This document shows positions 1 to 64,000 of a stretch of 64,000 bases of DNA, one piece after another (within the stretch, counting starts at the first letter, position 1; every line of letters begins with the position of its first letter). Both the position numbers and the translations under genes were made by a program. The notes under the pieces were generated by a model. The model made no database searches. It saw only the letters and a program-made list of their open reading frames with translations, and was not told the DNA's origin. Origin of the DNA: Pelosinus sp. UFO1 (lineage in GTDB: Bacteria; Bacillota; Negativicutes; DSM-13327); NCBI RefSeq assembly GCF_000725345.1, contig NZ_CP008852.1, positions 2,261,693 to 2,325,692 on the forward strand. The letters run 5' to 3'.

Positions 1-12
1 AAGGATTTAATA

Positions 13-1299
13 ATGGGGGAGAACGAAATGGAACAAAAATTTAAAAGAAATATTGGATGGTTACAGGGAAGTGCCATGACAATAGGTGCTGTGTTAGGGT
101 CTGGGGTATTAGTATTGCCAAGTTTAGCCGCTAATATGGCTGGACCGGTCTCCTTAATAAGTTGGGGGCTGATGGGTGTATTGACTATTCCTCTAGTAAT
201 TGTATTAGCAAAATTATCTACTTTGTACCCTAGTGCTGGAGGAATCGCCGCCTATGCCCGGCAAGCTTTTGGAGAAAGGGCAGGTCGTATTACAGGTTGC
301 TTGTTCTTGGGGACCGTGCCATTTGGTGCACCCATTTGTGCGTTGATTGGTGCTTATTATTTAGGGCATTTCTTTCTATTAGATGCTGGTGGCGTTACTA
401 TTATTGCCCTAGGCATGCTGATTATTGCAGTATTGGCTAATTATCGCGGCATACGTTTTTCGGGCAATGTGCAAGCATTAGTGGTTATAGGGATCGCAGC
501 TGCTTTACTGGCCAGTATTATAGCTGCTTGGCCGATGGTGCGAAAAGAATCTTTTTATCCTTTTGCCCCCAATGGGTGGGTACCGGTGGGTACCGTAATG
601 ACAGTCCTATTTTGGGCCTTCGTTGGATGGGAAATGATTTGCCATTTAGCAGAAGAGTTTGAGCACGCTAAGCGAGATATCAAACGAAGTTTGTGTATAT
701 CCTTAGTAGTGGTAAATTTATTATATCTGGGTTTAGCCTATGTAACCATCGGTACAGGGGTGTACTTAGAACAGGAAAATTTGACCTCATTAACAGGGCT
801 ATTAGAAAGTGGATGGGGCAGATTGGCGGGAAGTATTGTGGCATTATTAGGAGTAGCTGCCTGTTACGCTACTATTCATACTTACATGGCAGGATTCTCT
901 CGGCTAGTATACTCGGAGGCGAGAGCAGGCAATTTTCCAAAATGGTTTGGCAGACTGCACGTGACTTATGGTACACCTTATCGTGTACTTATAGTATTAG
1001 GCCCCTTTTCTATGATGGTCTTATTAACAGGATTATTATTACAACTTGATATGAGTATATTAATCCAATTTCCAGGTTCAATATTTATAGCATTATATAT
1101 TATCGCTATGGCAGCAGGAATTAAGCTTTTACCACCTAAGAGCATAAGTTATTATTGTGCTTGGTTAGCCTGTATTGTGTGTATCATAATTTACCTTTTT
1201 AGTGGATGGATAGGCGTGTATCCGCCCCTGTTAGCTGGTGCGTCTTGGTTATTTAGCCGCCAGAGAATAAGAGTCAAGAATGGGGCGATTAGCGGATGA
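13..1299 (+). CDS. APC-family amino-acid permease, YjeH-like
   Basis: Twelve-helix-type amino-acid/polyamine/organocation permease of about 428 residues acting in the inner membrane. The N-terminal helix carries the glycine-rich GAVLGSGVLVLP motif typical of the family, and YPSAGGIAAYARQAFG and FWAFVGWEMICHLAEEF resemble E. coli YjeH, an exporter of methionine and branched-chain amino acids; transport direction and substrate here are inference. The start at 13 follows AAGGA at 1-5; an ATG at 28 is preceded by GGGGGAG and may be the real start. It is followed by a terminator at 1399-1442 and appears monocistronic, though the upstream side is cut off by the window edge. Confidence 0.82.
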   Translation: MGENEMEQKFKRNIGWLQGSAMTIGAVLGSGVLVLPSLAANMAGPVSLISWGLMGVLTIPLVIVLAKLSTLYPSAGGIAAYARQAFGERAGRITGCLFLGTVPFGAPICALIGAYYLGHFFLLDAGGVTIIALGMLIIAVLANYRGIRFSGNVQALVVIGIAAALLASIIAAWPMVRKESFYPFAPNGWVPVGTVMTVLFWAFVGWEMICHLAEEFEHAKRDIKRSLCISLVVVNLLYLGLAYVTIGTGVYLEQENLTSLTGLLESGWGRLAGSIVALLGVAACYATIHTYMAGFSRLVYSEARAGNFPKWFGRLHVTYGTPYRVLIVLGPFSMMVLLTGLLLQLDMSILIQFPGSIFIALYIIAMAAGIKLLPPKSISYYCAWLACIVCIIIYLFSGWIGVYPPLLAGASWLFSRQRIRVKNGAISG

Positions 1300-1398
1300 A
1301 GGTGGCAGACCTTCTACTATAAATATAAAGAGATTTTAAGCATAAATCTGGTTTTTATGTTATCCGATTTCCTTCACATTCAATCATTTCTTAATAAG

Positions 1399-1442
1399 AA
1401 AAACGCAGCCTACCTACTAGTGAAGTAAGGCTGTGTTTTTTT
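1399..1442 (+). terminator. Rho-independent terminator after the permease
   Basis: AACGCAGCCT pairs with AGGCTGTGTT (one G-U pair), followed by a run of T. The stem resembles the dispersed CACAGCC/GGCTGTG hairpin family (repeat B) found at five other sites. Confidence 0.8.
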
Positions 1443-1501
1443 GTACAATTATTGTGAAAATTAAGCGTTAGTCTAATTATTAATTTTAGGATCATTTAAT
1501 G

Positions 1502-1546
1502 AATAAGTAATAAGGGGTAGTTATCTACTACCCCTTATTACTTATT
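1502..1546 (-). terminator. Long hairpin ending the DUF1657 gene
   Basis: Arms of about 20 bp (AATAAGTAATAAGGGGTAGT and its complement) around a 5-nt loop lie directly at the stop codon of the minus-strand gene. A good intrinsic terminator for that gene, possibly working in both directions. Confidence 0.75.
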
Positions 1547-1751
1547 AGCCTTCTTGATTATTTAATTGATTTTGTTGAACAACCTCAAGGCGACTATTGA
1601 GCTGACTGATGTGTCGGTCCATATCTTGTGCCATTTGGGTAAACATTTGTTTAGAAGTTTGATCATCAGTGGATTGTTCAAAGGTAGCATATGTACCTTT
1701 AGCGGATTCTGCAGCAGCAACAGCTTTTTGCAAATCTTTTTGCACAGTCAT
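1545..1751 (-). CDS. DUF1657-like small helical protein
   Basis: A 68-residue hydrophilic helical protein beginning MTVQKDLQKAV and containing the pattern YATFEQSTDD..SKQMFTQMAQDM. This matches DUF1657 proteins such as those at 11312 and 14285 (two acidic helices, 'QTxDxxxKxxF' motif). Family members are associated with spore formers and spoVA2mob-type clusters; molecular function is unknown. A strong GGAGG ribosome site lies just upstream on the minus strand and a perfect long terminator follows. It lacks the QEPQY C-terminus of the other two copies and ends QNQLNNQEG, so it is a diverged, solitary paralogue. Confidence 0.7.
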   Translation of the reverse strand: MTVQKDLQKAVAAAESAKGTYATFEQSTDDQTSKQMFTQMAQDMDRHISQLNSRLEVVQQNQLNNQEG

Positions 1752-1947
1752 GAAATTACCTCCTTAAGATTTATTGTGAAAAATCAACCTTATAATATTG
1801 TGTGGAATGTACTTTTTTTATAACTGGAAATTAAAAATGACAGAGTAAGTGGAGTAAGCGCTGTATCTTTTGCTATATCATTTATCTTTGGCAAGGGAAA
1901 GGCGTCTAATCTTAACTAGGGAGAGAAGTATTATTGATAATAGTGAA

Positions 1948-2604
1948 TTAATTAGATAACTTTCCAACGAATAGGTACTTTTTAAACCAATTTGAGGCAA
2001 GGTGGGCTACCTGTTCCAGAGTACCTGGCTCCTCAAACAAGTGGGTAGCATTTGATACGATTGCTAGTTGCTTAGTATTTCGCAGTTGTTCGAAGGCTTG
2101 CTCATTCAGTTTGATCACTTCTAAGTCATGACCTCCCACTATAAGCAGTACAGGTGCCTGCACTTGGCTTAAGTCTTTTCCTGCTAAATCGGGCCGCCCG
2201 CCCCGAGATACTACTGCATCGATTGATGATCCAAAGCTTGCAGCCGCTTGCAATGCGGCTGCTGCCCCAGTGCTGGCTCCGAAATAGCCCAGTGGCAAAC
2301 TTTGGTTTTGGGGATGATTTTTCACCCAAATGGTAGTTTCTATCAGACGTTGCGTCAGTAGCTTAATATCAAAACGTGTTGCGTAGTTTTGATCTTCATC
2401 AGGAGTAAGGAGATCCATTAGCAAAGTACCCATTTTTTTTTCATTTAGTATTCTGGCGACAAAATTATTGCGGGGGCTATGACGGCTGCTGCCGCTGCCA
2501 TGGGCAAACAACACTAAGCCTTCGGCACCGTCTGGTATGGTGAGTACTCCCTCTATGACTACTGCTCCCGCTGGTATACGGACCAATTCTTCCGTAGTGT
2601 TCAT
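1948..2604 (-). CDS. Alpha/beta hydrolase, dienelactone-hydrolase-like
   Basis: A 218-residue cytoplasmic serine hydrolase. The nucleophile elbow is GYFGASTGAA (Ser111), with Asp160 in VGGHD and His188 in NATHLFEE completing a plausible triad; FAHGSGSS near residue 34 forms the oxyanion region. Related domains occur alone or fused to phosphoribosyltransferases; the physiological substrate is unknown. The start is fixed by AGGAGGATTATTT before ATG on the minus strand. It stands alone between DUF1657 and a 350-base gene-poor stretch. Confidence 0.75.
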   Translation of the reverse strand: MNTTEELVRIPAGAVVIEGVLTIPDGAEGLVLFAHGSGSSRHSPRNNFVARILNEKKMGTLLMDLLTPDEDQNYATRFDIKLLTQRLIETTIWVKNHPQNQSLPLGYFGASTGAAAALQAAASFGSSIDAVVSRGGRPDLAGKDLSQVQAPVLLIVGGHDLEVIKLNEQAFEQLRNTKQLAIVSNATHLFEEPGTLEQVAHLASNWFKKYLFVGKLSN

Positions 2605-2957
2605 AAATAATCCTCCTAAATCAATGTTAGGTCAGAAGAAAGTAGGGACTGGCTTTTTTCCTCCTATTCACTAATACTATACCAATAAACTAAAAGGGTT
2701 ATACGATTAATATAACCATACATACTTTCTCCGATGAATTTCGCCGTTATACTTGAAGTGCGGAACCGCATATGTTTGCTTTAATTGCAGCCCATCAATT
2801 AGAACTTGGCTTAATGCTAACCCGCTTTGCTCCTAATTGAGTGAAGCGTTTCTTTATTGTCTATAATAATAAAGAACTGTCATAAATTTGTAATAATTCT
2901 ACTATATACTAATGATAAAGATATATTTGATTATTTTAAGATGTGAAGAGGTGCTTT
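2605..2957. other. Intergenic stretch with half of a palindromic repeat
   Basis: No convincing gene. It holds the minus-strand gene's leader and, at 2739-2769, TTTCGCCGTTAT followed by GCGGAACCGC. This matches one arm and the loop of the repeat C palindrome seen intact at 32609, so it is probably a decayed copy. Confidence 0.4.
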
Positions 2958-3074
2958 ATGGATAATATAAAAGAAAAAGAAAATGAATGGCGTAGTCACC
3001 CTATTGTAATTTTTGCCGGAATACTAGTGCTGTACACTGCTAGTAACTCGATTATTACATTATTTAATTTATAG
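2958..3074 (+). CDS. Small single-pass membrane protein (38 aa)
   Basis: ATG preceded by GAGGTGCTTT gives a 38-residue product starting MDNIKEKENEWRSHP, followed by one hydrophobic helix (IVIFAGILVLYTA) and a short tail. The charged head plus one helix is typical of small membrane proteins. No family recognised. A terminator hairpin follows at 3195-3230. Confidence 0.45.
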   Translation: MDNIKEKENEWRSHPIVIFAGILVLYTASNSIITLFNL

Positions 3075-3194
3075 GTGTTATACTCGTAATTTTTTCATCA
3101 AATAAGATGATTTATTTTTTAATCAAAAATGACTAATCAGTCGCAATATTGCCATATACAGAGTGGTAACAATCAATAGAGTAATAATCCATAG

Positions 3195-3230
3195 AAAAGT
3201 CGTCTATCTTAATTGATAGACGACTTTTTT
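3195..3230 (+). terminator. Intrinsic terminator
   Basis: AAAAGTCGTCTATC pairs with GATAGACGACTTTT around a 6-nt loop, followed by T residues. Confidence 0.8.
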
Positions 3231-3369
3231 GCTGTCACTATATTGTCATATTTTGCCTGTATTATATAGATCTGAAAGAAAAGGTTAGGATACATGAGTT
3301 TTTCAATAATTTAGTAGATAATTATATTCGCTTTTTATTAAAAAATAACCGCACTATAGCTATGAAATA

Positions 3370-3708
3370 ATGCAAGATATGAAACTTAAGGTGGATTTAA
3401 TTAAAAACAATGGTTTGAGATTAAGAGGGAGGCAGTCAACATTGATAAACTGGCTAAAGTTAAAGAGGGGTAAAATAGGAGTAGTAGAGATTTTATTAGT
3501 CACTGCATTAATCCTAGTAGATTTATATAAACTTTACTATACATGGATCGCAATTCTAACTATATTATCATTTATAATTTATAACTGTTTAAGGTTGTAT
3601 TTATGGGGATCTGAATATACCTCCAAGAACAAGACAGTACTTTATCTAGTTGTTTTAGGATATTTTACCGTATTAGTTTATGTAGTGTTACATCTTGAGC
3701 CAATTTGA
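3370..3708 (+). CDS. Hypothetical membrane protein
   Basis: A 112-residue ORF with a basic N-terminus of about 35 residues and three hydrophobic segments (around residues 38-55, 57-75 and 90-108). No conserved motif recognised. The first ATG has no clear ribosome site and a later start is possible. Neighbours are small membrane-protein and nuclease genes of an accessory region. Confidence 0.45.
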   Translation: MQDMKLKVDLIKNNGLRLRGRQSTLINWLKLKRGKIGVVEILLVTALILVDLYKLYYTWIAILTILSFIIYNCLRLYLWGSEYTSKNKTVLYLVVLGYFTVLVYVVLHLEPI

Positions 3709-3802
3709 TAGTATTTACCGAGTGCTCTACTTCTGATGAAGACTTTTTTTATACAACCCTTTCTATGATATAATAGAAGAATACTTTTTTTGGAGGTCTC
3801 TA

Positions 3803-4189
3803 ATGCGCCAAGTCAGTGCCACAGAACTCGCTAAGATGGGGAAATGCGAACGGCAAGTCTACCTTGACCACCATTATGGCGAAGACACATCACTTACCGC
3901 AACATACATAGAAAAAGGCAACTATGAGCACGAGAAATTCAACCGCCAACTCTCCGGCAAAGACAAACGCTGCTTTATTGCCACAGCAGTCTTCGGTATT
4001 GATGCAGTAGAGACAAATATTCTACGCCAAATCAGGGACGAGCGCCTAATTCCTAACAAACCTGGTAAATTTTTCACTTCATTATATTATTGTATATCGC
4101 CATATATAGTTATCTTAATCGAAAAGTACCCAATATTGATGATTCCAATCCGTATCACATTACGTTGGTTTATTAGGTCCTGGAGGTAG
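3803..4189 (+). CDS. CFI-box protein with Cas4-like N-terminus
   Basis: A 128-residue protein. Residues 1-45 (SATELAKMGKCERQVYLDHH) look like the start of a Cas4/RecB-type PD-(D/E)XK nuclease, including the conserved first cysteine. From about residue 57 it carries a CFI-box C-terminal domain: CFIATAVFG, LRQIRDERLIPNKPG, and a hydrophobic tail. The start follows GGAGGTCTCTA. It stops two bases before the next gene, which holds the nuclease core and remaining cysteines. The pair may be one functional nuclease made as two chains, or an ancestral gene split by frameshift. Function is inferred only from motifs. Confidence 0.6.
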   Translation: MRQVSATELAKMGKCERQVYLDHHYGEDTSLTATYIEKGNYEHEKFNRQLSGKDKRCFIATAVFGIDAVETNILRQIRDERLIPNKPGKFFTSLYYCISPYIVILIEKYPILMIPIRITLRWFIRSWR

Positions 4190-4191
4190 AC

Positions 4192-4647
4192 ATGTCATTC
4201 CTTATCGTAGTTGCAGTTATAACTATTTATTGGTGGTTACGCTCAAGACGAAAACCAAAGCTGTCACCATATATGCTAGAACGATTTTTGAAAATTACCG
4301 ATCCAATACCTCTATGCGGTAAGCCAGACGTAGTATGGAAAGCTCGCGATGGTACCTTAATTGTTGGAGATTACAAAAGTCGTGAAAATCAGCAGGTATA
4401 TGAATCAGAAGTTATTCAACTGTCTGTATATAAATTGTTAATTGAAAAAACTCAAAATAAGCCTGTTGCTGACTATGGTTTTATTCATTTTAAAAATAGA
4501 TATATGAAAAAAGTATATTTAAAGAAGGAAACTGAAATTATCTCCTTATATCATAGTTATTGGGATGTTGTAAATGGAGAGGTAGAAGCTTGTGTCGCTA
4601 ATAATGAAAACTATTGCCAATATTGTTCGCATAAACATAAGTGCTAA
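4192..4647 (+). CDS. PD-(D/E)XK nuclease, Cas4-like, membrane-anchored
   Basis: A 151-residue protein with an N-terminal helix (FLIVVAVITIYWWL) and then a nuclease core: GKPDVVW and LIVGDYKSR supply the aspartate and D-x-K residues, QLSVYKLLIE the helix after the active site, and NYCQYCSHKHKC three C-terminal cysteines as in the iron-sulphur module of Cas4/AddB. The fourth cysteine expected at the N-terminus lies in the preceding gene. TGGAGGTAGAC places the start only two bases after the upstream stop, suggesting translational coupling. No CRISPR array or cas1/cas2 is nearby. Role in DNA processing or defence is inference. Confidence 0.6.
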   Translation: MSFLIVVAVITIYWWLRSRRKPKLSPYMLERFLKITDPIPLCGKPDVVWKARDGTLIVGDYKSRENQQVYESEVIQLSVYKLLIEKTQNKPVADYGFIHFKNRYMKKVYLKKETEIISLYHSYWDVVNGEVEACVANNENYCQYCSHKHKC

Positions 4648-5173
4648 ATAATTAGATCATCCCAATTATGGTTCATTTTGTAGTTACCTCTAATTTACCT
4701 ATAGAAACATCTACATAATATGATCAAAAGGTGATTGAGCATTTTCTATCAAGCAGAGGGCTGGAAAAATAATTTAATACAACAAAAAAGGCCCTCTAAA
4801 GAGAGCTAAGACCAAGAATGGTATAGAGTTAATTAACGCGTGAGTATGAATTTATAAATAATAGAAAGAGAAGGATTTGTAGAATAATGATCTGCCACTT
4901 TATTAAGCAAGATGAGAGAGATCATGGAAACTTGGAAAAAGATTAACAGAGGGCTTTTTTTACATAAAAAAGTCATAGAATTATCTACTTGCTCATAACT
5001 ATTATTAAAGCATTTATATAATGGGGAAAAAATTATCAATTGATAATCCATGGGGCCATCACTATTTGCTATAAGTGAATATTTTACCATAGTACCCGAT
5101 TATGGTAATTTGTAAGTGTAACCCTTATAAGAATATGTATTAAATTTATATTAGGAGGTGAGTTCATGGGGTA
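4648..5173. other. Intergenic leader of small-protein island, copy 1
   Basis: No gene recognised. From about 4905 the sequence is shared with 29752 onward, including the segment around CATAGAATTATCTACTT and the inverted repeat at 5084-5108. A minus-strand ORF spanning 4833-5090 is not conserved in the other copy. Confidence 0.4.
5084..5108. promoter_or_regulatory. Operator-like inverted repeat TTACCATA/TATGGTAA
   Basis: Perfect 8-bp arms around 9 nt, about 65 bases before the first small ORF of the island. The right arm is retained in copy 2 (about 29944) while the left is partly changed. Could bind a regulator; not recognised. Confidence 0.35.
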
Positions 5174-5314
5174 GTGGATTATGATAGGATACAAGCGATA
5201 CTAACATTAATCGCGACCCTCTTGGGAATACTAACAATGAGTATTGATTTTTATGAGAAAATAAGAAGCAAAAGAAGGTCTACAACAAAACGTAGGACCT
5301 ATATTCGAAACTAA
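5174..5314 (+). CDS. Basic small membrane peptide (46 aa)
   Basis: From GTG it reads VDYDRIQAILTLIATLLGIL and continues to a very basic tail containing KRRSTTKRR. One hydrophobic helix plus an arginine-rich tail resembles holin-like or type I toxin peptides, but no family is assigned. The same peptide with silent and conservative changes is at 30031, so the frame is under coding selection. A strong AGGAGGTGA precedes ATG at 5166, but that ATG opens a frame that stops after two codons; the start is therefore uncertain. Confidence 0.45.
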   Translation: MDYDRIQAILTLIATLLGILTMSIDFYEKIRSKRRSTTKRRTYIRN

Positions 5315-5429
5315 ACCCATGTACTCTTTCTTAGATAAAAATTTCATGGTGAACACTGTATATTTTAATAATGTAATTAGTTAGACTATTATTAACTAAT
5401 GCGCATAATATAATGTTGGAGGTGTAGCT

Positions 5430-5618
5430 ATGATTTTTTATTTAACCTTGCTAAATATTGGTTTGATAGGAATAAATACTCTAGTAACTTCTTGGTATGT
5501 AAGTATGCCCAATATAGTAGTTTCAGTTATTATTATAACATTGGCTACCAAGAACTTATATAATAGGTACACTAGTATTAAAAATGAAGATATATTATGC
5601 GCAAAGCATTCTAAATAG
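5430..5618 (+). CDS. Two-helix small membrane protein
   Basis: A 62-residue protein with helices around residues 2-22 and 27-43 and a short basic tail. TTGGAGGTGTAGCT before ATG is an excellent ribosome site and is conserved in copy 2 at 30275, where the protein is 50 residues with about 86% identity over the shared part. No family recognised. It follows the basic peptide by 115 bases and is followed by a terminator. Confidence 0.6.
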   Translation: MIFYLTLLNIGLIGINTLVTSWYVSMPNIVVSVIIITLATKNLYNRYTSIKNEDILCAKHSK

Positions 5619-5696
5619 AGAGCAATACAAAGGTATCCAAATTTCAAAGGAGTACCGTGAATTTTCAAAAAGTTAGAAACTTCGTGTTTAACACTT

Positions 5697-5719
5697 AAGC
5701 ATCCTCCGGGGTGCTTTTA
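5697..5719 (+). terminator. Intrinsic terminator
   Basis: AAGCATCC pairs with GGGTGCTT, then T-rich. Conserved at 30524. Confidence 0.65.
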
Positions 5720-5861
5720 TTTAAGTAATAAACTATTATCGTTTCCAAAGTCAAGTTACATACCGATCTAATAAAGCATAAACCTTTGGAACACCTTTAG
5801 AATACCTTTGGAGGAACGTTGATTTTTACTGAATTTTATGCAATATATAAGGTAACTAAGC

Positions 5862-5888
5862 AAAGTACCCCTCGCAGTACTTTTTTTC
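5862..5888 (+). terminator. Intrinsic terminator
   Basis: AAAGTAC/GTACTTT stem with eight following T or C-T bases. Its counterpart at 31147 has GAAGCACC/GGTGCTTC, a compensatory change of the whole stem. Confidence 0.6.
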
Positions 5889-6116
5889 TTTTTTAAAAAT
5901 AAACCACGTTTTTATGGAACGTGGTTAAAAGAGAAATAAGGGGAGATTGTTAGAGAAAATTAAAAATTATTATCACAACACAAAAGTAAAATAATGATGA
6001 TAATTATAAAAATAAACCACGTACCACCATTACCGGATTCCATAAGAATTCCCTCCAATTGATAATTTATTTGTCCTAATCTATTTTATGCAAACTCAAC
6101 ATAAGAGGTGTCAAAA

Positions 6117-6242
6117 ATGAATGTCATACATACTGTGTCTGCAATCAGAATTACAGTTAAATCTAATGCCTTTGGTGCAGAACAATTTGTATCATCTCAT
6201 TGCAATGCAGTTGATAATACTAATAAAAGACTCATCAGTTAA
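6117..6242 (+). CDS. Possible small ORF (41 aa)
   Basis: The leader AAGAGGTGTCAAAA precedes ATG as in the Cys-rich ORF at 31394, but the protein (MNVIHTVSAIRITVKSNAFG and onward) is unrelated to that one. It may be a decayed or exchanged version. A terminator follows at 6249. Coding status is uncertain. Confidence 0.3.
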   Translation: MNVIHTVSAIRITVKSNAFGAEQFVSSHCNAVDNTNKRLIS

Positions 6243-6248
6243 ATGTAT

Positions 6249-6282
6249 AACCGTCTTACCTTGGGTAGGATGGTGGTTTTTT
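6249..6282 (+). terminator. Intrinsic terminator
   Basis: AACCGTCTTACC pairs with GGTAGGATGGT (with wobbles), followed by T6. Similar ACCGTCTTACC stems occur at 6827 and 7230. Confidence 0.6.
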
Positions 6283-6364
6283 ATTTTGGATGATATATTT
6301 GCAAATTTGCTTGATCAGTGAATAACATGCAGGATTTTGGCGATAAATAGCGAAATATACATAA

Positions 6365-6452
6365 AAGTTTAAAAAGCAGGCAAACCTTCCGAAAGGGAGG
6401 GACGCAAAGCCGTGGGTCTAAGGATATATTAATCTAAGACTGCCAGGTTACA
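6365..6452 (+). ncRNA. Cyclic-di-GMP-I (GEMM-I) riboswitch aptamer
   Basis: The core reads GCAGGCAAACCTTCCGAAAG then GGAGGGACGCAAAGCC, which matches the GEMM-I consensus: GGCAAACC, a GAAA tetraloop hairpin, GGGACGCAAAGCC, and a second hairpin GGTCTAAGGAT...AATCTAAGACT. The 3' strand CTGCC also forms the 5' arm of the terminator that follows, so binding of cyclic di-GMP would be expected to compete with termination (an ON switch); the direction is inference. Confidence 0.85.
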
Positions 6453-6480
6453 TTTAATGATGTAACCTGGCAGTCTTTTA
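6438..6480 (+). terminator. Riboswitch expression-platform terminator
   Basis: A perfect 16-bp stem, GACTGCCAGGTTACAT with its exact complement at 6460-6475, followed by TTTTAT. The 5' arm overlaps the 3' end of the aptamer. Confidence 0.85.
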
Positions 6481-6585
6481 TAACGATTAAGTGAGTTATT
6501 ATGTTAGATGAGAATATAAATGGAAATTGAGCTGAAGAGAACAAATGGGTTCATCTAAACGCTTAGGGACAAAGGAGTTATTTTA

Positions 6586-6756
6586 ATGAACCAAGAAGAA
6601 TTGCAGCAATTAGTGAAGAAATATTTTACTGAAGCTAGTGACCAACAGATCGAAAAGATTATGGGCGAACTGTCTAGAGAAATTGAAATTATGACCCACG
6701 CTAAAATTAGAGAATTAGTTAATTTCGAGAAAAATAAAAAGCTATTAAACATTTAA
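6586..6756 (+). CDS. Small helical protein downstream of c-di-GMP riboswitch (56 aa)
   Basis: ATG after AAAGGAGTTATTTTA gives a 56-residue, charged, all-helical product (MNQEELQQLVKKYFTEASDQ, then a second amphipathic helix and a KNKKLLNI tail). No membrane segment or known domain. It is the first and only gene between the riboswitch terminator at 6438 and the next terminator at 6827, so it is the likely regulated target. Function unknown; cyclic-di-GMP-I switches usually control motility, adhesion or surface genes. Confidence 0.6.
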   Translation: MNQEELQQLVKKYFTEASDQQIEKIMGELSREIEIMTHAKIRELVNFEKNKKLLNI

Positions 6757-6826
6757 TTTTTCAACTTGAATTGACATCACTTTTTAGAAATTATCATTTA
6801 TGCAACCCTCAATAAAATCTCAAATG

Positions 6827-6862
6827 ACCGTCTTGCATAAATGGTAGGGCGGTGTTTTTTTT
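6827..6862 (+). terminator. Intrinsic terminator
   Basis: ACCGTCTT pairs with AGGGCGGT (two G-U pairs), then T8. Confidence 0.6.
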
Positions 6863-6939
6863 ATTTTACAAACAATTTCAGCAATATTTAATATTTACAA
6901 TTTACACAATTGTTCCTTTTAGCGGAATTCTTTTTCTAA

Positions 6940-6968
6940 TTGACAATGATTATCCAAAAGTATATATT
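6940..6968 (+). promoter_or_regulatory. Sigma-A promoter overlapped by a Fur-type box
   Basis: TTGACA (6940-6945), 17-bp spacer and TATATT (6963-6968) form a near-consensus promoter. TGACAATGATTATCC at 6941-6955 matches the 7-1-7 Fur/PerR-type box TGATAATNATTATCA at 13 of 15 positions and covers the -35 element, so iron-dependent repression is expected. The paralogue at 41128 has a similar box. Confidence 0.65.
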
Positions 6969-7009
6969 TACTTTAAAGATAATATCTTAGTTCGGAAGGA
7001 ATGATTATA

Positions 7010-7189
7010 ATGGCGAATACATATTGTCATAATGGCTACTGTGAACCTACAGGTAAAGAGAGTACCAATACAGAGATTAGTGATAAGGTCATAATTGGTG
7101 GTTATATTTTATTCTTGATAGCTTTAACAGCTATAGTATGGTATGGATCTTCTATAGGAATTGATTTGGATCCTGCATCTTTAGTTTAA
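7010..7189 (+). CDS. Small membrane protein with CHxGxC head, iron-regulated (59 aa)
   Basis: The N-terminus MANTYCHNGYCEPTGKE contains a Cys-His...Cys cluster, followed by about 15 polar residues, one membrane helix (IIGGYILFLIALTAIVW) and a short outside tail. The start at 7010 is chosen over 7001 because GGAAGGA lies at proper distance. A paralogue with the same layout (MTTKSICHDGHCQPIRKE head) is at 41128, also behind a Fur-like box. The cluster could bind iron or haem; this is inference. A terminator follows at 7230. Confidence 0.6.
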   Translation: MANTYCHNGYCEPTGKESTNTEISDKVIIGGYILFLIALTAIVWYGSSIGIDLDPASLV

Positions 7190-7229
7190 CTTTCAGTCAG
7201 TGCCAGACCACCCACCAAACGGTATATAG

Positions 7230-7264
7230 CACCGTCTTACCTTCGCGGTAAGGCGGTGTTTTTT
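7230..7264 (+). terminator. Intrinsic terminator
   Basis: CACCGTCTTACC pairs with GGTAAGGCGGTG around TTCGC, then T6. Confidence 0.8.
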
Positions 7265-7329
7265 ATATTAGTCACATAATCTTTGTAAGCTACATAAAAT
7301 GTAATTATATATATTTAGGAGGATATAAT

Positions 7330-7419
7330 ATGTTAGTTTTATATGGATTAATAGGTACTGGGATTGTTGCTATGTGTTTACTCGTTGTCATGTTCTTTCG
7401 ATTGCCACAAAAATTTTAA
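7330..7419 (+). CDS. 29-residue membrane peptide
   Basis: TAGGAGGATATAAT before ATG is an excellent ribosome site for MLVLYGLIGTGIVAMCLLVV and an FFRLPQKF tail: one membrane helix and a basic end. No family recognised; such peptides often act as subunits or regulators of membrane complexes. Confidence 0.5.
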   Translation: MLVLYGLIGTGIVAMCLLVVMFFRLPQKF

Positions 7420-7805
7420 CACCTTGCTCTTTATTGAGTAGATGGTCGCTTTTATCATTCAGTGGATTTACTAACGAAATCTAAAAATAAATACGAACAC
7501 TATTCTTAATTACGAAAATTGCTTTTTAACATAAAAATAACAAAAACGCTACAATTATTTGACCTATTTAATGTATGATAATCTTAAGGACAATTCATGG
7601 AGATGTAAATACTTCTCCCTTTTTGATTCTCCCCATGCCTTTCTCAGCTAAAAGAACCAGCGACTCAATGTTGCTGGTTCTTTTAGCGTCGACCTTTGCT
7701 ACTTGGATTTCTATTGGTAGAATCTGCTTGTTCCATGTTACTTGATTTTTACCAATCTCGACTCTATAATCATAGCAAACATATGTTTGTTCCAGGAGTA
7801 GGGAT
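7420..7805. other. Gene-poor stretch with a long perfect hairpin
   Basis: No gene seen. At 7647-7687 GCTAAAAGAACCAGC is repeated in perfect inverted order (15-bp arms, 11-nt loop), ending in TTTTAGC; it may act as a terminator in both directions although no gene ends close by. Confidence 0.5.
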
Positions 7806-8045
7806 ATGAGTAACTATAAAGTATTCGTAGAAGTAACAGCAAGACATGATTTACAAGGGAATATCCGTCCGCTATCAATAAAATGGGAAGATGGGCGGGT
7901 CTTTGAAGTTGATCGTCTTCTAGATGTTCGCCAAGCTGCATCATTAAAAGCTGGTGGTATGGGAATGCGCTATACTTGCAGGATATGTAATAAGCGGATG
8001 TATTTGTTTTGCGATCAGGGCAAATGGTTCATGGAACGAAAATAG
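7806..8045 (+). CDS. Conserved hypothetical protein (79 aa)
   Basis: MSNYKVFVEVTARHD, then SIKWEDGRVFEVDRLLDVRQ, AGGMGMRYTCRICNK and a KWFMERK end. The pattern (beta-rich, 'WEDGR.FEVDR..D.R.A.SLKAGG.G.RYTC') recurs in many clostridial and Negativicutes genomes as a hypothetical protein. Two cysteines sit in TCRIC. Function unknown. Terminator directly after the stop. Confidence 0.65.
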   Translation: MSNYKVFVEVTARHDLQGNIRPLSIKWEDGRVFEVDRLLDVRQAASLKAGGMGMRYTCRICNKRMYLFCDQGKWFMERK

Positions 8046-8077
8046 GAAAACTCCCTAAACTTATAGGGAGTTTTTTT
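8046..8077 (+). terminator. Intrinsic terminator
   Basis: AAAACTCCCTA pairs with TAGGGAGTTTT, then T residues, immediately after the stop codon. Confidence 0.8.
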
Positions 8078-8163
8078 ATGCTGACTTTTTAGATTTACGA
8101 GGCGTTTTCTTTTTGCTTGTGGATGCAATACTTGCTTGAAGTGCCGACATTAAGAGTGTATTG
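8076..8163 (-). pseudogene. Lysine-rich C-terminal gene fragment, possibly Ku
   Basis: On the minus strand a short open frame reads LLMSALQASIASTSKKKTPR then a lysine-rich end and stop. The pattern 'MxALxASI' plus a basic tail resembles the C-terminus of bacterial Ku. A stop codon lies immediately upstream in frame, so only the tail survives. Identification is tentative. Confidence 0.25.
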
Positions 8164-8311
8164 AATCACGGGGAGTAGCGCTAGTAAATATTTCAAGAGT
8201 CGTCTACCAAATTATACAATAATTAGCAGGAGTTCTTTGTTTATTCTGGAATATATAACCAAAATACTCTCCTGTGTTTATGATTTTACTGAAGGGAAAT
8301 GGTGATAGCAA

Positions 8312-9568
8312 ATGAGTATGATTAGATTACTTACTGAGCATGAAATAGCTGATTTTGTCAACATAGCATTTAATGCGTACCCTAAAGTATTTGATCCTTG
8401 TGAAGAGAATAGAAGGAAAATTATCAAAAAGTTCACTGGCATCCAAACTTCAAATCCATCACAAAACTTTTATGGCCTATATCGTGATGAACAAATGTTA
8501 GGTGGAATGCAACTTCATAATTTTATTATGAAGCTTTTATCCATTAAAATCCCTGTGGGCGGTGTAGGAACAGTAGCTGTAGATTTTTTACATAAGAAAG
8601 AAAACGTATGCAAAGAACTAATAGCCTATTTTTTAAACCATTATCGGGATAACGGATATGGTATGGTTGCCTTATACCCTTTTCGCCCCGATTTTTATAA
8701 AAAAATGGGTTTTGGTTATGGTCCAAAAATGAATCGCTATAAAACAAAACCTACCTTTTTGTCTGCGGAAAGCGCGGATAGGCAGGAGATGTTCTATCTA
8801 AGTAGAGAGGGTATTAATGACATGGTGGAATGCCATAATCGTTTGGCGGATGCAACACATGGCATGATTGAAAAGACTGCTATTATGTTTGAAAAAATAT
8901 TTGATGATCCAGAAAACAGAGTAGTTGGTTATAAGCAAGATGGTAAGCTACGTGCTTATTGTGTATATCGTTTTGTGAGCGATGATGATAAGCGGTTTTT
9001 GATCTATGACATGTATATTGATGAAATCATATATGAAAATGCACAAACACTAAAAATTCTACTGGCTTTCCTGCGTAGTCAAGCTGATCAAGTGAGAGAT
9101 ATCATCATCGATACCCATGATGAATATTTTCATTATCTACTCAGCGATCCTCGCAATGGTTCAAGTAATTTTCTAGGCACATTATCCCATGAAAGTAATC
9201 TTCAAGGATTGGGTATCATGTACCGGGTGGTTAATGTGACAAAGATATTTGAAAGCTTATGCAACCATAACTTCGGCGGACAAAACTGTAAAATGAAATT
9301 GTCGATTAGCGATGACTTTCTAGCCAGCAATAATACTAGTATAACCATTCAATTTCAGGAAGGAATTGCTGAAATTAAAGAGAGTGAGGACTACGAGGTG
9401 GAAGCATCTTTTAATATTTCCGAGTTTTCTTCATTGATAATGGGGACAATTAATTTTAATACACTACATCGCTATGGACTGGCTAAAATATCTAACAAAG
9501 GATATATAGGGATTATCAATAAAATATTTATGACGGATCAAAAACCAAAATGTACTGTGAGATTTTAA
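8312..9568 (+). CDS. Eis-like GNAT N-acetyltransferase
   Basis: A 418-residue protein with the Eis-family architecture: an N-terminal GNAT fold (LLTEHEIADFVNIAFNAYPK, VGGVGTVAVD acetyl-CoA strand, FYKKMGFGYG), a second GNAT-like half, and a C-terminal sterol-carrier-like domain from about residue 305. Relatives acetylate amines, including aminoglycosides in some species; the substrate here is unknown. Starts at ATG 8312 after AAATGGTGATAGC. Followed by decayed sequence with no terminator seen. Confidence 0.8.
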   Translation: MSMIRLLTEHEIADFVNIAFNAYPKVFDPCEENRRKIIKKFTGIQTSNPSQNFYGLYRDEQMLGGMQLHNFIMKLLSIKIPVGGVGTVAVDFLHKKENVCKELIAYFLNHYRDNGYGMVALYPFRPDFYKKMGFGYGPKMNRYKTKPTFLSAESADRQEMFYLSREGINDMVECHNRLADATHGMIEKTAIMFEKIFDDPENRVVGYKQDGKLRAYCVYRFVSDDDKRFLIYDMYIDEIIYENAQTLKILLAFLRSQADQVRDIIIDTHDEYFHYLLSDPRNGSSNFLGTLSHESNLQGLGIMYRVVNVTKIFESLCNHNFGGQNCKMKLSISDDFLASNNTSITIQFQEGIAEIKESEDYEVEASFNISEFSSLIMGTINFNTLHRYGLAKISNKGYIGIINKIFMTDQKPKCTVRF

Positions 9569-9932
9569 TATAGTAGCCACTACTAATTCACATCAAGATT
9601 TTAAGCATAAGTGTGAGATAGTTGTTTGCACGACATATTCTGATGACAGAGATGCACCGGAAGTAAATATTCACATCAAGTTCGTTTTTCCCCAGATAGT
9701 TACATGCACGGACAAGCGTGTAGTTTCTGACTTAGGTGAGATAAGGTTTGAGTGCAAAATTAATCAGGATCTAGAAATGACGGCTGGTAACACCCCCAAT
9801 GAAAGAATTAGATGGGCTCGCATACAAAAGTGTTGGCTAATTAAGACAGTTGCTGCTAAGGTTGGAATTAGTCCAGAATATTTAAGTGTTATAGAAAGAA
9901 GAGCTGTTGGTATGACGGAGATTAAACTTTAG
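9561..9932 (+). pseudogene. Truncated gene ending in an XRE-type helix-turn-helix
   Basis: A frame without start codon is open from 9561; its only ATG is at 9777. The 3' part reads ERIRWARIQKCWLIKTVAAK, VGISPEYLSVIERRAVG, a Cro/C1-type helix-turn-helix half. It ends at the junction with the decayed recombinase (9922), where the rest of the domain is missing. Probably a regulator gene truncated at both ends. Confidence 0.5.
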
Positions 9933-10799
9933 GCAAGTTGGCCGTTGAGTTTGAGCGTACGAGCTGCTTAATAATATTTCGCTTAGTTTCATATGTAATT
10001 TGACCTGTCAGTTTTTCTTTTAAATCACCTAAAAGCATAATAGCGTCTTTCTTACGATTAACTTCATCAGTAGTCGTAAGGAGGGCGTTTTTTAATTCTT
10101 TCTGCCGGTTCTCGAGAGCCGATCGCTCAAAGGCAATTTTAGAGAGCTGCTCTTCCACATCTTTACTAGTTATAAGTTGCTTCCTATATAAATCGAGGAT
10201 AGATTGCTTTTCTGTATCCTTTTGAGAGAGGGAGGAATTAATTAACAGTAATTCTTGTTCTGTAGAAAAATTACTTTTTTCTTCATCTGGTGTAAGCTCA
10301 ATTAATAATTCCACCAAGCCATTTACCATTGCGGGCAGCGCGGTTGGCGCCATGCCAAAGTCGATCTAGAATATTACTACGTTCAAGATCGGCAACACCG
10401 GCAAGGATCGTGAGAAGAAATCTGCCAGAGGGATCCCCAGTATCAAAAGGCTCTGTCATTGACTTGATTTTTATGCCATATTGCTCCAAAGTGTGAACAC
10501 CATTTAATATAATCCTGGCACTTCGCCCAAAGCGATCAAGACGATAAAAGAGGAGAGTATCAATTTTTTTCCTTTGCATCTTGGAGCATTAGTGAAGCTC
10601 CCGGACGAGCATCAAAAGGGAGGGTTCCAGAAACACCATCGTCTTTATAAATCCTAACGATGTTTAGTTGATGAAGATCACAGTATTTTGTTGCAAATTC
10701 TATTTGGTTTCCAATTGTACCTTTGTCGGCTTGATCGTCAGTACTGACTGATCAAACACGAATAAAGATGGCAATAGTCATATTGTCACTAGTCCGCAT
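9922..10799 (-). pseudogene. Decayed large serine recombinase
   Basis: Reading the minus strand from ATG at 10799: MRTSDNMTIAIFIRV then a TGA; the frame goes on with STDDQADKGTIGNQIEF and IYKDDGVSGTLPFDARPG, then shifts near 10570 to TLLFYRLDRFGRSARIILNG and GDPSGRFLLTILAGVADLER. The central recombinase and zinc-ribbon parts are deleted, and the C-terminal coiled coil remains (QLSKIAFERSALENRQKEL). The catalytic serine region is intact but followed by the stop. It is unrelated in detail to the intact recombinase at 50190. It lies about 500 bp before the spoVA2mob-type operon, so it could be the scar of a mobile element that brought it in; inference. Confidence 0.75.
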
Positions 10800-11213
10800 A
10801 AAGATCACCCTCTTTTCAAATATCTAGATTTTTATACTCTAAAAAAATATCATAAGTACATATGTTCGGTTAGATGATTAAAGAAAAAAGCGGATGCACC
10901 GCCTTGTGTATATAATATCATTCTAAAAGCTTAAGCGGAATCCGCTTAAGTTTAAATATTTATATCAGTATATGAGTTTAGGCTACTTTCTACTGAAGAA
11001 ACAACTTTATTCCATTGCAAAAACCTTGGATGGTAGGTGTCCACCTGGATGGTAGCTCTTCTAGAAAAGTTTGGCTTGGGTTAGATTTTCATATTATATC
11101 TTTTGGTGGAGTAAGATAAATAGGGATTAGCCAATAGGTGGACATAAAAAGGACTGAGGAACGCTAGCGCGGCCGCCAAGGACAGCATCCAAAAACTGTA
11201 ATATTTAGGCTAT
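10800..11213. other. Intergenic stretch before the spoVA operon
   Basis: No gene recognised. A perfect palindrome CTTAAGCGGA-A-TCCGCTTAAG spans 10930-10950. Traces of coding sequence are too short to name. GCGGCCGC occurs at about 11169, unusual in this AT-rich context. Confidence 0.4.
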
Positions 11214-11241
11214 GAATAATTCGGGATAATTTTCCATGAAA
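11214..11241 (+). promoter_or_regulatory. Candidate forespore (sigma-G/F) promoter
   Basis: GAATA (11214-11218) and CATGAAA (11235-11241), 16 bp apart, resemble the sigma-G/F elements GHATR and CATNNTA. SpoVA-type operons are sigma-G dependent in Bacillus. Match is partial; weak support. Confidence 0.3.
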
Positions 11242-11311
11242 TTAAAATATCTTTACTGAATTAAACTTGAGAATATAAGTAATAATAGCAGGGAAGATGG
11301 AGGTAATAGAT

Positions 11312-11518
11312 ATGACAGTTGCTTCTCAAATAAAAAAAACCTTAGCTACTCTAAAAGGTAATCAAGGTACATTAAGACTATATGCGCTACAGACGAGGGA
11401 CGAAGAAAGCAAATTAGTTTACAATGAAACGTTGAAAGCTACAGAGCAAATTATCAACGATCTTGAGGAGAGAATGAAAGTTTTGGAATATCAAGAGCCA
11501 CAATATAAAGGAAATTAG
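11312..11518 (+). CDS. DUF1657 protein, first gene of spoVA2mob-type operon
   Basis: A 68-residue helical protein: MTVASQIKKTLATLKGNQGT, YALQTRDEESKLVYNETLK and the family's C-terminal YQEPQYK. The start at 11312 is fixed by GGAGGTAATAGAT. In Bacillaceae spores the transferable spoVA2mob operon begins with such a gene ('1Duf'), followed by a DUF421 gene and spoVAC-D-E, exactly the order seen here. Likely made in the forespore. Molecular role unknown. Confidence 0.8.
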   Translation: MTVASQIKKTLATLKGNQGTLRLYALQTRDEESKLVYNETLKATEQIINDLEERMKVLEYQEPQYKGN

Positions 11519-11532
11519 TCAGGAGATTGAAA

Positions 11533-12393
11533 ATGCAAGCATGGATACAGATATTACTGAGTTCAGTTTCATTATTCTTTTTGATGTTTATTTTGATCAG
11601 ATTAATGGGAAAAAGGAATATTGTCCGAATGACGCCTTTTAGATTTGTAAGCTACATTGTAGCTGCAGTAATTGCTGCTGTAATGTCCTTAAATTTAATT
11701 GAAAATCTTACTTTTGGATTTATTGCTCTTAGTGTTTGGGTATTATTTCCCATAGCATTAGATTATTTATCTCTAAAAAGTAAGTGGATCCATGGCATGG
11801 TCAACGGAAAAGAAACTGTTTTAATTAAACATGGAAAGATCATGGAAGAAAACCTCCTACAAACAAGATTAACAGCAGAGGAACTACTACGAGAACTTCG
11901 CTCTAAAAATGCTTTCAATTTAGCAGATGTAGAATTTGCTGTAATGGAAGATACTGGAGACATAAATGCATTTATGAAATCCCATAAAAAGCCTGTATCT
12001 TCCTACGATTTAGGAATAAAATTAGCACCTCTTACGGAACCACAGACAGTTATACTAGATGGCAATATGCTAAACGAATCACTATCTTCTCTAGGCTTTA
12101 ATAGGGAATGGCTAGAGATCCAATTGGAAGCCATAGGGGTATCCATAGACAATGTTTTTATCGGACAAGTGGATTCTTCGGGTGATTTATATTTGGATTT
12201 ATTTGACGACTCTATACAAAAACCGCAGCCTAAAGTTAAGGAAATGCTATATGCAAACTTTGAAAAGAGTCAGGCTGACCTCATGACCTTTGCGCTAGAA
12301 ACAAAAAATGAAGTCGCTCGAAAGATGTATTCGGAGCATGCTAAAAAATTAGAACAGCTTATGAAAAAACTCAAGCCGTATTTATTGCGATAG
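11533..12393 (+). CDS. DUF421 membrane protein with DUF1657-like tail (2Duf-type)
   Basis: A 286-residue protein: three membrane helices in the first 85 residues with the DUF421 signature RLMGKRNIVRMTPFRFV, a cytosolic DUF421 body, and a C-terminal helical region (SQADLMTFALETKNEVARKM) that resembles DUF1657. This two-domain arrangement matches the '2Duf' protein of spoVA2mob operons, which in Bacillus raises spore wet-heat resistance. ATG at 11533 has AGGAG at 7-nt spacing, 14 bases after the DUF1657 stop, so the two are cotranscribed. Confidence 0.82.
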   Translation: MQAWIQILLSSVSLFFLMFILIRLMGKRNIVRMTPFRFVSYIVAAVIAAVMSLNLIENLTFGFIALSVWVLFPIALDYLSLKSKWIHGMVNGKETVLIKHGKIMEENLLQTRLTAEELLRELRSKNAFNLADVEFAVMEDTGDINAFMKSHKKPVSSYDLGIKLAPLTEPQTVILDGNMLNESLSSLGFNREWLEIQLEAIGVSIDNVFIGQVDSSGDLYLDLFDDSIQKPQPKVKEMLYANFEKSQADLMTFALETKNEVARKMYSEHAKKLEQLMKKLKPYLLR

Positions 12394-12405
12394 AGGTGGA
12401 TTGTA

Positions 12406-12885
12406 TTGTCAAGTATCAAAAGAAAGAATCTAACTCCGGTGCAGCAGCAATATCAAGACTTTGCTCGCGCAAGGGAACCCCAGCGTCCCATACTAGCAAA
12501 TTGCGTACGAGCTTTTATTGGCGGAGGAATTATCTGTACAATAGGTCAGGGAATACAGTGGTTTTTTATTAATTATTTCAATTTTGATGAAAAGACAGCT
12601 GGTGATCCCACCGTTGCGGTTTTAATTATGATTTCAGTGTTACTTACAAGCTTTGGAGTATATGATCATATTGCTCAATGGGCTGGTGCGGGAAGCTCGG
12701 TTCCAGTTACAGGATTTGCAAATACTATCACTTCAGCTTCTCTTGATCATAAAAGTGAGGGGTTTGTATTAGGTGTTGGAGGCAATATGTTTAAAATCGC
12801 AGGACCAGTCATTGTTTTTGGCGTCTTTTCTGCTTTTATTGTTGCTATTATAAGTGTAATAATTACGTCGTTAGGTGGAATGTAA
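12406..12885 (+). CDS. spoVAC: Stage V sporulation protein AC
   Basis: A 159-residue inner-membrane protein of the spore, part of the channel that moves dipicolinic acid into the forespore and releases it at germination. The N-terminus (LTPVQQQYQDFARAREPQRP) and the helix IGGGIICTIGQGIQ, then VYDHIAQWAGAGSSVPVTGF, are typical of SpoVAC. It starts at TTG after AGAGGTGGATTGTA, and its stop abuts the spoVAD start (TAAATG). Confidence 0.9.
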   Translation: MSSIKRKNLTPVQQQYQDFARAREPQRPILANCVRAFIGGGIICTIGQGIQWFFINYFNFDEKTAGDPTVAVLIMISVLLTSFGVYDHIAQWAGAGSSVPVTGFANTITSASLDHKSEGFVLGVGGNMFKIAGPVIVFGVFSAFIVAIISVIITSLGGM

Positions 12886-13887
12886 ATGTTGCAAGGTTAT
12901 CAAACATGGGTTTTTCAATCTAAACCAGTAATTATTGGTTCTGCGGCTATAGGTGGACCTTTTGAGGCACAAGGCAACCTAGCAAAGGATTTTGACATGC
13001 TTCATGGTGATATATGGCTTGGACAAGACAGTTATGAACAAGCAGAAAAAAAACTTTTGGAACAAGCTTGTGAAACTGCAATTAAAAAATCAGGACTCAA
13101 GAAAGAGGATATTCAGTTCTTTCTCAGCGGTGATCTAATTAATCAGATTATGCCTAGCAGCTTTACTGCACGTACACTTGCTGTTCCTTACTTGGGAATT
13201 TATGGAGCATGCTCTAGTTCTATGGAAGGTCTTTCTTTAGCATCTCTTATTATTGATAGTGGTTTCGCACAGAATGCACTTATTGGTACATCTAGCCATA
13301 ACGCAGCTAGTGAAAAACAATACCGCTATCCTACCGAATATGGCGCGCAAAAGCCACCTACTGCACAGTGGACTGTGACGGGAGCAGGCGCTGCAGTTAT
13401 TGCGATGCAAGGTGAAGGACCGCGTATCGTAGCTTCTACTATTGGACGTGTAATAGACATGGGGTTGTCTGACCCCTTTAACATGGGGGCGGCTATGGCT
13501 CCTGCTGCAGTTGACACTATTGAAGCCCACTTTAGGGATTTAAACATATCCCCATTACAATATGACCTCATTGCTACTGGAGACTTAGGCAGGGTAGGTC
13601 ACCCAATTGCTGGAGATTTGCTTAAGCAGCATGGACTTGATATCCCTGTAGAAAGATTGACTGACTGCGGTATTTTGATGTATAAGGAAAACCAACCAGT
13701 TTTAGCAGGAGGCAGTGGTTGCGCCTGCGTTGCTACAACAACCTTTGGACATCTTTTAAATCGTATGCGAAAAGGAGAACTGAATCGAATTCTGGTTATA
13801 GGCACGGGCGCTTTATTATCACCCATGTCCTACCAGCAAAAGGAATCTATACCGTGCATTGCCCATGCAGTATCCATAGAAATGTAA
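12886..13887 (+). CDS. spoVAD: Stage V sporulation protein AD
   Basis: A 333-residue cytosolic-facing component of the spore SpoVA channel with a thiolase-like fold; the Bacillus protein binds dipicolinic acid. Recognisable by WVFQSKPVIIGSAAIGGPFE, YLGIYGACSSSMEGLSLA and GGSGCACVATTTFG. Length is normal. The ATG follows the spoVAC stop without a gap, and 16 bases separate it from spoVAE, so translation is coupled. Confidence 0.92.
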   Translation: MLQGYQTWVFQSKPVIIGSAAIGGPFEAQGNLAKDFDMLHGDIWLGQDSYEQAEKKLLEQACETAIKKSGLKKEDIQFFLSGDLINQIMPSSFTARTLAVPYLGIYGACSSSMEGLSLASLIIDSGFAQNALIGTSSHNAASEKQYRYPTEYGAQKPPTAQWTVTGAGAAVIAMQGEGPRIVASTIGRVIDMGLSDPFNMGAAMAPAAVDTIEAHFRDLNISPLQYDLIATGDLGRVGHPIAGDLLKQHGLDIPVERLTDCGILMYKENQPVLAGGSGCACVATTTFGHLLNRMRKGELNRILVIGTGALLSPMSYQQKESIPCIAHAVSIEM

Positions 13888-13903
13888 AACAGGAGGCAGA
13901 GGT

Positions 13904-14257
13904 TTGGAAAAATTTATTTTGGCTTTTATCGTTGGTGGGGCTATATGTGTGATTGGGCAGCTCCTCATGGACGGGCTGAAACTAACTCCTGCACATACAA
14001 TGGTCACATTAGTAGTGTCTGGAGCTGTTTTAGGAGGATTTGGTCTATATGATGATTTAGTAAAATTTGCTGGAGCTGGAGCATCCGTTCCGATAAGTAG
14101 CTTTGGCAACCAATTAGTAAAAGGCGCTCTCCAAGAGGCACAAAAGACTGGTATTATCGGTGTATTGACAGGTATTTTTAAAATCACCAGTTCAGGTATT
14201 TCAGCAGCGATTATATTCGGATTTCTGTCAGCTTTACTATGTAAACCAAAAGGATAA
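13904..14257 (+). CDS. spoVAE: Stage V sporulation protein AE (SpoVAEb)
   Basis: A 117-residue membrane protein with the SpoVAE motifs GGAICVIGQLLMD, GGFGLYDDLVKFAGAGASVP and a glycine-rich last helix. It resembles SpoVAC in design, as expected of the family, and completes the AC-AD-AE set. TTG start behind AGGAGGCAGAGG. Part of the spore dipicolinate channel. Confidence 0.9.
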   Translation: MEKFILAFIVGGAICVIGQLLMDGLKLTPAHTMVTLVVSGAVLGGFGLYDDLVKFAGAGASVPISSFGNQLVKGALQEAQKTGIIGVLTGIFKITSSGISAAIIFGFLSALLCKPKG

Positions 14258-14284
14258 AAATTCTTCTAAAAGGAGGTGAAAGAA

Positions 14285-14485
14285 ATGACGGTAGGTACTC
14301 AAATAACTAAGGCCATTGCAACTGTTCAATCTGCTGCATCCAGCATGAAGACATTCTCCATGGAAACTCAGGATCAGCAAGCAAAACAAACCTTTGAGCA
14401 ATTAGCAACAACCCTTGATAATGCTATTGAAACATTAAAGGAAAGACAAAAATACATTGAAAATCAAGAACCTCAATACAAATAG
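14285..14485 (+). CDS. DUF1657 protein, last gene of spoVA operon
   Basis: A 66-residue protein: MTVGTQITKAIATVQSAASS, FSMETQDQQAKQTFEQLATT and a NQEPQYK end, the closest match to the DUF1657 consensus in this window. AAAGGAGGTGAAAGAA places the start at 14285. The terminator at 14514 closes the operon. Bracketing of the spoVA genes by two DUF1657 genes is typical of spoVA2mob clusters. Confidence 0.8.
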   Translation: MTVGTQITKAIATVQSAASSMKTFSMETQDQQAKQTFEQLATTLDNAIETLKERQKYIENQEPQYK

Positions 14486-14513
14486 CAAGTTTTTAATACT
14501 AAAGCTCATCTTA

Positions 14514-14549
14514 AATAAAAGCTGAAGAAATCAATCAGCTTTTATTTTT
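14514..14549 (+). terminator. Terminator of the spoVA operon
   Basis: AATAAAAGCTGA pairs with TCAGCTTTTATT around a 9-nt loop, then T5. Confidence 0.8.
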
Positions 14550-14673
14550 ATGTAATTTGCTATTTATATTAATTAACCATTTAGAACATGGGGACGGTTA
14601 ACAATTTATCATAAGATACAACCTATTCGCTAGCGGAATTAAGGTTCTAAGCGGAATCATATATCTATTGTGT

Positions 14674-15165
14674 TTATTTTTGATATTTTATTTGTAATCC
14701 TAAATATAAGCCCGCTAAAAATATAGTGAATATCGCTACAATATGAATAACAAACCAAAACCAATGTCCAAATCTAAAAGCATCTGTATTTAATGGTTTC
14801 CGTAGATGTGGCGGTATAATTTTGCCACCGATCCACTCCATAAGTATAAAGAAAATCCACCACGTAGTATATGAGCCCCAAAAGTCCCATTCGAAATCAT
14901 AGCGTATTAGGTTTGTCATATTCTTTAATACGGTTTCAAGAAACATTCCAGTATTCACTATTACCCCGTAGAAAGCGATCTTGTATGCCCAATTTACTGG
15001 ACTATATCTCACGCCTAATATCACATAATAAGAAAATGCTGCTAGAATTGCGATTAATGGAATTTTAGTAATAGGTAGAAAGATATAGGGAAAGGAATAG
15101 AACCCTACTTCAACAAAGAGATAACAGATCATATTACCTATTAATCCCGTAAGTAGATATAGCAA
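14674..15165 (-). CDS. Membrane protein, CBO0543-like
   Basis: About 163 residues with four or five membrane helices and conserved-looking loops DFWGSYTTWWIFF and IGGKIIPPHLRKP, a pattern found in the CBO0543 family of spore formers. Function unknown. The frame is open further upstream to about 15201 (residues ILRIDWKRYG) without an ATG, and a stop precedes it, so the TTG start at 15165 is a guess and the N-terminus may be lost. Confidence 0.55.
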   Translation of the reverse strand: MLYLLTGLIGNMICYLFVEVGFYSFPYIFLPITKIPLIAILAAFSYYVILGVRYSPVNWAYKIAFYGVIVNTGMFLETVLKNMTNLIRYDFEWDFWGSYTTWWIFFILMEWIGGKIIPPHLRKPLNTDAFRFGHWFWFVIHIVAIFTIFLAGLYLGLQIKYQK

Positions 15166-15224
15166 ACCATATCGTTTCCAATCTATTCGTAGAATGAAAT
15201 ATCAATTCAGTCAGTCGTATAACC

Positions 15225-15266
15225 AAAGAGAGGTCAACGGACAAAAATCCGCTGACCTCTCTTTTT
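15225..15266. repeat. Repeat A hairpin (terminator-like), copy 1
   Basis: AAAGAGAGGTCAACGGA pairs with TCCGCTGACCTCTCTTT around CAAAAA, then T. The same hairpin, with variations, occurs at 17010, 25285, 25696 and 37543. Sits between two convergent-looking ends and can terminate either strand. Confidence 0.8.
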
Positions 15267-15315
15267 AATCAGATAAGCAATGAACGGTTATTCTAGATCC
15301 TAGAAGTTTCTACAG

Positions 15316-16266
15316 TCAGAGTATAATATCTGAAGAAGTATTAATAACATGAGCGATTGCGGTTTCAGCTCGCTCTGCAACAGATATCTGGTTAAGTATA
15401 AACGGATCATGATTTCGCAAATCGCCAAAATCTAGCCCTGTTAAATTCTCGATGTTAGTGATGGCTACCTGATAAGTTTTATAACTCCCGAATGCAAACT
15501 CAAAGTCCATAATAAGGCTTTTTTGGGTTTGCAAATAGGCTGTTGCTGACAGATTACCATCATCTTTAACCATAACAACTATTTTCCAAAACTCGGCGGG
15601 AATTTTAATTCCACGATATAGCATATCTTCCGTGCGGAAGACTGGGCCAGTAAACACGCTCACCTTAAGATCAAAAGCATCAGCGTTTTTCAAAATATAC
15701 TCCTCTAAGTCTAGCCACGTTTTTTGATTTAAAGCCTTATGCTGCGGAGAGCAATTCGTGAAATGAAAAGTGTCTTTATTTGCTTTTTGTGCAAGTTCTC
15801 CCCATACTGGATCAAGTCTACGTACAAGATGCCCTCGGTCAAAATCATTGTTGTCATACAATTCAGGACCACATTGATATATGCGGTCAAGTCGAGGATC
15901 AAAGTACCACTTTTCTGCGTTGCGCTGAAGATCAACGAGTTGTTCTCCATTAATATTAACCGCCGTATAAAACGCTAAGCGGCGCGATTTGCTCATTACA
16001 ATAGAAAAATGGGTATAATCTAACACTGTATTACCAGTAGTTAACGGGGCAATATCCTGTGCCAGATCAGATCGTAATTTAGGGAGAGGTACTGCATAAT
16101 TGTTGCCAAGAAAGTTAGCGTCATAACCAGTTAAGCTTTCGTACCATTCATTATCTAGATGGCCGATCATTATCTGACTAGATCCAGTGTGCGGTAACTC
16201 TGATCCGGTGAAGATACTATCAAGGTTCTTATTTTTAGGACAATCATGATATGAGATGATTGACAA
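15316..16266 (-). CDS. DNA/RNA non-specific endonuclease
   Basis: A 316-residue His-Me-finger nuclease. The signature DRGHLVRR lies at residues 143-150 (catalytic His146), and NCSPQHKALNQKTW at about 170 supplies the metal-binding Asn. The last third contains the family's strand FWKIVVMV. No signal peptide is evident, so it is either cytoplasmic or exported by another route. TTG start behind AGGAGGACTAGCCA. Located beside decayed toxin genes, it could be an effector-type nuclease, but no immunity gene is adjacent. Confidence 0.8.
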   Translation of the reverse strand: MSIISYHDCPKNKNLDSIFTGSELPHTGSSQIMIGHLDNEWYESLTGYDANFLGNNYAVPLPKLRSDLAQDIAPLTTGNTVLDYTHFSIVMSKSRRLAFYTAVNINGEQLVDLQRNAEKWYFDPRLDRIYQCGPELYDNNDFDRGHLVRRLDPVWGELAQKANKDTFHFTNCSPQHKALNQKTWLDLEEYILKNADAFDLKVSVFTGPVFRTEDMLYRGIKIPAEFWKIVVMVKDDGNLSATAYLQTQKSLIMDFEFAFGSYKTYQVAITNIENLTGLDFGDLRNHDPFILNQISVAERAETAIAHVINTSSDIIL

Positions 16267-16380
16267 TGGCTAGTCCTCCTTTCACATGGAAAAATATGTA
16301 TAACTCATCATAATTATATCTCTAATTTAAGCGCAACGATAGTGTGTTTTACAGAATATTACTTCTGAAGTTCATCCATA

Positions 16381-16759
16381 CATATCTATACGCAATTGAC
16401 TACCCACAAGCATACATAACCGACACTGACCTTTGCTCGACTGCCACAGATACCTGTCAACATAGTCGGCAAGCAGGATACAGATGACTCCACGAAGAAT
16501 CAAAGCATGTCTGTGAATTGGAATAACGCTAGACAACACGCGCTCAATAGAATTAGCCAAAATGGAGTTACACAGGAAATGTTCGAGTCTATTGTGAAAA
16601 ATGGTAAAGCCATAATGCAAGATGCAAATACTTATTTATTTAGAACAAGAGAAGGAGTAGCAGTGGTATCAAAAGATGGTATTCCACAGACAGCATTACG
16701 CTGCAGCTAAATTCAAAGACCATCTTAACACTGCGGTAACTCAACTTTTGGGAAAGTAG
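16381..16759 (+). pseudogene. Haemagglutinin-type exotoxin tail remnant
   Basis: From 16420 (after a TAA) a frame reads LPQIPVNIVGKQDTDDSTKN, then from ATG 16507 MSVNWNNARQHALNRISQNG and TQEMFESIVKNGKAIMQDAN. KQDTD...TKNQS recalls filamentous-haemagglutinin repeats, and the ALNRISQNG..EM segment recalls DUF4258-like tips of polymorphic toxins. A frameshift near 16690 separates the end YAAAKFKDHLNTAVTQLLGK. The next gene looks like its immunity partner. The piece is broken at both ends. Confidence 0.5.
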
Positions 16760-16771
16760 AGGAGGAATAAA

Positions 16772-17008
16772 TTGGATGAACTTACTGAGATTATAAACGC
16801 ATGGGATCCCACAAATTTAATGTTGCATGCTCCTGATGATGAATATAACTTGGAAATTAAAATGATAGAGGAATTACTCAAAACAACAAGTTCCGAGGAA
16901 GAATTAGCAAAAGGAATCCCAAATATTTTTCTGGAAACATGTGGTGATGAGTGTATCACTATCGCGAGGAAAATACTAAAAGAATATAGGGAGCATATTA
17001 ATCCATAA
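16772..17008 (+). CDS. DUF1871-like protein, probable immunity partner
   Basis: A 78-residue acidic protein: EIINAWDPTNLMLHAPDDEY, IKMIEELLKTTSSEEELAKG, with IFLETCGDEC. 'WDP..L....PDDEY..E' is the signature of DUF1871/YugE-type proteins, often encoded next to toxin tips. TTG start behind AGGAGGAATAAA, 12 bases after the toxin remnant's stop; followed by a repeat A terminator. Immunity function is inferred from context. Confidence 0.6.
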   Translation: MDELTEIINAWDPTNLMLHAPDDEYNLEIKMIEELLKTTSSEEELAKGIPNIFLETCGDECITIARKILKEYREHINP

Positions 17009-17009
17009 A

Positions 17010-17053
17010 GAAAGCGAGGTCAACGGACAAAGATCCGCTGATCTCACTTTTTC
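17010..17053. repeat. Repeat A hairpin, copy 2
   Basis: AAAGCGAGGTCAACGGA...TCCGCTGATCTCACTTTTT; same family as 15225, directly after the immunity-like gene. Confidence 0.75.
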
Positions 17054-17160
17054 AGTATAATTTGCAGGCTTGTCTAAGCTAAAACGTAAAAAACTAATGA
17101 GTATATACGTTAGCTTTAAACCATCCCGTAATGATCTACGCTACAGCCAATACCGATAAT

Positions 17161-17245
17161 TACATACCTATACGCAATCTTCTGACTATCCACAAGCATT
17201 CATAACTAACACTGACCTTTGCCCAACTGTCACAGATACTACCAT
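17161..17245 (+). repeat. Repeat E, partial copy of the toxin remnant's 5' segment
   Basis: CACAAGCATTCATAACTAAC and ACTGACCTTTGCCCAACTGT closely follow 16381-16453. No open frame is kept; this is decayed haemagglutinin-type coding sequence. A third, shorter piece is at 25869. Confidence 0.6.
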
Positions 17246-17379
17246 ATAACGGTCTGCCTGCAGACTCTTTAATAGATAAATTGCGATCTTTCTTTGCATA
17301 TATAGGAAAAAGGAAGGATATTGTTTAACTATGGCGAAGTTATTTAATGGTTTATATAATCTGGTAAATGAGGGCAATT

Positions 17380-19050
17380 ATGGATTATGTTTATCTATCT
17401 ATCCTTAGTGCGATAGCTGGAACTATCTCAATGCTACTTGTATATATTTATCTATATTTTCAGTACCGTGAACGCTATATGGGTGCCTGGGTAATATGCT
17501 GGATTTGCCATTTTTCACGAACTATCCTTTTTGATTCCGGAATATTTAACTGGAAACAATCTTTAGTCGGCTTTATTATCTATCAAATGATGTATATTGG
17601 ATGCGCTTTAATGTTTATATATACAGCTCATCTCTTTATTAACAAACCATTAAAAAAGAACTGGTTATACGGTACTGTCGGTGCGTCCATAATAAGCATT
17701 GGATTTACTTTATTGGATTTACCTATTCTTTATAAGTTGCTCATTCCTTTTGGATTTTCTTTCATTATGCTCATATGTGTAGGTAGAATTTTTATCAATT
17801 TAAAACTGAAAGGAATAGGGAAGTTAATTGCTGGATATGCATTTATCTTATGGGGCATTACTACTGCGACTGTTCCTTTTTTACTTAATATAACTGAGTA
17901 TCATTCATGGATTATCTTAATTTGTGGTATCCTTCGTCTAATTATTGCCTCAGGAACGTTATTGGTGTATTTTGAGAAAACAAGGATGGACTTAGTTAAT
18001 AAAGAAGTTCAATACCGATTACTTGCAGAAAATGCTGTTGATGTGATTTACCGCTTTAGAATACTACCTGAAGTTAAATTTGAGTATGTAAGTCCATCCG
18101 TTTTTGCGGTTACAGGCTATACTTCAGAGAATTTTTATACTGATTCGCAGCTGTTTGAAAGTTTAATACATCCGGACGATTTACTGTTGTTCAAGCAATA
18201 TACAAATAATCCTTCTTTGCGTAATCATTTACCATTTAAATATCGCTTGATACACAAAGATAAAAGCACGGTATATATTGAACAGAACTATCATCCTACT
18301 TATGATGAAATAGGCAATTTAGTGATTCGAGAAGGCATTCTTCGTGATGTCACAGCTCGTGATAACTTAGAGCAAGTTGCCGCTCATACTGACAGAATGA
18401 ATTTGCTTGGTCAAATGGCCGCCAATGTTGCTCATGAGGTACGTAACCCGTTAACTACAATACGCGGATACTTACAGATGATGGTAACCAAAGATGAGCT
18501 TAGTAACTATAGAAATCGGTTTACCCTAATGATGGAAGAGCTCGATAGAGCAAACATGATCATTAGCGAATACCTCTTATTAGCAAAGAATAAACAAGCT
18601 GAATTGAAAGAATGCTCACTAAATTTGATTGTTGATAAATTGTTTCCGTTAATTCAAGCTGATGCCGCTGCTTCAAATGTATTGGTAAAGCTCGACCTTA
18701 AAGAAATATCTACATTATATTTAGATGAAAATGAAATTCGTCAATTATTACTTAACTTGGTACGAAATGGTGTGGAAGCCATGCCAGCTGGAGGCGAACT
18801 AGTTATATGTACAGATTTAGAACAAGATAAAATTGTTTTATCTGTAAAAGACCAGGGAACTGGTTTGCCAGCTCATGTACTAGAAAATTTGGGCAAGCCT
18901 TTCATAACCACGAAAGCCAGTGGTACCGGGTTGGGCCTGCCAATATGCTATAGAATTGCCAGCAAGCACAACGCTGTTATTGCTGTTAAAACAAATGATC
19001 AAGGAACTACTTTTTTTGTTTCTTTCAACCTAGATTGCCTTGCATCATAA
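17380..19050 (+). CDS. Orphan sensor histidine kinase, PAS + HisKA + HATPase
   Basis: About 556 residues. Seven hydrophobic segments fill the first 205 residues, followed by a PAS domain (about 215-335: YRFRILPEVKFEYVSPSVFA), a dimerisation domain with the phospho-acceptor His in MAANVAHEVRNPLTTIRGYL, and an ATPase with N-box NLVRNGVEAM, DQGTGLP and GTGLGLPI. The H-region and KDELSNYRNRF layout resemble Bacillus sporulation kinases (KinB/KinE group) feeding Spo0F. No response regulator is adjacent, supporting an orphan phosphorelay kinase; that role is inference. The start may be 17368; 17380 has AGGGC at good spacing. Confidence 0.8.
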   Translation: MDYVYLSILSAIAGTISMLLVYIYLYFQYRERYMGAWVICWICHFSRTILFDSGIFNWKQSLVGFIIYQMMYIGCALMFIYTAHLFINKPLKKNWLYGTVGASIISIGFTLLDLPILYKLLIPFGFSFIMLICVGRIFINLKLKGIGKLIAGYAFILWGITTATVPFLLNITEYHSWIILICGILRLIIASGTLLVYFEKTRMDLVNKEVQYRLLAENAVDVIYRFRILPEVKFEYVSPSVFAVTGYTSENFYTDSQLFESLIHPDDLLLFKQYTNNPSLRNHLPFKYRLIHKDKSTVYIEQNYHPTYDEIGNLVIREGILRDVTARDNLEQVAAHTDRMNLLGQMAANVAHEVRNPLTTIRGYLQMMVTKDELSNYRNRFTLMMEELDRANMIISEYLLLAKNKQAELKECSLNLIVDKLFPLIQADAAASNVLVKLDLKEISTLYLDENEIRQLLLNLVRNGVEAMPAGGELVICTDLEQDKIVLSVKDQGTGLPAHVLENLGKPFITTKASGTGLGLPICYRIASKHNAVIAVKTNDQGTTFFVSFNLDCLAS

Positions 19051-19386
19051 ACGTTTGAATATTAGACCTGTAGCGCAAAAACTTTTTCTACTTAGAGTCA
19101 TATGATTAACCTACTTTCCATAAATACTTTTCCTATAATAATTTGGTATGAATATAGTGTGCATTTTGTCGTCCTCCTTTTGAGCGAAGATTGGTTAGTA
19201 AAACCTTTCTCATTCTACCTAAAGGAGGACTTATCTATATATTTTATCAACGCATGAACAATAGACTTTTTGCTTCTGAAAAAAACTTTTTTTAAAAAGG
19301 TTTTTTTGTATAAAAATGGAATATTCATATTAAGTTTGGTAGTTTATGTAAATGTACTATATTTACTAACATTAGGAGTGATAAAG

Positions 19387-20538
19387 ATGAACAATACCCT
19401 CTCAATACCAATTTATCAAAAGGAAGCTTTAGAAGAACCTATAGTAATCGGTATTGCCGCAACACCAGAGGAAAAAAAGGAAATTTACCGTTTACGTTAT
19501 CGCATTTATGCTGAAGAAATTTCCTATAAACTTGTGTCTGCTGATCATAGTAATAAACTTTTATATGATGAATTAGATGAATGGGGAATACTACTGTATG
19601 CAAAGATTGGAACGGAACTTATCGGCACCGCAAGAATGAACGTTGGACGGATTTCAGATTTTCCTTCGGAATTGGTGCAGCATTTTTTAATGGATAGGTT
19701 CCAAAAGTTTTACAAAAAAGAGGATAAACAGAATTTCTCATTCATTTCAAAAGGTATGATATCTCCAGACTACCGAAGCTCACGGGCGCTTAATATGCTC
19801 ATGGAAAAAATTTATCAATTATATTTAAATAACCAAGTACAATTTGGCTTTGTTAATTGCAATTTTCATTTAATCCCACTTCATGAACACTTTGGGCATC
19901 GTCGTTTAGGCGTAAATTACGTAGATCCAAACCTTGGTTTATTGACTAATTTCGTCATGTTGATAGATGATATTGAGCATTTGCGTGCAGTAGGTTCTCC
20001 ACTAGTTAATATAGCAAGTAAAAAAAGAACATTAAACAACCAAGTCGTCGATTGGTTTCATTCAGAATTTGCTGAAACTGCAAGCATTACAAATAGCCAA
20101 CTAGTAAGCGAAGATGAATTATGGGTTATTTTATGCAACCATTTAGGGAATGCACCAAATAAAATAATACCAATGCTGAAAGGACTGCCCGTAACACAAG
20201 CTAAAAAGTTTTTACATCGTTGCGGTTTTATTGTACCGTGTCCTGCTGGGAGTTACATCGTAAGTCGCGGCGGCGTAAGTAATGAACTTAATATACTTCT
20301 TTCGGGAACGATACAATCCTCTGGGGAAAATAACACATCTCCAGATAAATATCTCGGAGCAATTGGCTTAGTTAATAGGACTAAGCACGCAGTGAACATT
20401 ATAGCCGACACTAACGTGGAAATACTTGTATTATCTTTTCACTATTTTCAGAAATTCCGTCGCTCTTGTCCAGAAATTGCAAACAAGGTTTTACACAACA
20501 TATCTGGAATAACCCGCAATAAAAAAGATATTGGCTAA
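19387..20538 (+). CDS. GNAT/N-acyltransferase-like domain fused to cyclic-nucleotide-binding domain
   Basis: About 383 residues. The N-terminal half (EKKEIYRLRYRIYAEEISYK, GTELIGTARMNVG, LMEKIYQLYLNN, HFGHRRLGVNYVDP) resembles FeeM/autoinducer-synthase-type acyltransferases, which join fatty acyl chains to amino acids. From about residue 265 a CAP-like sensor follows (FIVPCPAGSYIVSRGG, LNILLSGTI, YLGAIGLVN). ATG 19387 is chosen because of TTAGGAGTGATAAAG; the longer frame from 19270 lacks a ribosome site. Preceded by the histidine kinase. The substrate and ligand are unknown. Confidence 0.7.
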   Translation: MNNTLSIPIYQKEALEEPIVIGIAATPEEKKEIYRLRYRIYAEEISYKLVSADHSNKLLYDELDEWGILLYAKIGTELIGTARMNVGRISDFPSELVQHFLMDRFQKFYKKEDKQNFSFISKGMISPDYRSSRALNMLMEKIYQLYLNNQVQFGFVNCNFHLIPLHEHFGHRRLGVNYVDPNLGLLTNFVMLIDDIEHLRAVGSPLVNIASKKRTLNNQVVDWFHSEFAETASITNSQLVSEDELWVILCNHLGNAPNKIIPMLKGLPVTQAKKFLHRCGFIVPCPAGSYIVSRGGVSNELNILLSGTIQSSGENNTSPDKYLGAIGLVNRTKHAVNIIADTNVEILVLSFHYFQKFRRSCPEIANKVLHNISGITRNKKDIG

Positions 20539-20592
20539 GATATATCTGTAGCATGGAACTCCTCGTATTAGAATTACCATATTGCGACATAT

Positions 20593-20637
20593 GAAGACAC
20601 AGCCTATCCATTAATGGAACAGAGCTGTGTCTTTCCT
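20593..20637. repeat. Repeat B hairpin (terminator-like), copy 1
   Basis: GAAGACACAGCCT...AGCTGTGTCTTTC around CCATTAATGG; can terminate the acyltransferase gene. Other copies at 21942, 24549, 35486 and 37286. Confidence 0.75.
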
Positions 20638-21078
20638 AATAAAAGCAATTATCAGCCTTACGGCCTACAAACCTTACAAACCTTACAAACCACAAACTCC
20701 GCCTCATCTCGCCTATCATAAAACACCTTTATGACCTGGCGACATCATCCTCACATATCGCAACCAGCATAATTAGAGTTAGCCACATATACGCCTTCAG
20801 ATTGTGGGGTAGAAGGTGCAATAGCATCAGCAACACACTCATCTAAATGAGCAATTTGAATAGGGATTTCTGCCTGATGAGAGAGGGCAGGGGTAGGAAA
20901 AACAGACGTATGACGAGCGCGTCACATAACACTAGAAAGCTTTATATCAGACGTTTAAGATTAATTAGGGCGAACCGTATCATTTATAGTAGCGAAAAGG
21001 ATCCTGTCAAAATTTTGTTGATTTGGCAGGAGTTCTTTGTATTTTAGGGAATAAAAATAGTGGCGATTTGCTATTAAT
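20638..21078. other. Decayed stretch with a short tandem repeat
   Basis: 20664-20696 holds near-identical 8-9-bp units (CCTACAAA, CCTTACAAA twice, CCACAAA). On the minus strand a frame of about 50 codons ending near 20763 reads IQIAHLDECVADAIAPSTPQ and stops after AGCDM; it has no start and is probably the tail of a lost gene. The motif GCAGGAGTTCTTTGT at about 21030 also occurs at 8228. Confidence 0.35.
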
Positions 21079-21943
21079 GAGAGGTAGCTTTTGACTGGTA
21101 TTTTACGTCAGACCATCAGGTACGGCTCAATCATGCTTTGGAGGCATAGGGCACCAAACCGTACTAAGTTGAAATTCTCGCTGCTATGGGCTAACCACAC
21201 GCATTATCCTAAAAGTCTCAGCGATTGGGATGCAATGGTGGAATATTGGCTGCAGAATTACTTAAAGTAGCCTGAATATCTCCAAATCAACGGCCAGCCA
21301 GTGGTTTTTGTATTTTCGGCAAACGCACTTGCGAGTGATGCGGGGAAGTTCGGCAAAACCGCCCAAGAACTTATCAGCAGAGCGCAAAATTCTGCCAGAC
21401 ATGCCGGCTTACCGGGAATTTACTTTGTCGCATGTACCGGAGCCGCTGGGCCGATGCTGACTTCTGCTAAAGAAGCAGGGTATTTATTCAGCCTTTTCAG
21501 CCTATAACTATCACCAAGGACCGCGGGATGCCGTCCAGTCTCACACCTATGCCGAATTAGACGACGCTTATCAAAGACATTGGGATACGTTTGCCCAAAA
21601 AGGCAATCTGCCGATCATTGTACCATTAACATCCGGTTGGGATCGGCGCCCTTGGGGCGGCAGCAAGGATCCCTTGCATGATAACTGTTTAAGTACTCCT
21701 ACGGAATTTCGGAAACATCTCTTAGCCGCCAAACGGTTTATGGATGCGCATCCTATGCCTGACAAGCAAAAGATTGGTATCATTTGTGCCTGGAATGAAT
21801 ATGGCGAGGGCTCTTTTATTGCGCCGACCGAACATAACCGATTCGCTTATTTGGAACCAATCCGGAGTGTTTTTGGCCGTTATAGATTCCTGGGTAATGA
21901 TAATAGGGAGAAGCGTATCACTGGCAACGGCGAAAAACTATAA
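21079..21943 (+). pseudogene. GH99-like (WbsX-type) glycosyl hydrolase pseudogene
   Basis: Fragments in changing frames read AFDWYFTSDH, LSDWDAMVEYWLQNYLK, a TAG, then PEYLQINGQPVVFVFSANAL, another shift near 21490 to AYNYHQGPRDAVQSHTYAEL, LPIIVPLTSGWDRRPWGG and ICAWNEYGEGSFIAPT. This order and the WNE-GEGS ending are those of GH99-like/WbsX domain proteins acting on surface polysaccharide. The N-terminus is missing and at least two disruptions are present. Its G+C content is visibly higher than its neighbours', suggesting transfer from another source. Confidence 0.7.
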
Positions 21944-21990
21944 GAAAGACACAGCCTGTCCATTAATGGAGCAAAGCTGTGTCTTTCTTA
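21942..21990. repeat. Repeat B hairpin, copy 2
   Basis: AAGAAAGACACAGCCTGTCC...GGAGCAAAGCTGTGTCTTTCTT, preceded by ACGGCGAAAAACTA as at 35471, so repeats C and B travel together at both places. Confidence 0.75.
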
Positions 21991-22130
21991 TTAGAAGCAA
22001 CTAAAGCAAAACCGTTAAATTATAAAGTTTACTTATTTCCTTATCCCTATAGATATAGTTTTGCATCAAGGAAATATTTCAAAGTACGAGTTCTGTAACA
22101 ATAGAAGCTGAATATAAAAGCAACATCGAT

Positions 22131-22262
22131 ATGATTTTAGAATATGTAGGTGATTGGGATCGCGATGAAGATATTAAAAAGAGAGCATTGGGCCTTTTGG
22201 CAAATCTCAACAATCCTTCTGTAGCACAATTTATTGAAATTCTAATTAAGCAGGGGTCTTAA
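22131..22262 (+). CDS. Short helical ORF, possible gene remnant
   Basis: MILEYVGDWDRDEDIKKRAL, then GLLANLNNPSVAQFIEIL and stop, 43 residues. The frame is open upstream to about 22070 without a start codon or ribosome site, so this is probably a 3' gene piece. No family recognised. Confidence 0.3.
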   Translation: MILEYVGDWDRDEDIKKRALGLLANLNNPSVAQFIEILIKQGS

Positions 22263-22559
22263 CTAAAAATCATAAGAAGGTTTGGAAAAAAGCAAGGCCA
22301 TAAGATATTAATAAGCATAATTTTGGATATCAATGTGTACATAAATCCAAAGCGTTATTAACCGATATCGGCTCGAAGAAATGGCGCACATTTGAATGTG
22401 ATTGCATCGATGGTCTATAAATTAGTAGACGGCGCTTCACCGAAGGATCTTGAAATGCTGGGTGGGGCGGGCAATATGCGCAGCACAATCATGGAATCTT
22501 ATGGACGGATGCCAATGGTGTGCATCCTATTATATTGCCTCCCTTGTTTTATGCAGTCT
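22263..22559. other. Decayed coding sequence, unidentified
   Basis: A frame around 22390-22520 reads NVIASMVYKLVDGASPKDLE, MLGGAGNMRSTIMESYGRMP without a start signal. G+C is higher than the surroundings. Not identified. Confidence 0.25.
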
Positions 22560-22592
22560 AAAACCCATCAGTTTTCGCTGATGGGTTTTATT
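22560..22592. terminator. Bidirectional terminator
   Basis: AAAACCCATCAG pairs with CTGATGGGTTTT around TTTTCG; serves the minus-strand gene ending at 22601. Confidence 0.75.
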
Positions 22593-22600
22593 CAAACATT

Positions 22601-23203
22601 CTATTGTAAATTTTTATTGCTTTCTTTGAGATATTTTTGTTTGAAGTAACGTCCGCGAATTTCTAGAATATCACAGATACCATCGTCAACAATGCGAACA
22701 TAACCTTGTCCAATAAATTTTAACTCTTTTTCTTTGCCAGGTGCTTGCACTTCTTCCCACTTAAACCGTCGTTCTTCGTTTGTGCCTGGGTTTTCGACAA
22801 AAATTTCTGCTTCCAGATTTGGTTTCTCGTCACCACTACAAGGCGCAAAACTCTCTTTGAGTTTGCTGATGAAAACCTCACAGATTTGATCAGGAATATC
22901 TAATGCACCTTCTTCATCACCGTTGACATCATCAATGAGGAGAAAAAGAGCATTACCAAAAATAATTTCATCTTGATCAGGTTCAGGGAAACGACGATTT
23001 GCAGTTAGTTGTAGAGGAATTGCCATATCGTTGATAAAAATATGTAAGGATAGATCTTCACCGACTTTGAACAAGCGAGAACTAGTGAAATTTCCACCTA
23101 ATACAACGGCCATTTCTTCAAGTTGTTTATCAATCGCCGTTGATAGTTTGTAGACAGCAGGATCTTTGCCTACTTCCATAATGATTGCATTTAATGTTGA
23201 CAT
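22601..23203 (-). CDS. Hypothetical acidic protein (200 aa)
   Basis: MSTLNAIIMEVGKDPAVYKL, FTSSRLFKVGEDLSLHIFIN, RRFPEPDQDEIIFGNALFLL, and a C-terminal IVDDGICDILEIRGRYFKQK. Strongly acidic, no membrane segment, no motif recognised. Start at 23203 chosen for GAGGAGCAAACAT. In a zone of orphan toxin modules, so an immunity-type protein is possible but unsupported. Confidence 0.55.
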   Translation of the reverse strand: MSTLNAIIMEVGKDPAVYKLSTAIDKQLEEMAVVLGGNFTSSRLFKVGEDLSLHIFINDMAIPLQLTANRRFPEPDQDEIIFGNALFLLIDDVNGDEEGALDIPDQICEVFISKLKESFAPCSGDEKPNLEAEIFVENPGTNEERRFKWEEVQAPGKEKELKFIGQGYVRIVDDGICDILEIRGRYFKQKYLKESNKNLQ

Positions 23204-23379
23204 ATGTTTGCTCCTCATATCATTTTGGCTTTGTTAATTTGCAAAAAAATTCAAATGATTATAATTGTAGATAATTTTACTTCATTCGTCAAGCAGCATG
23301 AAATTTCTTCAATCGTGTTTCCATCGTTTTTTACAGATGGGGGACTCGCAGGGATGGTTCCGGCGAGTCGCAATTTAAG

Positions 23380-23429
23380 TTTCGCCATTATCAGTGATAC
23401 GCAGAACCGTATCATTTGTAACGGCGAAA
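23380..23429. repeat. Repeat C palindrome, copy
   Basis: TTTCGCC.TTA....TGATACG-CAGAAC-CGTATCA....TAA.GGCGAAA: imperfect 50-bp palindrome of the same family as 32609-32658. Confidence 0.75.
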
Positions 23430-23557
23430 AAAATAGAGATTCTGCCAAGCTTTGTGTAGGTTGGCAAGAGCTTCATTTTGTATAGTTAGCATTTATGAAG
23501 ATGCATTAGTGTTTAGTTTTAAACTAACGGAATAATCCATTAGCTTTAAAGATGGTT

Positions 23558-24319
23558 CTATTTTGGATTGGCAAGAGGGATTTTTGTAAAGGCTGCATCC
23601 AAAATTCTGTTCATCATGGAATCAGGGCCAGTGCTATCTCGGTCACTGCTCCAAGAAAAGAAGGAACGATACCGAGAATCTGTATAGGACCATACTACTT
23701 GTTTAGTTTTAGGGTCGGTCAAGCTTAGTACTACATTTGCATCATCGTATATTTGATAACCAGCAGGATGATGTACAACTACTTCTTTGGGAATCTCCAT
23801 CCAACCACGATATTCTTTACCATCTGCGTTTATACCGCCATATTCTACTCTTTCTTTGATGGTCTCCGTGGAATCATAAGCGTCATAATATTCATAATAC
23901 CAGCCATAATTCCGCACTTCCGCAGATAGTACCAGATCAACATATTTAGATAATTCTTGCTCGCGCAACGTAGTGAATTCGAGGGAATTTTTATCCTCAA
24001 TGGTAGGGGCGTTCGGATCGCCTTGTATTTGGATATCAATATAATTTAAATTTAAAATATAATATTTGCCTAATTTTTTTACTCGAGTATTTAATGAATT
24101 GATAAATTTTTCTTGCCCATAAGGATATTTATCAAACTTATCATTACTATCTCCTTTGAGGGTATATGAAAATGTTGGTTCTAATAATAATATCCTTTTT
24201 ACATTACCAAAATTATAGCTTGGGCTTTTCCAATTGCTTGATTCGGCGGACACGGAAGAAATGGTGACTATAGAGTAACAAATAAGAAGGAACAAAATAT
24301 TCAACAAACGCCTAACCAT
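23558..24319 (-). CDS. Secreted hypothetical protein (253 aa)
   Basis: A signal peptide (MVRRLLNILFLLICYSIVTI ending near SVSAES) is followed by NWKSPSYNFGNVKRILLLEP, a beta-rich domain with a tyrosine-rich loop (WYYEYYDAYD) and a C-terminal DPKTKQVVWSYTDSR. The layout resembles periplasmic lipoprotein-like DUF4136-type proteins of diderms. Start at 24319 rests on GGAGGAGATTATT. Solitary gene; function unknown. Confidence 0.55.
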   Translation of the reverse strand: MVRRLLNILFLLICYSIVTISSVSAESSNWKSPSYNFGNVKRILLLEPTFSYTLKGDSNDKFDKYPYGQEKFINSLNTRVKKLGKYYILNLNYIDIQIQGDPNAPTIEDKNSLEFTTLREQELSKYVDLVLSAEVRNYGWYYEYYDAYDSTETIKERVEYGGINADGKEYRGWMEIPKEVVVHHPAGYQIYDDANVVLSLTDPKTKQVVWSYTDSRYRSFFSWSSDRDSTGPDSMMNRILDAAFTKIPLANPK

Positions 24320-24355
24320 AATAATCTCCTCCATTAGTTTAAAATAGCGAATCAA

Positions 24356-24818
24356 ATGCTGCTTATCATTTAGTATATCACGTTATGGGTGTTTTTCCCA
24401 TTAATGACAATTGTCCGCAAGCAAACACAAACCAGCTAAGCATTATGATGGCTGGATTGTAGATGGTAAGAAGTACCCCAAAGGACAGCCACCGACAGAA
24501 GTTTTTTTTGCAGTTTAGCTTGAATAAACAATTGAAAAAATTCTATTTAAAGACACAGCCTATCCATCATTGGATCAGGCTGTATCTTTGTAATCATATT
24601 TTTACATATTGTTGCAAAATATGGTGTTTTTTTCAAAGATTGGCAGGGAAAAATGATTTTAAAGAGAAGATAAAAAAAGCTATCCACTTACCATAGAAGT
24701 TTGATCCTATAGTAGAGATTAACACATGTAACATTTCCTTGCCTCATTAATCCAAATCATTAATGGATCTAAAACCCTTTAAATTCAAACAAGAATACAA
24801 AGAAAAGAGGAATGACCA
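24356..24818. other. Intergenic stretch with gene scraps and repeat B
   Basis: Around 24430-24490 a plus-strand frame reads KHYDGWIVDGKKYPKGQPPT, probably a scrap of a lost gene. A repeat B hairpin lies at 24549-24590. Nothing else is recognised. Confidence 0.4.
24549..24590. repeat. Repeat B hairpin, copy 3
   Basis: AAAGACACAGCCTATCCATC...GGATCAGGCTGTATCTTT. Confidence 0.7.
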
Positions 24819-25265
24819 ATGATAAAAATCAACTACAAGCAACTTATGAATATCTTTCTAGCAACCTTCGTACTCTTCAGTATAATCACCATTACTAATA
24901 CCAGCACCACCTATGCTGCATCTGCAGTTGGGATGGTACACTATCAACTTCTAGTCGACAATCATCCTGATTCAGCAAAAGCCCAGACAGCGATGAACGA
25001 TGCTATTGCGCAAGCAAAAAGCAACTTTGACACAAAATCAGTTAGCATGAACGATCAGGAAAAACAGTCGTATTATCAACAGCTTCAACAAGGTATTCAC
25101 ATTAAACAACAGGATTTGTTAGAAGCTATTCAAAATAAAGTAAACGATGCTGTTAAAGCCGTAGCGAAGTCTAAAGGTTTAACTATTGTCGTGGACGCAG
25201 GCGCTGCTGTTTATGGCGGACAGGATATAACTGATGATGTAATGAAAAAGATAGTGTCAAAATAA
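24819..25265 (+). CDS. OmpH/Skp-family periplasmic protein
   Basis: A 148-residue protein with a signal peptide (cleavage near TTYAAS), VGMVHYQLLVDNHPDSAKAQ, a long charged helical middle and a C-terminal GLTIVVDAGAAVYGGQDITD..VMKKI, the Skp pattern in which the helical 'tentacle' is bracketed by strands. Skp chaperones outer-membrane proteins in the periplasm, so the gene supports a diderm host. Ribosome site AGAGGAATGACCA. Monocistronic, ending in a repeat A hairpin. Confidence 0.75.
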   Translation: MIKINYKQLMNIFLATFVLFSIITITNTSTTYAASAVGMVHYQLLVDNHPDSAKAQTAMNDAIAQAKSNFDTKSVSMNDQEKQSYYQQLQQGIHIKQQDLLEAIQNKVNDAVKAVAKSKGLTIVVDAGAAVYGGQDITDDVMKKIVSK

Positions 25266-25284
25266 AGGCATTATTTAATTAATC

Positions 25285-25323
25285 AAGAGGTCAACGGACA
25301 AAAACCCGCTGACCTCTCTTTTT
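25285..25323. repeat. Repeat A hairpin, copy 3
   Basis: AAGAGGTCAACGG...CCGCTGACCTCTCTT then T, 20 bases after the ompH-like stop; works as its terminator. Confidence 0.75.
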
Positions 25324-25468
25324 CGAATTGTCGCCTAGCAACACAATCTAATCATCCTGTATATGGGAAAATTTTAAGTGTAAGACTGCCTGATGGTATG
25401 GGTGCAATATGATCGGCAGATGATAAGAAATTAATTGGTTTCTTGGAAAAGTATAGTAGGGAAAGAAA

Positions 25469-25675
25469 ATGAAAGGTTGGAGTGCGGATTTTGTAAATGA
25501 TCCGAACAATGATTTTGATATAGTTGTTGATATATCATATGAGGATACGATTGTAGCTATCATACGGCAAGGTAAAGATGGTTTAGAAATTCACTGGTAC
25601 AATAATGAAAACTTGGTAATTCCTGTGGATTGGTTTGTAAAACTTCTTGTAGATGTAAAAGATAATTTAGAATAA
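25469..25675 (+). CDS. Hypothetical protein, flanked by repeat A (68 aa)
   Basis: MKGWSADFVNDPNNDFDIVV, EDTIVAIIRQGKDGLEIHWY and VDWFVKLLVDVKDNL. A small acidic beta-rich protein like many immunity proteins; ribosome site AGGGAAAGAAA is modest. Repeat A hairpins lie on both sides (25285, 25696) and haemagglutinin scraps begin 190 bases later, so an orphan immunity gene is plausible but unproven. Confidence 0.5.
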   Translation: MKGWSADFVNDPNNDFDIVVDISYEDTIVAIIRQGKDGLEIHWYNNENLVIPVDWFVKLLVDVKDNLE

Positions 25676-25695
25676 CAATTCGTAATAACAAATGG

Positions 25696-25738
25696 AGAGC
25701 GAGGCCAGTGGACAAAATCCGCTAACCTCGCTTTGTTT
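25696..25738. repeat. Repeat A hairpin, copy 4
   Basis: GAGAGCGAGGCCAGTGGA...TCCGCTAACCTCGCTTTG; diverged copy with compensating stem changes. Confidence 0.65.
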
Positions 25739-26135
25739 CTTAGATGCCCTCTAGTGACACATAATTCATAGGTAATAAATTATTATTAACAATATCATTT
25801 CAATTAATCTAGAAACATCTGAGTAACTCTGAGTTAAAAAGACTTAGACTCATTCCCTCAACAATACGGACAACTACCCCATAGCCAGCAAGCAGGATAC
25901 AGATAACTATAATACGAAGAATCAAAGCAGTGGATTTTAGACTTAACATGATTCCCTAATACGTGATTGGGCTAATCAAAAACGTGCGACGATCATGAAA
26001 ATACCATTCATTATCTTGAAGTTTCTCTTGCCAATTCGTAAATTTATCATTCATTACTTCTTTTAAACTTGTATATATAACACCTACCTAATTAATTATC
26101 ACAGACTAAAGCTCAAAGCGAGTGAAACTACAAAC
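25739..26135. other. Intergenic stretch with repeat E scrap
   Basis: At 25884-25940 a plus-strand frame reads IASKQDTDNYNTKNQSSGF and stops: the signature of a filamentous-haemagglutinin (Fil_haemagg_2-like) repeat. The same bases AGCAAGCAGGATACAGAT and CGAAGAATCAAAGCA occur at 16470-16507. No intact gene. Confidence 0.5.
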
Positions 26136-26705
26136 CTATAAATGCTCCCACTCTGTAACATCCCTCCATGACTGGCGCGGTCGCGGATTAGGTGATTGAT
26201 TGGCATAACCGATAGCTAATGCTGCAACGAGCTCATCACTGCGATTTGACCACGAACATATTTCACGCTCAGAGTAAAAAATATCACAAATCCATAAGGT
26301 ACCAAGTCCAAAATCTTGTGCGGCTAAAATCATTATTTGAATAGCTGCACCAATTGACTGAGTATCAGTCAGTAGTCTGTAGTGATTATAATCTTTCTCA
26401 AAGTTAGAGAAGGCATTAAATACTAAAATTACCACGGACGCCTGATTCATTGCATGAATGCTTCCTTCACAACTTCCAATATCTAAACCTTGTAGCTTTC
26501 GATGATTAGTAACATTAGTCATGATGTTAATTAATTCATCTTTTCTTTTATCTTGTAATACAACAAATCGCCATGGCTGACGATTCTTTCCTGAGGGTGC
26601 TTTCATCGTTAGTTCCAGAATTGCTTCTATAGTTTCTTGCGGTATTGATTTATTCTGAAATTCTCGAATACTTCTTCTCTCTGTAATTACCTTTAGTGTA
26701 TCCAT
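26136..26705 (-). CDS. Nitroreductase-family protein
   Basis: A 189-residue FMN-dependent oxidoreductase-type protein: ERRSIREFQNKSIPQETIEA and APSGKNRQPWRFVVLQDK form the FMN site, and AAQDFGLGTLWICDIFYSER the dimer-helix region. Substrates of the family range from nitro compounds to flavins and quinones. AGGAATAACA before the start is weak. Monocistronic, reading away from the next secreted-protein gene. Confidence 0.85.
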   Translation of the reverse strand: MDTLKVITERRSIREFQNKSIPQETIEAILELTMKAPSGKNRQPWRFVVLQDKRKDELINIMTNVTNHRKLQGLDIGSCEGSIHAMNQASVVILVFNAFSNFEKDYNHYRLLTDTQSIGAAIQIMILAAQDFGLGTLWICDIFYSEREICSWSNRSDELVAALAIGYANQSPNPRPRQSWRDVTEWEHL

Positions 26706-26772
26706 GTTATTCCTCCGATTAAATGAAGTTCTTAAATTCCTTTTTTATATTCATCCCAAAGATTGCAGGTGA

Positions 26773-27273
26773 TTATGAAGCGCCATTCTTTAAGTGTTTC
26801 TTCTGGAATTTCAATCGTTTGCGTAGAGCCATTCTTGAGGGCAAAACAAGATTTACTTTATCGGCCGCTACAAATTTTTGCAGACTTTTATTATCAACCT
26901 CATAGGAAAGTTCATTGCTGCTTACTGAGCTGATTTTGAAAGTTTGTTTCGTTTCTACTTCTTTGTTAAAGATCAAGAAATAAGGGACATTTTTAGTGGT
27001 AAACGTTACTTCTGTTGAGATATAAGGGGGAGCTATGGGATATAAAAATAAATTTAGATTATGAATGGTTCCTGTTTTCGTAATTCCTAACATTCTATCA
27101 AAGTAACCACAACGAATTAAAGTAATAGCAATTTTATCGGTATTACTTAATTGATATTCGAAACGATTTATAAAAGTTACGCCGTTTTCTGACAGTGACT
27201 TATCAACCTTTGCTAATGCAATCCCTGAAACTAAAGTAAATAAACAAATAGCTAATATAATGATTTTTTTCAT
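26773..27273 (-). CDS. Secreted hypothetical protein (166 aa)
   Basis: Signal peptide MKKIIILAICLFTLVSGIAL-AKV, then a beta-rich domain (GVTFINRFEYQLSNTDKIAI) and a basic C-terminus ending RKRLKFQKKHLKNGAS. ATG 27273 is preferred over the longer frame because of GGAAGGATGATCATT. The nitroreductase start lies 67 bases beyond its stop on the same strand, so the two could be cotranscribed. Function unknown. Confidence 0.5.
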   Translation of the reverse strand: MKKIIILAICLFTLVSGIALAKVDKSLSENGVTFINRFEYQLSNTDKIAITLIRCGYFDRMLGITKTGTIHNLNLFLYPIAPPYISTEVTFTTKNVPYFLIFNKEVETKQTFKISSVSSNELSYEVDNKSLQKFVAADKVNLVLPSRMALRKRLKFQKKHLKNGAS

Positions 27274-27299
27274 AATGATCATCCTTCCATTTTCCCTGA

Positions 27300-27440
27300 T
27301 TCCTCCAATACCCAATCAATTCTACAATCCCTGCCTCACGAGCATACCTACCATCATTATCATATTCAGAGCGACAACATTCTTCATCAAACAGCAGCTG
27401 CCATGCAAACTTATTAACCTCACGTTCGAAGCAACAGGAG
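27300..27440 (-). pseudogene. ImmA/IrrE-like peptidase tail, copy 1
   Basis: Minus-strand frame FEREVNKFAWQLLFDEECCR, SEYDNDGRYAREAGIVELIG. Nearly the same sequence ends the ORF at 28069. Only the tail of the domain is present. Confidence 0.5.
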
Positions 27441-28068
27441 ATAAGAAGATATTTCTGTATTTTCTTCAGATTTAACTGTTTTACGAAAAGAAAGATTCTA
27501 AGTCAGTAGGTTAATTTTTTAATACAGGCTACAAACCTTAATTTATCTTTGCTCTATTTTTATTAAGTAAGTAGTATATTCTGCTATATTCCAACTAATG
27601 ATTAGCGATAATCTTCCTTTTGTGTAAACTTTATAATGGTATGCTGCGTCAGTATGACGTCCTTGAGGAGCAAGTTTGGAAGTCTCTCCTTCATAATCGG
27701 ATTTCCACTTATTTTCACTTAATTCTTTGTCATAAAAATCTAAGATGTTTTTTTTGCTTTCTAGGCTTGAAAAATAAAAAGAGTTGTGTGTATTATTTAC
27801 ATATTGTGTGCGGGGAGGGTGGTTTAATAAAGAAAACTCTTTATTAGCTATTTTATCTTGTGTAATATCTTGATGAATTTGCCTACATATATACTTGAAT
27901 AAATAATAGTCCCTATAATTAAATAATATAAAGAATCTTTTAGTGATGATGGAATATTTTTTATCATTTAGAAAATCACCTCACACTTCTATGGATCATC
28001 TCAATAATTCATTTATCGAAAGATTATTTATTTTTATTAAATATCTTTACTGTTGACACTATATCTTT
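27441..28068. other. AT-rich stretch without recognised genes
   Basis: Short frames only, none with ribosome site and conserved content. Likely decayed phage or island sequence between the two peptidase tails. Confidence 0.4.
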
Positions 28069-28377
28069 TTACTTCCTATACTTAACCAACTCAACAATCC
28101 CTTCCTCACGAGCATACCTACCAATATCACCGTCATATTCAGACCGACAACTCTCCTCATCAAACAACAGCTGCCATGCAAACTCATTAGCCTCACGTTC
28201 AAAGCGACCAGGGGAGAAGAAGGTATGTTCTATCATAAAGTAATATCCCCAACCTTTTGAAGTAGGACATGCCATTGGTGTCACGTCCGTAAAAGTAACA
28301 ATTTTTTGGTTACAATAATTTGAGCAAAATGGCGTAAAATCCGTATTACTGGCGATGCAGGATTTTTGTTCTTGCAA
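28069..28377 (-). pseudogene. ImmA/IrrE-like metallopeptidase fragment
   Basis: A 102-codon frame. GWGYYFMIEHTFFSPGRFER, EANEFAWQLLFDEESC is the region after the zinc-binding HExxH in ImmA/IrrE peptidases (which cleave phage or ICE repressors). The HELGH itself is replaced by KGWGY and the N-terminal part is out of family, so catalytic function is lost. No clear start signal. Confidence 0.5.
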
Positions 28378-28583
28378 CAGAAGCTAATAAAAAGAATGAT
28401 CGATTGACAAAAGGGATTGTTTTGAGGCGAATTATGTTTTACTGGTAATATAGCGTGTTTATAAAAATAAGTTGTTATCTAATTCTAAACTCTAAAAGGC
28501 ATTTCCTGGATATCGAAATGGATTGTAGCATATGTTACAAGGTTCTTTTTTAGTAATGATTTATTATTTTAGGGGTGAAAATA

Positions 28584-28943
28584 TTGAAAGTAAGAGAAGA
28601 TTACACCTGTCCATTAGAACTGACACATGACATTACGAAGGGCAAATGGAAACCGATTATATTATGGCAGCTAAGGCTTGGTAATACATCACTTGCAAGC
28701 CTTGAAAAAAACATACAAGGTATTAATCAAAAAATGCTTATAGAACATATAAAAGAACTTTTAGATTTTGGGATGATAAATAAAAAGGTTTTTGAAGGTT
28801 ATCCTCTAAAGGTTGAATATTATTTAACAGAGCGTGGAGAAAAGATGATTGAAGCTATCACCATTATGCAACATATTGGCATAGAGCTTATGCGGGAAAA
28901 TGGAATGGAAGATTTGTTAAAGGCGAAAGGATTTATTGATTAA
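28584..28943 (+). CDS. HxlR-family transcriptional regulator
   Basis: A 119-residue winged-helix regulator: the family-defining cysteine is in REDYTCPLELTHDITKGKWK, followed by IILWQLRLGN, the recognition region GINQKMLIEHIKELLDFGMI and YYLTERGEKM. HxlR proteins sense thiol or aldehyde stress through that cysteine and control nearby oxidoreductases; the next gene is a flavin/pyridoxamine-oxidase-like protein. TTG at 28584 with AGGGGTG is preferred over GTG 28575. Confidence 0.85.
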   Translation: MKVREDYTCPLELTHDITKGKWKPIILWQLRLGNTSLASLEKNIQGINQKMLIEHIKELLDFGMINKKVFEGYPLKVEYYLTERGEKMIEAITIMQHIGIELMRENGMEDLLKAKGFID

Positions 28944-29053
28944 TTAAGGCTTAAGAATACCCACAAAAAAGTGTGTAATTTACTACCTGACTGTGAAATG
29001 TTACCATAAATAATAAATGCCAAAGCAGGAAAATTCACAAGGAGGGTTTTAAG

Positions 29054-29473
29054 GTGAAAGATGTAGAGAATACAGTAGGTAACTTAATTGACAAAGTGGA
29101 TGTTTCTTTTATCGGCTCTATAGATAGTGAAGGGGTTCCAAATATGAAGGCTATGTTACCACCAAGAAAAAGAGAAGGAATAAGGGGTATTTATTTTACT
29201 ACAAACACTTCGTCTATGAGAGTAAGGCAGTATAAAGAAAACCCAAACGCAAGTGTATATTTTTGTGATAAACGCTTTTTCAGAGGAGTGATGTTAAAGG
29301 GAACGATGGAAGTACTTGAAGATAGGGATTCTAAAAAAATGATTTGGCGTGAGGGAGATACAATGTATTATCCTTTAGGTGTATCAGATCCTGATTATTG
29401 CGTTTTAAAATTCACAACACATAAAGGACGATTTTATAGCAACTTTAAGTCGGAGAATTTTGATGTTAATTAA
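29054..29473 (+). CDS. Pyridoxamine 5'-phosphate oxidase-family protein
   Basis: A 139-residue split-barrel flavin protein: VDVSFIGSIDSEGVPNMKAM, GIYFTTNTSSMRVRQYKENP and YFCDKRFFRGVMLKGTMEVL match general-stress/PNPOx-like proteins that bind FMN or F420. GTG start after AAGGAGGGTTTTAAG. It follows the HxlR gene by 110 bases and may be its target. Confidence 0.85.
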   Translation: MKDVENTVGNLIDKVDVSFIGSIDSEGVPNMKAMLPPRKREGIRGIYFTTNTSSMRVRQYKENPNASVYFCDKRFFRGVMLKGTMEVLEDRDSKKMIWREGDTMYYPLGVSDPDYCVLKFTTHKGRFYSNFKSENFDVN

Positions 29474-30030
29474 AGTGGTCATTTTAAAAGGCTGAGGTCT
29501 GTAAAAAGAACTATAGCCTGGCAATATTGTTTCCTTTGCAGTTTGATTAATAGCGTGGCATGTCATGGAAGTAATTTGATGAGCTGGAAAGTCAGATAAT
29601 GTATGGACTAAGATGAACTTCTTAGATGCGAAAAACATGACAGTGACACGCGAGTTTACATGAGATAAAATGATATTAGTAAAATTTATTAGTAATTATA
29701 TGAGAAGGATTTACAGACTAATTATCTGCTACCTTCTCTTTTATTTTATTAGTTAAGAGGGATATCATAGAAACATGAGAAGAGATTAACAGATGGCTTT
29801 TTTACATAAAAAAAGTCATAGAATTATCTACTTACTCATAACTTATTATTAACAGCATTTTGTATAATAGTGAAGAGGGATCAATTGGTAATTTATGGGA
29901 TTGTCGGTATTTGTTATAAGTGAATATTTTACCTTATTACTAGATTATGGTAATATGTAAGTGTAACCCTTATAAGATTGTCTCTGGAATTTATATTAGG
30001 AGGTGAGTTCATGAGGGAGTAGATTATGAT
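29474..30030. other. Intergenic stretch leading into island copy 2
   Basis: The first part shows no gene. From about 29752 it matches the copy 1 leader (4905 onward), including the AAAAAAGTCATAGAATTATC segment and AGGAGGTGAGTTCATG at 29999-30014. Around 29705-29745 GAGAAGGATTTACAGACTAA...GCTACCTTCTC forms a weak hairpin. Confidence 0.4.
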
Positions 30031-30159
30031 GTGATACAAAAAATACTAACAGCAATTGCGACCCTCTTGGGAATACTAACAATGAGTATTGATTTTTATG
30101 GGAAAATAAAAAGCAAAAGAAGATCTTCAACAAGACGGAGAACCTATATTAGAAACTAA
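30031..30159 (+). CDS. Basic small membrane peptide, paralogue of 5174
   Basis: From GTG 30031: VIQKILTAIATLLGILTMSI then a basic tail with KRRSSTRRRTYIRN, 42 residues. Differences from the copy at 5174 are largely silent or conservative, so the frame is conserved. As there, the best ribosome site serves an ATG (30012) whose frame stops after three codons. One helix plus basic tail; function unknown. Confidence 0.45.
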   Translation: MIQKILTAIATLLGILTMSIDFYGKIKSKRRSSTRRRTYIRN

Positions 30160-30274
30160 ACCTGCGTGCTCTTTTTTAGATGAAAGATGTATGGGAAATA
30201 TTGTATATGTCAATGCTATAAAAAATCAGACTATTACTAACTAATGTGCATATTATAATGTTGGAGGTGTAGCT

Positions 30275-30427
30275 ATGATTTTTTATTTAACCTTGCTAAA
30301 TATAGCTTTGATAGGGGTAAATACTCTAGTAACTTCTTGGTACATAAGTATACCAAATATAGTAGTTTCAATTATTATTATTACATTGGCTACCAAGAAC
30401 TTATACAATAGGTACGTTAGTGATTAA
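30275..30427 (+). CDS. Two-helix small membrane protein, paralogue of 5430
   Basis: A 50-residue product MIFYLTLLNIALIGVNTLVT and onward with TTGGAGGTGTAGCT before ATG. It ends 12 residues earlier than the copy at 5430, ending RYVSD. Conserved spacing to the upstream peptide suggests the two are expressed together. Confidence 0.6.
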   Translation: MIFYLTLLNIALIGVNTLVTSWYISIPNIVVSIIIITLATKNLYNRYVSD

Positions 30428-30523
30428 ATTAAATATGAAGATTATGTTATGCGCAAAACATTCTAAATAGAGAGCACTGCAAAAGTATCTAAAGAAGTTT
30501 AGAAATTTTGAGGCTCAACACTC

Positions 30524-30546
30524 AAGCATCCTTCGGGGTGCTTTTT
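30524..30546 (+). terminator. Intrinsic terminator
   Basis: AAGCATCC-TTCG-GGGTGCTTTTT. Confidence 0.7.
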
Positions 30547-30681
30547 ATTATGTCTACCCATATAAAGGTAATAAGGTAAATGAATATTATCGTTTTCAAA
30601 GACAAAATGACTTCCGTTTTAATAAATTATAGAATCTGTTGAAAGTCACCCTTTCTAAATGGACTGTTTAATTAGTTTTGC

Positions 30682-30948
30682 ATGATTGCTGACGTAGTAT
30701 TGAATTTGGGATTTGCTTACCTGGTGTTGGACATTTTCTTGAATAATAGGGGGATATTTTCCTATGTTAATGCCACACCTTTGCAGGCATTTCTCATACT
30801 CACAGTGCATGAAATTTTAATATATGGATACCAAACCTGGCAGGAGAGTATATACACTCAGTCAGAAATAAGCAGATTTTCATCAACTTTACAGCCAGTA
30901 CTAGCTAAGCCATTCCCCAAAGATGAGGAGGAAGTAGATACTAAATAA
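30682..30948 (+). CDS. Small membrane protein, island copy 2 only (88 aa)
   Basis: MIADVVLNLGFAYLVLDIFL, a helix, then LQAFLILTVHEILIYGY and an acidic tail ending KDEEEVDTK. No clear ribosome site before ATG. It sits within the ~430-bp stretch absent from copy 1 and is followed by a terminator at 31012. Unknown family. Confidence 0.45.
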   Translation: MIADVVLNLGFAYLVLDIFLNNRGIFSYVNATPLQAFLILTVHEILIYGYQTWQESIYTQSEISRFSSTLQPVLAKPFPKDEEEVDTK

Positions 30949-31011
30949 ATCTAAATCGAACAGTAATCACGTTTTCAGAGGCACGTTTCAGTACTATACT
31001 TAAAGGCATCC

Positions 31012-31030
31012 TTAAAGGGGTGCTTTTTTT
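31012..31030 (+). terminator. Intrinsic terminator
   Basis: AGGCATCC...GGGGTGCTTTTTTT, same stem type as 30524 and 53406. Confidence 0.65.
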
Positions 31031-31146
31031 ATGTTTAGCATTAGTTTAAACCTTTGGAATACCTTTAGAACACCTTTGGAGAAGTTCTAATATTACTGGC
31101 TTTATGCAATAGATAAGTGATAAATATTTAAGTAAGATAATTAAAG

Positions 31147-31172
31147 AAGCACCCTCGCGGTGCTTCTTTCTT
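31147..31172 (+). terminator. Intrinsic terminator
   Basis: GAAGCACC-CTCGC-GGTGCTTCTTT. A following hairpin AACCACGTT/AACGTGGTT lies at 31187-31211. Confidence 0.7.
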
Positions 31173-31393
31173 CGTAAAAAAAAAGAACCACGTTTTGATG
31201 GAACGTGGTTGTAAGAGAAAGTGGGATTGGTTTAAGAATCAAAAATTATCAAAGCAAGAAAAAAGTAAAATAATGATGATAATTATAATAATAATCCATG
31301 CACCATTATTACCGAATTCCATAAGAATCCCTCCAATGATAACTTATTCTTCTTAATCTATTTTATGCAAACTCAACATAAGAGGTGTCAAAA

Positions 31394-31558
31394 ATGAAAT
31401 GTTTTTCAGACTGTGCGTGCAATCAAGAGAACGAATGCATCAGGGATACATACCATACTAATTATGCACGTTGCAAAGATAGAACCATACCAAAACAGAA
31501 TAAGAAGAAACGGAATGATCTCACATTAAACGAGGTGAAGAATGACCAAGAGGATTAA
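31394..31558 (+). CDS. Small Cys-rich protein (54 aa), phage-type
   Basis: MKCFSDCACNQENECIRDTY, then HTNYARCKDR and a lysine-rich tail. Five cysteines in the first 30 residues suggest a zinc or disulphide knot. Leader AAGAGGTGTCAAAA is shared with 6117. It overlaps the next gene's start by 17 bases, the tight packing of phage modules. Confidence 0.5.
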   Translation: MKCFSDCACNQENECIRDTYHTNYARCKDRTIPKQNKKKRNDLTLNEVKNDQED

Positions 31559-31901
31559 CGTAGAAGCCAGTGGCATACCAGTGTATTGTGCCTTTGATGA
31601 TTTAGTAGATATAACAACACTAGTCTCAAACCCACGAAATCCGAACCAACATTCGCAAAAACAAATTGAATTATTGAGTAAGATTATAAAGAACCAGAGC
31701 TGGCGTGCACCAATAACGGTGTCGACTCGTTCTGGTTTTATTGTTCGTGGTCATGGGCGACTAATGGCAGCTCAATTTCTAGGGGTCACTCAAGTACCAA
31801 TCGATAGACAAGATTATGCCACTGAAGCAGAAGAATGGGCCGACCTGATTGCTGATAACCGAATAGCGGAGCTATCGCAGATTGATGAAGGAGATTACTA
31901 G
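31542..31901 (+). pseudogene. ParB-like nuclease-domain protein, phage type, truncated
   Basis: Residues 18-110 form a ParB/Sulfiredoxin-like domain: ISTRSGFIVRGHGR-type segment (STRSGFIVRGHGRLMAAQFL), NPRNPNQHSQKQIELLSKII and ADNRIAELSQIDEGDY. In phages this protein (often with a methyltransferase) precedes terminase and portal genes. The chain stops right after DEGDY, where the family normally continues, and portal-like scraps follow. Function is probably lost or reduced. Confidence 0.6.
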
Positions 31902-31943
31902 CAAGTTTATTAATTGGCGTCGATATCGATATTAAACCACTTG

Positions 31944-32266
31944 CAGAGATGTTGCAGCGAGATGGTCTATTCATTAACTATGATGATACTAACCGTAAAA
32001 AAGTACAATCTCATTTCCGATTGCCTGATATCTATGTTGGATATTCTAAAGACTTTAATCGAGCTACTGCTGAGACCGCTATGCTAATAACCTAGCAACA
32101 AGTGTTTATTCCCGAGCGCAACTCATTATGGTTTTTAATTACAAATATGTTTTTGGCTGACTATGAACTGAAATTTATAAAAGTAGAGCTAAAGGATCCT
32201 GAAATTAGCAATCCTGCCGATGTGGCAACGTTGCGGTTGTATATGATAAAAATAGTCCTAAGATAG
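31944..32266 (+). pseudogene. Phage portal-protein remnant
   Basis: Frames read RKKVQSHFRLPDIYVGYSKD, FNRATAETAMLIT, a TAG, then QQVFIPERNSLWFLITNMFL, KFIKVELKDPEISNPADVAT. This order is typical of PBSX-type portal proteins. Start and end are missing and at least one stop interrupts it. Confidence 0.6.
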
Positions 32267-32608
32267 TGTGGATGGGGAACGTTAGTGATAGCGCATGGGA
32301 ATTATATAAATTAAATAAAAGTGTACTTAGACTATTTATGATATAGTTTGTGTTTTTCATATCCTGGGGAATATTATTGTTGATTCTTCGGGCGTATTTT
32401 AGGTAACGTAGAAATAAGGATAAACCCAGTCCAAATAAATGAAACATCTGATGTAGTAAGGGGTAACTTTTAGAGTTGCACCTTTTAATCTTGTTCAAAA
32501 GAAAGGATTCATGTTTCGATTTTGAAACTCGAAGGAACGGTTCTGTCGAGTTGAAAATCATTAGGATTGAATTGCCTGTTTTAATTGATTTATTTAACGT
32601 ACAATAAA
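32267..32608. other. No gene recognised
   Basis: Noncoding or decayed sequence after the portal remnant. A minus-strand frame (32205-32561) overlaps portal-coding sequence and has no ribosome site. Confidence 0.4.
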
Positions 32609-32658
32609 TTTAGCCGTTAGAGATGATACGCAGAACCGTATCATCTCTAACGGCTAAA
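32609..32658. repeat. Repeat C, perfect palindrome with 22-bp arms
   Basis: TTTAGCCGTTAGAGATGATA then CG, loop CAGAAC, and an exactly complementary right arm ending GGCTAAA. Other copies: 23380-23429, 35431-35479, partial at 2739 and near 21912. Confidence 0.9.
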
Positions 32659-32702
32659 AGTGGACTACATCCTTGTAGCATAAGGAAGTGGTCCACTTTT
32701 TT
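32656..32702 (+). terminator. Intrinsic terminator
   Basis: AAAAGTGGAC pairs with GTCCACTTTT, followed by T, directly after the palindrome. Confidence 0.65.
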
Positions 32703-32907
32703 ATTGCAGAAAATATGTTTGCGAAAATCAGATCTTTGAAGCTAGGAGTGAGGCTTTAAGGTTTTGAAAAGCGTTATCTTGCTATGGTGTCTGATTGCGA
32801 GTAGACTATAATCAGACGCCTATTCATGATTTTTGATTGGAAGAAATGTAGCCTAAAGATGGTTAGATTAAAAATATGAAGAATTTAATAATATTATGAG
32901 GTGGAGT

Positions 32908-33798
32908 ATGGATATTCAGCTTTTTCAAACATTTTTGTTAGTTGCAAAGTTAGGGAGTATTACGCAAACTGCTGAACAACTTAATTTCACTCAGCCAACT
33001 GTATCAGCACAGATTAATACGTTAGAAAAACATTTTAACGTATTATTGTTTGAACGTGTGAGAAAAAAATTATATATAACAGAAGCAGGACGCGAGATGG
33101 TTGTCTATGCGGAAAAAATGTTGAATTTATATAGGGAAATTAAAGAGACCATGAATTCCCATGCTATAGATAATAATAGGATTATCATTGCTAGTTCTAC
33201 GCAATTGATAAATTACTTATTACCAGATATTTTACGGAATTTTCATGATAATAATCCCAATAATTATGTAAGTGTTGAAATTTGTCGCAATACAAAAGCC
33301 GTTGAGAAGGGGTTATTGGATAATACTTTTGATATCGGCATAGTGCATGATCAAATCGCCAGTGACCATTTGAAATATATAGAAATACTACAAGAGGAAT
33401 TAATTTGGGTTGGACATAATGAACTAATAAAAAATGATCACATAGATCATTTTACGGATTATTCCATTATTCAATTTCGATTTGGTAGCGATATGAGGAG
33501 AAAGGTAGAAGAGGCTATTAAGGGGCATAAATATAGGCAGATGATTGAATACAGTGATGCCGAAGCAATTCTGCGAGCTGTAGCTGATAAGCTAGGAGTG
33601 GCTTTGCTTCCTCAAATTATGGTGCAATCCTTCTTAGATCAGGGGATATTTGTAAAGCTCACTCATACTGAACCAATCAAGTGTCCCATTTCCGTAGTCA
33701 TTCATAAAAACAAAAATATTACGCCCAGTCATAAGTCCTTTCTAAATTCCGCATTTTCTTATGCACAAAAAGAACAATTACTGAACAAGTTAATCTAA
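32908..33798 (+). CDS. LysR-family transcriptional regulator
   Basis: A 296-residue regulator: N-terminal winged helix (QTAEQLNFTQPTVSAQINTL, VLLFERVRKKLYITEAGREM), linker helix, and a periplasmic-binding-like effector domain (IIIASSTQLINYLLPDILRN). ATG 32908 chosen for GAGGTGGAGT. The threonine-synthase-like gene and ridA follow in the same direction; amino-acid-linked control of these is inference. Confidence 0.87.
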   Translation: MDIQLFQTFLLVAKLGSITQTAEQLNFTQPTVSAQINTLEKHFNVLLFERVRKKLYITEAGREMVVYAEKMLNLYREIKETMNSHAIDNNRIIIASSTQLINYLLPDILRNFHDNNPNNYVSVEICRNTKAVEKGLLDNTFDIGIVHDQIASDHLKYIEILQEELIWVGHNELIKNDHIDHFTDYSIIQFRFGSDMRRKVEEAIKGHKYRQMIEYSDAEAILRAVADKLGVALLPQIMVQSFLDQGIFVKLTHTEPIKCPISVVIHKNKNITPSHKSFLNSAFSYAQKEQLLNKLI

Positions 33799-33940
33799 AT
33801 ACAGAGCATTAATAAATAACATTTGGGAATGTACTAGCCGTCTCATAATTACATTCTATTAACTTAATAAATTATTACAGTTATATTTTTTGTGACAATT
33901 GTACTATGATTGGATTAAGGGTCATTTATGAAAAAATAGG

Positions 33941-34954
33941 TTGAATAAGGCGGTGCACTTTAGTATGCATTTTTATTGTTCTGTCTGTGAAAAGAGTTAT
34001 CTGATTGAGGGTTTGGATTATCAGTGTGCGTGTGGCGGGCTTTTTAAATTGCATAAAGAAAAAGGAGAAAAAATTACCACAGAGGTATCATTAGGAGAAG
34101 TTAAAACTCCAATGTTAAAGAGAACACTGCAGGAGAAAGAAGTCTATTTAAAACTTGATTATATGCAACCAACAGGCTCTTTCAAAGATCGCGGCGCTTT
34201 TGCTATGGTTAACAAATTAAGAGAGCTAGGGATTAAAGAAGTTGTTGAAGATTCTTCTGGTAACGCAGGGGCAGCATTTGCAGGGTACTGTGCTGCGGCA
34301 GGAATAAAGTGCAATATTTATTTACCAGAAAACACATCACCAGGAAAGATTAAACAAATTAGTGCTTATAAAGCAAATGTAGTAAAGGTTCCAGGGACAC
34401 GTGATGACACCGCCAAAGCAATATTAAAAGCAGCAGAACGCACTTATTATGCTTCACATGTATATAATCCCTTGTTCTTTGAAGGTACTAAATCACTTGC
34501 CTATGAGATTTATGAACAAATCGGCATTCCTGATTATATAGTAGTGCCTGCTGGTAATGGAACGATGCTACTCGGGATTTATAAAGGGTTCAAAGAAATA
34601 GGACAACTTCCTCGTATTATTGTTGTGCAAAGTAAAAACTGTGCTCCGATATTCAGCAAATTTAAAAAACAGCCAGTTAGTGAAATGAAATCAACTGCAG
34701 CGGAAGGAATTGCTATTCAGCAGCCAAAAAGAATCGACGAAATGATAGAGGCTATAAAAGACAGTAAGGGGGATATCATTGCTGTAGACGATGAAGAGGT
34801 AATAAAGGCTCAGGAAATGCTTGGTGAAATGGGAATTTATATAGAAGTAACTTCAGGGGCAGCTGTCGCGGGAATGTTACAATATTTTAAAGATGGATAT
34901 GATAATAGACTTACGATTGTTGTTCCTTTAACTGGTATGGGACTAAAGAAATAA
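33941..34954 (+). CDS. Threonine synthase-like PLP enzyme
   Basis: A fold-type II pyridoxal-phosphate enzyme of up to 337 residues. An N-terminal zinc-ribbon-like segment (FYCSVCEKSY...CACGG) precedes the active-site Lys in YMQPTGSFKDRGAFAMVNKL, SSGNAGAAFAGYCAAAG (Asn loop) and PAGNGTMLLGIYKGF (phosphate-binding). Such proteins form threonine or deaminate threonine/serine. The RidA gene 56 bases later supports an enamine-producing reaction. Start at TTG 33941 or ATG 33965 (the latter after GGCGGTG) is uncertain. Confidence 0.75.
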   Translation: MNKAVHFSMHFYCSVCEKSYLIEGLDYQCACGGLFKLHKEKGEKITTEVSLGEVKTPMLKRTLQEKEVYLKLDYMQPTGSFKDRGAFAMVNKLRELGIKEVVEDSSGNAGAAFAGYCAAAGIKCNIYLPENTSPGKIKQISAYKANVVKVPGTRDDTAKAILKAAERTYYASHVYNPLFFEGTKSLAYEIYEQIGIPDYIVVPAGNGTMLLGIYKGFKEIGQLPRIIVVQSKNCAPIFSKFKKQPVSEMKSTAAEGIAIQQPKRIDEMIEAIKDSKGDIIAVDDEEVIKAQEMLGEMGIYIEVTSGAAVAGMLQYFKDGYDNRLTIVVPLTGMGLKK

Positions 34955-35010
34955 TAATGGTAAAAGTAATAAAAATTTTTATTATCGGGAGAATATAGGA
35001 GGTATGCTGC

Positions 35011-35391
35011 ATGCAAATCGTTAGTACGCCCCATTCTCGTGAGTCCAAGGGGCATTATTCACCTGCGGTAATACATGGTGATCTAGTGTATGTATCAGGC
35101 CAATTACCAATTAACTACGCCGTAGGTGAAACGCTACCTGCTGGTGGAATTGAAGAGCAGACGCGACAGGCCTTGAAAAATCTAGATGATATATTAAAAC
35201 AGTGTGGAAGCAATAAACAACAGGTACTTAAAACTACAGTATATATTCCAGATATCACTTATTGGCCAGTTGTTAATGAGATATATGCGGAATTCTTTGG
35301 AGATCATAAACCATCTCGGACGATAGTGCCAACTAATACACTTCATTTTGATGCAATGATTGAAATAGAAGCGATTGCCTATATTTTATAG
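35011..35391 (+). CDS. RidA-family enamine/imine deaminase
   Basis: A 126-residue YjgF/RidA protein: YSPAVIHGDLVYVSGQLPIN, EEQTRQALKNLDDILKQCGS, KTTVYIPDITYWPVVNEIYA, and the conserved substrate-binding Arg in KPSRTIVPTN. RidA hydrolyses reactive enamines released by PLP dehydratases, matching the upstream enzyme. ATAGGAGGTATGCTGC gives the start. Probably cotranscribed with 33941. Confidence 0.88.
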   Translation: MQIVSTPHSRESKGHYSPAVIHGDLVYVSGQLPINYAVGETLPAGGIEEQTRQALKNLDDILKQCGSNKQQVLKTTVYIPDITYWPVVNEIYAEFFGDHKPSRTIVPTNTLHFDAMIEIEAIAYIL

Positions 35392-35430
35392 GCGTGATTA
35401 CAAGATTTATGGTTAATTTAAGTGCATGGA

Positions 35431-35479
35431 TTTCGCGTTATACCCGATACGCAGAACCGTATCATCTCTAACGGCGAAA
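35431..35479. repeat. Repeat C palindrome, copy
   Basis: TTTCGC.GTTA....GATACG-CAGAAC-CGTATC....TAACGGCGAAA; followed within 7 bases by a repeat B hairpin. Confidence 0.75.
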
Positions 35480-35485
35480 AACTAT

Positions 35486-35534
35486 AAGAAAGACACAGCC
35501 TATCCATTAGTGGAGCAGTGCTGTGTCTTTTTTT
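35486..35534. repeat. Repeat B hairpin, copy 4
   Basis: AAGAAAGACACAGCCTATCC...AGTGCTGTGTCTTTTTTT; can act as terminator of the ridA operon. Confidence 0.75.
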
Positions 35535-35704
35535 GTAAACAATTGTTGCAAAATATGGTATTTTAATTGTAGAATAGCAGGGATAAATGACATCAGTGTG
35601 TTTTCACAAAAATTTTAGACTTGATCCTTGCAAACAAGAGATAGTTTATAAATAGTCGATCTTTATATAATTTAGGTGAAAAAATTTAAAATTGGAGTGA
35701 TTAA

Positions 35705-37213
35705 ATGCGTTTTTTACACAAATGTACGCTATTATTCGGTACTTTGATTATTATTAGTAGCTGTATTCAATTTATTGTTTTTGATAGATTTTTTCTGGCT
35801 GCTACTGATTCTTTATTGTTGACAATTAATGAAAAGGCTGCGAACAATAGTAGTTCACAGCTTTTAACATATTTTAAAAAAATTGAGAATTCATTAAGAG
35901 TTATTGCCTCGGATCCTAGAATTAGGAAGAATCAGGAACTTCTTAATGAAATTGCTACGATCATTCCTGAAGTAGATGTGATTGCAATCCTTGATAAACA
36001 AGGCGATATCTCACTTGCCAGTGGAACTACTCGTAATGTTTCTGGTTTGAATTTGTCACAAAGATATTACTTTCAACAAGCGATTCAAGGTAAAACATAC
36101 ATAAGTGACGTATATACGAGTCCCAGTGGCCGGAAAGTTATTTCAATCGCGATTCCTATTATTGAAAGCGGTAATATTGAAGGAGTGGTTGTCGGAGTAG
36201 TTCAATTGCACGGAGATATTCTGGCATCCATGTTTGACAATAAATCATTTGGTCGGGGAGGATACATTGCTATTTCAGACAGACAAGGAAATATAGTTTA
36301 TCATCCAAATAAGGAACGTATCGGAAAGAAAAATGTGATTTTTGACAAGCTGCAGGGGGTGACAGGTTCGGGAATCATGAAGGATCTTTCTGGCTTCGAT
36401 CGTTATATTGGATTTAGCAAGGTTTCTGAATTAGACTGGATTGTTAGTGTAAATACACCTACTACCGAGATAATGCAAACTCGGAATATGATAATTTACG
36501 AAATTCTAACGATATCATTGTTGGCTATTCTTGTAATTGTTGCATTTGGTACATACACAGTGCGACAGTATACTAAGCCGATAGATAAACTAATTGAGGC
36601 GTTTAACTCTGTAAAAAAAGGAGAATATAAGCAAATTGCTTCTTATAATTATGCTACTGAATTTGATGAAATGATTCAAGTATATAACAACACAATTATA
36701 AAACTAGAAGAAGTCCATGCTACATTAGAAGGGGTAGCTGACTTTGATGGGTTAACTGGAGCTTATAATCGGAGGGCTTTTGATAACATGTTAGGGGCGC
36801 TTACTAGTGAAGTAGAATCTCACTCATTAGAAACTCTAGGAATTATGCTACTGGATATTGATAACTTTAAGTGGTTGAATGATACATATGGTCATTTAGC
36901 AGGGGATGACATATTAAAGAAACTTACCGTAATATTGCAATCAATCGTAGCAGATCAATCTGTGTTCCGGTTTGGCGGAGATGAATTCGCGATTATCTTG
37001 AGGAATATCTCCTATGAGACGTTAATGTCCTTTGCAGAAGAAATTCGTTTGGAGAGTGAAAAGGCATTAAGCGGCTGTACAGTAAGTATAGGCATTGCAA
37101 TTTGTCCTGAAGATACGGATTCTATAGAGAAATTACTGGATTTTGCCGATAAGGCACTCTATATTAGCAAAGAAACCAAAAATAAAGTAGCAGCATATGG
37201 AATCAGCAAATAG
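35705..37213 (+). CDS. Membrane diguanylate cyclase, Cache + HAMP + GGDEF
   Basis: A 502-residue inner-membrane enzyme making cyclic di-GMP from GTP. Helix at 9-29, an extracytoplasmic dCache sensor (30-260; ISDVYTSPSGRKVISIAIPI), helix near 264-284, HAMP, then a GGDEF domain (DFDGLTGAYNRRAFDNM, DIDNFKWLNDTYGHLAGDD, RFGGDEFAIIL). The GGDEF site is intact; the inhibitory RxxD site is absent (IVAD at that place). The c-di-GMP riboswitch at 6365 could read its product. ATG start after TTGGAGTGATTAA. Confidence 0.9.
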   Translation: MRFLHKCTLLFGTLIIISSCIQFIVFDRFFLAATDSLLLTINEKAANNSSSQLLTYFKKIENSLRVIASDPRIRKNQELLNEIATIIPEVDVIAILDKQGDISLASGTTRNVSGLNLSQRYYFQQAIQGKTYISDVYTSPSGRKVISIAIPIIESGNIEGVVVGVVQLHGDILASMFDNKSFGRGGYIAISDRQGNIVYHPNKERIGKKNVIFDKLQGVTGSGIMKDLSGFDRYIGFSKVSELDWIVSVNTPTTEIMQTRNMIIYEILTISLLAILVIVAFGTYTVRQYTKPIDKLIEAFNSVKKGEYKQIASYNYATEFDEMIQVYNNTIIKLEEVHATLEGVADFDGLTGAYNRRAFDNMLGALTSEVESHSLETLGIMLLDIDNFKWLNDTYGHLAGDDILKKLTVILQSIVADQSVFRFGGDEFAIILRNISYETLMSFAEEIRLESEKALSGCTVSIGIAICPEDTDSIEKLLDFADKALYISKETKNKVAAYGISK

Positions 37214-37285
37214 CAAGCATTAAGACTGACTTAAGAATAACTGTAGATAAACCTTTTATAAATGCTTCGTAACAATTGATATATA

Positions 37286-37330
37286 AAAACACAGCCCATC
37301 ATCCATTCATGGAACAAAGCTGTGTCTTTT
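37286..37330. repeat. Repeat B hairpin, copy 5
   Basis: AAAACACAGCCCATCATCC...AAAGCTGTGTCTTTT, after the diguanylate cyclase. Confidence 0.7.
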
Positions 37331-37409
37331 CTGTGTGATCATATTTTTGCAAAATATGGTATTAAATTGAATAGCAAGTAAAGAATATGTAAGATTAAAA
37401 ATGAGAGAA

Positions 37410-37518
37410 GTGTATCATTGAGATATGCCGAATTGCGGCTTCATTAGGTGTAAAGGTGCCGGTGAGTTGCAGAGCACACGAAGAACTAAAGCGTAAGATC
37501 CATGACGCACGTCAGTAA
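37410..37518 (+). pseudogene. Tail of an XRE-type regulator
   Basis: A frame reads RIAASLGVKVPVSCRAHEEL, KRKIHDARQ and stop, with a TGA upstream. 'IAASLGV' is a typical helix-turn-helix end. Too short to function. Confidence 0.3.
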
Positions 37519-37542
37519 TAAATTACAAGTACAATGAAGCAT

Positions 37543-37580
37543 CGAGGTCAGCGGACAAAAATCCGCTGACCGTTCTTTTA
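37543..37580. repeat. Repeat A hairpin, copy 5
   Basis: GGTCAGCGGA-CAAAAA-TCCGCTGACC: perfect 10-bp stem followed by GTTCTTTTA. Confidence 0.75.
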
Positions 37581-37717
37581 TACTATTAATAAAACAGAGA
37601 TTAAGAAAGTATTTTTCCCTTTATACTAAATAAAATAAATACGATAGCGGGATGCTTTTTGTCCCGCGATATGGTATAATGCACAATGTATCCAAGATAA
37701 TATATAGGGAGGTACTT

Positions 37718-39295
37718 ATGGAGAGAATAGGAGAAAATAACTACCTCGATATTACAGAGGTAGCCAGTAAAGTATATTATAATCTGCCGCCGACGCAGCT
37801 GGTAGAAGAAGCCATTAGCCGTAATGAGGGGCAGCTTACTTCTACAGGAGCGTTGCGGGTTACTACTGGCAAATATACTGGACGTTCGCCTAATGATAAG
37901 TTTATTGTGGATTCGCCTGCTGTACATAGTGATATTGCCTGGGGCAACAATAAAGCTTTTAGCGGTAAACAGTTTATCCAGCTATATAATCGCATGATGG
38001 GATACTTACAAAATCGGGAGATATTTACATTTAGTGGCTATGCAGGAGCTGATGAAGAGCATCAGGTAAAAGTACAGTTTATTAATGAATTTGCTTGGCA
38101 AAACCTTTTCGTTCATCAACTATTTATTCGTCCTGAGCCATTGCAGGAAACGGGAAAGCCTGATTTCACGGTGATTTGCCTGCCTAACTTTAAAGCGGTA
38201 CCGGAAATCGACGGTACAAATTCCGAAGCTTTTATTGTCCTGAACCTTGAGCAGAGGATAATACTAATTGGGGGAACTCATTATGCTGGTGAAATGAAAA
38301 AAGCTATTTTTACAGTCATGAATTTTTTGTTACCTAAACAAGGTATTCTTTCTATGCATTGTTCCGCTAATATGGGAGAAACAGGAGATACCGCACTGTT
38401 TTTTGGTCTGAGCGGAACTGGTAAGACTACGTTGTCGGCTGATCATAATCGTCGTCTGATCGGAGATGATGAACATGGCTGGAGTAACCAGGGTATTTTT
38501 AATATTGAGGGCGGATGTTATGCTAAGTGTATTAAACTGAGCCAGGAAAATGAACCACAGATTTGGGACGCTATTCGTTTTGGCACAGTGTTGGAGAATG
38601 TAGTTGTGGATGAAGAGAGTCGTGCGGCGAATTATGATAGTGTAGATTTCACTGAAAATACTCGTGCCGCCTATCCTGTTCATTATATTGATAATGTTGT
38701 GGTCCCAGGTGTGGGAGGGCATCCTAGCACCGTGATATTTCTAACGGCAGATGCCTTTGGAGTATTACCACCGATTGCTAAGTTAAATAAGGAACAGGCT
38801 ATGTACCATTTCTTATCAGGGTATACAAGTAAGCTTGCGGGAACAGAGAGAGGCGTTACCAAACCAGAAGCAACTTTTTCTGCTTGTTTCGGAGCTCCTT
38901 TTCTCCCATTATCTCCTTTGGTTTATGCAAAAATGCTGGGAGAAAAGTTAGAACAACAGAATACCAATGTTTTCTTGATTAATACTGGGTGGTCAGGAGG
39001 ACCATATGGTATAGGAAAAAGAATGAATTTAGCTTATACTAGAGCCATGGTGACAGCAGCTATTGAAGGGAACATGAATCATGTTTCCTATGATCTAGAT
39101 CCGATTTTTAATGTTTATGTACCCAATACATGCCCTGGAGTGCCAGAAAATATACTTAAGCCTCGCAATACCTGGAGCGATGGAGTATCCTATGACCGCC
39201 AGGCTAGAGAGTTGGCAGCTTTATTCAATGAAAATTTCACTAGATTTTTGGAAGATATCCCTGAGGGAATTGCTCAGGCGGGTCCCAAAGGGTAA
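37718..39295 (+). CDS. pckA: Phosphoenolpyruvate carboxykinase (ATP)
   Basis: A 525-residue enzyme converting oxaloacetate and ATP to phosphoenolpyruvate, the entry step of gluconeogenesis. Motifs: [29 protein letters not shown] (kinase-1a P-loop), GDDEHGW (kinase-2), [12 protein letters not shown]. Usual length. ATG 37718 has ATAGGGAGGTACTT; the longer frame from 37652 lacks a site. gapB-like gene follows 57 bases later without a terminator, so they form a gluconeogenic operon. Confidence 0.95.
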
Positions 39296-39352
39296 TAATA
39301 ATGGAAAAACTCTTGTAGCTTAATCGTATACTTTGTTTTAGGGAGGCAGAAC

Positions 39353-40402
39353 ATGACAATAAAAGTAGGAATTAACGGTTTTGGGCGCATTGGGAGAATG
39401 TGTTTAAGAGCGGCGTTAGAAAATGAGAATATAGAAGTTGTCGCCGTTAATAGCACGTCAGATAGCATCTCATCAGCTCGCCTTTTAGAATATGATTCAA
39501 TACATGGCAAACTTAATAAAGATATTAAAGCAACTGAAGATGAAATCATAATTGATGGACATCCTATAAAAATAATTTCCGACCGCAATCCTGCTAATCT
39601 TCCTTGGGGAAAACTTGGAGTCGATATTGTTATTGAATCTACAGGGAAATTTAATTCTAGTAAGGATTGTGAAGTTCACTTGAGAAATGGTGCTAAAAAA
39701 GTTATCATATCAGCACCAGCTAATGACTCCACTCCTATAATTGTTCTGGGAGTTAACGAAAATATTTATCAGCCTACAGTCCATCATGTGATATCTAACG
39801 CATCTTGTACGACAAACTGTTTAGCTCCTATTATCAAAGTAATTAATGATAATTTTGGAATTACCAATGGTTTAATGTCAACCGTTCATGCATTTACCAC
39901 CGATCAACGAAGCTTAGACAATAGTCATAAAGATCCGCGCCGATCAAGAAGTTGTATGCAATCGATAGTTCCAACATCGACAGGAGCTGCAAAAGCAATT
40001 GGCCTTGTAATACCTGAGCTAAAGGGAAAGTTAAACGGAGTTTCCCTACGTGTTCCAGTACCAAATGTATCCTTGGTCGATTTAGTTGTCGAGCTGGAGC
40101 AGGACGTAACCATTGAGAAGATCAATGATGCTTTGCGTACTGCCACTAAAAGTTCTATGATGGGTATTATGGAATACTGTGATCAGCCCCTCGTTTCCGT
40201 TGACTTTTTGGGCAACAAGCACTCGGCCATTGTAGATGCGCTATCGACATTGGTTATTGAAAAGCGAAAAGCAAAAATTCTTGCATGGTATGATAATGAA
40301 TGGGGATACTCCTGTCGTGTTGTTGAACTGGCACAACACATTGGTAAAATGCTGCATAAAGAAGAAGTCAGAAATGTCGAAACAAAAGCTGTAGGATACT
40401 AA
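39353..40402 (+). CDS. Glyceraldehyde-3-phosphate dehydrogenase, GapB-like
   Basis: A 349-residue dehydrogenase: VGINGFGRIGRMCLRAALEN (Rossmann), catalytic Cys in SNASCTTNCLAP, AWYDNEWGYSCRVVELA. The residues after the second strand are NSTSD rather than the ND of NAD-specific glycolytic enzymes, which suggests an NADP-using, gluconeogenic GapB type. Pairing with pckA agrees: in Bacillus subtilis gapB and pckA are controlled together by CcpN. AGGGAGGCAGAAC gives the start. Confidence 0.88.
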   Translation: MTIKVGINGFGRIGRMCLRAALENENIEVVAVNSTSDSISSARLLEYDSIHGKLNKDIKATEDEIIIDGHPIKIISDRNPANLPWGKLGVDIVIESTGKFNSSKDCEVHLRNGAKKVIISAPANDSTPIIVLGVNENIYQPTVHHVISNASCTTNCLAPIIKVINDNFGITNGLMSTVHAFTTDQRSLDNSHKDPRRSRSCMQSIVPTSTGAAKAIGLVIPELKGKLNGVSLRVPVPNVSLVDLVVELEQDVTIEKINDALRTATKSSMMGIMEYCDQPLVSVDFLGNKHSAIVDALSTLVIEKRKAKILAWYDNEWGYSCRVVELAQHIGKMLHKEEVRNVETKAVGY

Positions 40403-40428
40403 TAATAACGGGAGTATTTACCGATAAA

Positions 40429-40467
40429 ATAAAGGAGTGACCTTCTTGAAGGTCACTCCTTTATTTT
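40429..40467 (+). terminator. Terminator of pckA-gapB
   Basis: AAAGGAGTGACCTTC pairs with GAAGGTCACTCCTTT, then ATTTTAT. Confidence 0.85.
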
Positions 40468-40759
40468 ATATAGTTTAAAAGCTGGTAAGTCTCTTTTTTT
40501 ACTCGTGTATGATCATCAAGATTAATCAGCATAAGAATATTTGTAGTTGTTTTCTGGGGGGAAGATGGGAGGTTCTTTAAATGTTATATAGTTAGGGTAA
40601 TAAATAACAAATAATATATATGTATTTAATCAGGGTGAAGGGTAAAGCTATTTATCAAAGGTAATATAAAAACCACAACTGAAAGGCGAGATAAACTTTA
40701 TTGTAAATCGAAAGTAATAGCACATATTAAAACATTTGAAAAAGGGGGAGAACTATTAA
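40468..40759. other. Leader region, no gene recognised
   Basis: Contains only short frames; ends in AAAGGGGGAGAACTATTAA, the ribosome site of the next gene. Confidence 0.4.
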
Positions 40760-40945
40760 GTGGCAGAATTGAAACTTAGGGTAGTAGCTTACGAGAAGCA
40801 AAAAGACATGCATCATTGTATTGAATTACCAGATGGGTCAACTGTTGATAATGCTATTAGCGAAGTTGTTGAAGGACAGGCTAAGTATGGATCAGCATGG
40901 ATTGAAATATATGAGAATGGAAATTGGGAGAAATATTTAGATTAA
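40760..40945 (+). CDS. Hypothetical protein (61 aa)
   Basis: MAELKLRVVAYEKQKDMHHC, IELPDGSTVDNAISEVVEGQ, then AKYGSAWIEIYENGNWEKYL. Compact alpha/beta protein with GTG start behind GGGGGAGAACTATTAA and a terminator at 40952. No family recognised. Good signals make it a real gene. Confidence 0.6.
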   Translation: MAELKLRVVAYEKQKDMHHCIELPDGSTVDNAISEVVEGQAKYGSAWIEIYENGNWEKYLD

Positions 40946-40951
40946 TAATTA

Positions 40952-40975
40952 GGCCGTCCAATAGGACGGTTTTCT
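40952..40975 (+). terminator. Intrinsic terminator
   Basis: GCCGTCC-AATA-GGACGGTTTTC. Confidence 0.75.
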
Positions 40976-41023
40976 TGTATGTAATAAATGATCGATTTGA
41001 TAAATATGATATAAAACCATAAA

Positions 41024-41068
41024 CGATAGTAATTATCATTTACAAATCTAACGTTACTAATATATAAT
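41024..41068 (+). promoter_or_regulatory. Fur-type box and promoter
   Basis: CGATAGTAATTATCA at 41024-41038 matches TGATAATNATTATCA at 13 of 15 positions; TTACAA (41040-41045), 17 bp, TATAAT (41063-41068) forms a promoter just downstream. Mirrors the arrangement before 7010. Confidence 0.6.
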
Positions 41069-41127
41069 AAACATATAAAGATGATTCCCTTTTAAGTCAA
41101 GAACGAAGAACTAAGGGGATGAGTATA

Positions 41128-41310
41128 ATGACAACAAAAAGCATTTGTCACGATGGTCACTGTCAACCCATACGTAAGGAAAATAAAGCAGGAGATTCTA
41201 AGCTGACATCTGTGGGACCTTTCATAAATGGTGCCTTTATCTTATTCCTAATTACCTTAATAGCTTTGGCTATATGCGAAGCCTTAGTGGAGATTTTTAC
41301 GTATAGGTGA
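41128..41310 (+). CDS. Small membrane protein with CHxGxC head, paralogue of 7010
   Basis: A 60-residue protein: MTTKSICHDGHCQPIRKENK head, one helix FINGAFILFLITLIALAICE and a short tail. The Cys-His-x-Gly-x-Cys cluster, the helix position and the Fur-like upstream box all recur at 7010. Start 41128 rests on AAGGGGATGAGTATA. Iron-linked function is inference. Terminator at 41319. Confidence 0.6.
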   Translation: MTTKSICHDGHCQPIRKENKAGDSKLTSVGPFINGAFILFLITLIALAICEALVEIFTYR

Positions 41311-41318
41311 AGGCTAAA

Positions 41319-41356
41319 AAATTCTCTAAGCTTAACAGCTTGGGGAGTTTTTCATT
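41319..41356 (+). terminator. Intrinsic terminator
   Basis: TTCTCTAAGCT pairs with AGCTTGGGGAG (G-U pairs), then T5. Confidence 0.6.
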
Positions 41357-41567
41357 ATATTCGCATAATTGCTGCTAGGTACTATCCATTGGTTTGGTCA
41401 CTAGAGGGCTACCCTGGTTTCGAAGAACGCAAATTTATTTTAGGTAATGATGGTTAGATGGTTTATTGTTCATTATGAACAGTTTACCTTTTGTTTATTT
41501 GATAAACATCCTCATATCAGATATAATATTGAGGATATAATAATGAATTTACAGGAGTTGATATATA

Positions 41568-42944
41568 ATGTCAAAACCCGATCAATATAATACACAGAGA
41601 TCATCAACAGAAGGAAAGGATTCCAAACAGAAATTCTTCACAACTTATACTTACGGTTGTCAAATGAATCAGCATGATTCTGAACGGTTAGCTGGACAAC
41701 TTAAAAGCATTGGTTACGAATATACAGAGGAATTAACAGAAGCTAGTTTTATTTTAATTAATACTTGTTGTGTGCGAGAAAGTGCTGAAAAGAAAATCTA
41801 TGGTAAGATTGGAGAATTGAAGAATTTAAAAATAAGCAATCCAAGTTTAATTATTGCTATTGCTGGTTGCATGGCCCAAAAGGATAGAGAAAAGCTATTT
41901 AAAAAAGCGCCTCATATAGATATAATAATTGGCACACATAACGTGCATCAATTAGTGGATCTTGTAAAAGAAGTAGAAGATTCGAAAAAGCATGTATTAG
42001 CAGTCTGGGATCAGGCAGAACAATTAGCACCTGATGTCCCTACGATAAGAAGGGGAACAGTTTCTGCTTGGGTGCCTATTATGTATGGTTGCAATAACTT
42101 TTGTACTTATTGTATTGTCCCTTATGTGCGTGGGCGTGAGCGGAGCCGTCCTTTGCAGGATATTGTACAAGAAATCCATCAATTGGGATTGGAAGGATTT
42201 AAAGAAATCACATTATTGGGGCAAAATGTAAATTCCTATGGTAAAGATACAGAGGAATATGGAGATTTTGCTGATTTACTCCAAGCAGTAGACAAGGTGG
42301 AAACAATAGAACGTGTTAGGTATATGACCTCACACCCTCGTGATATAAATGACAAAGTAATAGAGACCATATTAAACAGCAAAAAAATATGTGATCATTT
42401 TCACTTGCCTGTTCAATCTGGTAGTGATACTATTTTAAAACTAATGAATAGGGGCTATACAACAGATTATTATCGTGAATTAGTAAAAAAAATACGAAAG
42501 GCTATTCCACATGCAAGCCTTACCACAGATATTATTGTTGGTTTCCCTGGTGAAACAGAGGAATTATTTAACGAGACTCTTGCCTTCATCAAAGAAATTG
42601 GCTTTGATGCTGCCTACACTTTTTTATATTCAAAACGTTCGGGAACACCTGCAGCTACAATGTCTGAACAGGTACCCTTGGCGACAAAAAAAGAAAGATT
42701 GCAAAAATTAATGGACGCGCAAAATGAGATTAGTTTAGCAATTCATCAACGCCTCGTAGGTCAAACACTAGCTGTTATTGTAGAAGGTGCTAGTCCGCGA
42801 GATGAAAATAGGCTTACAGGACGAACCACTACGAATAAAATTGTACTATGGGACAAACAAGGCACTGAGAAGATTGGCCAGTTAGTGAATATAAAGATTA
42901 ATACGGCACAAACTTGGATCTTAAAGGGACAACTTGTAGACTAA
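41568..42944 (+). CDS. miaB: tRNA-2-methylthio-N6-dimethylallyladenosine synthase
   Basis: A 458-residue radical-SAM methylthiotransferase that adds the 2-methylthio group to i6A37 of tRNAs. N-terminal UPF0004 cysteines lie in TYGCQMNQHDSERL, INTCCVRESAEKK and AGCMAQ; the radical SAM motif is GCNNFCTYCIVPYVRGRERS; a TRAM domain closes the chain. The partner enzyme MiaA is encoded five genes downstream. First gene of the miaB-mutS-mutL-miaA-hfq block; start after ACAGGAGTTGATATATA. Confidence 0.95.
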   Translation: MSKPDQYNTQRSSTEGKDSKQKFFTTYTYGCQMNQHDSERLAGQLKSIGYEYTEELTEASFILINTCCVRESAEKKIYGKIGELKNLKISNPSLIIAIAGCMAQKDREKLFKKAPHIDIIIGTHNVHQLVDLVKEVEDSKKHVLAVWDQAEQLAPDVPTIRRGTVSAWVPIMYGCNNFCTYCIVPYVRGRERSRPLQDIVQEIHQLGLEGFKEITLLGQNVNSYGKDTEEYGDFADLLQAVDKVETIERVRYMTSHPRDINDKVIETILNSKKICDHFHLPVQSGSDTILKLMNRGYTTDYYRELVKKIRKAIPHASLTTDIIVGFPGETEELFNETLAFIKEIGFDAAYTFLYSKRSGTPAATMSEQVPLATKKERLQKLMDAQNEISLAIHQRLVGQTLAVIVEGASPRDENRLTGRTTTNKIVLWDKQGTEKIGQLVNIKINTAQTWILKGQLVD

Positions 42945-42957
42945 TGAAAGTTTACTT

Positions 42958-42993
42958 TAGGAATAATGGACTTTTATAAAAGAGTTATTCCTA
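42958..42993 (+). promoter_or_regulatory. Hairpin before mutS
   Basis: TAGGAATAA pairs with TTATTCCTA across 18 nt. No T run, so an RNA processing or attenuation site rather than a terminator; role unknown. Confidence 0.3.
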
Positions 42994-43017
42994 AAATCTA
43001 GAAAGGAGATTCTATTT

Positions 43018-45606
43018 ATGACAGTAAAGTATACCCCCATGATGGAACAATATTTAGAAATTAAAAGCCGGCATCCGAATGAAATTTTATTTTTTCGTAT
43101 GGGCGACTTCTATGAAATGTTCTTTACGGATGCAGAATTAGCATCCCGCGAGCTAGAAATTACACTTACAGCAAGAGATGGTGGGCAGCGCGTTCCCATG
43201 TGTGGAATACCTTACCATGCGGCAGATAACTATATCGCTAAGTTAATTAATAAAGGTTATAAAGTAGCAATCTGCGAACAAGTAGAAGATCCTAAGCAAG
43301 CAAAAGGCATTGTTAGGCGTGAAGTAGTTAAAATTATTACCCCGGGAACAATCATTGCTGAGAATCTTCTACCCGGCAATAGCAATAATTACCTTGCAGT
43401 ACTTTATGAAGAAAATGAGGAACTCATTCTCGCTGCGACAGATATTTCGACTGGGGAATGTCTTTGGGCATCTTTTTCTGGATCTCAGCGATTAATTGCC
43501 CTTTATGATCAATTATTTCGGCTGATGCCCACTGAGTTAGTATTAGCAAGTAAAATAGAAGAGGTTGAAAAGCTAAATGCCTTTATTAGTAATCGTATTC
43601 CTCAGTGCACACACACGACTTTAAAAATAGATAACTTACAATTAGCTAGCGAACTGCCAAAACAACATTTTAATAAAGATGATTTGCCGCAACAAGAGAT
43701 AGCTCTAACAGCGATAGGTTTTTTACTTTACTATTTACACCAGACTGTAAAAACAGATTTATCACATATCAATAGATTGATAAAATATAATGCATCGGAA
43801 TACTTAATGATTGACTCAACGAGTATGCGGAATTTAGAAGTAACACGCAATGTAAGAGATGGTGGCAAAAAAGATACTCTACTTGCTGTTTTAGATTACA
43901 CTAAAACAGCAATGGGAGGCAGACTGCTAAAGAAGTGGTTAGAATACCCTTTGCTGAATACTACCCATATTATACAGCGTCAAGATTCTATTGCTGAACT
44001 ATTAGATAAGACTCCATTACGTCAATCTATTTATGAAGCCTTAGCCAATATTTATGATCTTGAGCGTATCTTAACTCGGATTGAAGTTGGCACGGCAAGT
44101 GCGCGTGATTTAACGGCATTAAAATCCTCATTAGCCGTATTACCAATAATAAAATCTCATATACAAAGTGCCAGTACTGTATTTTTAAGTAATTTGCATT
44201 TTTACCTACATACCCATACAGATTTAGTGACTTTGATTGATATGGCTATCGTTGATAATCCGCCTTTTTCCGTCCGTGAGGGCGGGTTAATAAAGCAAGG
44301 CTATGATTTAGAATTGGATGAATTACATGCTCTATCTCGTGATAGCAAACAGTTTGTGCAAAACATTGAAACTAGAGAACGAGAAGCTACTGGAATTAAA
44401 TCTCTCAAGGTAGGCTATAACAAAGTTTTTGGCTATTATATTGAAGTTACTCATTCTCATACGGCATCTGTACCAATTACTTATATACGAAAACAAACGT
44501 TAGCAAATGCAGAACGTTATATTACCCCTGAGTTAAAGGAATTTGAAACGAAGATTCTTGGTGCTCAAGAAAAGATTGTTACGATTGAATATCATTTATT
44601 CTCCAAAATACGAGACCATATTAAGAGTCACATTAAGGAGATCCAAGAAACAGCTAGGCAATTAGCTCAATTGGATGCGATAATTAGCTTAAGTGAAGTA
44701 GCTTTTCGTTATAATTATAGCAGACCGCAAATAACCCAAACTAAAGAAATTACGATAAAAGACGGACGTCATCCAATTGTAGAGCGGTTATTGCAGCGGG
44801 AAATGTTTGTACCCAATGATTGTGAACTCAATCATCATAGCAGTGAAATCATGATTATTACTGGGCCTAACATGGCAGGAAAATCTACGTACATGCGTCA
44901 AGTCGCATTACTGGTACTCATGGCACAAATAGGTAGTTTTATTCCCGCCCGTGAAGCTACAATTAGCCCTGTAGATCGAATCTTTACTAGAGTAGGTGCT
45001 AGTGATGATTTATCCACTGGACAAAGTACTTTTATGGTAGAAATGAATGAAGTCGCTCAGATTCTTAAGCATGCTACTAACCAAAGTTTAATTATCTTGG
45101 ATGAGATTGGGCGAGGAACGAGTACCTTTGATGGTATGAGTATTGCCCGTGCAGTTATCGAATATATTAAAGAGCGTATTAAAGCAAAAACCCTATTTGC
45201 CACACACTATCACGAGCTTACGGAATTAGCTGATTATAATAAAACCGTCAAGAATTATTCAGTAGCTGTAAAAGAGCGGGGAAGCGATGTCGTTTTTTTA
45301 CGTCGTATTATCCCTGGTGGTGCAGATAAGAGTTATGGTATTCATGTAGCACAATTAGCTGGCTTACCGCAAAAGACGATCAAAAGAGCCCAGGAACTCT
45401 TATTAGAATTAGAACAAAATCATTTACAAGCCCAAAACAATCCCTTAGCCTCGAGTACTCCAGAGACGCTACCAATGTCTTTATTTACCTCATCAACTGT
45501 AGATGAGTTATTAACAATAGACATTATGACAATCACTCCTATAGAAGCTATTAATATTCTCTATCGTTTACAAAATCAGGCAAAGCAGGAGTCTGGTAAA
45601 TTATGA
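43018..45606 (+). CDS. mutS: DNA mismatch repair protein MutS
   Basis: An 862-residue MutS1. The mismatch-reading Phe-x-Glu is in RMGDFYEMFFTDAELASREL, the Walker A is GPNMAGKSTYMRQVALLV, Walker B LIILDEIGRGTSTFDG, and TLFATHYHELTEL the H-motif. Length and layout are standard. The final codons overlap mutL by 4 bases (ATGA), so both are translated together. Ribosome site AAAGGAGATTCTATTT. Confidence 0.97.
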   Translation: MTVKYTPMMEQYLEIKSRHPNEILFFRMGDFYEMFFTDAELASRELEITLTARDGGQRVPMCGIPYHAADNYIAKLINKGYKVAICEQVEDPKQAKGIVRREVVKIITPGTIIAENLLPGNSNNYLAVLYEENEELILAATDISTGECLWASFSGSQRLIALYDQLFRLMPTELVLASKIEEVEKLNAFISNRIPQCTHTTLKIDNLQLASELPKQHFNKDDLPQQEIALTAIGFLLYYLHQTVKTDLSHINRLIKYNASEYLMIDSTSMRNLEVTRNVRDGGKKDTLLAVLDYTKTAMGGRLLKKWLEYPLLNTTHIIQRQDSIAELLDKTPLRQSIYEALANIYDLERILTRIEVGTASARDLTALKSSLAVLPIIKSHIQSASTVFLSNLHFYLHTHTDLVTLIDMAIVDNPPFSVREGGLIKQGYDLELDELHALSRDSKQFVQNIETREREATGIKSLKVGYNKVFGYYIEVTHSHTASVPITYIRKQTLANAERYITPELKEFETKILGAQEKIVTIEYHLFSKIRDHIKSHIKEIQETARQLAQLDAIISLSEVAFRYNYSRPQITQTKEITIKDGRHPIVERLLQREMFVPNDCELNHHSSEIMIITGPNMAGKSTYMRQVALLVLMAQIGSFIPAREATISPVDRIFTRVGASDDLSTGQSTFMVEMNEVAQILKHATNQSLIILDEIGRGTSTFDGMSIARAVIEYIKERIKAKTLFATHYHELTELADYNKTVKNYSVAVKERGSDVVFLRRIIPGGADKSYGIHVAQLAGLPQKTIKRAQELLLELEQNHLQAQNNPLASSTPETLPMSLFTSSTVDELLTIDIMTITPIEAINILYRLQNQAKQESGKL

Positions 45607-47438
45607 ATACTGTAAATCGTATCCATGTGTTAGATGAAAACACAGCAAATAAAATAGCGGCTGGAGAAGTTGTTGAGCGCCCGTCTTCTATTGTTAAAGA
45701 ACTTGTCGAAAATTCTATTGATGCCAAGAGCAGTAATATTGAAATTGAAATTGCTGAGGGTGGGACTAATTTTATTCGTATTACAGATGATGGTATAGGT
45801 ATGAGTTATGAAGATGCACAGCTTGCCATATTACGTCATGCTACTAGTAAGATTAGGGCAGCGGAAGATTTATCAAGCATTTCCTCTTTAGGATTTCGCG
45901 GTGAAGCTCTTCCTAGTATTGCTGCTGTATCAAAGTTTTCATTAACCACACGTCTTCATAATGATCAACCAATGGCTACTTATGTAGAGGTAACAGGGGG
46001 CGTTACTACGGATATCCGTGAGGCAGGTGGTAATGTCGGTACTACTATTATTGTGAAAGATTTATTCTTTAATACTCCAGCTCGTAAAAAGTTTTTAAAA
46101 ACGCTTTCCACTGAAAGTTCTCATATTCACGACATCTTAATGAAACTAGCCTTATCAAATCCTAATATAGCTTTTAAGCTGATTAATAACAATCGATTGG
46201 TTTTATCTACACCTGGTAATAATCAGCTACATGATACTTTAACTAGTTTATATGGGCAAAAAATATCTCCAGATCTCTTACCCATTGCTTATGATAATAC
46301 TGTAGATAATATTAAAATTTCGGGTTATTTATCCAAGCCAACATTACTCAAAAGTAGTCGGCAGTGGCAAACTGTAATTGTGAACACAAGGGTCATTAAT
46401 AGCCGATCTATAGCGAAAGCCTTAGATAATGCATATCACTCTTTATTGCCCAAGAGCGGTTACCCCTTGGCTGTATTAAATATTTCAGTTCTTACCGATA
46501 CAATTGATGTAAATGTACATCCGCAAAAAAGTGAAATCAAATTCAGCGATGAACAAAAAATATTCAGAGCTGTGTATAAAGCAGTAGTAGACGTATTGTC
46601 AGCACCTCATAATCCTAGCCAACTGGCAGCTACTGTTGAGCTTAGACCTAACTCATATCATTCTGCTCCCAATCACTATGGCAGTCAGGATTATAAAAAA
46701 CCTTCCTATGATAGTTTACCTTTCCATGTAACAACCTCTTGGAAAGAGACGCCACTTCCCTTGACAGCAGCGAGAAATATAATAGAACAGGAGGAAAGGG
46801 CTTTTCTAGATGCGCCAGAAACTCCTCTGTCTCAGGATTCAAATATTCTACATCAATTTCAAGAAGAACAATTTACTTTGTATCCTCTTGGGCAAGTTGA
46901 TGATTGTTTTATTATAAGTAAAGGACCAGACGGTTTATATATCATTGATCAGCATGCAGCCCATGAGCGAATACTTTATGATAAGATGAGTCAATATAAG
47001 GATCGTATACCATCCCAACAATTACTCGTACCCTTATTCATGGACTTTGATAATGCTGAAATTAATACGATTACGGAGTATCAAGAGACTTTTTACAAAT
47101 TAGGATTTACTCTAGAGTTGGTAGGGCCTAATACGATGCGCCTATCAGAATTACCAAGCGATATTCCCTTATCGGAAACAGAATCTTCAATAAGGCAAAT
47201 ATTAGAATCCATACAAAATATGCACAATCCAAGTGCGCAAGAATTGCGTCATAGCTGTCTGCAAATAGCTTCTTGCCGTGCTGCGATTAAAGCAGGAGAA
47301 TCACTTAATATGCGACAGATGCAAGCTTTAATTGGAGAACTTTGTAATACTAACTTGCCTTATACTTGTCCTCATGGAAGACCAGCGATGATCCGTTTTA
47401 GTCCTAAAGATTTAGATAAAATGTTTAAGCGAACATAA
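45603..47438 (+). CDS. mutL: DNA mismatch repair protein MutL
   Basis: A 611-residue GHKL ATPase with a C-terminal nicking endonuclease. ATPase motifs: AAGEVVERPSSIVKELVENS, DDGIGM, GFRGEALPSI. Endonuclease motifs: IIDQHAAHERILYDKM, SCRAAIKAGES and CPHGRPAM. In most endonuclease-type MutL proteins the first motif ends in Glu (DQHA..E....E); here it ends in Asp. Follows mutS by overlap. Confidence 0.96.
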   Translation: MNTVNRIHVLDENTANKIAAGEVVERPSSIVKELVENSIDAKSSNIEIEIAEGGTNFIRITDDGIGMSYEDAQLAILRHATSKIRAAEDLSSISSLGFRGEALPSIAAVSKFSLTTRLHNDQPMATYVEVTGGVTTDIREAGGNVGTTIIVKDLFFNTPARKKFLKTLSTESSHIHDILMKLALSNPNIAFKLINNNRLVLSTPGNNQLHDTLTSLYGQKISPDLLPIAYDNTVDNIKISGYLSKPTLLKSSRQWQTVIVNTRVINSRSIAKALDNAYHSLLPKSGYPLAVLNISVLTDTIDVNVHPQKSEIKFSDEQKIFRAVYKAVVDVLSAPHNPSQLAATVELRPNSYHSAPNHYGSQDYKKPSYDSLPFHVTTSWKETPLPLTAARNIIEQEERAFLDAPETPLSQDSNILHQFQEEQFTLYPLGQVDDCFIISKGPDGLYIIDQHAAHERILYDKMSQYKDRIPSQQLLVPLFMDFDNAEINTITEYQETFYKLGFTLELVGPNTMRLSELPSDIPLSETESSIRQILESIQNMHNPSAQELRHSCLQIASCRAAIKAGESLNMRQMQALIGELCNTNLPYTCPHGRPAMIRFSPKDLDKMFKRT

Positions 47439-47454
47439 AGCATAGGTGGAAAGA

Positions 47455-48240
47455 ATGGACTTAATAGTAACAACGATACAATCTCCATCCCAAGCGGTAG
47501 AAGAATTGGCACTTCAAATTGCCTCAGTATTGCAAATTCCTTTTGTTCCTCGGGAGAGATTTTCCTTAATAGCGTTACGAAACAACTATCAAATCGATAA
47601 TATAGTTGTCGTAACTAAAAATGGTCCCGTAGTCCATACGTTGGGCGGAGAGTATTTTTTTCACTTAAATATGGCGGAATTACGTATAAAAAATATAATA
47701 AATGGTAAACATGACCATATGGTTGCAGCCATGATGCTAACAGCAGGTATGTCAGTGTTAGATTGCACATTAGGTCTAGCGACTGATGCAGTAGTAGCTA
47801 GTTTTGTAGTGGGGCAAACAGGTAAGGTTGTAGGCTTAGAGTCTTCGCCAATAATAGCTTTTATTGCCAATTATGGCTTGCAAAATTTTACTCATGATAA
47901 CCTAGATGTTACTGAGGCGTTGCGCCGTATTCAGGTACAGCGAACACATTGTCATGATTATCTTATTAATTTGCCTGCAAATAGTTTTGATATTGTTTTT
48001 TTTGACCCAATGTTTCGCCAACCGATTCATAGTAGCTCCAATCTAAAACCACTGCGCTATTTAGCAAATAACCAACCTATAGCAGAAAGTGCTCTAACAG
48101 AGGCTTGCCGAGTGGCAAAAAAAAGAGTCGTTATAAAAGAGACAAATCACAATAATGAATTTGAACGCTTAGGAGTAACTACTATTTGTGGCGGAAAATA
48201 TAGTAGTATTCAATATGGCGTTATTAAGGTGGACAACTAA
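47455..48240 (+). CDS. RsmJ-like SAM-dependent methyltransferase
   Basis: About 261 residues. Motif I is LDCTLGLATDAVVASFVVGQ, motif II VVGLESSP, and the catalytic-site segment FDIVFFDPMFRQPI. LD.T.GL..DA and the DPMF box recall RsmJ, which methylates 16S rRNA G1516, so an rRNA or DNA guanine N2-methyltransferase is likely; the exact target is inference. ATG 47455 follows AGGTGGAAAGA, 16 bases after mutL; miaA begins 3 bases after its stop. Confidence 0.7.
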   Translation: MDLIVTTIQSPSQAVEELALQIASVLQIPFVPRERFSLIALRNNYQIDNIVVVTKNGPVVHTLGGEYFFHLNMAELRIKNIINGKHDHMVAAMMLTAGMSVLDCTLGLATDAVVASFVVGQTGKVVGLESSPIIAFIANYGLQNFTHDNLDVTEALRRIQVQRTHCHDYLINLPANSFDIVFFDPMFRQPIHSSSNLKPLRYLANNQPIAESALTEACRVAKKRVVIKETNHNNEFERLGVTTICGGKYSSIQYGVIKVDN

Positions 48241-48243
48241 ATT

Positions 48244-49188
48244 ATGGAACGTATGATTGCTGTTATTGGACCAACTGCTGTGGGTAAAACAAAAGTCAGT
48301 ATTGACTTAGCAAAGATACTACATACCGAAATTATTTCTGGGGATTCTATGCTAGTTTATAAAAATATGAATATTGGGACTGCCAAACCAACAATTGAAG
48401 AGCAATCTAATATTCCTCATCATTTAATAGATTTTCTCGAACCACAAGCAGAGTTTAGTGTAGTGGATTTTATAGAAATTGCTGCAAGCCATATTCGAAT
48501 GATAAATCAGCAAGGAAAAATCCCCATTTTAGCAGGTGGCACCGGTTTATATGTTAAAGCATTACTTGAAGGTTATCAGTTTAACCCCACACCAAGCGAT
48601 GAGAACTTACGTGCAAAACTTGATGCATTAGCAAAAGAACATGGCAATCAATATCTTCATGATGAATTGACAAAAGTAGTTCCAGAAGCTGCAGCACGTT
48701 TACATCCGAATGACTTACGTCGTGTTATTCGGGCTCTAGAAATATTTTATCTGAGTGGCGGCATCGTATCACAAGAGAAGCTCATAGAGGAACATAAGCT
48801 TCTTTACGATGCTGTTGTAATTGGACTCACAATGGAAAGGAGTCTATTATACGAAAGGATTAATCAACGAGTTGACTTAATGATTTCACAGGGCTTGGTT
48901 GATGAAGTTGCTAGTTTATTGGAGAGTGGAGTCTCGATCAAGTGTCAGGCTATGCAAGGAATCGGTTATAAGGAAATTGTTAGATACTTGAACAAAGAAA
49001 TTGATTTGCCTATTGCAATTGATAATATTAAACAGGCAACGAGAAATTTTGCAAAACGTCAACTTACTTGGTATCGTAAAATGCCTTATATTATATGGTT
49101 TGACGTTAATAAGTTTGCTAATCATCAAGATATGCTGGAAAGTATTTACAGAGAAATTGCAGGAAAATTCCAAAGTAAAATAGAATAA
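48244..49188 (+). CDS. miaA: tRNA dimethylallyltransferase
   Basis: A 314-residue enzyme that transfers dimethylallyl from DMAPP to A37 of tRNAs, the step before MiaB. P-loop GPTAVGKTKVSIDLAK, SGDSMLVYKNMNIGTAKP, GGTGLYVKALLEGYQFNPTP and KQATRNFAKRQLTWYRK are standard. Packed between the methyltransferase and hfq in one operon. Confidence 0.96.
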   Translation: MERMIAVIGPTAVGKTKVSIDLAKILHTEIISGDSMLVYKNMNIGTAKPTIEEQSNIPHHLIDFLEPQAEFSVVDFIEIAASHIRMINQQGKIPILAGGTGLYVKALLEGYQFNPTPSDENLRAKLDALAKEHGNQYLHDELTKVVPEAAARLHPNDLRRVIRALEIFYLSGGIVSQEKLIEEHKLLYDAVVIGLTMERSLLYERINQRVDLMISQGLVDEVASLLESGVSIKCQAMQGIGYKEIVRYLNKEIDLPIAIDNIKQATRNFAKRQLTWYRKMPYIIWFDVNKFANHQDMLESIYREIAGKFQSKIE

Positions 49189-49220
49189 TCAAATAAAATA
49201 ATAATCGGAGGGGTTTAACT

Positions 49221-49484
49221 ATGATAAATAAAGTTATTAATTTACAAGATAGTTTTCTAAACCAAATCCGCAAAGAAAATAATTTACCTGTAATTATTTA
49301 TCTTATCAATGGTTTCCAGCTAAGAGGTGTTGTTAGGGGATTTGATAACTTCACTGTTATTATAGAAAACGAAGGTAAGCAGCAATTGGTATATAAACAT
49401 GCGATATCAACAATAACTCCGTTAAGACCGATCAATGCTAATTTTCATGAAAAGAAAGACGATACTAAAATAGACAAACAGTAA
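49221..49484 (+). CDS. hfq: RNA chaperone Hfq
   Basis: An 87-residue Sm-like protein forming a hexameric ring that pairs small RNAs with mRNAs. [40 protein letters not shown] (Sm1) and [10 protein letters not shown] (Sm2) are diagnostic. Ribosome site CGGAGGGGTTTAACT. A strong terminator at 49484 separates it from spoVK. The miaA-hfq order is conserved in many bacteria. Confidence 0.96.
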
Positions 49485-49529
49485 ATAAAAGGTGATAAAA
49501 AAGTCTAAGCTTTTTTATCACCTTTTATT
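49484..49529 (+). terminator. Terminator after hfq
   Basis: AATAAAAGGTGATAAAAAAG and its complement around TCTAAG, a 19-20-bp stem. Confidence 0.85.
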
Positions 49530-49583
49530 GTCTTTTGCGTATAATAAATATCACCTATAGCCCTACGGTGAGGTGATGTTAGA

Positions 49584-50138
49584 ATGTCTTATGTTTGGCC
49601 GCAAGATGTGTTAACAGCCGTTGAGAATGGTGAGATATCTGTTACCCAAGCATTTAAATCTCTTCAGGAAATGGATAATAAAACAACTTATCACAAGGTT
49701 GATACTAGACAAAAGAGGATAGAGGAGATTTTATTCGAGTTAGATAATTTGATTGGACTCTTTGAAGTAAAAAAATTAGTAAGGGAAGTTTATGCCTTTA
49801 TTGAAATTCAGCGCCGCCGTGCACAAGAAAAGTTAAATACTGAGCCTCTTGTATTACATATGATTTTTAAAGGAAATCCAGGAACAGGTAAGACTACTGT
49901 TGCTAGAATTCTCGGTAAAATTCTTCGTGAAATAGGGGTTTTAAATCGAGGACACCTGATTGAAGTTGAACGAGCGGATCTTGTAGGTGAATATATCGGG
50001 CACACTGCTCAAAAAACACGGGAACAATTAAAAAAAGCATATGGTGGTATTTTATTTATTGATGAGGCATATTCCTTAGCTCGGGGCGGTGAAAAGGATT
50101 TTGGTAAAGAGTCTATAGATGTTTTGGTAAGTGCATAA
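49584..50138 (+). pseudogene. spoVK: spoVK, 5' part (interrupted gene)
   Basis: SpoVK is a mother-cell AAA+ ATPase of the CbxX/CfqX type needed for late spore maturation. This 184-residue piece holds an N-terminal helical region, Walker [15 protein letters not shown] (97-104) and Walker [17 protein letters not shown] (156-162), and ends [10 protein letters not shown] followed by TAA. VSA and the stop come from inserted DNA: normal SpoVK continues LVKAMEDHK, which is found in frame at 54474. Sensor 1 and the arginine finger are on that far piece, so this fragment alone cannot work as an ATPase. Joined at GTAA the gene would encode 313 residues, close to the 322 of B. subtilis SpoVK. Confidence 0.92.
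50119..50130 (+). repeat. Left attachment core of the spoVK element
   Basis: ATGTTTTGGTAA; the right core at 54466-54477 is ATGTTTTCGTAA. Eleven of 12 bases agree in direct orientation, inside codons D-V-L-V of spoVK. Exchange anywhere in the core restores the reading frame (Leu or Phe at position 181). Confidence 0.8.
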
Positions 50139-50150
50139 GTGCAAAGACCT

Positions 50151-50192
50151 AAAAGCCATGATACCATATAAAATATGGTATCATGGCTTTTA
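50151..50192. terminator. Bidirectional terminator at the element's left border
   Basis: AAAGCCATGATACCATAT with its exact complement around 3 nt (18-bp stem). It ends both the truncated spoVK transcript and the recombinase transcript coming from the right. Confidence 0.85.
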
Positions 50193-51719
50193 TAAAAACT
50201 TCAAATTAACTGTAAATTCCGGCTTGCTATTCCTTGCAAAAGTAGTATCAATTCGTTCGACAACTACTTTATCAAGAACAGCACGAATTGCAACCCGCCG
50301 CTCATCATCCTTATAGTATTGGGTATCCTTAAAGTGCTTTTTAATATTTATGGCGATATCCGCTAGGCTGGTTTGAGGTGCAAGAAAAGTTAACTCATTT
50401 TCCAGACTTTTTTTTGTGATCTCAATGTCAATAAGCTGTTTACTGATTTCATCTAACTGTTTTTCGGCATCGCCGCCATTAATGATATGTTGTCGAAACC
50501 ATCGTAAAATAGTTTCCTTTTGAGTGTTTATTTTCTTCTCCGTCTCTTTTAACTTGGTTAAAGTATTCTTAATAGTTGCTGTAGCAGTTGGATTACTAGC
50601 ATCTTGTGTGTATTGAGTTATTAGTTTAGTGTTTTCTGCCAGCTCACATAACTTAGACCATACTAATTCATCCAATATGAGGGTAGGGATTCGCCTAGCG
50701 GTACATTTATCATTTTCTAAGTATATATAGGATGTGCTCACTTGCGTTAAACAAGTGTAATAGCTGATGGGGTCACTACTATTTCCAGAATGTTTAATGC
50801 TCATTTTCTTACCACAACGCGCACAATAGACTAAGCCAGTTAAAAGATGATCATATTTTAAATTTCTTTTTGCAAAATTCTTGTTGGATTGCAGCTGCTT
50901 TTGCGCAGTGCGCCAGGTGATTTCATCAACAATGGCTGGCACTTTGATGGGAATCCAATCAGATTCAGGCCGTAATTCGATTCTACGAGTGCTAAAACCT
51001 GTTTTGGTAGACTTTTGCTTCATACTATAGATAACACCTCTATAGGCTGTATTGGTTAGTATACGGTGTATGCTAGACACAATCCACTGATTGCCACGGG
51101 GGGCGGGTATAAACTCATTATTTAACTTTTTACTTATGAGGGCGGTACCTAGTTTATCTTTTATACATAAATCAAATATTTGGCGTACAATAGCAGCTTG
51201 GGCTTCATTTATAATATACATGCTATTAACTTTATCATAGTCGTATCCAAAACAGCGACCATTATTAACAAGTTTACCTTGGCGAGCTTTGCCTTTTTTA
51301 CCGCGAGTTGTCCGTTCTTTAATTTTCTCTTTTTCATACGCTGATATGGCGCCTCGCATGGAGTAAAATAGTTTTCCTTCAGGAGATTCCTCAAAAGTTA
51401 CCGAAACAAAAAGTAATTTTGCTCCTGACTTTTCTATTTCATCCGTAATAATAAGCTGGTGTGCCAGGTTTCTAGCTAAACGATCAGGATCATAAATAAC
51501 AACCATATCAAATTCTTTTCTTTCTAATCCATCACGTAATTGAGAAAGGGCAGGGCGATCAATATACTCACCGCTATAACCATCATCAATAAACTCTACA
51601 AATCTTGTTGCTCCCAACTCACTTGCTTTTTGCCGATTCTCCGATAACTGAGTTTCAAGTGAATATCCCTTTTCTGCCTGATCTGCTGTGGAAACACGTA
51701 TATAAAGTGCTGCAATCAT
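50190..51719 (-). CDS. Large serine recombinase of the spoVK element
   Basis: A 509-residue site-specific recombinase. Catalytic Ser10 is in MIAALYIRVSTADQAEKGYS; the resolvase core continues with DGYSGEYIDRPALSQL and IYDPDRLARN; a recombinase domain (ALISKKLNNEFIPAPRGNQW), zinc ribbon (YCARCGKKMS, YYTC) and C-terminal coiled coil follow. It belongs to the SpoIVCA/SprA type that excises skin and SPbeta. AAAAGGAGGTATTT before ATG is a strong ribosome site. CATATAAT at 51787-51794 on its strand resembles a sigma-E -10 box, but no -35 is clear, so its sporulation control is unproven. Confidence 0.93.
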   Translation of the reverse strand: MIAALYIRVSTADQAEKGYSLETQLSENRQKASELGATRFVEFIDDGYSGEYIDRPALSQLRDGLERKEFDMVVIYDPDRLARNLAHQLIITDEIEKSGAKLLFVSVTFEESPEGKLFYSMRGAISAYEKEKIKERTTRGKKGKARQGKLVNNGRCFGYDYDKVNSMYIINEAQAAIVRQIFDLCIKDKLGTALISKKLNNEFIPAPRGNQWIVSSIHRILTNTAYRGVIYSMKQKSTKTGFSTRRIELRPESDWIPIKVPAIVDEITWRTAQKQLQSNKNFAKRNLKYDHLLTGLVYCARCGKKMSIKHSGNSSDPISYYTCLTQVSTSYIYLENDKCTARRIPTLILDELVWSKLCELAENTKLITQYTQDASNPTATATIKNTLTKLKETEKKINTQKETILRWFRQHIINGGDAEKQLDEISKQLIDIEITKKSLENELTFLAPQTSLADIAINIKKHFKDTQYYKDDERRVAIRAVLDKVVVERIDTTFARNSKPEFTVNLKFL

Positions 51720-51807
51720 AAATACCTCCTTTTAAAAAACATCTTTAGATCTAAAAAAAACTTATAATAGTGGAGTATTAATAATAATTATATGTAGTTT
51801 TAAATTA

Positions 51808-51849
51808 AGACAGCACATTATCTACTAATAAGTAGAAAGTGCTGTTTTT
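51808..51849 (+). terminator. Hairpin upstream of the recombinase gene
   Basis: AGCAC.TT.TCTACT pairs with AGTAGA.A.GTGCT, then T5. On the plus strand no gene precedes it; on the minus strand it lies in the recombinase leader region. Confidence 0.5.
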
Positions 51850-51986
51850 CTATGCTTAACACGATGGCTGATACAAAATGCCAATTGATGCACCCAACTT
51901 ATTCTAAAAAAATTAAGTGTAAAGTGGACAATCACACTATCATAAACTGTATAGAGGATTGTATCAGACAACAGGAGGCGAAAGTT

Positions 51987-52160
51987 TTGGAAACTATCAA
52001 AAGAAAAGACAAAACTGCAATATCGCCCGAAAGAAAAAAAGAGGTAAAAGTCCACTGGACTATATCAAATCAACCAAGTCAGAAAGCACTTGAAAACTTT
52101 AACCGAGTATTAGCAAAAGCTCAGTTAAGGGTTTACCGTGAATCTTTGGAAACAAAATAG
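51987..52160 (+). CDS. Small basic protein next to the recombinase (57 aa)
   Basis: TTG behind CAGGAGGCGAAAGT gives METIKRKDKTAISPERKKEV, KVHWTISNQPSQKALENFNR and a VLAKAQLRVYRESLETK end. Basic head and a helical tail, 57 residues. It is divergent from the recombinase gene, the place where directionality factors of large serine recombinases (such as SprB in SPbeta) or element regulators often lie. No sequence match to a known factor is claimed. The frame is open upstream to 51852, but the strong ribosome site fixes the TTG. Confidence 0.6.
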   Translation: METIKRKDKTAISPERKKEVKVHWTISNQPSQKALENFNRVLAKAQLRVYRESLETK

Positions 52161-52294
52161 CCGGGCTCCGGCTGAAATAAAAATGGACAGGATCGTTATC
52201 TAATGGGAAAATGGATGATAATAATTTAAAAATAAAGAAGCACTACTTTTGGGAGTAGTACTTCTTAAACTATCAGTGTGTTTAAAATTTGCTT
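52161..52294. other. Short gap with terminator
   Basis: AAGAAGCACTACT pairs with AGTAGTACTTCTT at 52235-52266; ends convergent transcripts from 51987 and 52295. Confidence 0.65.
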
Positions 52295-52423
52295 TTAGAA
52301 TTCAGTGGTATATTTGCATGCTTCACAACTTTGTACGGGCTGTCCATTTCTGATTTGTTGTGCTTGACATACAGGGCATGAATTCTCGATGGTTTGAATG
52401 TTATTTTTCTTGGTATCTGACAT
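52295..52423 (-). CDS. Small zinc-ribbon protein inside the element (42 aa)
   Basis: GAGGAGGCTTTACA precedes ATG on the minus strand. MSDTKKNNIQTIENSCPVCQ, then AQQIRNGQPVQSCEACKYTT. Two CxxC pairs form a zinc ribbon. Likely binds nucleic acid or protein; a regulator of the element is possible. Confidence 0.55.
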   Translation of the reverse strand: MSDTKKNNIQTIENSCPVCQAQQIRNGQPVQSCEACKYTTEF

Positions 52424-52668
52424 TGTAAAGCCTCCTCGTTTGCTAGATTGAATTATACCTAAATAATACCACAAGATTGTCGTTGATACAAATAATTAAA
52501 TAATAATTATTATGCGTTTATAATTAAAAAGAGTAATAGAATGTAGTACTGTAAATAATGATAGAAGACAAATTAGATACACTTTTTTGATTTTGAGTGT
52601 GATAAAATAATATTGAGCTAACAAGATTTTATAACTGTTTAAAATAGCTAGTAAAAAAGGAGATATAT
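52424..52668. other. AT-rich intergenic stretch in the element
   Basis: No gene seen; holds the leaders of 52295 (minus) and 52669 (plus). Confidence 0.4.
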
Positions 52669-52980
52669 ATGATTATTAAAAATGCTTTAGATCGAATAAA
52701 AGAAATAATACGTGGTTTAAAAACAAAAAAAGTTGAAGAAAGATTACAATCATATGCCACAATCGCGGTAATACTTAGTCGTCTAGAAGATATCAGCAAA
52801 GACCAAAAGATCCCTAATTATGTTATATTTAAACAAGATTTATTATATAGTTGTGAAGCTTTATGCGGTTTAGATGATGTTGATGGTCATTCTGAGGAGC
52901 AACATATAGGTTGGGCGTTATTGGCAGTTGATAAGCTAAAATCTTTTCATTGTTTTAATGTAGATAATCATCATATTTGA
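52669..52980 (+). CDS. Hypothetical helical protein inside the element (103 aa)
   Basis: MIIKNALDRIKEIIRGLKTK, VEERLQSYATIAVILSRLED, YVIFKQDLLYSCEALCGLDD and EEQHIGWALLAVDKLKSFHC. Helical, four cysteines, no known motif. AAAAAGGAGATATAT before ATG is strong. Function unknown. Confidence 0.6.
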   Translation: MIIKNALDRIKEIIRGLKTKKVEERLQSYATIAVILSRLEDISKDQKIPNYVIFKQDLLYSCEALCGLDDVDGHSEEQHIGWALLAVDKLKSFHCFNVDNHHI

Positions 52981-53080
52981 GCTTAAGGATATAGCTAATA
53001 AAGGGAAATGTATGGTCTTAAAGGATTAATGCAGTATTTTATAGAAGTATACATAAAATGAGATAAGGAAGTGTTTAAAA

Positions 53081-53392
53081 ATGTGTACTTCGTGTGATGA
53101 AACTTACAGAATATTTTCTGTTGAACTTATTACGAAAGAGCCTGTTAATACAAATATGGAATTATTTAGAGCGATAGCTCACAGATTATTTCAAAATAAA
53201 GTAATATCAAATATTAATATTGATAATAATAAAGCTTATAATGTTAATGGTAAGCAAATGTTTGGATTTGATCTTCATTTAGGTAATACTAACAATCCTT
53301 TGACTGTGAATCTTGAAAACGTTGAAAAAGCGCTTAATGGTCTTCTCGTTCAGTTTGCAGATTACTCTGAAATGCAAATTAAGCTTAATTAA
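53081..53392 (+). CDS. Hypothetical protein inside the element (103 aa)
   Basis: MCTSCDETYRIFSVELITKE, TNMELFRAIAHRLFQNKVIS, NINIDNNKAYNVNGKQMFGF and a helical end. N-terminal CxxC. Ribosome site ATAAGGAAGTGTTTAAAA. No family recognised. A terminator follows. Confidence 0.6.
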   Translation: MCTSCDETYRIFSVELITKEPVNTNMELFRAIAHRLFQNKVISNINIDNNKAYNVNGKQMFGFDLHLGNTNNPLTVNLENVEKALNGLLVQFADYSEMQIKLN

Positions 53393-53405
53393 ATATTTGT
53401 AAAGT

Positions 53406-53430
53406 TGGCATCCTTCGGGGTGCTTTTTTT
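53406..53430 (+). terminator. Intrinsic terminator
   Basis: GGCATCC-TTC-GGGGTGC then T8, like those at 5697 and 30524. Confidence 0.75.
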
Positions 53431-53461
53431 TATGTCAAAACAGGCGATAAAAAGCAATATT

Positions 53462-53499
53462 AAAAGTCGCCTCGCTCTTATTGAGTGAGGCGACTTTTA
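53462..53499. terminator. Second terminator-like hairpin
   Basis: AAAAGTCGCCTCGCTC pairs with GAGTGAGGCGACTTTT around TTATT (one mismatch-tolerant pair). Confidence 0.75.
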
Positions 53500-53703
53500 A
53501 GTTTTGCTAACAGATTCTCTTATCGTCACATTGGGGCAATAAATAGAAAGATGAAAAGGCTAACAGTGGTAACGGAATTAATTGTTGTTTTTTTATTCTT
53601 TCAGTCTATAAGCAACGGAACACATGTTCTCCAACGAGGAAATAAGGATAGATGAATCGCCATTTCATGTTGATCTAAAATACATTAGGATAAATTAATC
53701 CGA

Positions 53704-53892
53704 TTATCCATGCTGCTTAATAAATGGGATCTCATTAATTTGATGCTCATTCGTTATGGTTTTATAAACAGTTTTAAGACAATCCGTACATACTGCGTTT
53801 TTAATAAGAAAGTTGTTTTTTTGCTCTTCCTCGCAAAATTGTAAAAAACAATATTGTTCATGTCCGCAAATTTCACAAGTCGTATATTTCAT
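53704..53892 (-). CDS. Small zinc-finger protein inside the element (62 aa)
   Basis: MKYTTCEICGHEQYCFLQFC, then EEEQKNNFLIKNAVCTDCLK and TVYKTITNEHQINEIPFIKQ. CxxC-H-C and CxxC pairs suggest two zinc sites. GGGGGATACGAATT before the start. Second zinc protein of the element; function unknown. Confidence 0.55.
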   Translation of the reverse strand: MKYTTCEICGHEQYCFLQFCEEEQKNNFLIKNAVCTDCLKTVYKTITNEHQINEIPFIKQHG

Positions 53893-54191
53893 AATTCGTA
53901 TCCCCCTTTATTTATAGTAGTATACTGGATAAATATGGTTTTTATTCATGCAAGAGACAATAAGGCTTGCTAAGTTCATAACTCAAAATAAAAGCGAAAT
54001 ATTTTCTGAAGTAAATGTTAAATAATTGTTAGTTATTTGATTGTGGTTAAAGGAAAATAACTCCTTTTAGACGAATGTTTAAATAACTAAAAATGTTATT
54101 TTTCTTCTTCCCGAAATGTATTGATATAAATCACATACAAGCTTAATTCCTAATAGATATTATATGATTAGACGAAGTGGGAGGCGTTGGC
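53893..54191. other. Intergenic leader before the Spo0E-like gene
   Basis: No gene seen. The end holds GTGGGAGGCGTTGGC, a good ribosome site. No clear 0A box recognised. Confidence 0.4.
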
Positions 54192-54353
54192 ATGACTGAT
54201 TTAGAAATCAAAGAATTATGGGAAGAAATAGAGCAGTTGCGTAATAAACTCCATGATATTGCTAGCAAAAAAGGAATTAACTCACCAGAAGCGATCCGTG
54301 CGAGTCAATCATTGGACAATAAGATGAATGAATTTTATCGTTTAAAACGTTAA
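54192..54353 (+). CDS. Spo0E-like aspartyl-phosphate phosphatase (53 aa)
   Basis: MTDLEIKELWEEIEQLRNKL, HDIASKKGINSPEAIRASQS, then LDNKMNEFYRLKR. Two helices joined by a loop, with the diagnostic SQSLD motif of Spo0E/YnzD/YisI proteins, in which the Asp attacks the phosphoryl group of Spo0A~P. In Bacillus such proteins delay or block sporulation. It is the last gene of the spoVK element, about 120 bases from the right core, carried by the same DNA that splits a sporulation gene. Family match is strong; effect on Spo0A here is inference. Confidence 0.82.
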   Translation: MTDLEIKELWEEIEQLRNKLHDIASKKGINSPEAIRASQSLDNKMNEFYRLKR

Positions 54354-54404
54354 GTCACTTTTGTGGCTTTTTCTTTTATTCAAAAAAATATCAATATTTT
54401 AGTG

Positions 54405-54435
54405 CTATCCCTCCAATTAGAAGGATAGTTTTTTT
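54405..54435 (+). terminator. Terminator at the element's right border
   Basis: CTATCC pairs with GGATAG across 12 nt, then T7. It ends the Spo0E-like gene before the spoVK 3' part. Confidence 0.6.
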
Positions 54436-54465
54436 ATTGCATAAGCTAAAATTATATTTAATTCT

Positions 54466-54477
54466 ATGTTTTCGTAA
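54466..54477 (+). repeat. Right attachment core of the spoVK element
   Basis: ATGTTTTCGTAA, direct match (11/12) to 50119-50130; followed by the in-frame continuation of spoVK. Confidence 0.8.
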
Positions 54478-54872
54478 AAGCAATGGAAGACCATAAAAAT
54501 GAAATTATTCTAATACTAGCCGGTTATCAAAAAGAAATGGAAAATTTCTTGCAAACAAATCCAGGTCTACGTTCTCGTTTTCCAATCCATATAGATTTTC
54601 CAGACTATAACCAACAAGAATTGTTACATATTGCCGAACAAATTTGTGCAAAACGTCAATATACATTATCTTCTGATACCCAAGTCGCTTTATTAAAGCT
54701 TTTGCTTCAACAAAGTAACAGTGATGAAAACTTTGGCAATGCTCGGACGGTCCGTAATGTGATTGAGCAAGCAATTCGTCATCAAGCCGTACGTCTAATG
54801 GCTAAAGGTAATATTACTAGACAGGAGTTAATACAAATTGAGCCTGATGATTTAAAGGAGGTTAAAGAGTGA
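54474..54872 (+). pseudogene. spoVK: spoVK, 3' part (interrupted gene)
   Basis: Continues SpoVK as VKAMEDHKNEIILILAGYQK (sensor 1 region), then NPGLRSRFPIHIDFPDYNQQ with the arginine finger, and the lid helices GNARTVRNVIEQAIRHQAVR. An internal ATG at 54483 could make 129 residues but has no ribosome site, so it is silent unless the element leaves. It lacks Walker A and B. Its stop overlaps the next gene by 4 bases (GTGA). Confidence 0.92.
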
Positions 54873-55474
54873 GGGATCTTATTGTCGTTGGCCGTCCAAA
54901 TTCAGGAAAAACAATGTTTACGCTCAATTTTGCTTCTTATATCGGTAGTAAATCAGTAGATATAACCTTTCGAAGTTATGATGATTTAATTACTTGTAGG
55001 CATTTTTCAGTTGAAGAAGCAAGGAGAGAATTATGTAGCAATACATTACATAAAACCAAAACGCTGCAATCATTAGTACTTAAGATTGCAATTGGAAAAA
55101 CGGCAGTAAATTTTAGGCTCACTGATACTTGCGGGATTGGTGAAAAAATACATAATGAGGTAGCAGTTCGTCGTGGAATGGCACAGACTCTGAGCTTAAT
55201 GCGATGTGCAGATTTTATTTTGCATATTATTGACTTGTCATATATATCTAAAGAATACCTGAATGGTTCTAGTACTATAGACCATGAAATATACAATTAT
55301 GGTGTCATCCGGAATTCATACATTATTTTGGCCAATAAGACAGATATTCCTTTTGCTAAAGATAATCTTACTAAGCTGTCTTGTATATTTCCTAAAGCTA
55401 CAATTATCCCAATTTCAGCTTTATTAAGTCAGGGATTGAAAGAGGTGAAGAGTTGTGTCGCCCGTAATATTTGA
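54869..55474 (+). CDS. Small GTPase coupled to spoVK
   Basis: A 201-residue P-loop GTPase: G1 VGRPNSGKTMF, G3 DTCGIGEKI, G4 ANKTDIPF. It resembles Era/FeoB-like GTPase domains without extra domains. GTG start overlaps the spoVK stop and AAAGGAGG lies inside spoVK, so its translation depends on spoVK reading. With the element in place, read-through from spoVK is blocked by terminators at both borders, so this downstream gene may also be affected. Function unknown; a sporulation role is inference. Confidence 0.75.
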   Translation: MRDLIVVGRPNSGKTMFTLNFASYIGSKSVDITFRSYDDLITCRHFSVEEARRELCSNTLHKTKTLQSLVLKIAIGKTAVNFRLTDTCGIGEKIHNEVAVRRGMAQTLSLMRCADFILHIIDLSYISKEYLNGSSTIDHEIYNYGVIRNSYIILANKTDIPFAKDNLTKLSCIFPKATIIPISALLSQGLKEVKSCVARNI

Positions 55475-56033
55475 ATTCATCGGCACAACTTTCTCTGTAA
55501 TATTTTGTGCCATTGCAATCAAACTGGCCGATGATTTTTTGGACCAAGAGATTGACACAAATTACAATTTTGCAAAAGATATTGGGAAAGGGACCATGAT
55601 ATATAGCATGCTATTCATGGCCTGTGCAGTCTGCTTAAATGTCTCAGTAAGTACTTCTTTATTTTTTGCCAGTTATATCATTGGCATGTTTCATGATTTA
55701 AAACAGCAATTTCCCAGCCACCTCAGTGGCATGCAAGAATCGATTTTAGTATTTATAATAGGAACTTTCTTTTGGGGTTGGAAGGCCATGGTATTTTCAG
55801 TTTTATTCATTTTATCAATCCAATTATTTGATGATTATATAGATGTCCATATTGATCAGTTGTCTGGACATCGTAATTGGGCCCATCGCCTAGGGAATGT
55901 GGAATGTTTCCTGTTATTTGTAGTAAGCATACTTGCATCTTGGTGGGTTGGCGAACAGATGTTCCCTCCTGTGTTTTGGGGTACAGTTATCTTTTATGGT
56001 ACCGTTTGGTGCTATCAGAGGGGGAGGGCATAA
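55455..56033 (+). CDS. Polytopic membrane protein with two DDxxD-like motifs
   Basis: A 192-residue protein with about six helices. KLADDFLDQEIDTNY near residue 25 and QLFDDYIDVHIDQLSGH near 125 both resemble the Asp-rich motifs of UbiA-type prenyltransferases, but the protein is only two thirds of that length. It overlaps the GTPase gene by 20 bases with a GTG start. Probably a conserved member of the spoVK operon in this group; activity is a guess. Confidence 0.6.
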   Translation: MSPVIFEFIGTTFSVIFCAIAIKLADDFLDQEIDTNYNFAKDIGKGTMIYSMLFMACAVCLNVSVSTSLFFASYIIGMFHDLKQQFPSHLSGMQESILVFIIGTFFWGWKAMVFSVLFILSIQLFDDYIDVHIDQLSGHRNWAHRLGNVECFLLFVVSILASWWVGEQMFPPVFWGTVIFYGTVWCYQRGRA

Positions 56034-56288
56034 GTGTTACTACTATTGATAGTAGTCGTTAGTGCATTATTAGTAGGGTACGTTTGGGGTAAACATGACA
56101 AAGTTATCCACCAAACAAAGCAATTAGAGGTAAGTATACCTATATTGTTAAGGCAGCAATCCCTAGAGCGGGGATATTGTCTGTTGTGTAATGGATCTAA
56201 AAAAAATAAACTTAGACGAAAATTAAGGAACCAATACAAAATGAAATTAGTTTGTTTAAGAGTGAGCAATAAAAAGAGGAATTTTTGA
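56034..56288 (+). CDS. Small membrane-anchored basic protein
   Basis: An 84-residue product starting with a helix (MLLLLIVVVSALLVGYVWG) then HDKVIHQTKQLEVSIPILLR, a single CLLC pair and a very basic end. GTG start directly follows the stop of the previous gene, so it belongs to the same operon. No family recognised. Confidence 0.5.
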   Translation: MLLLLIVVVSALLVGYVWGKHDKVIHQTKQLEVSIPILLRQQSLERGYCLLCNGSKKNKLRRKLRNQYKMKLVCLRVSNKKRNF

Positions 56289-56445
56289 TTGGACATATAA
56301 TCTAATCTGTAGGTGTTTTCTAACATCATACAATAAGTTTCTATAAATCTATGTTATAGTATTAGAATAGCTTTATGAGTAAATTCTTGTAAGGTATTTA
56401 CTCTTCTTGTAGCAGATACAGTAGTTGAAATGGAGTTATGAACAG

Positions 56446-57810
56446 ATGAACTTTTTAGTTAACAAACGTACGCGAAATATTGCACTCTTCCTCGGTATCA
56501 TTACCTTATTTAGTTCAACAGGATTCCTTGCTGCTAATGCGGCATTTACGATATCGGATAAAATATATGATGGCATTTTAGTTGGTGATCTTCCAGTAGG
56601 GGGACTATCCATTGAAGAAGCAAAAAAAAAAATTAAGGAAAATTTCAAGAAACAAATTACCGCCCCTCCGATTTATTTAACGTATAAAACAAAAAGGTGG
56701 CCTATCGAGGCTAAAGATATTGATTTAGACATTGATGCGGAGAAGCTTGCTCAGCAAGCTTATAATGTTGGCCGGGTGGGAAATATAATGAATCGTGTGC
56801 AAGAAAGATATTGTACAATTCATTATGGGAATACCATACCTTTGGCATTACAATATAATCAAGCGAAATTACAGGATGTTGCAAAAAGTATTGCCGATGC
56901 TGTATACAGTAATCCGCAAAGCTCTTCACTGTTATATCAAAATTCCAAGATTAGTATTCTTCCTGAAAGAACTGGTTATAATGTTGATTTAGAAAAAACG
57001 TTAGCTGCTTTAAGCACAGTATTAAATACTAAAATTCCTGCTACACTTGAACTGGTAGTTAACGAGCTACCACCTTCCGTTTTATCGCAAGATTTATCTG
57101 GAATTGATAGTTTACTATCCGTATATACTACTCAGTTTGATTCACATAATGAAAATCGATCGAAAAACATTACCATAGCTACTAAGAATATTAATAATAT
57201 CTTAGTAAGACCTGGCGAAACATTCTCCTTTAATCAGTATGTGGGGGAACGCCTTTCGGAATATGGTTATCAAGAAGCTCCTGTATTCATTGATGGTAAG
57301 CTAGTACTGGATTGGGGTGGAGGGGTCTGTCAAGTAAGTAGTACTCTATATAATGCAGCATTGCTGGCTGATATGGGTATTGAAGAACGTACGTCACATT
57401 TTCATCCTCCAAGTTATGTTCCTTTAGGGCGGGATGCTGCTGTTGCGGACAATCTTCTAGACTTTAAATTTAAAAATACTAGTAGCAATAATATTTATAT
57501 TTCAAGTGAAGCTTCTAATAATGAGATAACCATTTATATCTTTGGTAAAAGTAATCCTGCCCTTACAGGTATTCGGATTGTTGGGGCTAATCAAAAGGTT
57601 ATAGAACCTACTACTGCGTTTAAAGAAGACCCTAACCTTGAGTTGGGAAAACAAGTGGTAGAATACGAGGGGCAGAAGGGGTTTGAAGTCACAACTTACA
57701 GAGTTAAAATTGCCAATGGACAAGAAAGTAAGCAAGAGTTTTTGGCGTATGATGAATTTCAAGCAGAAGATAAAATAATACGAATCGGTACTAAGATATT
57801 ATCAAAATAA
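56446..57810 (+). CDS. VanW-family protein with peptidoglycan-binding-like domains
   Basis: About 454 residues: an N-terminal membrane anchor (IALFLGIITLFSSTGFLAAN), a YoaR/PG_binding_4-like repeat (VGDLPVGGLSIEEAKKKIKE), a VanW domain (PGETFSFNQYVGERLSEYGY, DWGGGVCQVSSTLYNAALLA) and a C-terminal G5-like end. Acts outside the inner membrane, probably on cell wall; exact role unknown. ATG 56446 preferred because GGAG lies at good distance. Terminator at 57827. Confidence 0.85.
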   Translation: MNFLVNKRTRNIALFLGIITLFSSTGFLAANAAFTISDKIYDGILVGDLPVGGLSIEEAKKKIKENFKKQITAPPIYLTYKTKRWPIEAKDIDLDIDAEKLAQQAYNVGRVGNIMNRVQERYCTIHYGNTIPLALQYNQAKLQDVAKSIADAVYSNPQSSSLLYQNSKISILPERTGYNVDLEKTLAALSTVLNTKIPATLELVVNELPPSVLSQDLSGIDSLLSVYTTQFDSHNENRSKNITIATKNINNILVRPGETFSFNQYVGERLSEYGYQEAPVFIDGKLVLDWGGGVCQVSSTLYNAALLADMGIEERTSHFHPPSYVPLGRDAAVADNLLDFKFKNTSSNNIYISSEASNNEITIYIFGKSNPALTGIRIVGANQKVIEPTTAFKEDPNLELGKQVVEYEGQKGFEVTTYRVKIANGQESKQEFLAYDEFQAEDKIIRIGTKILSK

Positions 57811-57826
57811 GGCAATAAGTAATTAT

Positions 57827-57870
57827 AAAATATGCCTTCCAGTAATTGAATGGGAGGCATATTTTATTTT
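57827..57870 (+). terminator. Terminator after the VanW gene
   Basis: AAAATATGCCTTCC pairs with GGGAGGCATATTTT, then ATTTTA. Confidence 0.8.
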
Positions 57871-58058
57871 AGTTATTTATTAATAAAATCTGCATAAGTA
57901 TAGAGGGGCTTATTAATAATAAAATAGCTAGATAAAGAATTTTCTTTTACTACTTGTCTGTAACAATATGTAGTATAATCTATATTGTCTTATAAATAGT
58001 GGTAATCATTTATGCTGTTTGCCTATTTACAAGATTTAATGATTGGAGTGTGATATAT

Positions 58059-59858
58059 TTGTCAAAAATATATGGGGAAATTGCTGGAATACGCAAAAGT
58101 ATCTTAAATAGGTTAGAAGAGTTATATGAATTTACCATCCCATTTGGACAGGTTATAACATCTGAACTCGCGCAACAAATGGTTAATCTTACAACAGACC
58201 TAAATCGTGAAATTGCTATATATATTAGTAGGCGTGGGCAAATCACTTGTGTAGCAGTTGGTGATATATATACTGTCGTACTACCTGAAATCGACGGGCG
58301 TCGCTCGAGCAACCGTTTGAGTGGTATTCGCTGTATTCATACTCATCCTAGTGGAGATACAGAACTAAGTGGAGTTGATGTAGCTTCTTTAAAAGAAATG
58401 CGTTTTGATTTAATGGCAGCACTTGGCAATAAAGACGGGGTTATTCAAGTTGGATTTGGTATTATTACTAATATAGAGAAGGACAACTTTAATACCCAAA
58501 CAGTTGGTCCGTTGTCTTTAGAAGAATTTATTGAACTTGATATCACTTATTTGACGGCGCAGATTGAACGGCAATTAGACTTAAATACGAAAACATCTGC
58601 CATAGAAGAAACCGAAAGAGCTATATTAGTCGGTTTAGAGAAACAAGGAAAATGGGCGATTGTTGATTCGCTGAAAGAATTAGCTCAACTAGCGGAGACG
58701 GCTGGTGCTGAAGTATTAGGCATGACATGGCAAAAAAGGGAGCGCCCAGATTCGGCCTTGTTTATTGGACGTGGTAAAGTTCAAGAGTTAAGTTTGTTGC
58801 GTCAAGAGAAAAATGCGAATCTTATCATCTTTGATGATGAGTTATCACCCGCACAACAACGCAATCTGGAAAAAGCATTAGGTATTAAAGTTTTGGATCG
58901 TACAGCATTGATTTTAGATATCTTTGCCCAACGTGCCCGTTCTCATGAGGGAAAACTGCAAGTTGAGTTAGCCCAACTACGTTATAATTTGCCAAGGTTG
59001 GGCGGGCAAGGATTGGTATTATCTCGGCTTGGTGGTGGAATTGGCACTCGAGGTCCTGGGGAAACCAAACTAGAAGTAGATAGACGGAGAATACGTGATC
59101 GGGTTAGCGATATTACACAACAAATTGAGCAGATAAAAAAACAACGCAATTTGCATCGCAAACGTCGAGAGAATACGCGTATTCCAACAGTAGCCTTAGT
59201 TGGTTATACGAATGCAGGAAAATCTACTTTACTTAATACTCTAACAGCGTCTGATGTTTTAGCTGAAGACAAATTGTTTGCAACGCTTGACCCAACGACT
59301 AGACATATTACTTTACCTAATGGCCAACAAGCATTATTAACGGATACAGTAGGCTTTATTCAAAAACTCCCGCATCAGTTAATTGCCGCTTTTCGTGCAA
59401 CATTAGAAGAAGTGATACAAGCAGATATACTGTTACATGTAATTGATGCCAGTCATCCTCAATATCAAGAACAAAGTCATGCAGTATACCAAGTGCTGCG
59501 TGAATTAAAAGTAGATACGAAACAATTAATTACTGTCTTTAATAAAGGGGACAAATTAGAGGATCCTAGTATGAAGGATCAGTTATTAAAAAAAGAAAAT
59601 AGTGTTATAATTTCTGCACTATCAGGAACAGGCACTAATACTTTATTATTATTAATTGAAAATTTTATAAAGGAACAAACAGTCGAAATGCATTTACTTA
59701 TACCATATAACGATAGTGGTGTAATAGCAAAATTATATGATATAGCAAACGTCCACTCGACTGAATATCGTGAAGATGGAATTTATGTAGTTATTTCATT
59801 GCCACCTGATCAAATCAGTTATTTTAGTACATACGCAATAGGAGCAGAATTATCATGA
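58059..59858 (+). CDS. hflX: GTPase HflX with an N-terminal JAMM-like domain
   Basis: A 599-residue ribosome-binding GTPase that splits stalled ribosomes. The C-terminal two thirds are standard Hfl[38 protein letters not shown]1 [19 protein letters not shown] and NKGD. The first 190 residues are extra and include [16 protein letters not shown], where H94, H96, S104 and D107 fit the JAMM metalloprotease motif HxH-x7-S-x2-D (as in RadC/Mov34). TTG at 58059 after GGAGTGTGATATAT is the likely start. It overlaps the next gene by 4 bases. Confidence 0.88.
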
Positions 59859-61096
59859 CAACTTTTTCAGAAGAAATCTTAGCTATACGTAAAAAAGCAT
59901 TGGAACAAACATCATCCTTATTTTCCATTGTTGATGAAATTTCCGAAAAGAACACGAGTAAGGTTTTAGAAATATTTCGTAAACACAAATTATCTGACTA
60001 TCATTTCCGTACTACATCAGGATACGCCTATAATGATGCAGGAAGAGAAAAGCTGGAAGATATTTGGGCAGATATTTGTGGTGCAGAAAAAGCGCTAGTA
60101 CGCACCCAGTTTGTATCGGGCACTCACGCTTTAGCGACGGTACTATTTGGCATATTACGCCCTGGCCAAGAACTTTTATCAGTAACAGGGGCACCTTATG
60201 ACACGATGCAAACAGTAATTGGCCATACGTGCTCCTCACCGGGTTCACTGAAAGAATTTGGAGTCAGTTATTCTGAGCTTCCCATGATAGATAGTGGGGT
60301 AGATATGGATAACATCGCTACTGCAATTAAACCTAATACAAAAATGGTTTTAATCCAGCGTTCAAGAGGCTATAGTATGCGCGCCCCGCTGACAATTGAC
60401 GAAATTAGTCAGTTATGTGCTCATATAAAGAAAATAAAGCCAGATTGTATTTGTTTTGTAGATAATTGTTATGGTGAATTTGTTGATACTCTGGAACCGA
60501 CAGCTGTTGGCGCAGACATTATGGCTGGATCGCTTATAAAAAACCCTGGTGGAGGTATTGCTCCAACAGGTGGGTATATAGCTGGGAAAAAAGAATTAGT
60601 CGAACAAACGGCTTATCGCATGACGGCACCAGGTATTGGTAGTGAGTTAGGGGCATCCCTTGTTGATAATCGACTTTTATTTCAAGGTATATTTATGGCG
60701 CCTCATACCACAGCCCAAGCAGTAAAGGGGGCTATATTTGCTTCTATCTTTTTCTCTTTATTAGGTTACAATACATTACCATTACCCGAAGAAAGACGTA
60801 GTGATATCATTCAAGCAATCCAACTTGATTCACCCGAAAAACTGGTAGCATTTTGCCAAGGCATACAGAAATATTCACCAGTAGATGCTCATGTACGTCC
60901 GGAGCCAAGTGCTATGCCAGGGTATCAGGATGCGGTCATTATGGCTGCAGGTACCTTTGTTCAAGGCGCATCTATTGAGTTAAGTGCCGATGGACCTCTA
61001 CGGTCACCGTATATAGTATATTTACAAGGTGGCCTCACTGTTGAGCATGCTATAATTGGAATTATGGGAGCAGCAGCTGAAATTTTTAAATTATAG
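59855..61096 (+). CDS. Methionine gamma-lyase-family PLP protein (YnbB-like)
   Basis: A 413-residue fold-type I pyridoxal-phosphate protein, annotated elsewhere as aluminium-resistance or Ynb[61 protein letters not shown] and the Lys in [20 protein letters not shown] are characteristic. Enzymatic role is not settled. ATGA overlap with hflX; the hflX-ynbB order is also found in Bacillus. Terminator at 61136. Confidence 0.87.
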
Positions 61097-61135
61097 TACA
61101 AGAAAGAAGTTTTTGTGATAAATGCAAATTAGCAT

Positions 61136-61175
61136 AAAAGGCAACCATCTTATTATTAAGGATGGTTGCCTTTTA
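61136..61175. terminator. Bidirectional terminator between ynbB-like gene and lexA
   Basis: AAAAGGCAACCATC pairs with GATGGTTGCCTTTT; lies between convergent genes. Confidence 0.85.
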
Positions 61176-61204
61176 ATTTCCTGCATAAATGATTGAGTAA
61201 AATA

Positions 61205-61825
61205 TTATATGCTCCGAAATACTCCGATAACTTTTCCCAAAATTGAGACATTACGCGAGTAAATAGGAGACATGCTATCATTTTCAGGTTGCAAACGTAT
61301 ATAATCTTTTTCTTTAAAAAAACGTTTTACAGTTGCTTCCTCATCGTCAAGTAAAGCGACTACAATATCATTATTATTAGCAGTTTTCTGTTTATTAACT
61401 AACACATAATCTCCATCCAGGATGCCTGCATTAATCATACTAGTTCCTTGCACTACGAGCATAAATACATCTTCATTATTTCCGATTAGAGCCTTTGGTA
61501 AGGCGTAGGTTTCTTCGATGTTTTCAACTGCCAATATCGGCTGACCAGCAGTAACGCGGCCAACTAATGGCACAGAAGTAAATACGTCCTGCCTCCAGGG
61601 AATGGTGCCTAATATTTCAATGGCGCGTGGTTTCGTGGGATCACGACGAATAAACCCCATTTCTTCAATTTTAGCTAGATGGCTATGTACTGTTGAACTA
61701 GAACTTAAACCAACGGCTTTACCTATTTCTCTTACGGATGGGGGGTAACCCTTGCTATGCAATGTATCCTTAATATAGGCTAAAATTTGATTTTGCCTAG
61801 TTGTTAATCTATCCTCATTATCCAT
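61205..61825 (-). CDS. lexA: SOS repressor LexA
   Basis: A 206-residue repressor: N-terminal winged helix ([20 protein letters not shown]), cleavage site Ala-Gly in GRVTAGQ, catalytic Ser129 in [10 protein letters not shown] and Lys167 in EATVKRFF. RecA filaments trigger self-cleavage, releasing SOS genes. Three LexA boxes lie between it and the divergent yneA-like gene, so it is expected to control both. TAGGAGATGAAACT before the start. Confidence 0.95.
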
Positions 61826-61860
61826 AGTTTCATCTCCTAAAAATATTCGTTTTTAACGAT

Positions 61861-61908
61861 TATAGTAATAATTATAATAATATTATCATTATAACAATTA
61901 TTACTATA
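61861..61908. repeat. AT-rich inverted repeat in the lexA leader
   Basis: TATAGTAATAATT and AATTATTACTATA, perfect 13-bp arms 22 nt apart, 35 bases before the lexA start codon. Could form a cruciform or an mRNA leader hairpin. Confidence 0.55.
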
Positions 61909-61913
61909 ATCCG

Positions 61914-62001
61914 CAAACATTTGTTCGTCTTATACTAGTTTTACGATTGACCGAACATAAGTTCTGTGGTAAAATCTAAACATAAAGCAAACATTTGTTC
62001 G
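61914..62001. promoter_or_regulatory. Three LexA (SOS) boxes
   Basis: CAAACATTTGTTCG (61914-61927), CGAACATAAGTTCT (61952-61965) and CAAACATTTGTTCG (61988-62001) each match the Firmicute consensus CGAACNNNNGTTCG with one mismatch. The third touches the ribosome site of the LysM gene. Confidence 0.85.
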
Positions 62002-62014
62002 GAGGTGCTGAGTT

Positions 62015-62323
62015 GTGTTTAAAATAAATAATATGTGGTTTATAATCGTTCTAACTATAATTGCATTATCGTATGATAATAATTTCACATTTTCTAATAA
62101 ATATTTAGCTGTTACTTCTTATCAAATCGTGGATGTTCATAATGGAGATTCACTTTGGACGATTTCTTCCAAATACGTCACAGATAAAGATGACATACGT
62201 CACTTAGTCGCAGCAGTTAAGTATCTTAACAAGTTAGATAATGATACGCAAATACATCCGGGGCAAATATTGAAGATCCCCGTTGTACAAAAAGATATTA
62301 AGTATGCTCAAAAAGAGAATTAG
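62015..62323 (+). CDS. YneA-like SOS cell-division suppressor with LysM
   Basis: A 102-residue protein with an N-terminal membrane helix (MWFIIVLTIIALSYDN) and a LysM-like domain (YQIVDVHNGDSLWTISSKYV, DTQIHPGQILKIPV). In Bacillus yneA is divergent from lexA and its product blocks septation during the SOS response; the same arrangement, with three LexA boxes, is found here. GTG start behind GGAGGTGCTGAGTT. Terminator at 62311. Confidence 0.82.
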   Translation: MFKINNMWFIIVLTIIALSYDNNFTFSNKYLAVTSYQIVDVHNGDSLWTISSKYVTDKDDIRHLVAAVKYLNKLDNDTQIHPGQILKIPVVQKDIKYAQKEN

Positions 62324-62351
62324 CACATTGGTTGTGCTAATTCTCTTTTTG
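62311..62351 (+). terminator. Terminator after yneA-like gene
   Basis: AAAGAGAATTAGCACA with its complement around TTGGT, then T5; starts within the final codons. Confidence 0.85.
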
Positions 62352-62426
62352 TCTGATTTCCATCTTGCCATTATGTAAACTAGAAAGAATAATTAAAACG
62401 TTATATGATATAGCATACTAAAGCAA

Positions 62427-62630
62427 TCAAACCCCTCTATAAGAGACTTCTTCAATTTGCTGTTCTGTAGACGATGAATTTATAAGCTCTGTCCTAGCTC
62501 CATGTACGCCACACTCTGGGCAGAGCCATGATTGTATTTTTAATTCTTTAGTATTATCTTCAAACTGATAATCCACGATTACATATTTAGAGATTTTTTC
62601 TGAATGCTCACACCATAATTGTTTTTTCAT
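62427..62630 (-). CDS. Small zinc-ribbon hypothetical protein (67 aa)
   Basis: MKKQLWCEHSEKISKYVIVD, YQFEDNTKELKIQSWLCPEC and a hydrophilic tail. Cys7, His9 and CPEC could bind zinc. AGGAGGGTATTT before ATG. No family recognised; no neighbour in an operon. Confidence 0.5.
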   Translation of the reverse strand: MKKQLWCEHSEKISKYVIVDYQFEDNTKELKIQSWLCPECGVHGARTELINSSSTEQQIEEVSYRGV

Positions 62631-62823
62631 AAATACCCTCCTAAAATTTCAGAATTATATAAAAATTATTGGGATGTAGTATTTTATTATCCGTTCTCCA
62701 ATATTATGCAAGTTCTATTTGAGTGGGAAAGTATAGAAAACTATATAATAATCTGAACTTTAGGATTTTGTTGCATGTGATTACCATGTAGTAAAGCGTT
62801 ATTTATTTGCTTGTAATTTTTAT

Positions 62824-63207
62824 CTATTCATTTGGTATATTAAATACAATTAAGCCTGGAATAATCTTATATGCTTTTAGATCCATGGTTACTAAAGTAA
62901 AACCATATTCTTGTGCTGTTGCAGCGACAATTGCGTGCTCAGTAGTCATTTCAGGGAAATTGGACTTAAATACTCCAGCCTTCTGTGCTATAGATGAAGA
63001 TAAAGGGATGACTTCCACAGTTGTGAGGATTTTGCTTATTAATTCTGGACTTGCCTGAGTTAACGCATATAGTTCCATCTCTCCAATAACAGAAATTGCA
63101 GGCAATGGAGAATCGCTATGAGCGAGTGTACGCAAAAAATCAGTGGTTGCTTGGTGGCCATTTAAATGCGATATTAAAATGGATGTATCAATTAGAATTT
63201 TGTTCAT
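62824..63207 (-). CDS. PIN-domain toxin, VapC-like
   Basis: A 127-residue PIN ribonuclease: Asp7 in MNKILIDTSILISHL, Glu near 43 in SVIGEMELYAL, TEHAIVAATAQEYG and LVTMDLKAYK supply the acidic residues. VapC toxins cut tRNA or rRNA. It follows an AbrB-like gene by 49 bases, the usual antitoxin-first order. Confidence 0.82.
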   Translation of the reverse strand: MNKILIDTSILISHLNGHQATTDFLRTLAHSDSPLPAISVIGEMELYALTQASPELISKILTTVEVIPLSSSIAQKAGVFKSNFPEMTTEHAIVAATAQEYGFTLVTMDLKAYKIIPGLIVFNIPNE

Positions 63208-63256
63208 AATAAATAACTACTCCCTTTATGTTTAAAGCTTAAATAAATATCTTCTA

Positions 63257-63505
63257 CTACGAAGTTTTATCTTCGTTTGAATGACCTTCCTCCCTCTTTT
63301 TAAAACTAGCAAACGTCTCTTCAAGTATGCAAAATAACATATCTTTATCCTTGCTTATCTTTTTCTGATTCCCTTCTAATAAAATGAATCCTTCTTCTGT
63401 AACTTTTGCCATCAATATATCATTTTCGTTTATTTCCAACTTTTTTCGTATATCCGATGGAATTGTTATTTGCCCCTTTGGGTTTACTTTGCAGGAAAAA
63501 TTCAT
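63257..63505 (-). CDS. AbrB/MazE-type antitoxin, VapB-like
   Basis: An 82-residue protein with a swapped-hairpin DNA-binding domain: SCKVNPKGQITIPSDIRKKL, ENDILMAKVTEEGFILLEGN, then a charged helical tail that would hold the toxin. GGGGAGCAAAGT before the start. Pairs with 62824 as a type II toxin-antitoxin system. Confidence 0.8.
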   Translation of the reverse strand: MNFSCKVNPKGQITIPSDIRKKLEINENDILMAKVTEEGFILLEGNQKKISKDKDMLFCILEETFASFKKREEGHSNEDKTS

Positions 63506-63695
63506 ACTTTGCTCCCCTTTTCGTAGTAGCGGTAATTTTTAATTTAAATGTAGTCTATCATAAAAAGAGGAATTGTTCAATGTTGCTTACTATTTTATTG
63601 ACTTTTTCTAATTAATGACATAAAATTAAATAAAAACTCAATGTTCGATAATTTAAGATTATCGTATATTGAAAAATACGAAAAGGAATAAAAAT

Positions 63696-64000
63696 ATGAA
63701 TAATATTACTACGTATGACAAAGAAGAAATCACTACCGAAACATACCATAAATACATAAAACAAGGAAAAAAACTAATTATAAGTTCTAAGGCGAAAAAT
63801 ACCACGAAAGCATATTCTTCTGATTGGAGGATGTTTTCTGAGTGGTGTGCGACGGAAGGCGTATCGTCTTTACCGGCGACGCCTGAAACGGTGGTTGCAT
63901 ATTTATCCTACTTGTTTACGCAAAAGAAGAAACCTAGCACAATTTCTCGTCAAAAGAGTACAATTAGCCAGGCGCATGCCACTGCGGGTTATGATTCGCC
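63696..64000 (+). CDS. Tyrosine recombinase/integrase, 5' part
   Basis: The frame runs past the window. SKAKNTTKAYSSDWRMFSEW, CATEGVSSLPATPETVVAYL and KPSTISRQKSTISQAHATAG form the N-terminal SAM-like DNA-binding domain of phage-type integrases. AAAAGGAATAAAAAT precedes ATG. It may mark the start of a mobile element beyond the right edge. The catalytic part is not visible. Confidence 0.82.
   Translation, partial: MNNITTYDKEEITTETYHKYIKQGKKLIISSKAKNTTKAYSSDWRMFSEWCATEGVSSLPATPETVVAYLSYLFTQKKKPSTISRQKSTISQAHATAGYDS

Follow-up and report, generated by a model that had tools for sequence, protein, structure and literature searches.

Within the 64,000-nucleotide stretch of the Pelosinus sp. UFO1 genome analysed here (the window), spoVK, which encodes the AAA+ ATPase SpoVK, is split by a 4,347-bp element. 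SpoVK is active in the mother cell (PMC10659427). Is the gene lost, or is it rebuilt when needed? We favour, with a probability of roughly 0.85, the reading that the segment is a non-phage element that would be excised in the mother cell, thereby rebuilding spoVK; its excision, its directionality factor and the mother-cell timing are all predicted from sequence.

spoVK is interrupted and its halves would rejoin in frame

The gene and the element borders are laid out as follows (window coordinates).

49537-49545, + strand: -10-like element of the spoVK promoter, GCGTATAAT (by-eye comparison of 28 loci; conserved upstream of spoVK in relatives)
49584-50138, + strand: 5' part of spoVK with Walker A and B (TIGR02881 spore_V_K, 1.6e-71)
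50127-50128, + strand: attL crossover dinucleotide GT (common to both borders in all 23 two-border elements)
50150-50192, no strand: 20-bp perfect hairpin, bidirectional terminator-like, separating the spoVK 5' stub from the recombinase (-28.4 kcal/mol, z -10)
50190-51719, - strand: complete large serine recombinase, 509 aa (Resolvase, Recombinase and Zn-ribbon domains)
54352-54369, + strand: hairpin with U-run, terminator-like, where the Spo0E-like gene ends (hairpin computation)
54474-54475, + strand: attR crossover dinucleotide GT (cross-element border comparison)
54474-54872, + strand: 3' part of spoVK with sensor 1, Arg finger and AAA lid (PF17866, 6.8e-22)

The 5' ORF is host-derived up to approximately position 50128 and then runs into foreign codons (...IDVLVSA*) and a stop, and the 3' part has no ribosome site of its own. 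The break falls after residue 181, between Walker B and sensor 1, and the spacing from the attL GT to the attR GT is exactly 4,347 bp. When joined, the two halves form a single in-frame SpoVK of 313 aa, in which the left side supplies Walker A (at 97) and Walker B (at 156) and the right side supplies sensor 1, the Arg finger and the AAA lid. A first-pass annotation of this DNA had described the interruption, the continuation 4,347 bp away, the complete recombinase just inside and the domain composition of the joined protein, and all of these were borne out. The predicted junction reads ...GATGTTTTG-GT-AAAAGCAATGG..., and the rejoined residues, D-V-L-V-K, are the same as in the intact Pelosinus copy. 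Furthermore, the comparison with empty sites proposed in that annotation located intact spoVK copies, with the sequence predicted for the joined gene, in a sister Pelosinus (G007) and in other relatives, and a second SpoVK, which would have spoken against the proposal, was not found when the genome was searched (other matches ≤23 bits). Like elements of the skin, SPbeta and gin kind, this one lies inside the coding sequence of a sporulation gene that acts in the mother cell.

The crossover lies in a GT dinucleotide

The first-pass annotation had taken a shared ATGTTTT-N-GTAA as the core of both junctions. The repeat is present (11 of 12 bases), but the alignment of borders across genomes ruled out ATGTTTT as the recombination core. 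The sole sequence that the two borders share in every one of the 23 elements with both borders readable is GT, usually with NAA after it, and the crossover was therefore placed in GT. Computed rejoining at this dinucleotide restored spoVK in frame in 23 of 23 readable attL/attR pairs. Inverted repeats around the central dinucleotide of attP are expected of serine integrases; here, the attP arms form inverted repeats around GT of up to 24/26 (p < 0.05 in 14 of the 23 elements), the symmetry being weak in the window's own element (11/26, p 0.6). Terminator-like hairpins occur at both borders, those at the right border having -9.5 and -7.8 kcal/mol and a U-run at one; the left hairpin has no U-run beyond its own stem. 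An Rfam search gave no match.

The three domains of the recombinase, together with the attP symmetry, place it among the large serine recombinases (integrases). Its catalytic residues R8, S10, D79, R80 and R83 are intact and invariant in its clade, and dN/dS is about 0.10 over seven Pelosinus orthologues. The nearest solved structures are the SPbeta integrase SprA/YokA and a SprA-SprB fusion, and identity to SPbeta-type recombinases is 29-30%. Among the matches listed, the best-scoring annotated phage relative is the integrase of Alicyclobacillus phage MMB025 (40.5% over 61%, 233 bits); close relatives were not found in annotated phages or in IMG/VR, which yielded distant integrases only. All 22 recombinases recovered from spoVK elements fall together in the tree, and the sole outsider in this group is one viral-contig enzyme of uncertain placement on a long branch.

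Split spoVK genes are widespread in Negativicutes

A spoVK orthologue is present in 48 of the Negativicutes genomes compared; it is split at the identical GT dinucleotide in 25 of them, representing seven families, and is unsplit in 23. Finished genomes carry the integrated form. Element sizes range from 2.97 to about 23 kb, and the compact 4.35 kb that had been singled out as special at this locus is one size of many. Both halves of spoVK have a dN/dS of about 0.05; purifying selection acts on them as on the recombinase, so the element is not a decaying insertion. In the lineage formed by families f27 and f22, spoVK is split in all eight genomes, and the recombinase and SpoVK trees match in their well-supported groupings; inheritance of the interrupted gene therefore spans divergence at the family level. 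Pelosinus has retained the element in seven of eight genomes. The Sporomusa type (families f25, f16 and f8) is sporadically present and does not track the host tree, which shows that these elements move between hosts. One att base pair and one recombinase group can be traced over seven families in which the element is variously fixed by vertical descent, mobile or absent, so that the transition from parasite to fixed part of a developmental programme is open to direct comparison.

A small conserved ORF is a candidate excision factor

Two further features of the window's element bear on how excision might be controlled.

51919-51951, + strand: conserved promoter-like block GTAAAGTGGACAATC...CATAAACTGTA upstream of the 57-aa ORF; candidate sigma-E -10 and SpoIIID box (conservation and motif scores)
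51987-52160, + strand: 57-aa ORF with TTG start and GGAGG site; candidate recombination directionality factor (conservation in seven Pelosinus elements)

This ORF and the recombinase are the only ORFs conserved in all seven Pelosinus elements. Its product is predicted to form two helices (pLDDT 79), and no recognisable relative was found among solved structures, by sequence or fold, or among described families. The promoter-like block is likewise kept in 7/7 elements, and the region upstream of the recombinase is not conserved. The sigma-E and SpoIIID assignments are short consensus matches by motif score, and a genome search with the combined motif GACAAYC-N-CATANANT returned three other, chance-like sites, which identify no regulon. 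SpoIIID is encoded in all seven genomes tested. In addition, a GCATAnA box resembling the -10-like element of spoVK lies upstream of spoIIID, and -10 boxes like those of both genes were observed. A distinct small conserved ORF accompanies each recombinase clade; in most members of the Sporomusa type, a second type of small ORF shares an operon with the recombinase, preceded by AGACAACC-N7-9-GCATACGAT. By sequence, these small ORFs fit the role of a recombination directionality factor, and the conserved ORF with its promoter block fits an excision factor under putative mother-cell control. By analogy, the block resembles the control of the Clostridioides difficile skin element, in which sigma-E and SpoIIID govern the excision factor CD1234 and the recombinase (CD1231) is constitutive (PMC5025042).

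A model for excision and the alternatives to it

We propose that the serine recombinase and a small excision factor, for which the 57-aa ORF is the candidate, would recombine attL with attR at GT, releasing a 4,347-bp circle and rejoining spoVK so that it encodes an AAA+ ATPase of 313 residues. During growth, with the recombinase acting by itself, the element would tend to stay integrated. Synthesis of the excision factor would be confined to the mother cell by a promoter of sigma-E (plus SpoIIID) type, so that spoVK would be restored exactly where it is required, and the forespore would retain the element.

The mobility of the Sporomusa type, sporadic and off the host tree, would also suit an ordinary integrative island that uses spoVK as its attB, is excised sporadically in any cell with no developmental control, and is tolerated because excised cells can sporulate. 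We consider this unlikely, given the vertical retention in 7/8 Pelosinus and 8/8 f27 and f22 genomes, the conservation of a promoter block upstream of the small ORF only and the likeness of the -10 boxes to those of spoIIID and spoVK. A dead insertion, with spoVK inactivated and sporulation lost or independent of it, would agree with a genome that has no second intact copy; however, the low dN/dS of both halves, the in-frame junction in 23 genomes and the intact, constrained active site of the recombinase make this very improbable. Slightly less credible still is a two-piece AAA+ protein whose halves are translated separately. Both halves are conserved, as it would predict, but the 3' half begins inside the fold, behind terminators and without a ribosome site, the break separates Walker B from sensor 1, and close relatives have intact copies. 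Developmental excision, as the first-pass annotation had proposed, is the reading that the sequences best support, through the shared split position in 25 of the 48 genomes, the purifying selection, the intact G007 copy and the small ORF with its promoter block.

The element carries cargo but no recognised phage structural genes

The cargo of the window's element comprises five small ORFs.

52295-52423, - strand: 42-aa CxxC...CxxC small protein (ORF; also in G008)
52669-52980, + strand: 103-aa protein of unknown function (ORF with ribosome site; also in G008)
53081-53392, + strand: 103-aa protein of unknown function (ORF with ribosome site; also in G008)
53704-53892, - strand: 62-aa cysteine-rich protein (ORF; also in G008)
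54192-54353, + strand: Spo0E-like small protein, 53 aa (Pfam PF09388, 4.1e-15; also in G008)

Studied members of the Spo0E-like family dephosphorylate Spo0A. PHROGs and Pfam searches found no phage structural, packaging or lysis genes in this element, and no terminase, portal or capsid appeared among the matches listed for 28 cargo proteins of four sister elements. On these scans, the idea that the elements are prophages was rejected. One tail-fibre family match, not pinpointed to a protein, was recorded among the 28 proteins. The cargo of the sister elements comprises genes for metabolism, chemotaxis or defence; elements of this sort can thus be islands of accessory genes that bring metabolic or defence functions, and not dying prophages. 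We tentatively suggest that spoVK might be a class-wide docking site for accessory islands in Negativicutes, with unrelated cargo (metabolism, chemotaxis, defence, Spo0E-type regulators) on one recombinase chassis, cheap to host because they would leave only in a dying mother cell; where fixed, the split gene might act as a SpoVK timer, with cargo, here the Spo0E-like protein, feeding back on sporulation entry.

Comparison with known intervening elements

No report of an interrupted spoVK was found in the literature searched, which lay mostly outside subscription journals. What is new is spoVK as a target gene, together with class-wide, non-phage, cargo-carrying elements of the skin and gin kind; spoVK would join the few sporulation genes that are reconstituted through programmed excision of DNA, extending the phenomenon to the diderm Negativicutes. 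One close parallel is gin, which interrupts gerE of Bacillus cereus ATCC10987 and is excised in sporulation (PMC5595907): both lie in a mother-cell sporulation gene, lack phage genes and pair a large serine recombinase with a small factor (GirC/GirX in gin, the candidate here). However, gin spans 28.6 kb with three recombinases, whereas spoVK elements span 3 to about 23 kb, typically with one serine recombinase, in many genomes of a whole class. The C. difficile skin element likewise uses a serine recombinase and a small factor to reconstitute a mother-cell gene, in that case sigK, but it is prophage-like and experimentally proven, whereas spoVK excision is predicted from sequence. SPbeta, in spsM of Bacillus subtilis, is excised in sporulation by SprA with the 58-aa SprB (PMC4191935); its integrase is the nearest solved relative of the present recombinase, and its factor is similar in length to the 57-aa candidate, but SPbeta is an active phage with structural genes. 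Mother-cell genes are also interrupted by yin (yabG, Clostridium botulinum; PMC10747680) and by vfbin (spoVFB) and vrin (spoVR), as cited in PMC4191935, all three being described as prophage-like. Phage MMB025, whose integrase is related to the recombinase described here, also targets a sporulation gene, but it is a real phage of 105 kb and is integrated in a different one, sigK (PMC13141910).

A large serine recombinase element divides spoVK

The window covers positions 2,261,693-2,325,692 of a closed genome of 5,115,410 bp, a Pelosinus to which P. fermentans JBW45 and P. propionicus are closely related. The gene order at the locus ends in spoVK, preceded by four ORFs that we take from their translations to be mutS, mutL, miaA and an hfq-like gene. 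As the first-pass annotation had described, spoVK is in two pieces, the left ORF running into foreign codons and a stop three codons past the exit from the gene. The left ORF encodes the N-terminal part of SpoVK (TIGR02881, 1.6e-71), and the AAA lid is encoded in the right one. The segment separating the two holds a complete large serine recombinase (509 aa) and about six small ORFs. Joining the halves did yield a SpoVK of 313 residues. An intact second spoVK had been named as one possible refutation, and a genome-wide search found no second SpoVK.

Features of the window element
50127-50128: GT at the left border (attL)
51987-52160, plus strand: 57-aa ORF, candidate excision factor
54192-54353: Spo0E-like protein (PF09388, 4.1e-15)
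54474-54475: GT at the right border (attR)

GT was the only sequence common to both borders in all elements (n = 23 with both borders), giving a predicted circle of 4,347 bp for the window element. The ATGTTTT proposed as a shared core does occur in the window but is no general feature. In all 23 computed joined products, ID-x-(L/M/I)-V-K-x-MEDH was in frame, and the suggested comparison with an intact relative showed the rebuilt DVLVKAMED to be identical to that of an unsplit Pelosinus (G007). An inverted repeat surrounds GT in the inner arms (24/26 in G090) and was significant in 14 of the 23 elements.

The split recurs across the Negativicutes

Among 380 genomes of the class searched, 48 were counted as having a SpoVK orthologue, the remaining matches being more distant AAA proteins. 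spoVK was divided at one same place in 25 of the 48 (two of these, G005 and G009, show one half and the recombinase only, on contigs ending there) and undivided in 23. Seven families have split copies, found for example in Sporomusa acidovorans, Propionispora sp. 2/2-37, Pelosinus propionicus and Pelosinus fermentans JBW45. The smallest element (G303) has 2,969 bp and the largest (G078) about 23 kb. One spoVK without an element (G287, L119, about 17500-18480) nevertheless has a frameshift around residue 150, either a sequencing error or a real loss.

The observation of a split spoVK stands and extends beyond its first description. From strong comparative evidence and precedent we infer that the element would be removed by programmed excision, and it belongs to the known kind excised in this way from sporulation genes. 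New are spoVK as the target gene, the fact that a single group of recombinases uses the same base pair across the class, and the non-phage nature of the cargo.

Elements carry accessory cargo

Besides its Spo0E-like protein, the window element encodes small unknown proteins; cargo elsewhere is diverse.

Cargo of other spoVK elements
G296: LarA-family racemase, MFS transporter
G092: ThiG, ThiH
G302: pyruvate:flavodoxin oxidoreductase, phosphate butyryltransferase, butyrate kinase
G290: molybdopterin oxidoreductase, ferredoxin, MFS
G090: chemotaxis proteins
G305: Ssp/BREX-like defence proteins
Families f27/f22: conserved DEDDh exonuclease set

Neither packaging nor capsid genes turned up in the elements examined; the closest concept is therefore gin in gerE (PMC5595907) rather than a prophage.

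The defence-like cluster of G305 (L102, 7903-18912) comprises proteins similar to SspB, SspC/BrxC and PglZ and a methyltransferase. A Pelosinus element (G004; L051, 4930-7062) encodes a Cache-PAS sensor histidine kinase, which, like the window's Spo0E-like protein, is possibly a regulator of sporulation entry. The f27/f22 elements (L108, L109, L111, L112, L114, L105, L113, L117) keep one cargo set, a secreted protein of about 255 aa and a DEDDh exonuclease with a SWIM finger. In the f27 elements it also includes proteins of the DUF2271 and zinc-ribbon types, the latter 61 aa long. dN/dS was highest for the DUF2271 protein (0.24-0.41) and about 0.1 for each of the other three; retention and these ratios suggest that the set is under selection.

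A small ORF as the candidate point of control

The 57-aa ORF is the only gene besides the recombinase common to all seven Pelosinus elements. A block 5' of it (GTAAAGNGGACAATC...CATAAACTGTA) is kept in 7/7, and the region upstream of the recombinase is not conserved in the same elements. Sporomusa-type elements have a different-looking 50-55-aa ORF directly upstream of the recombinase, preceded in most members by AGACAACC-N7-9-GCATACGAT. The -10 boxes of the small ORFs have similar counterparts in these genomes, located 5' of spoIIID and spoVK. The SpoIIID consensus is WWRRACARNY; GACAA matches its core, and sites scored 8 to 10 of 10 against this consensus, with the best site elsewhere in some elements. 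SpoIIID was found in 7/7 genomes examined. Control of the sigma-E/SpoIIID type is likely, though unproven, for the small ORF, a candidate excision factor. Such predicted control of the small factor, not of the recombinase, resembles the C. difficile skin element, where control of CD1234 by sigma-E and SpoIIID is proven (PMC5025042).

Fixed, mobile and empty states coexist

The 22 readable spoVK-element recombinases clustered against 27 other recombinases, mostly of the same genus. Beside them stood one long-branched enzyme from a 41-kb viral contig (IMG/VR 3300021518_000003, L100; 46% identity), a placement that may point to a phage origin. Within Pelosinus, both halves of spoVK had a mean dN/dS of about 0.05 and the recombinase one of 0.10. 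Synonymous sites were close to saturated in comparisons between species; in the closest pair, dS of spoVK and recombinase was similar. In the f27+f22 lineage, spoVK is split in 8/8 genomes and supported groupings are congruent between recombinase and SpoVK trees. Sporomusa-type elements are scattered and their host families intermixed in the recombinase tree; these elements are therefore still mobile. With a fixed lineage, a mobile type and unsplit genomes, all three states therefore coexist.

In one Sporomusa-type genome (G298, contig C4), a distance of 291 kb separates the two spoVK halves, which point in opposite directions.

spoVK halves in G298
734630-735202, minus strand: L107
442904-443281, plus strand: L130

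An assembly error could possibly produce this arrangement. In G298, htpG lies 17 kb inside attL; in sister genomes its distance to spoVK is normally 107-246 kb. Because of this displacement, a chromosomal inversion probably broke up the element. After such an inversion, attL x attR recombination would invert the 291 kb and rebuild spoVK.
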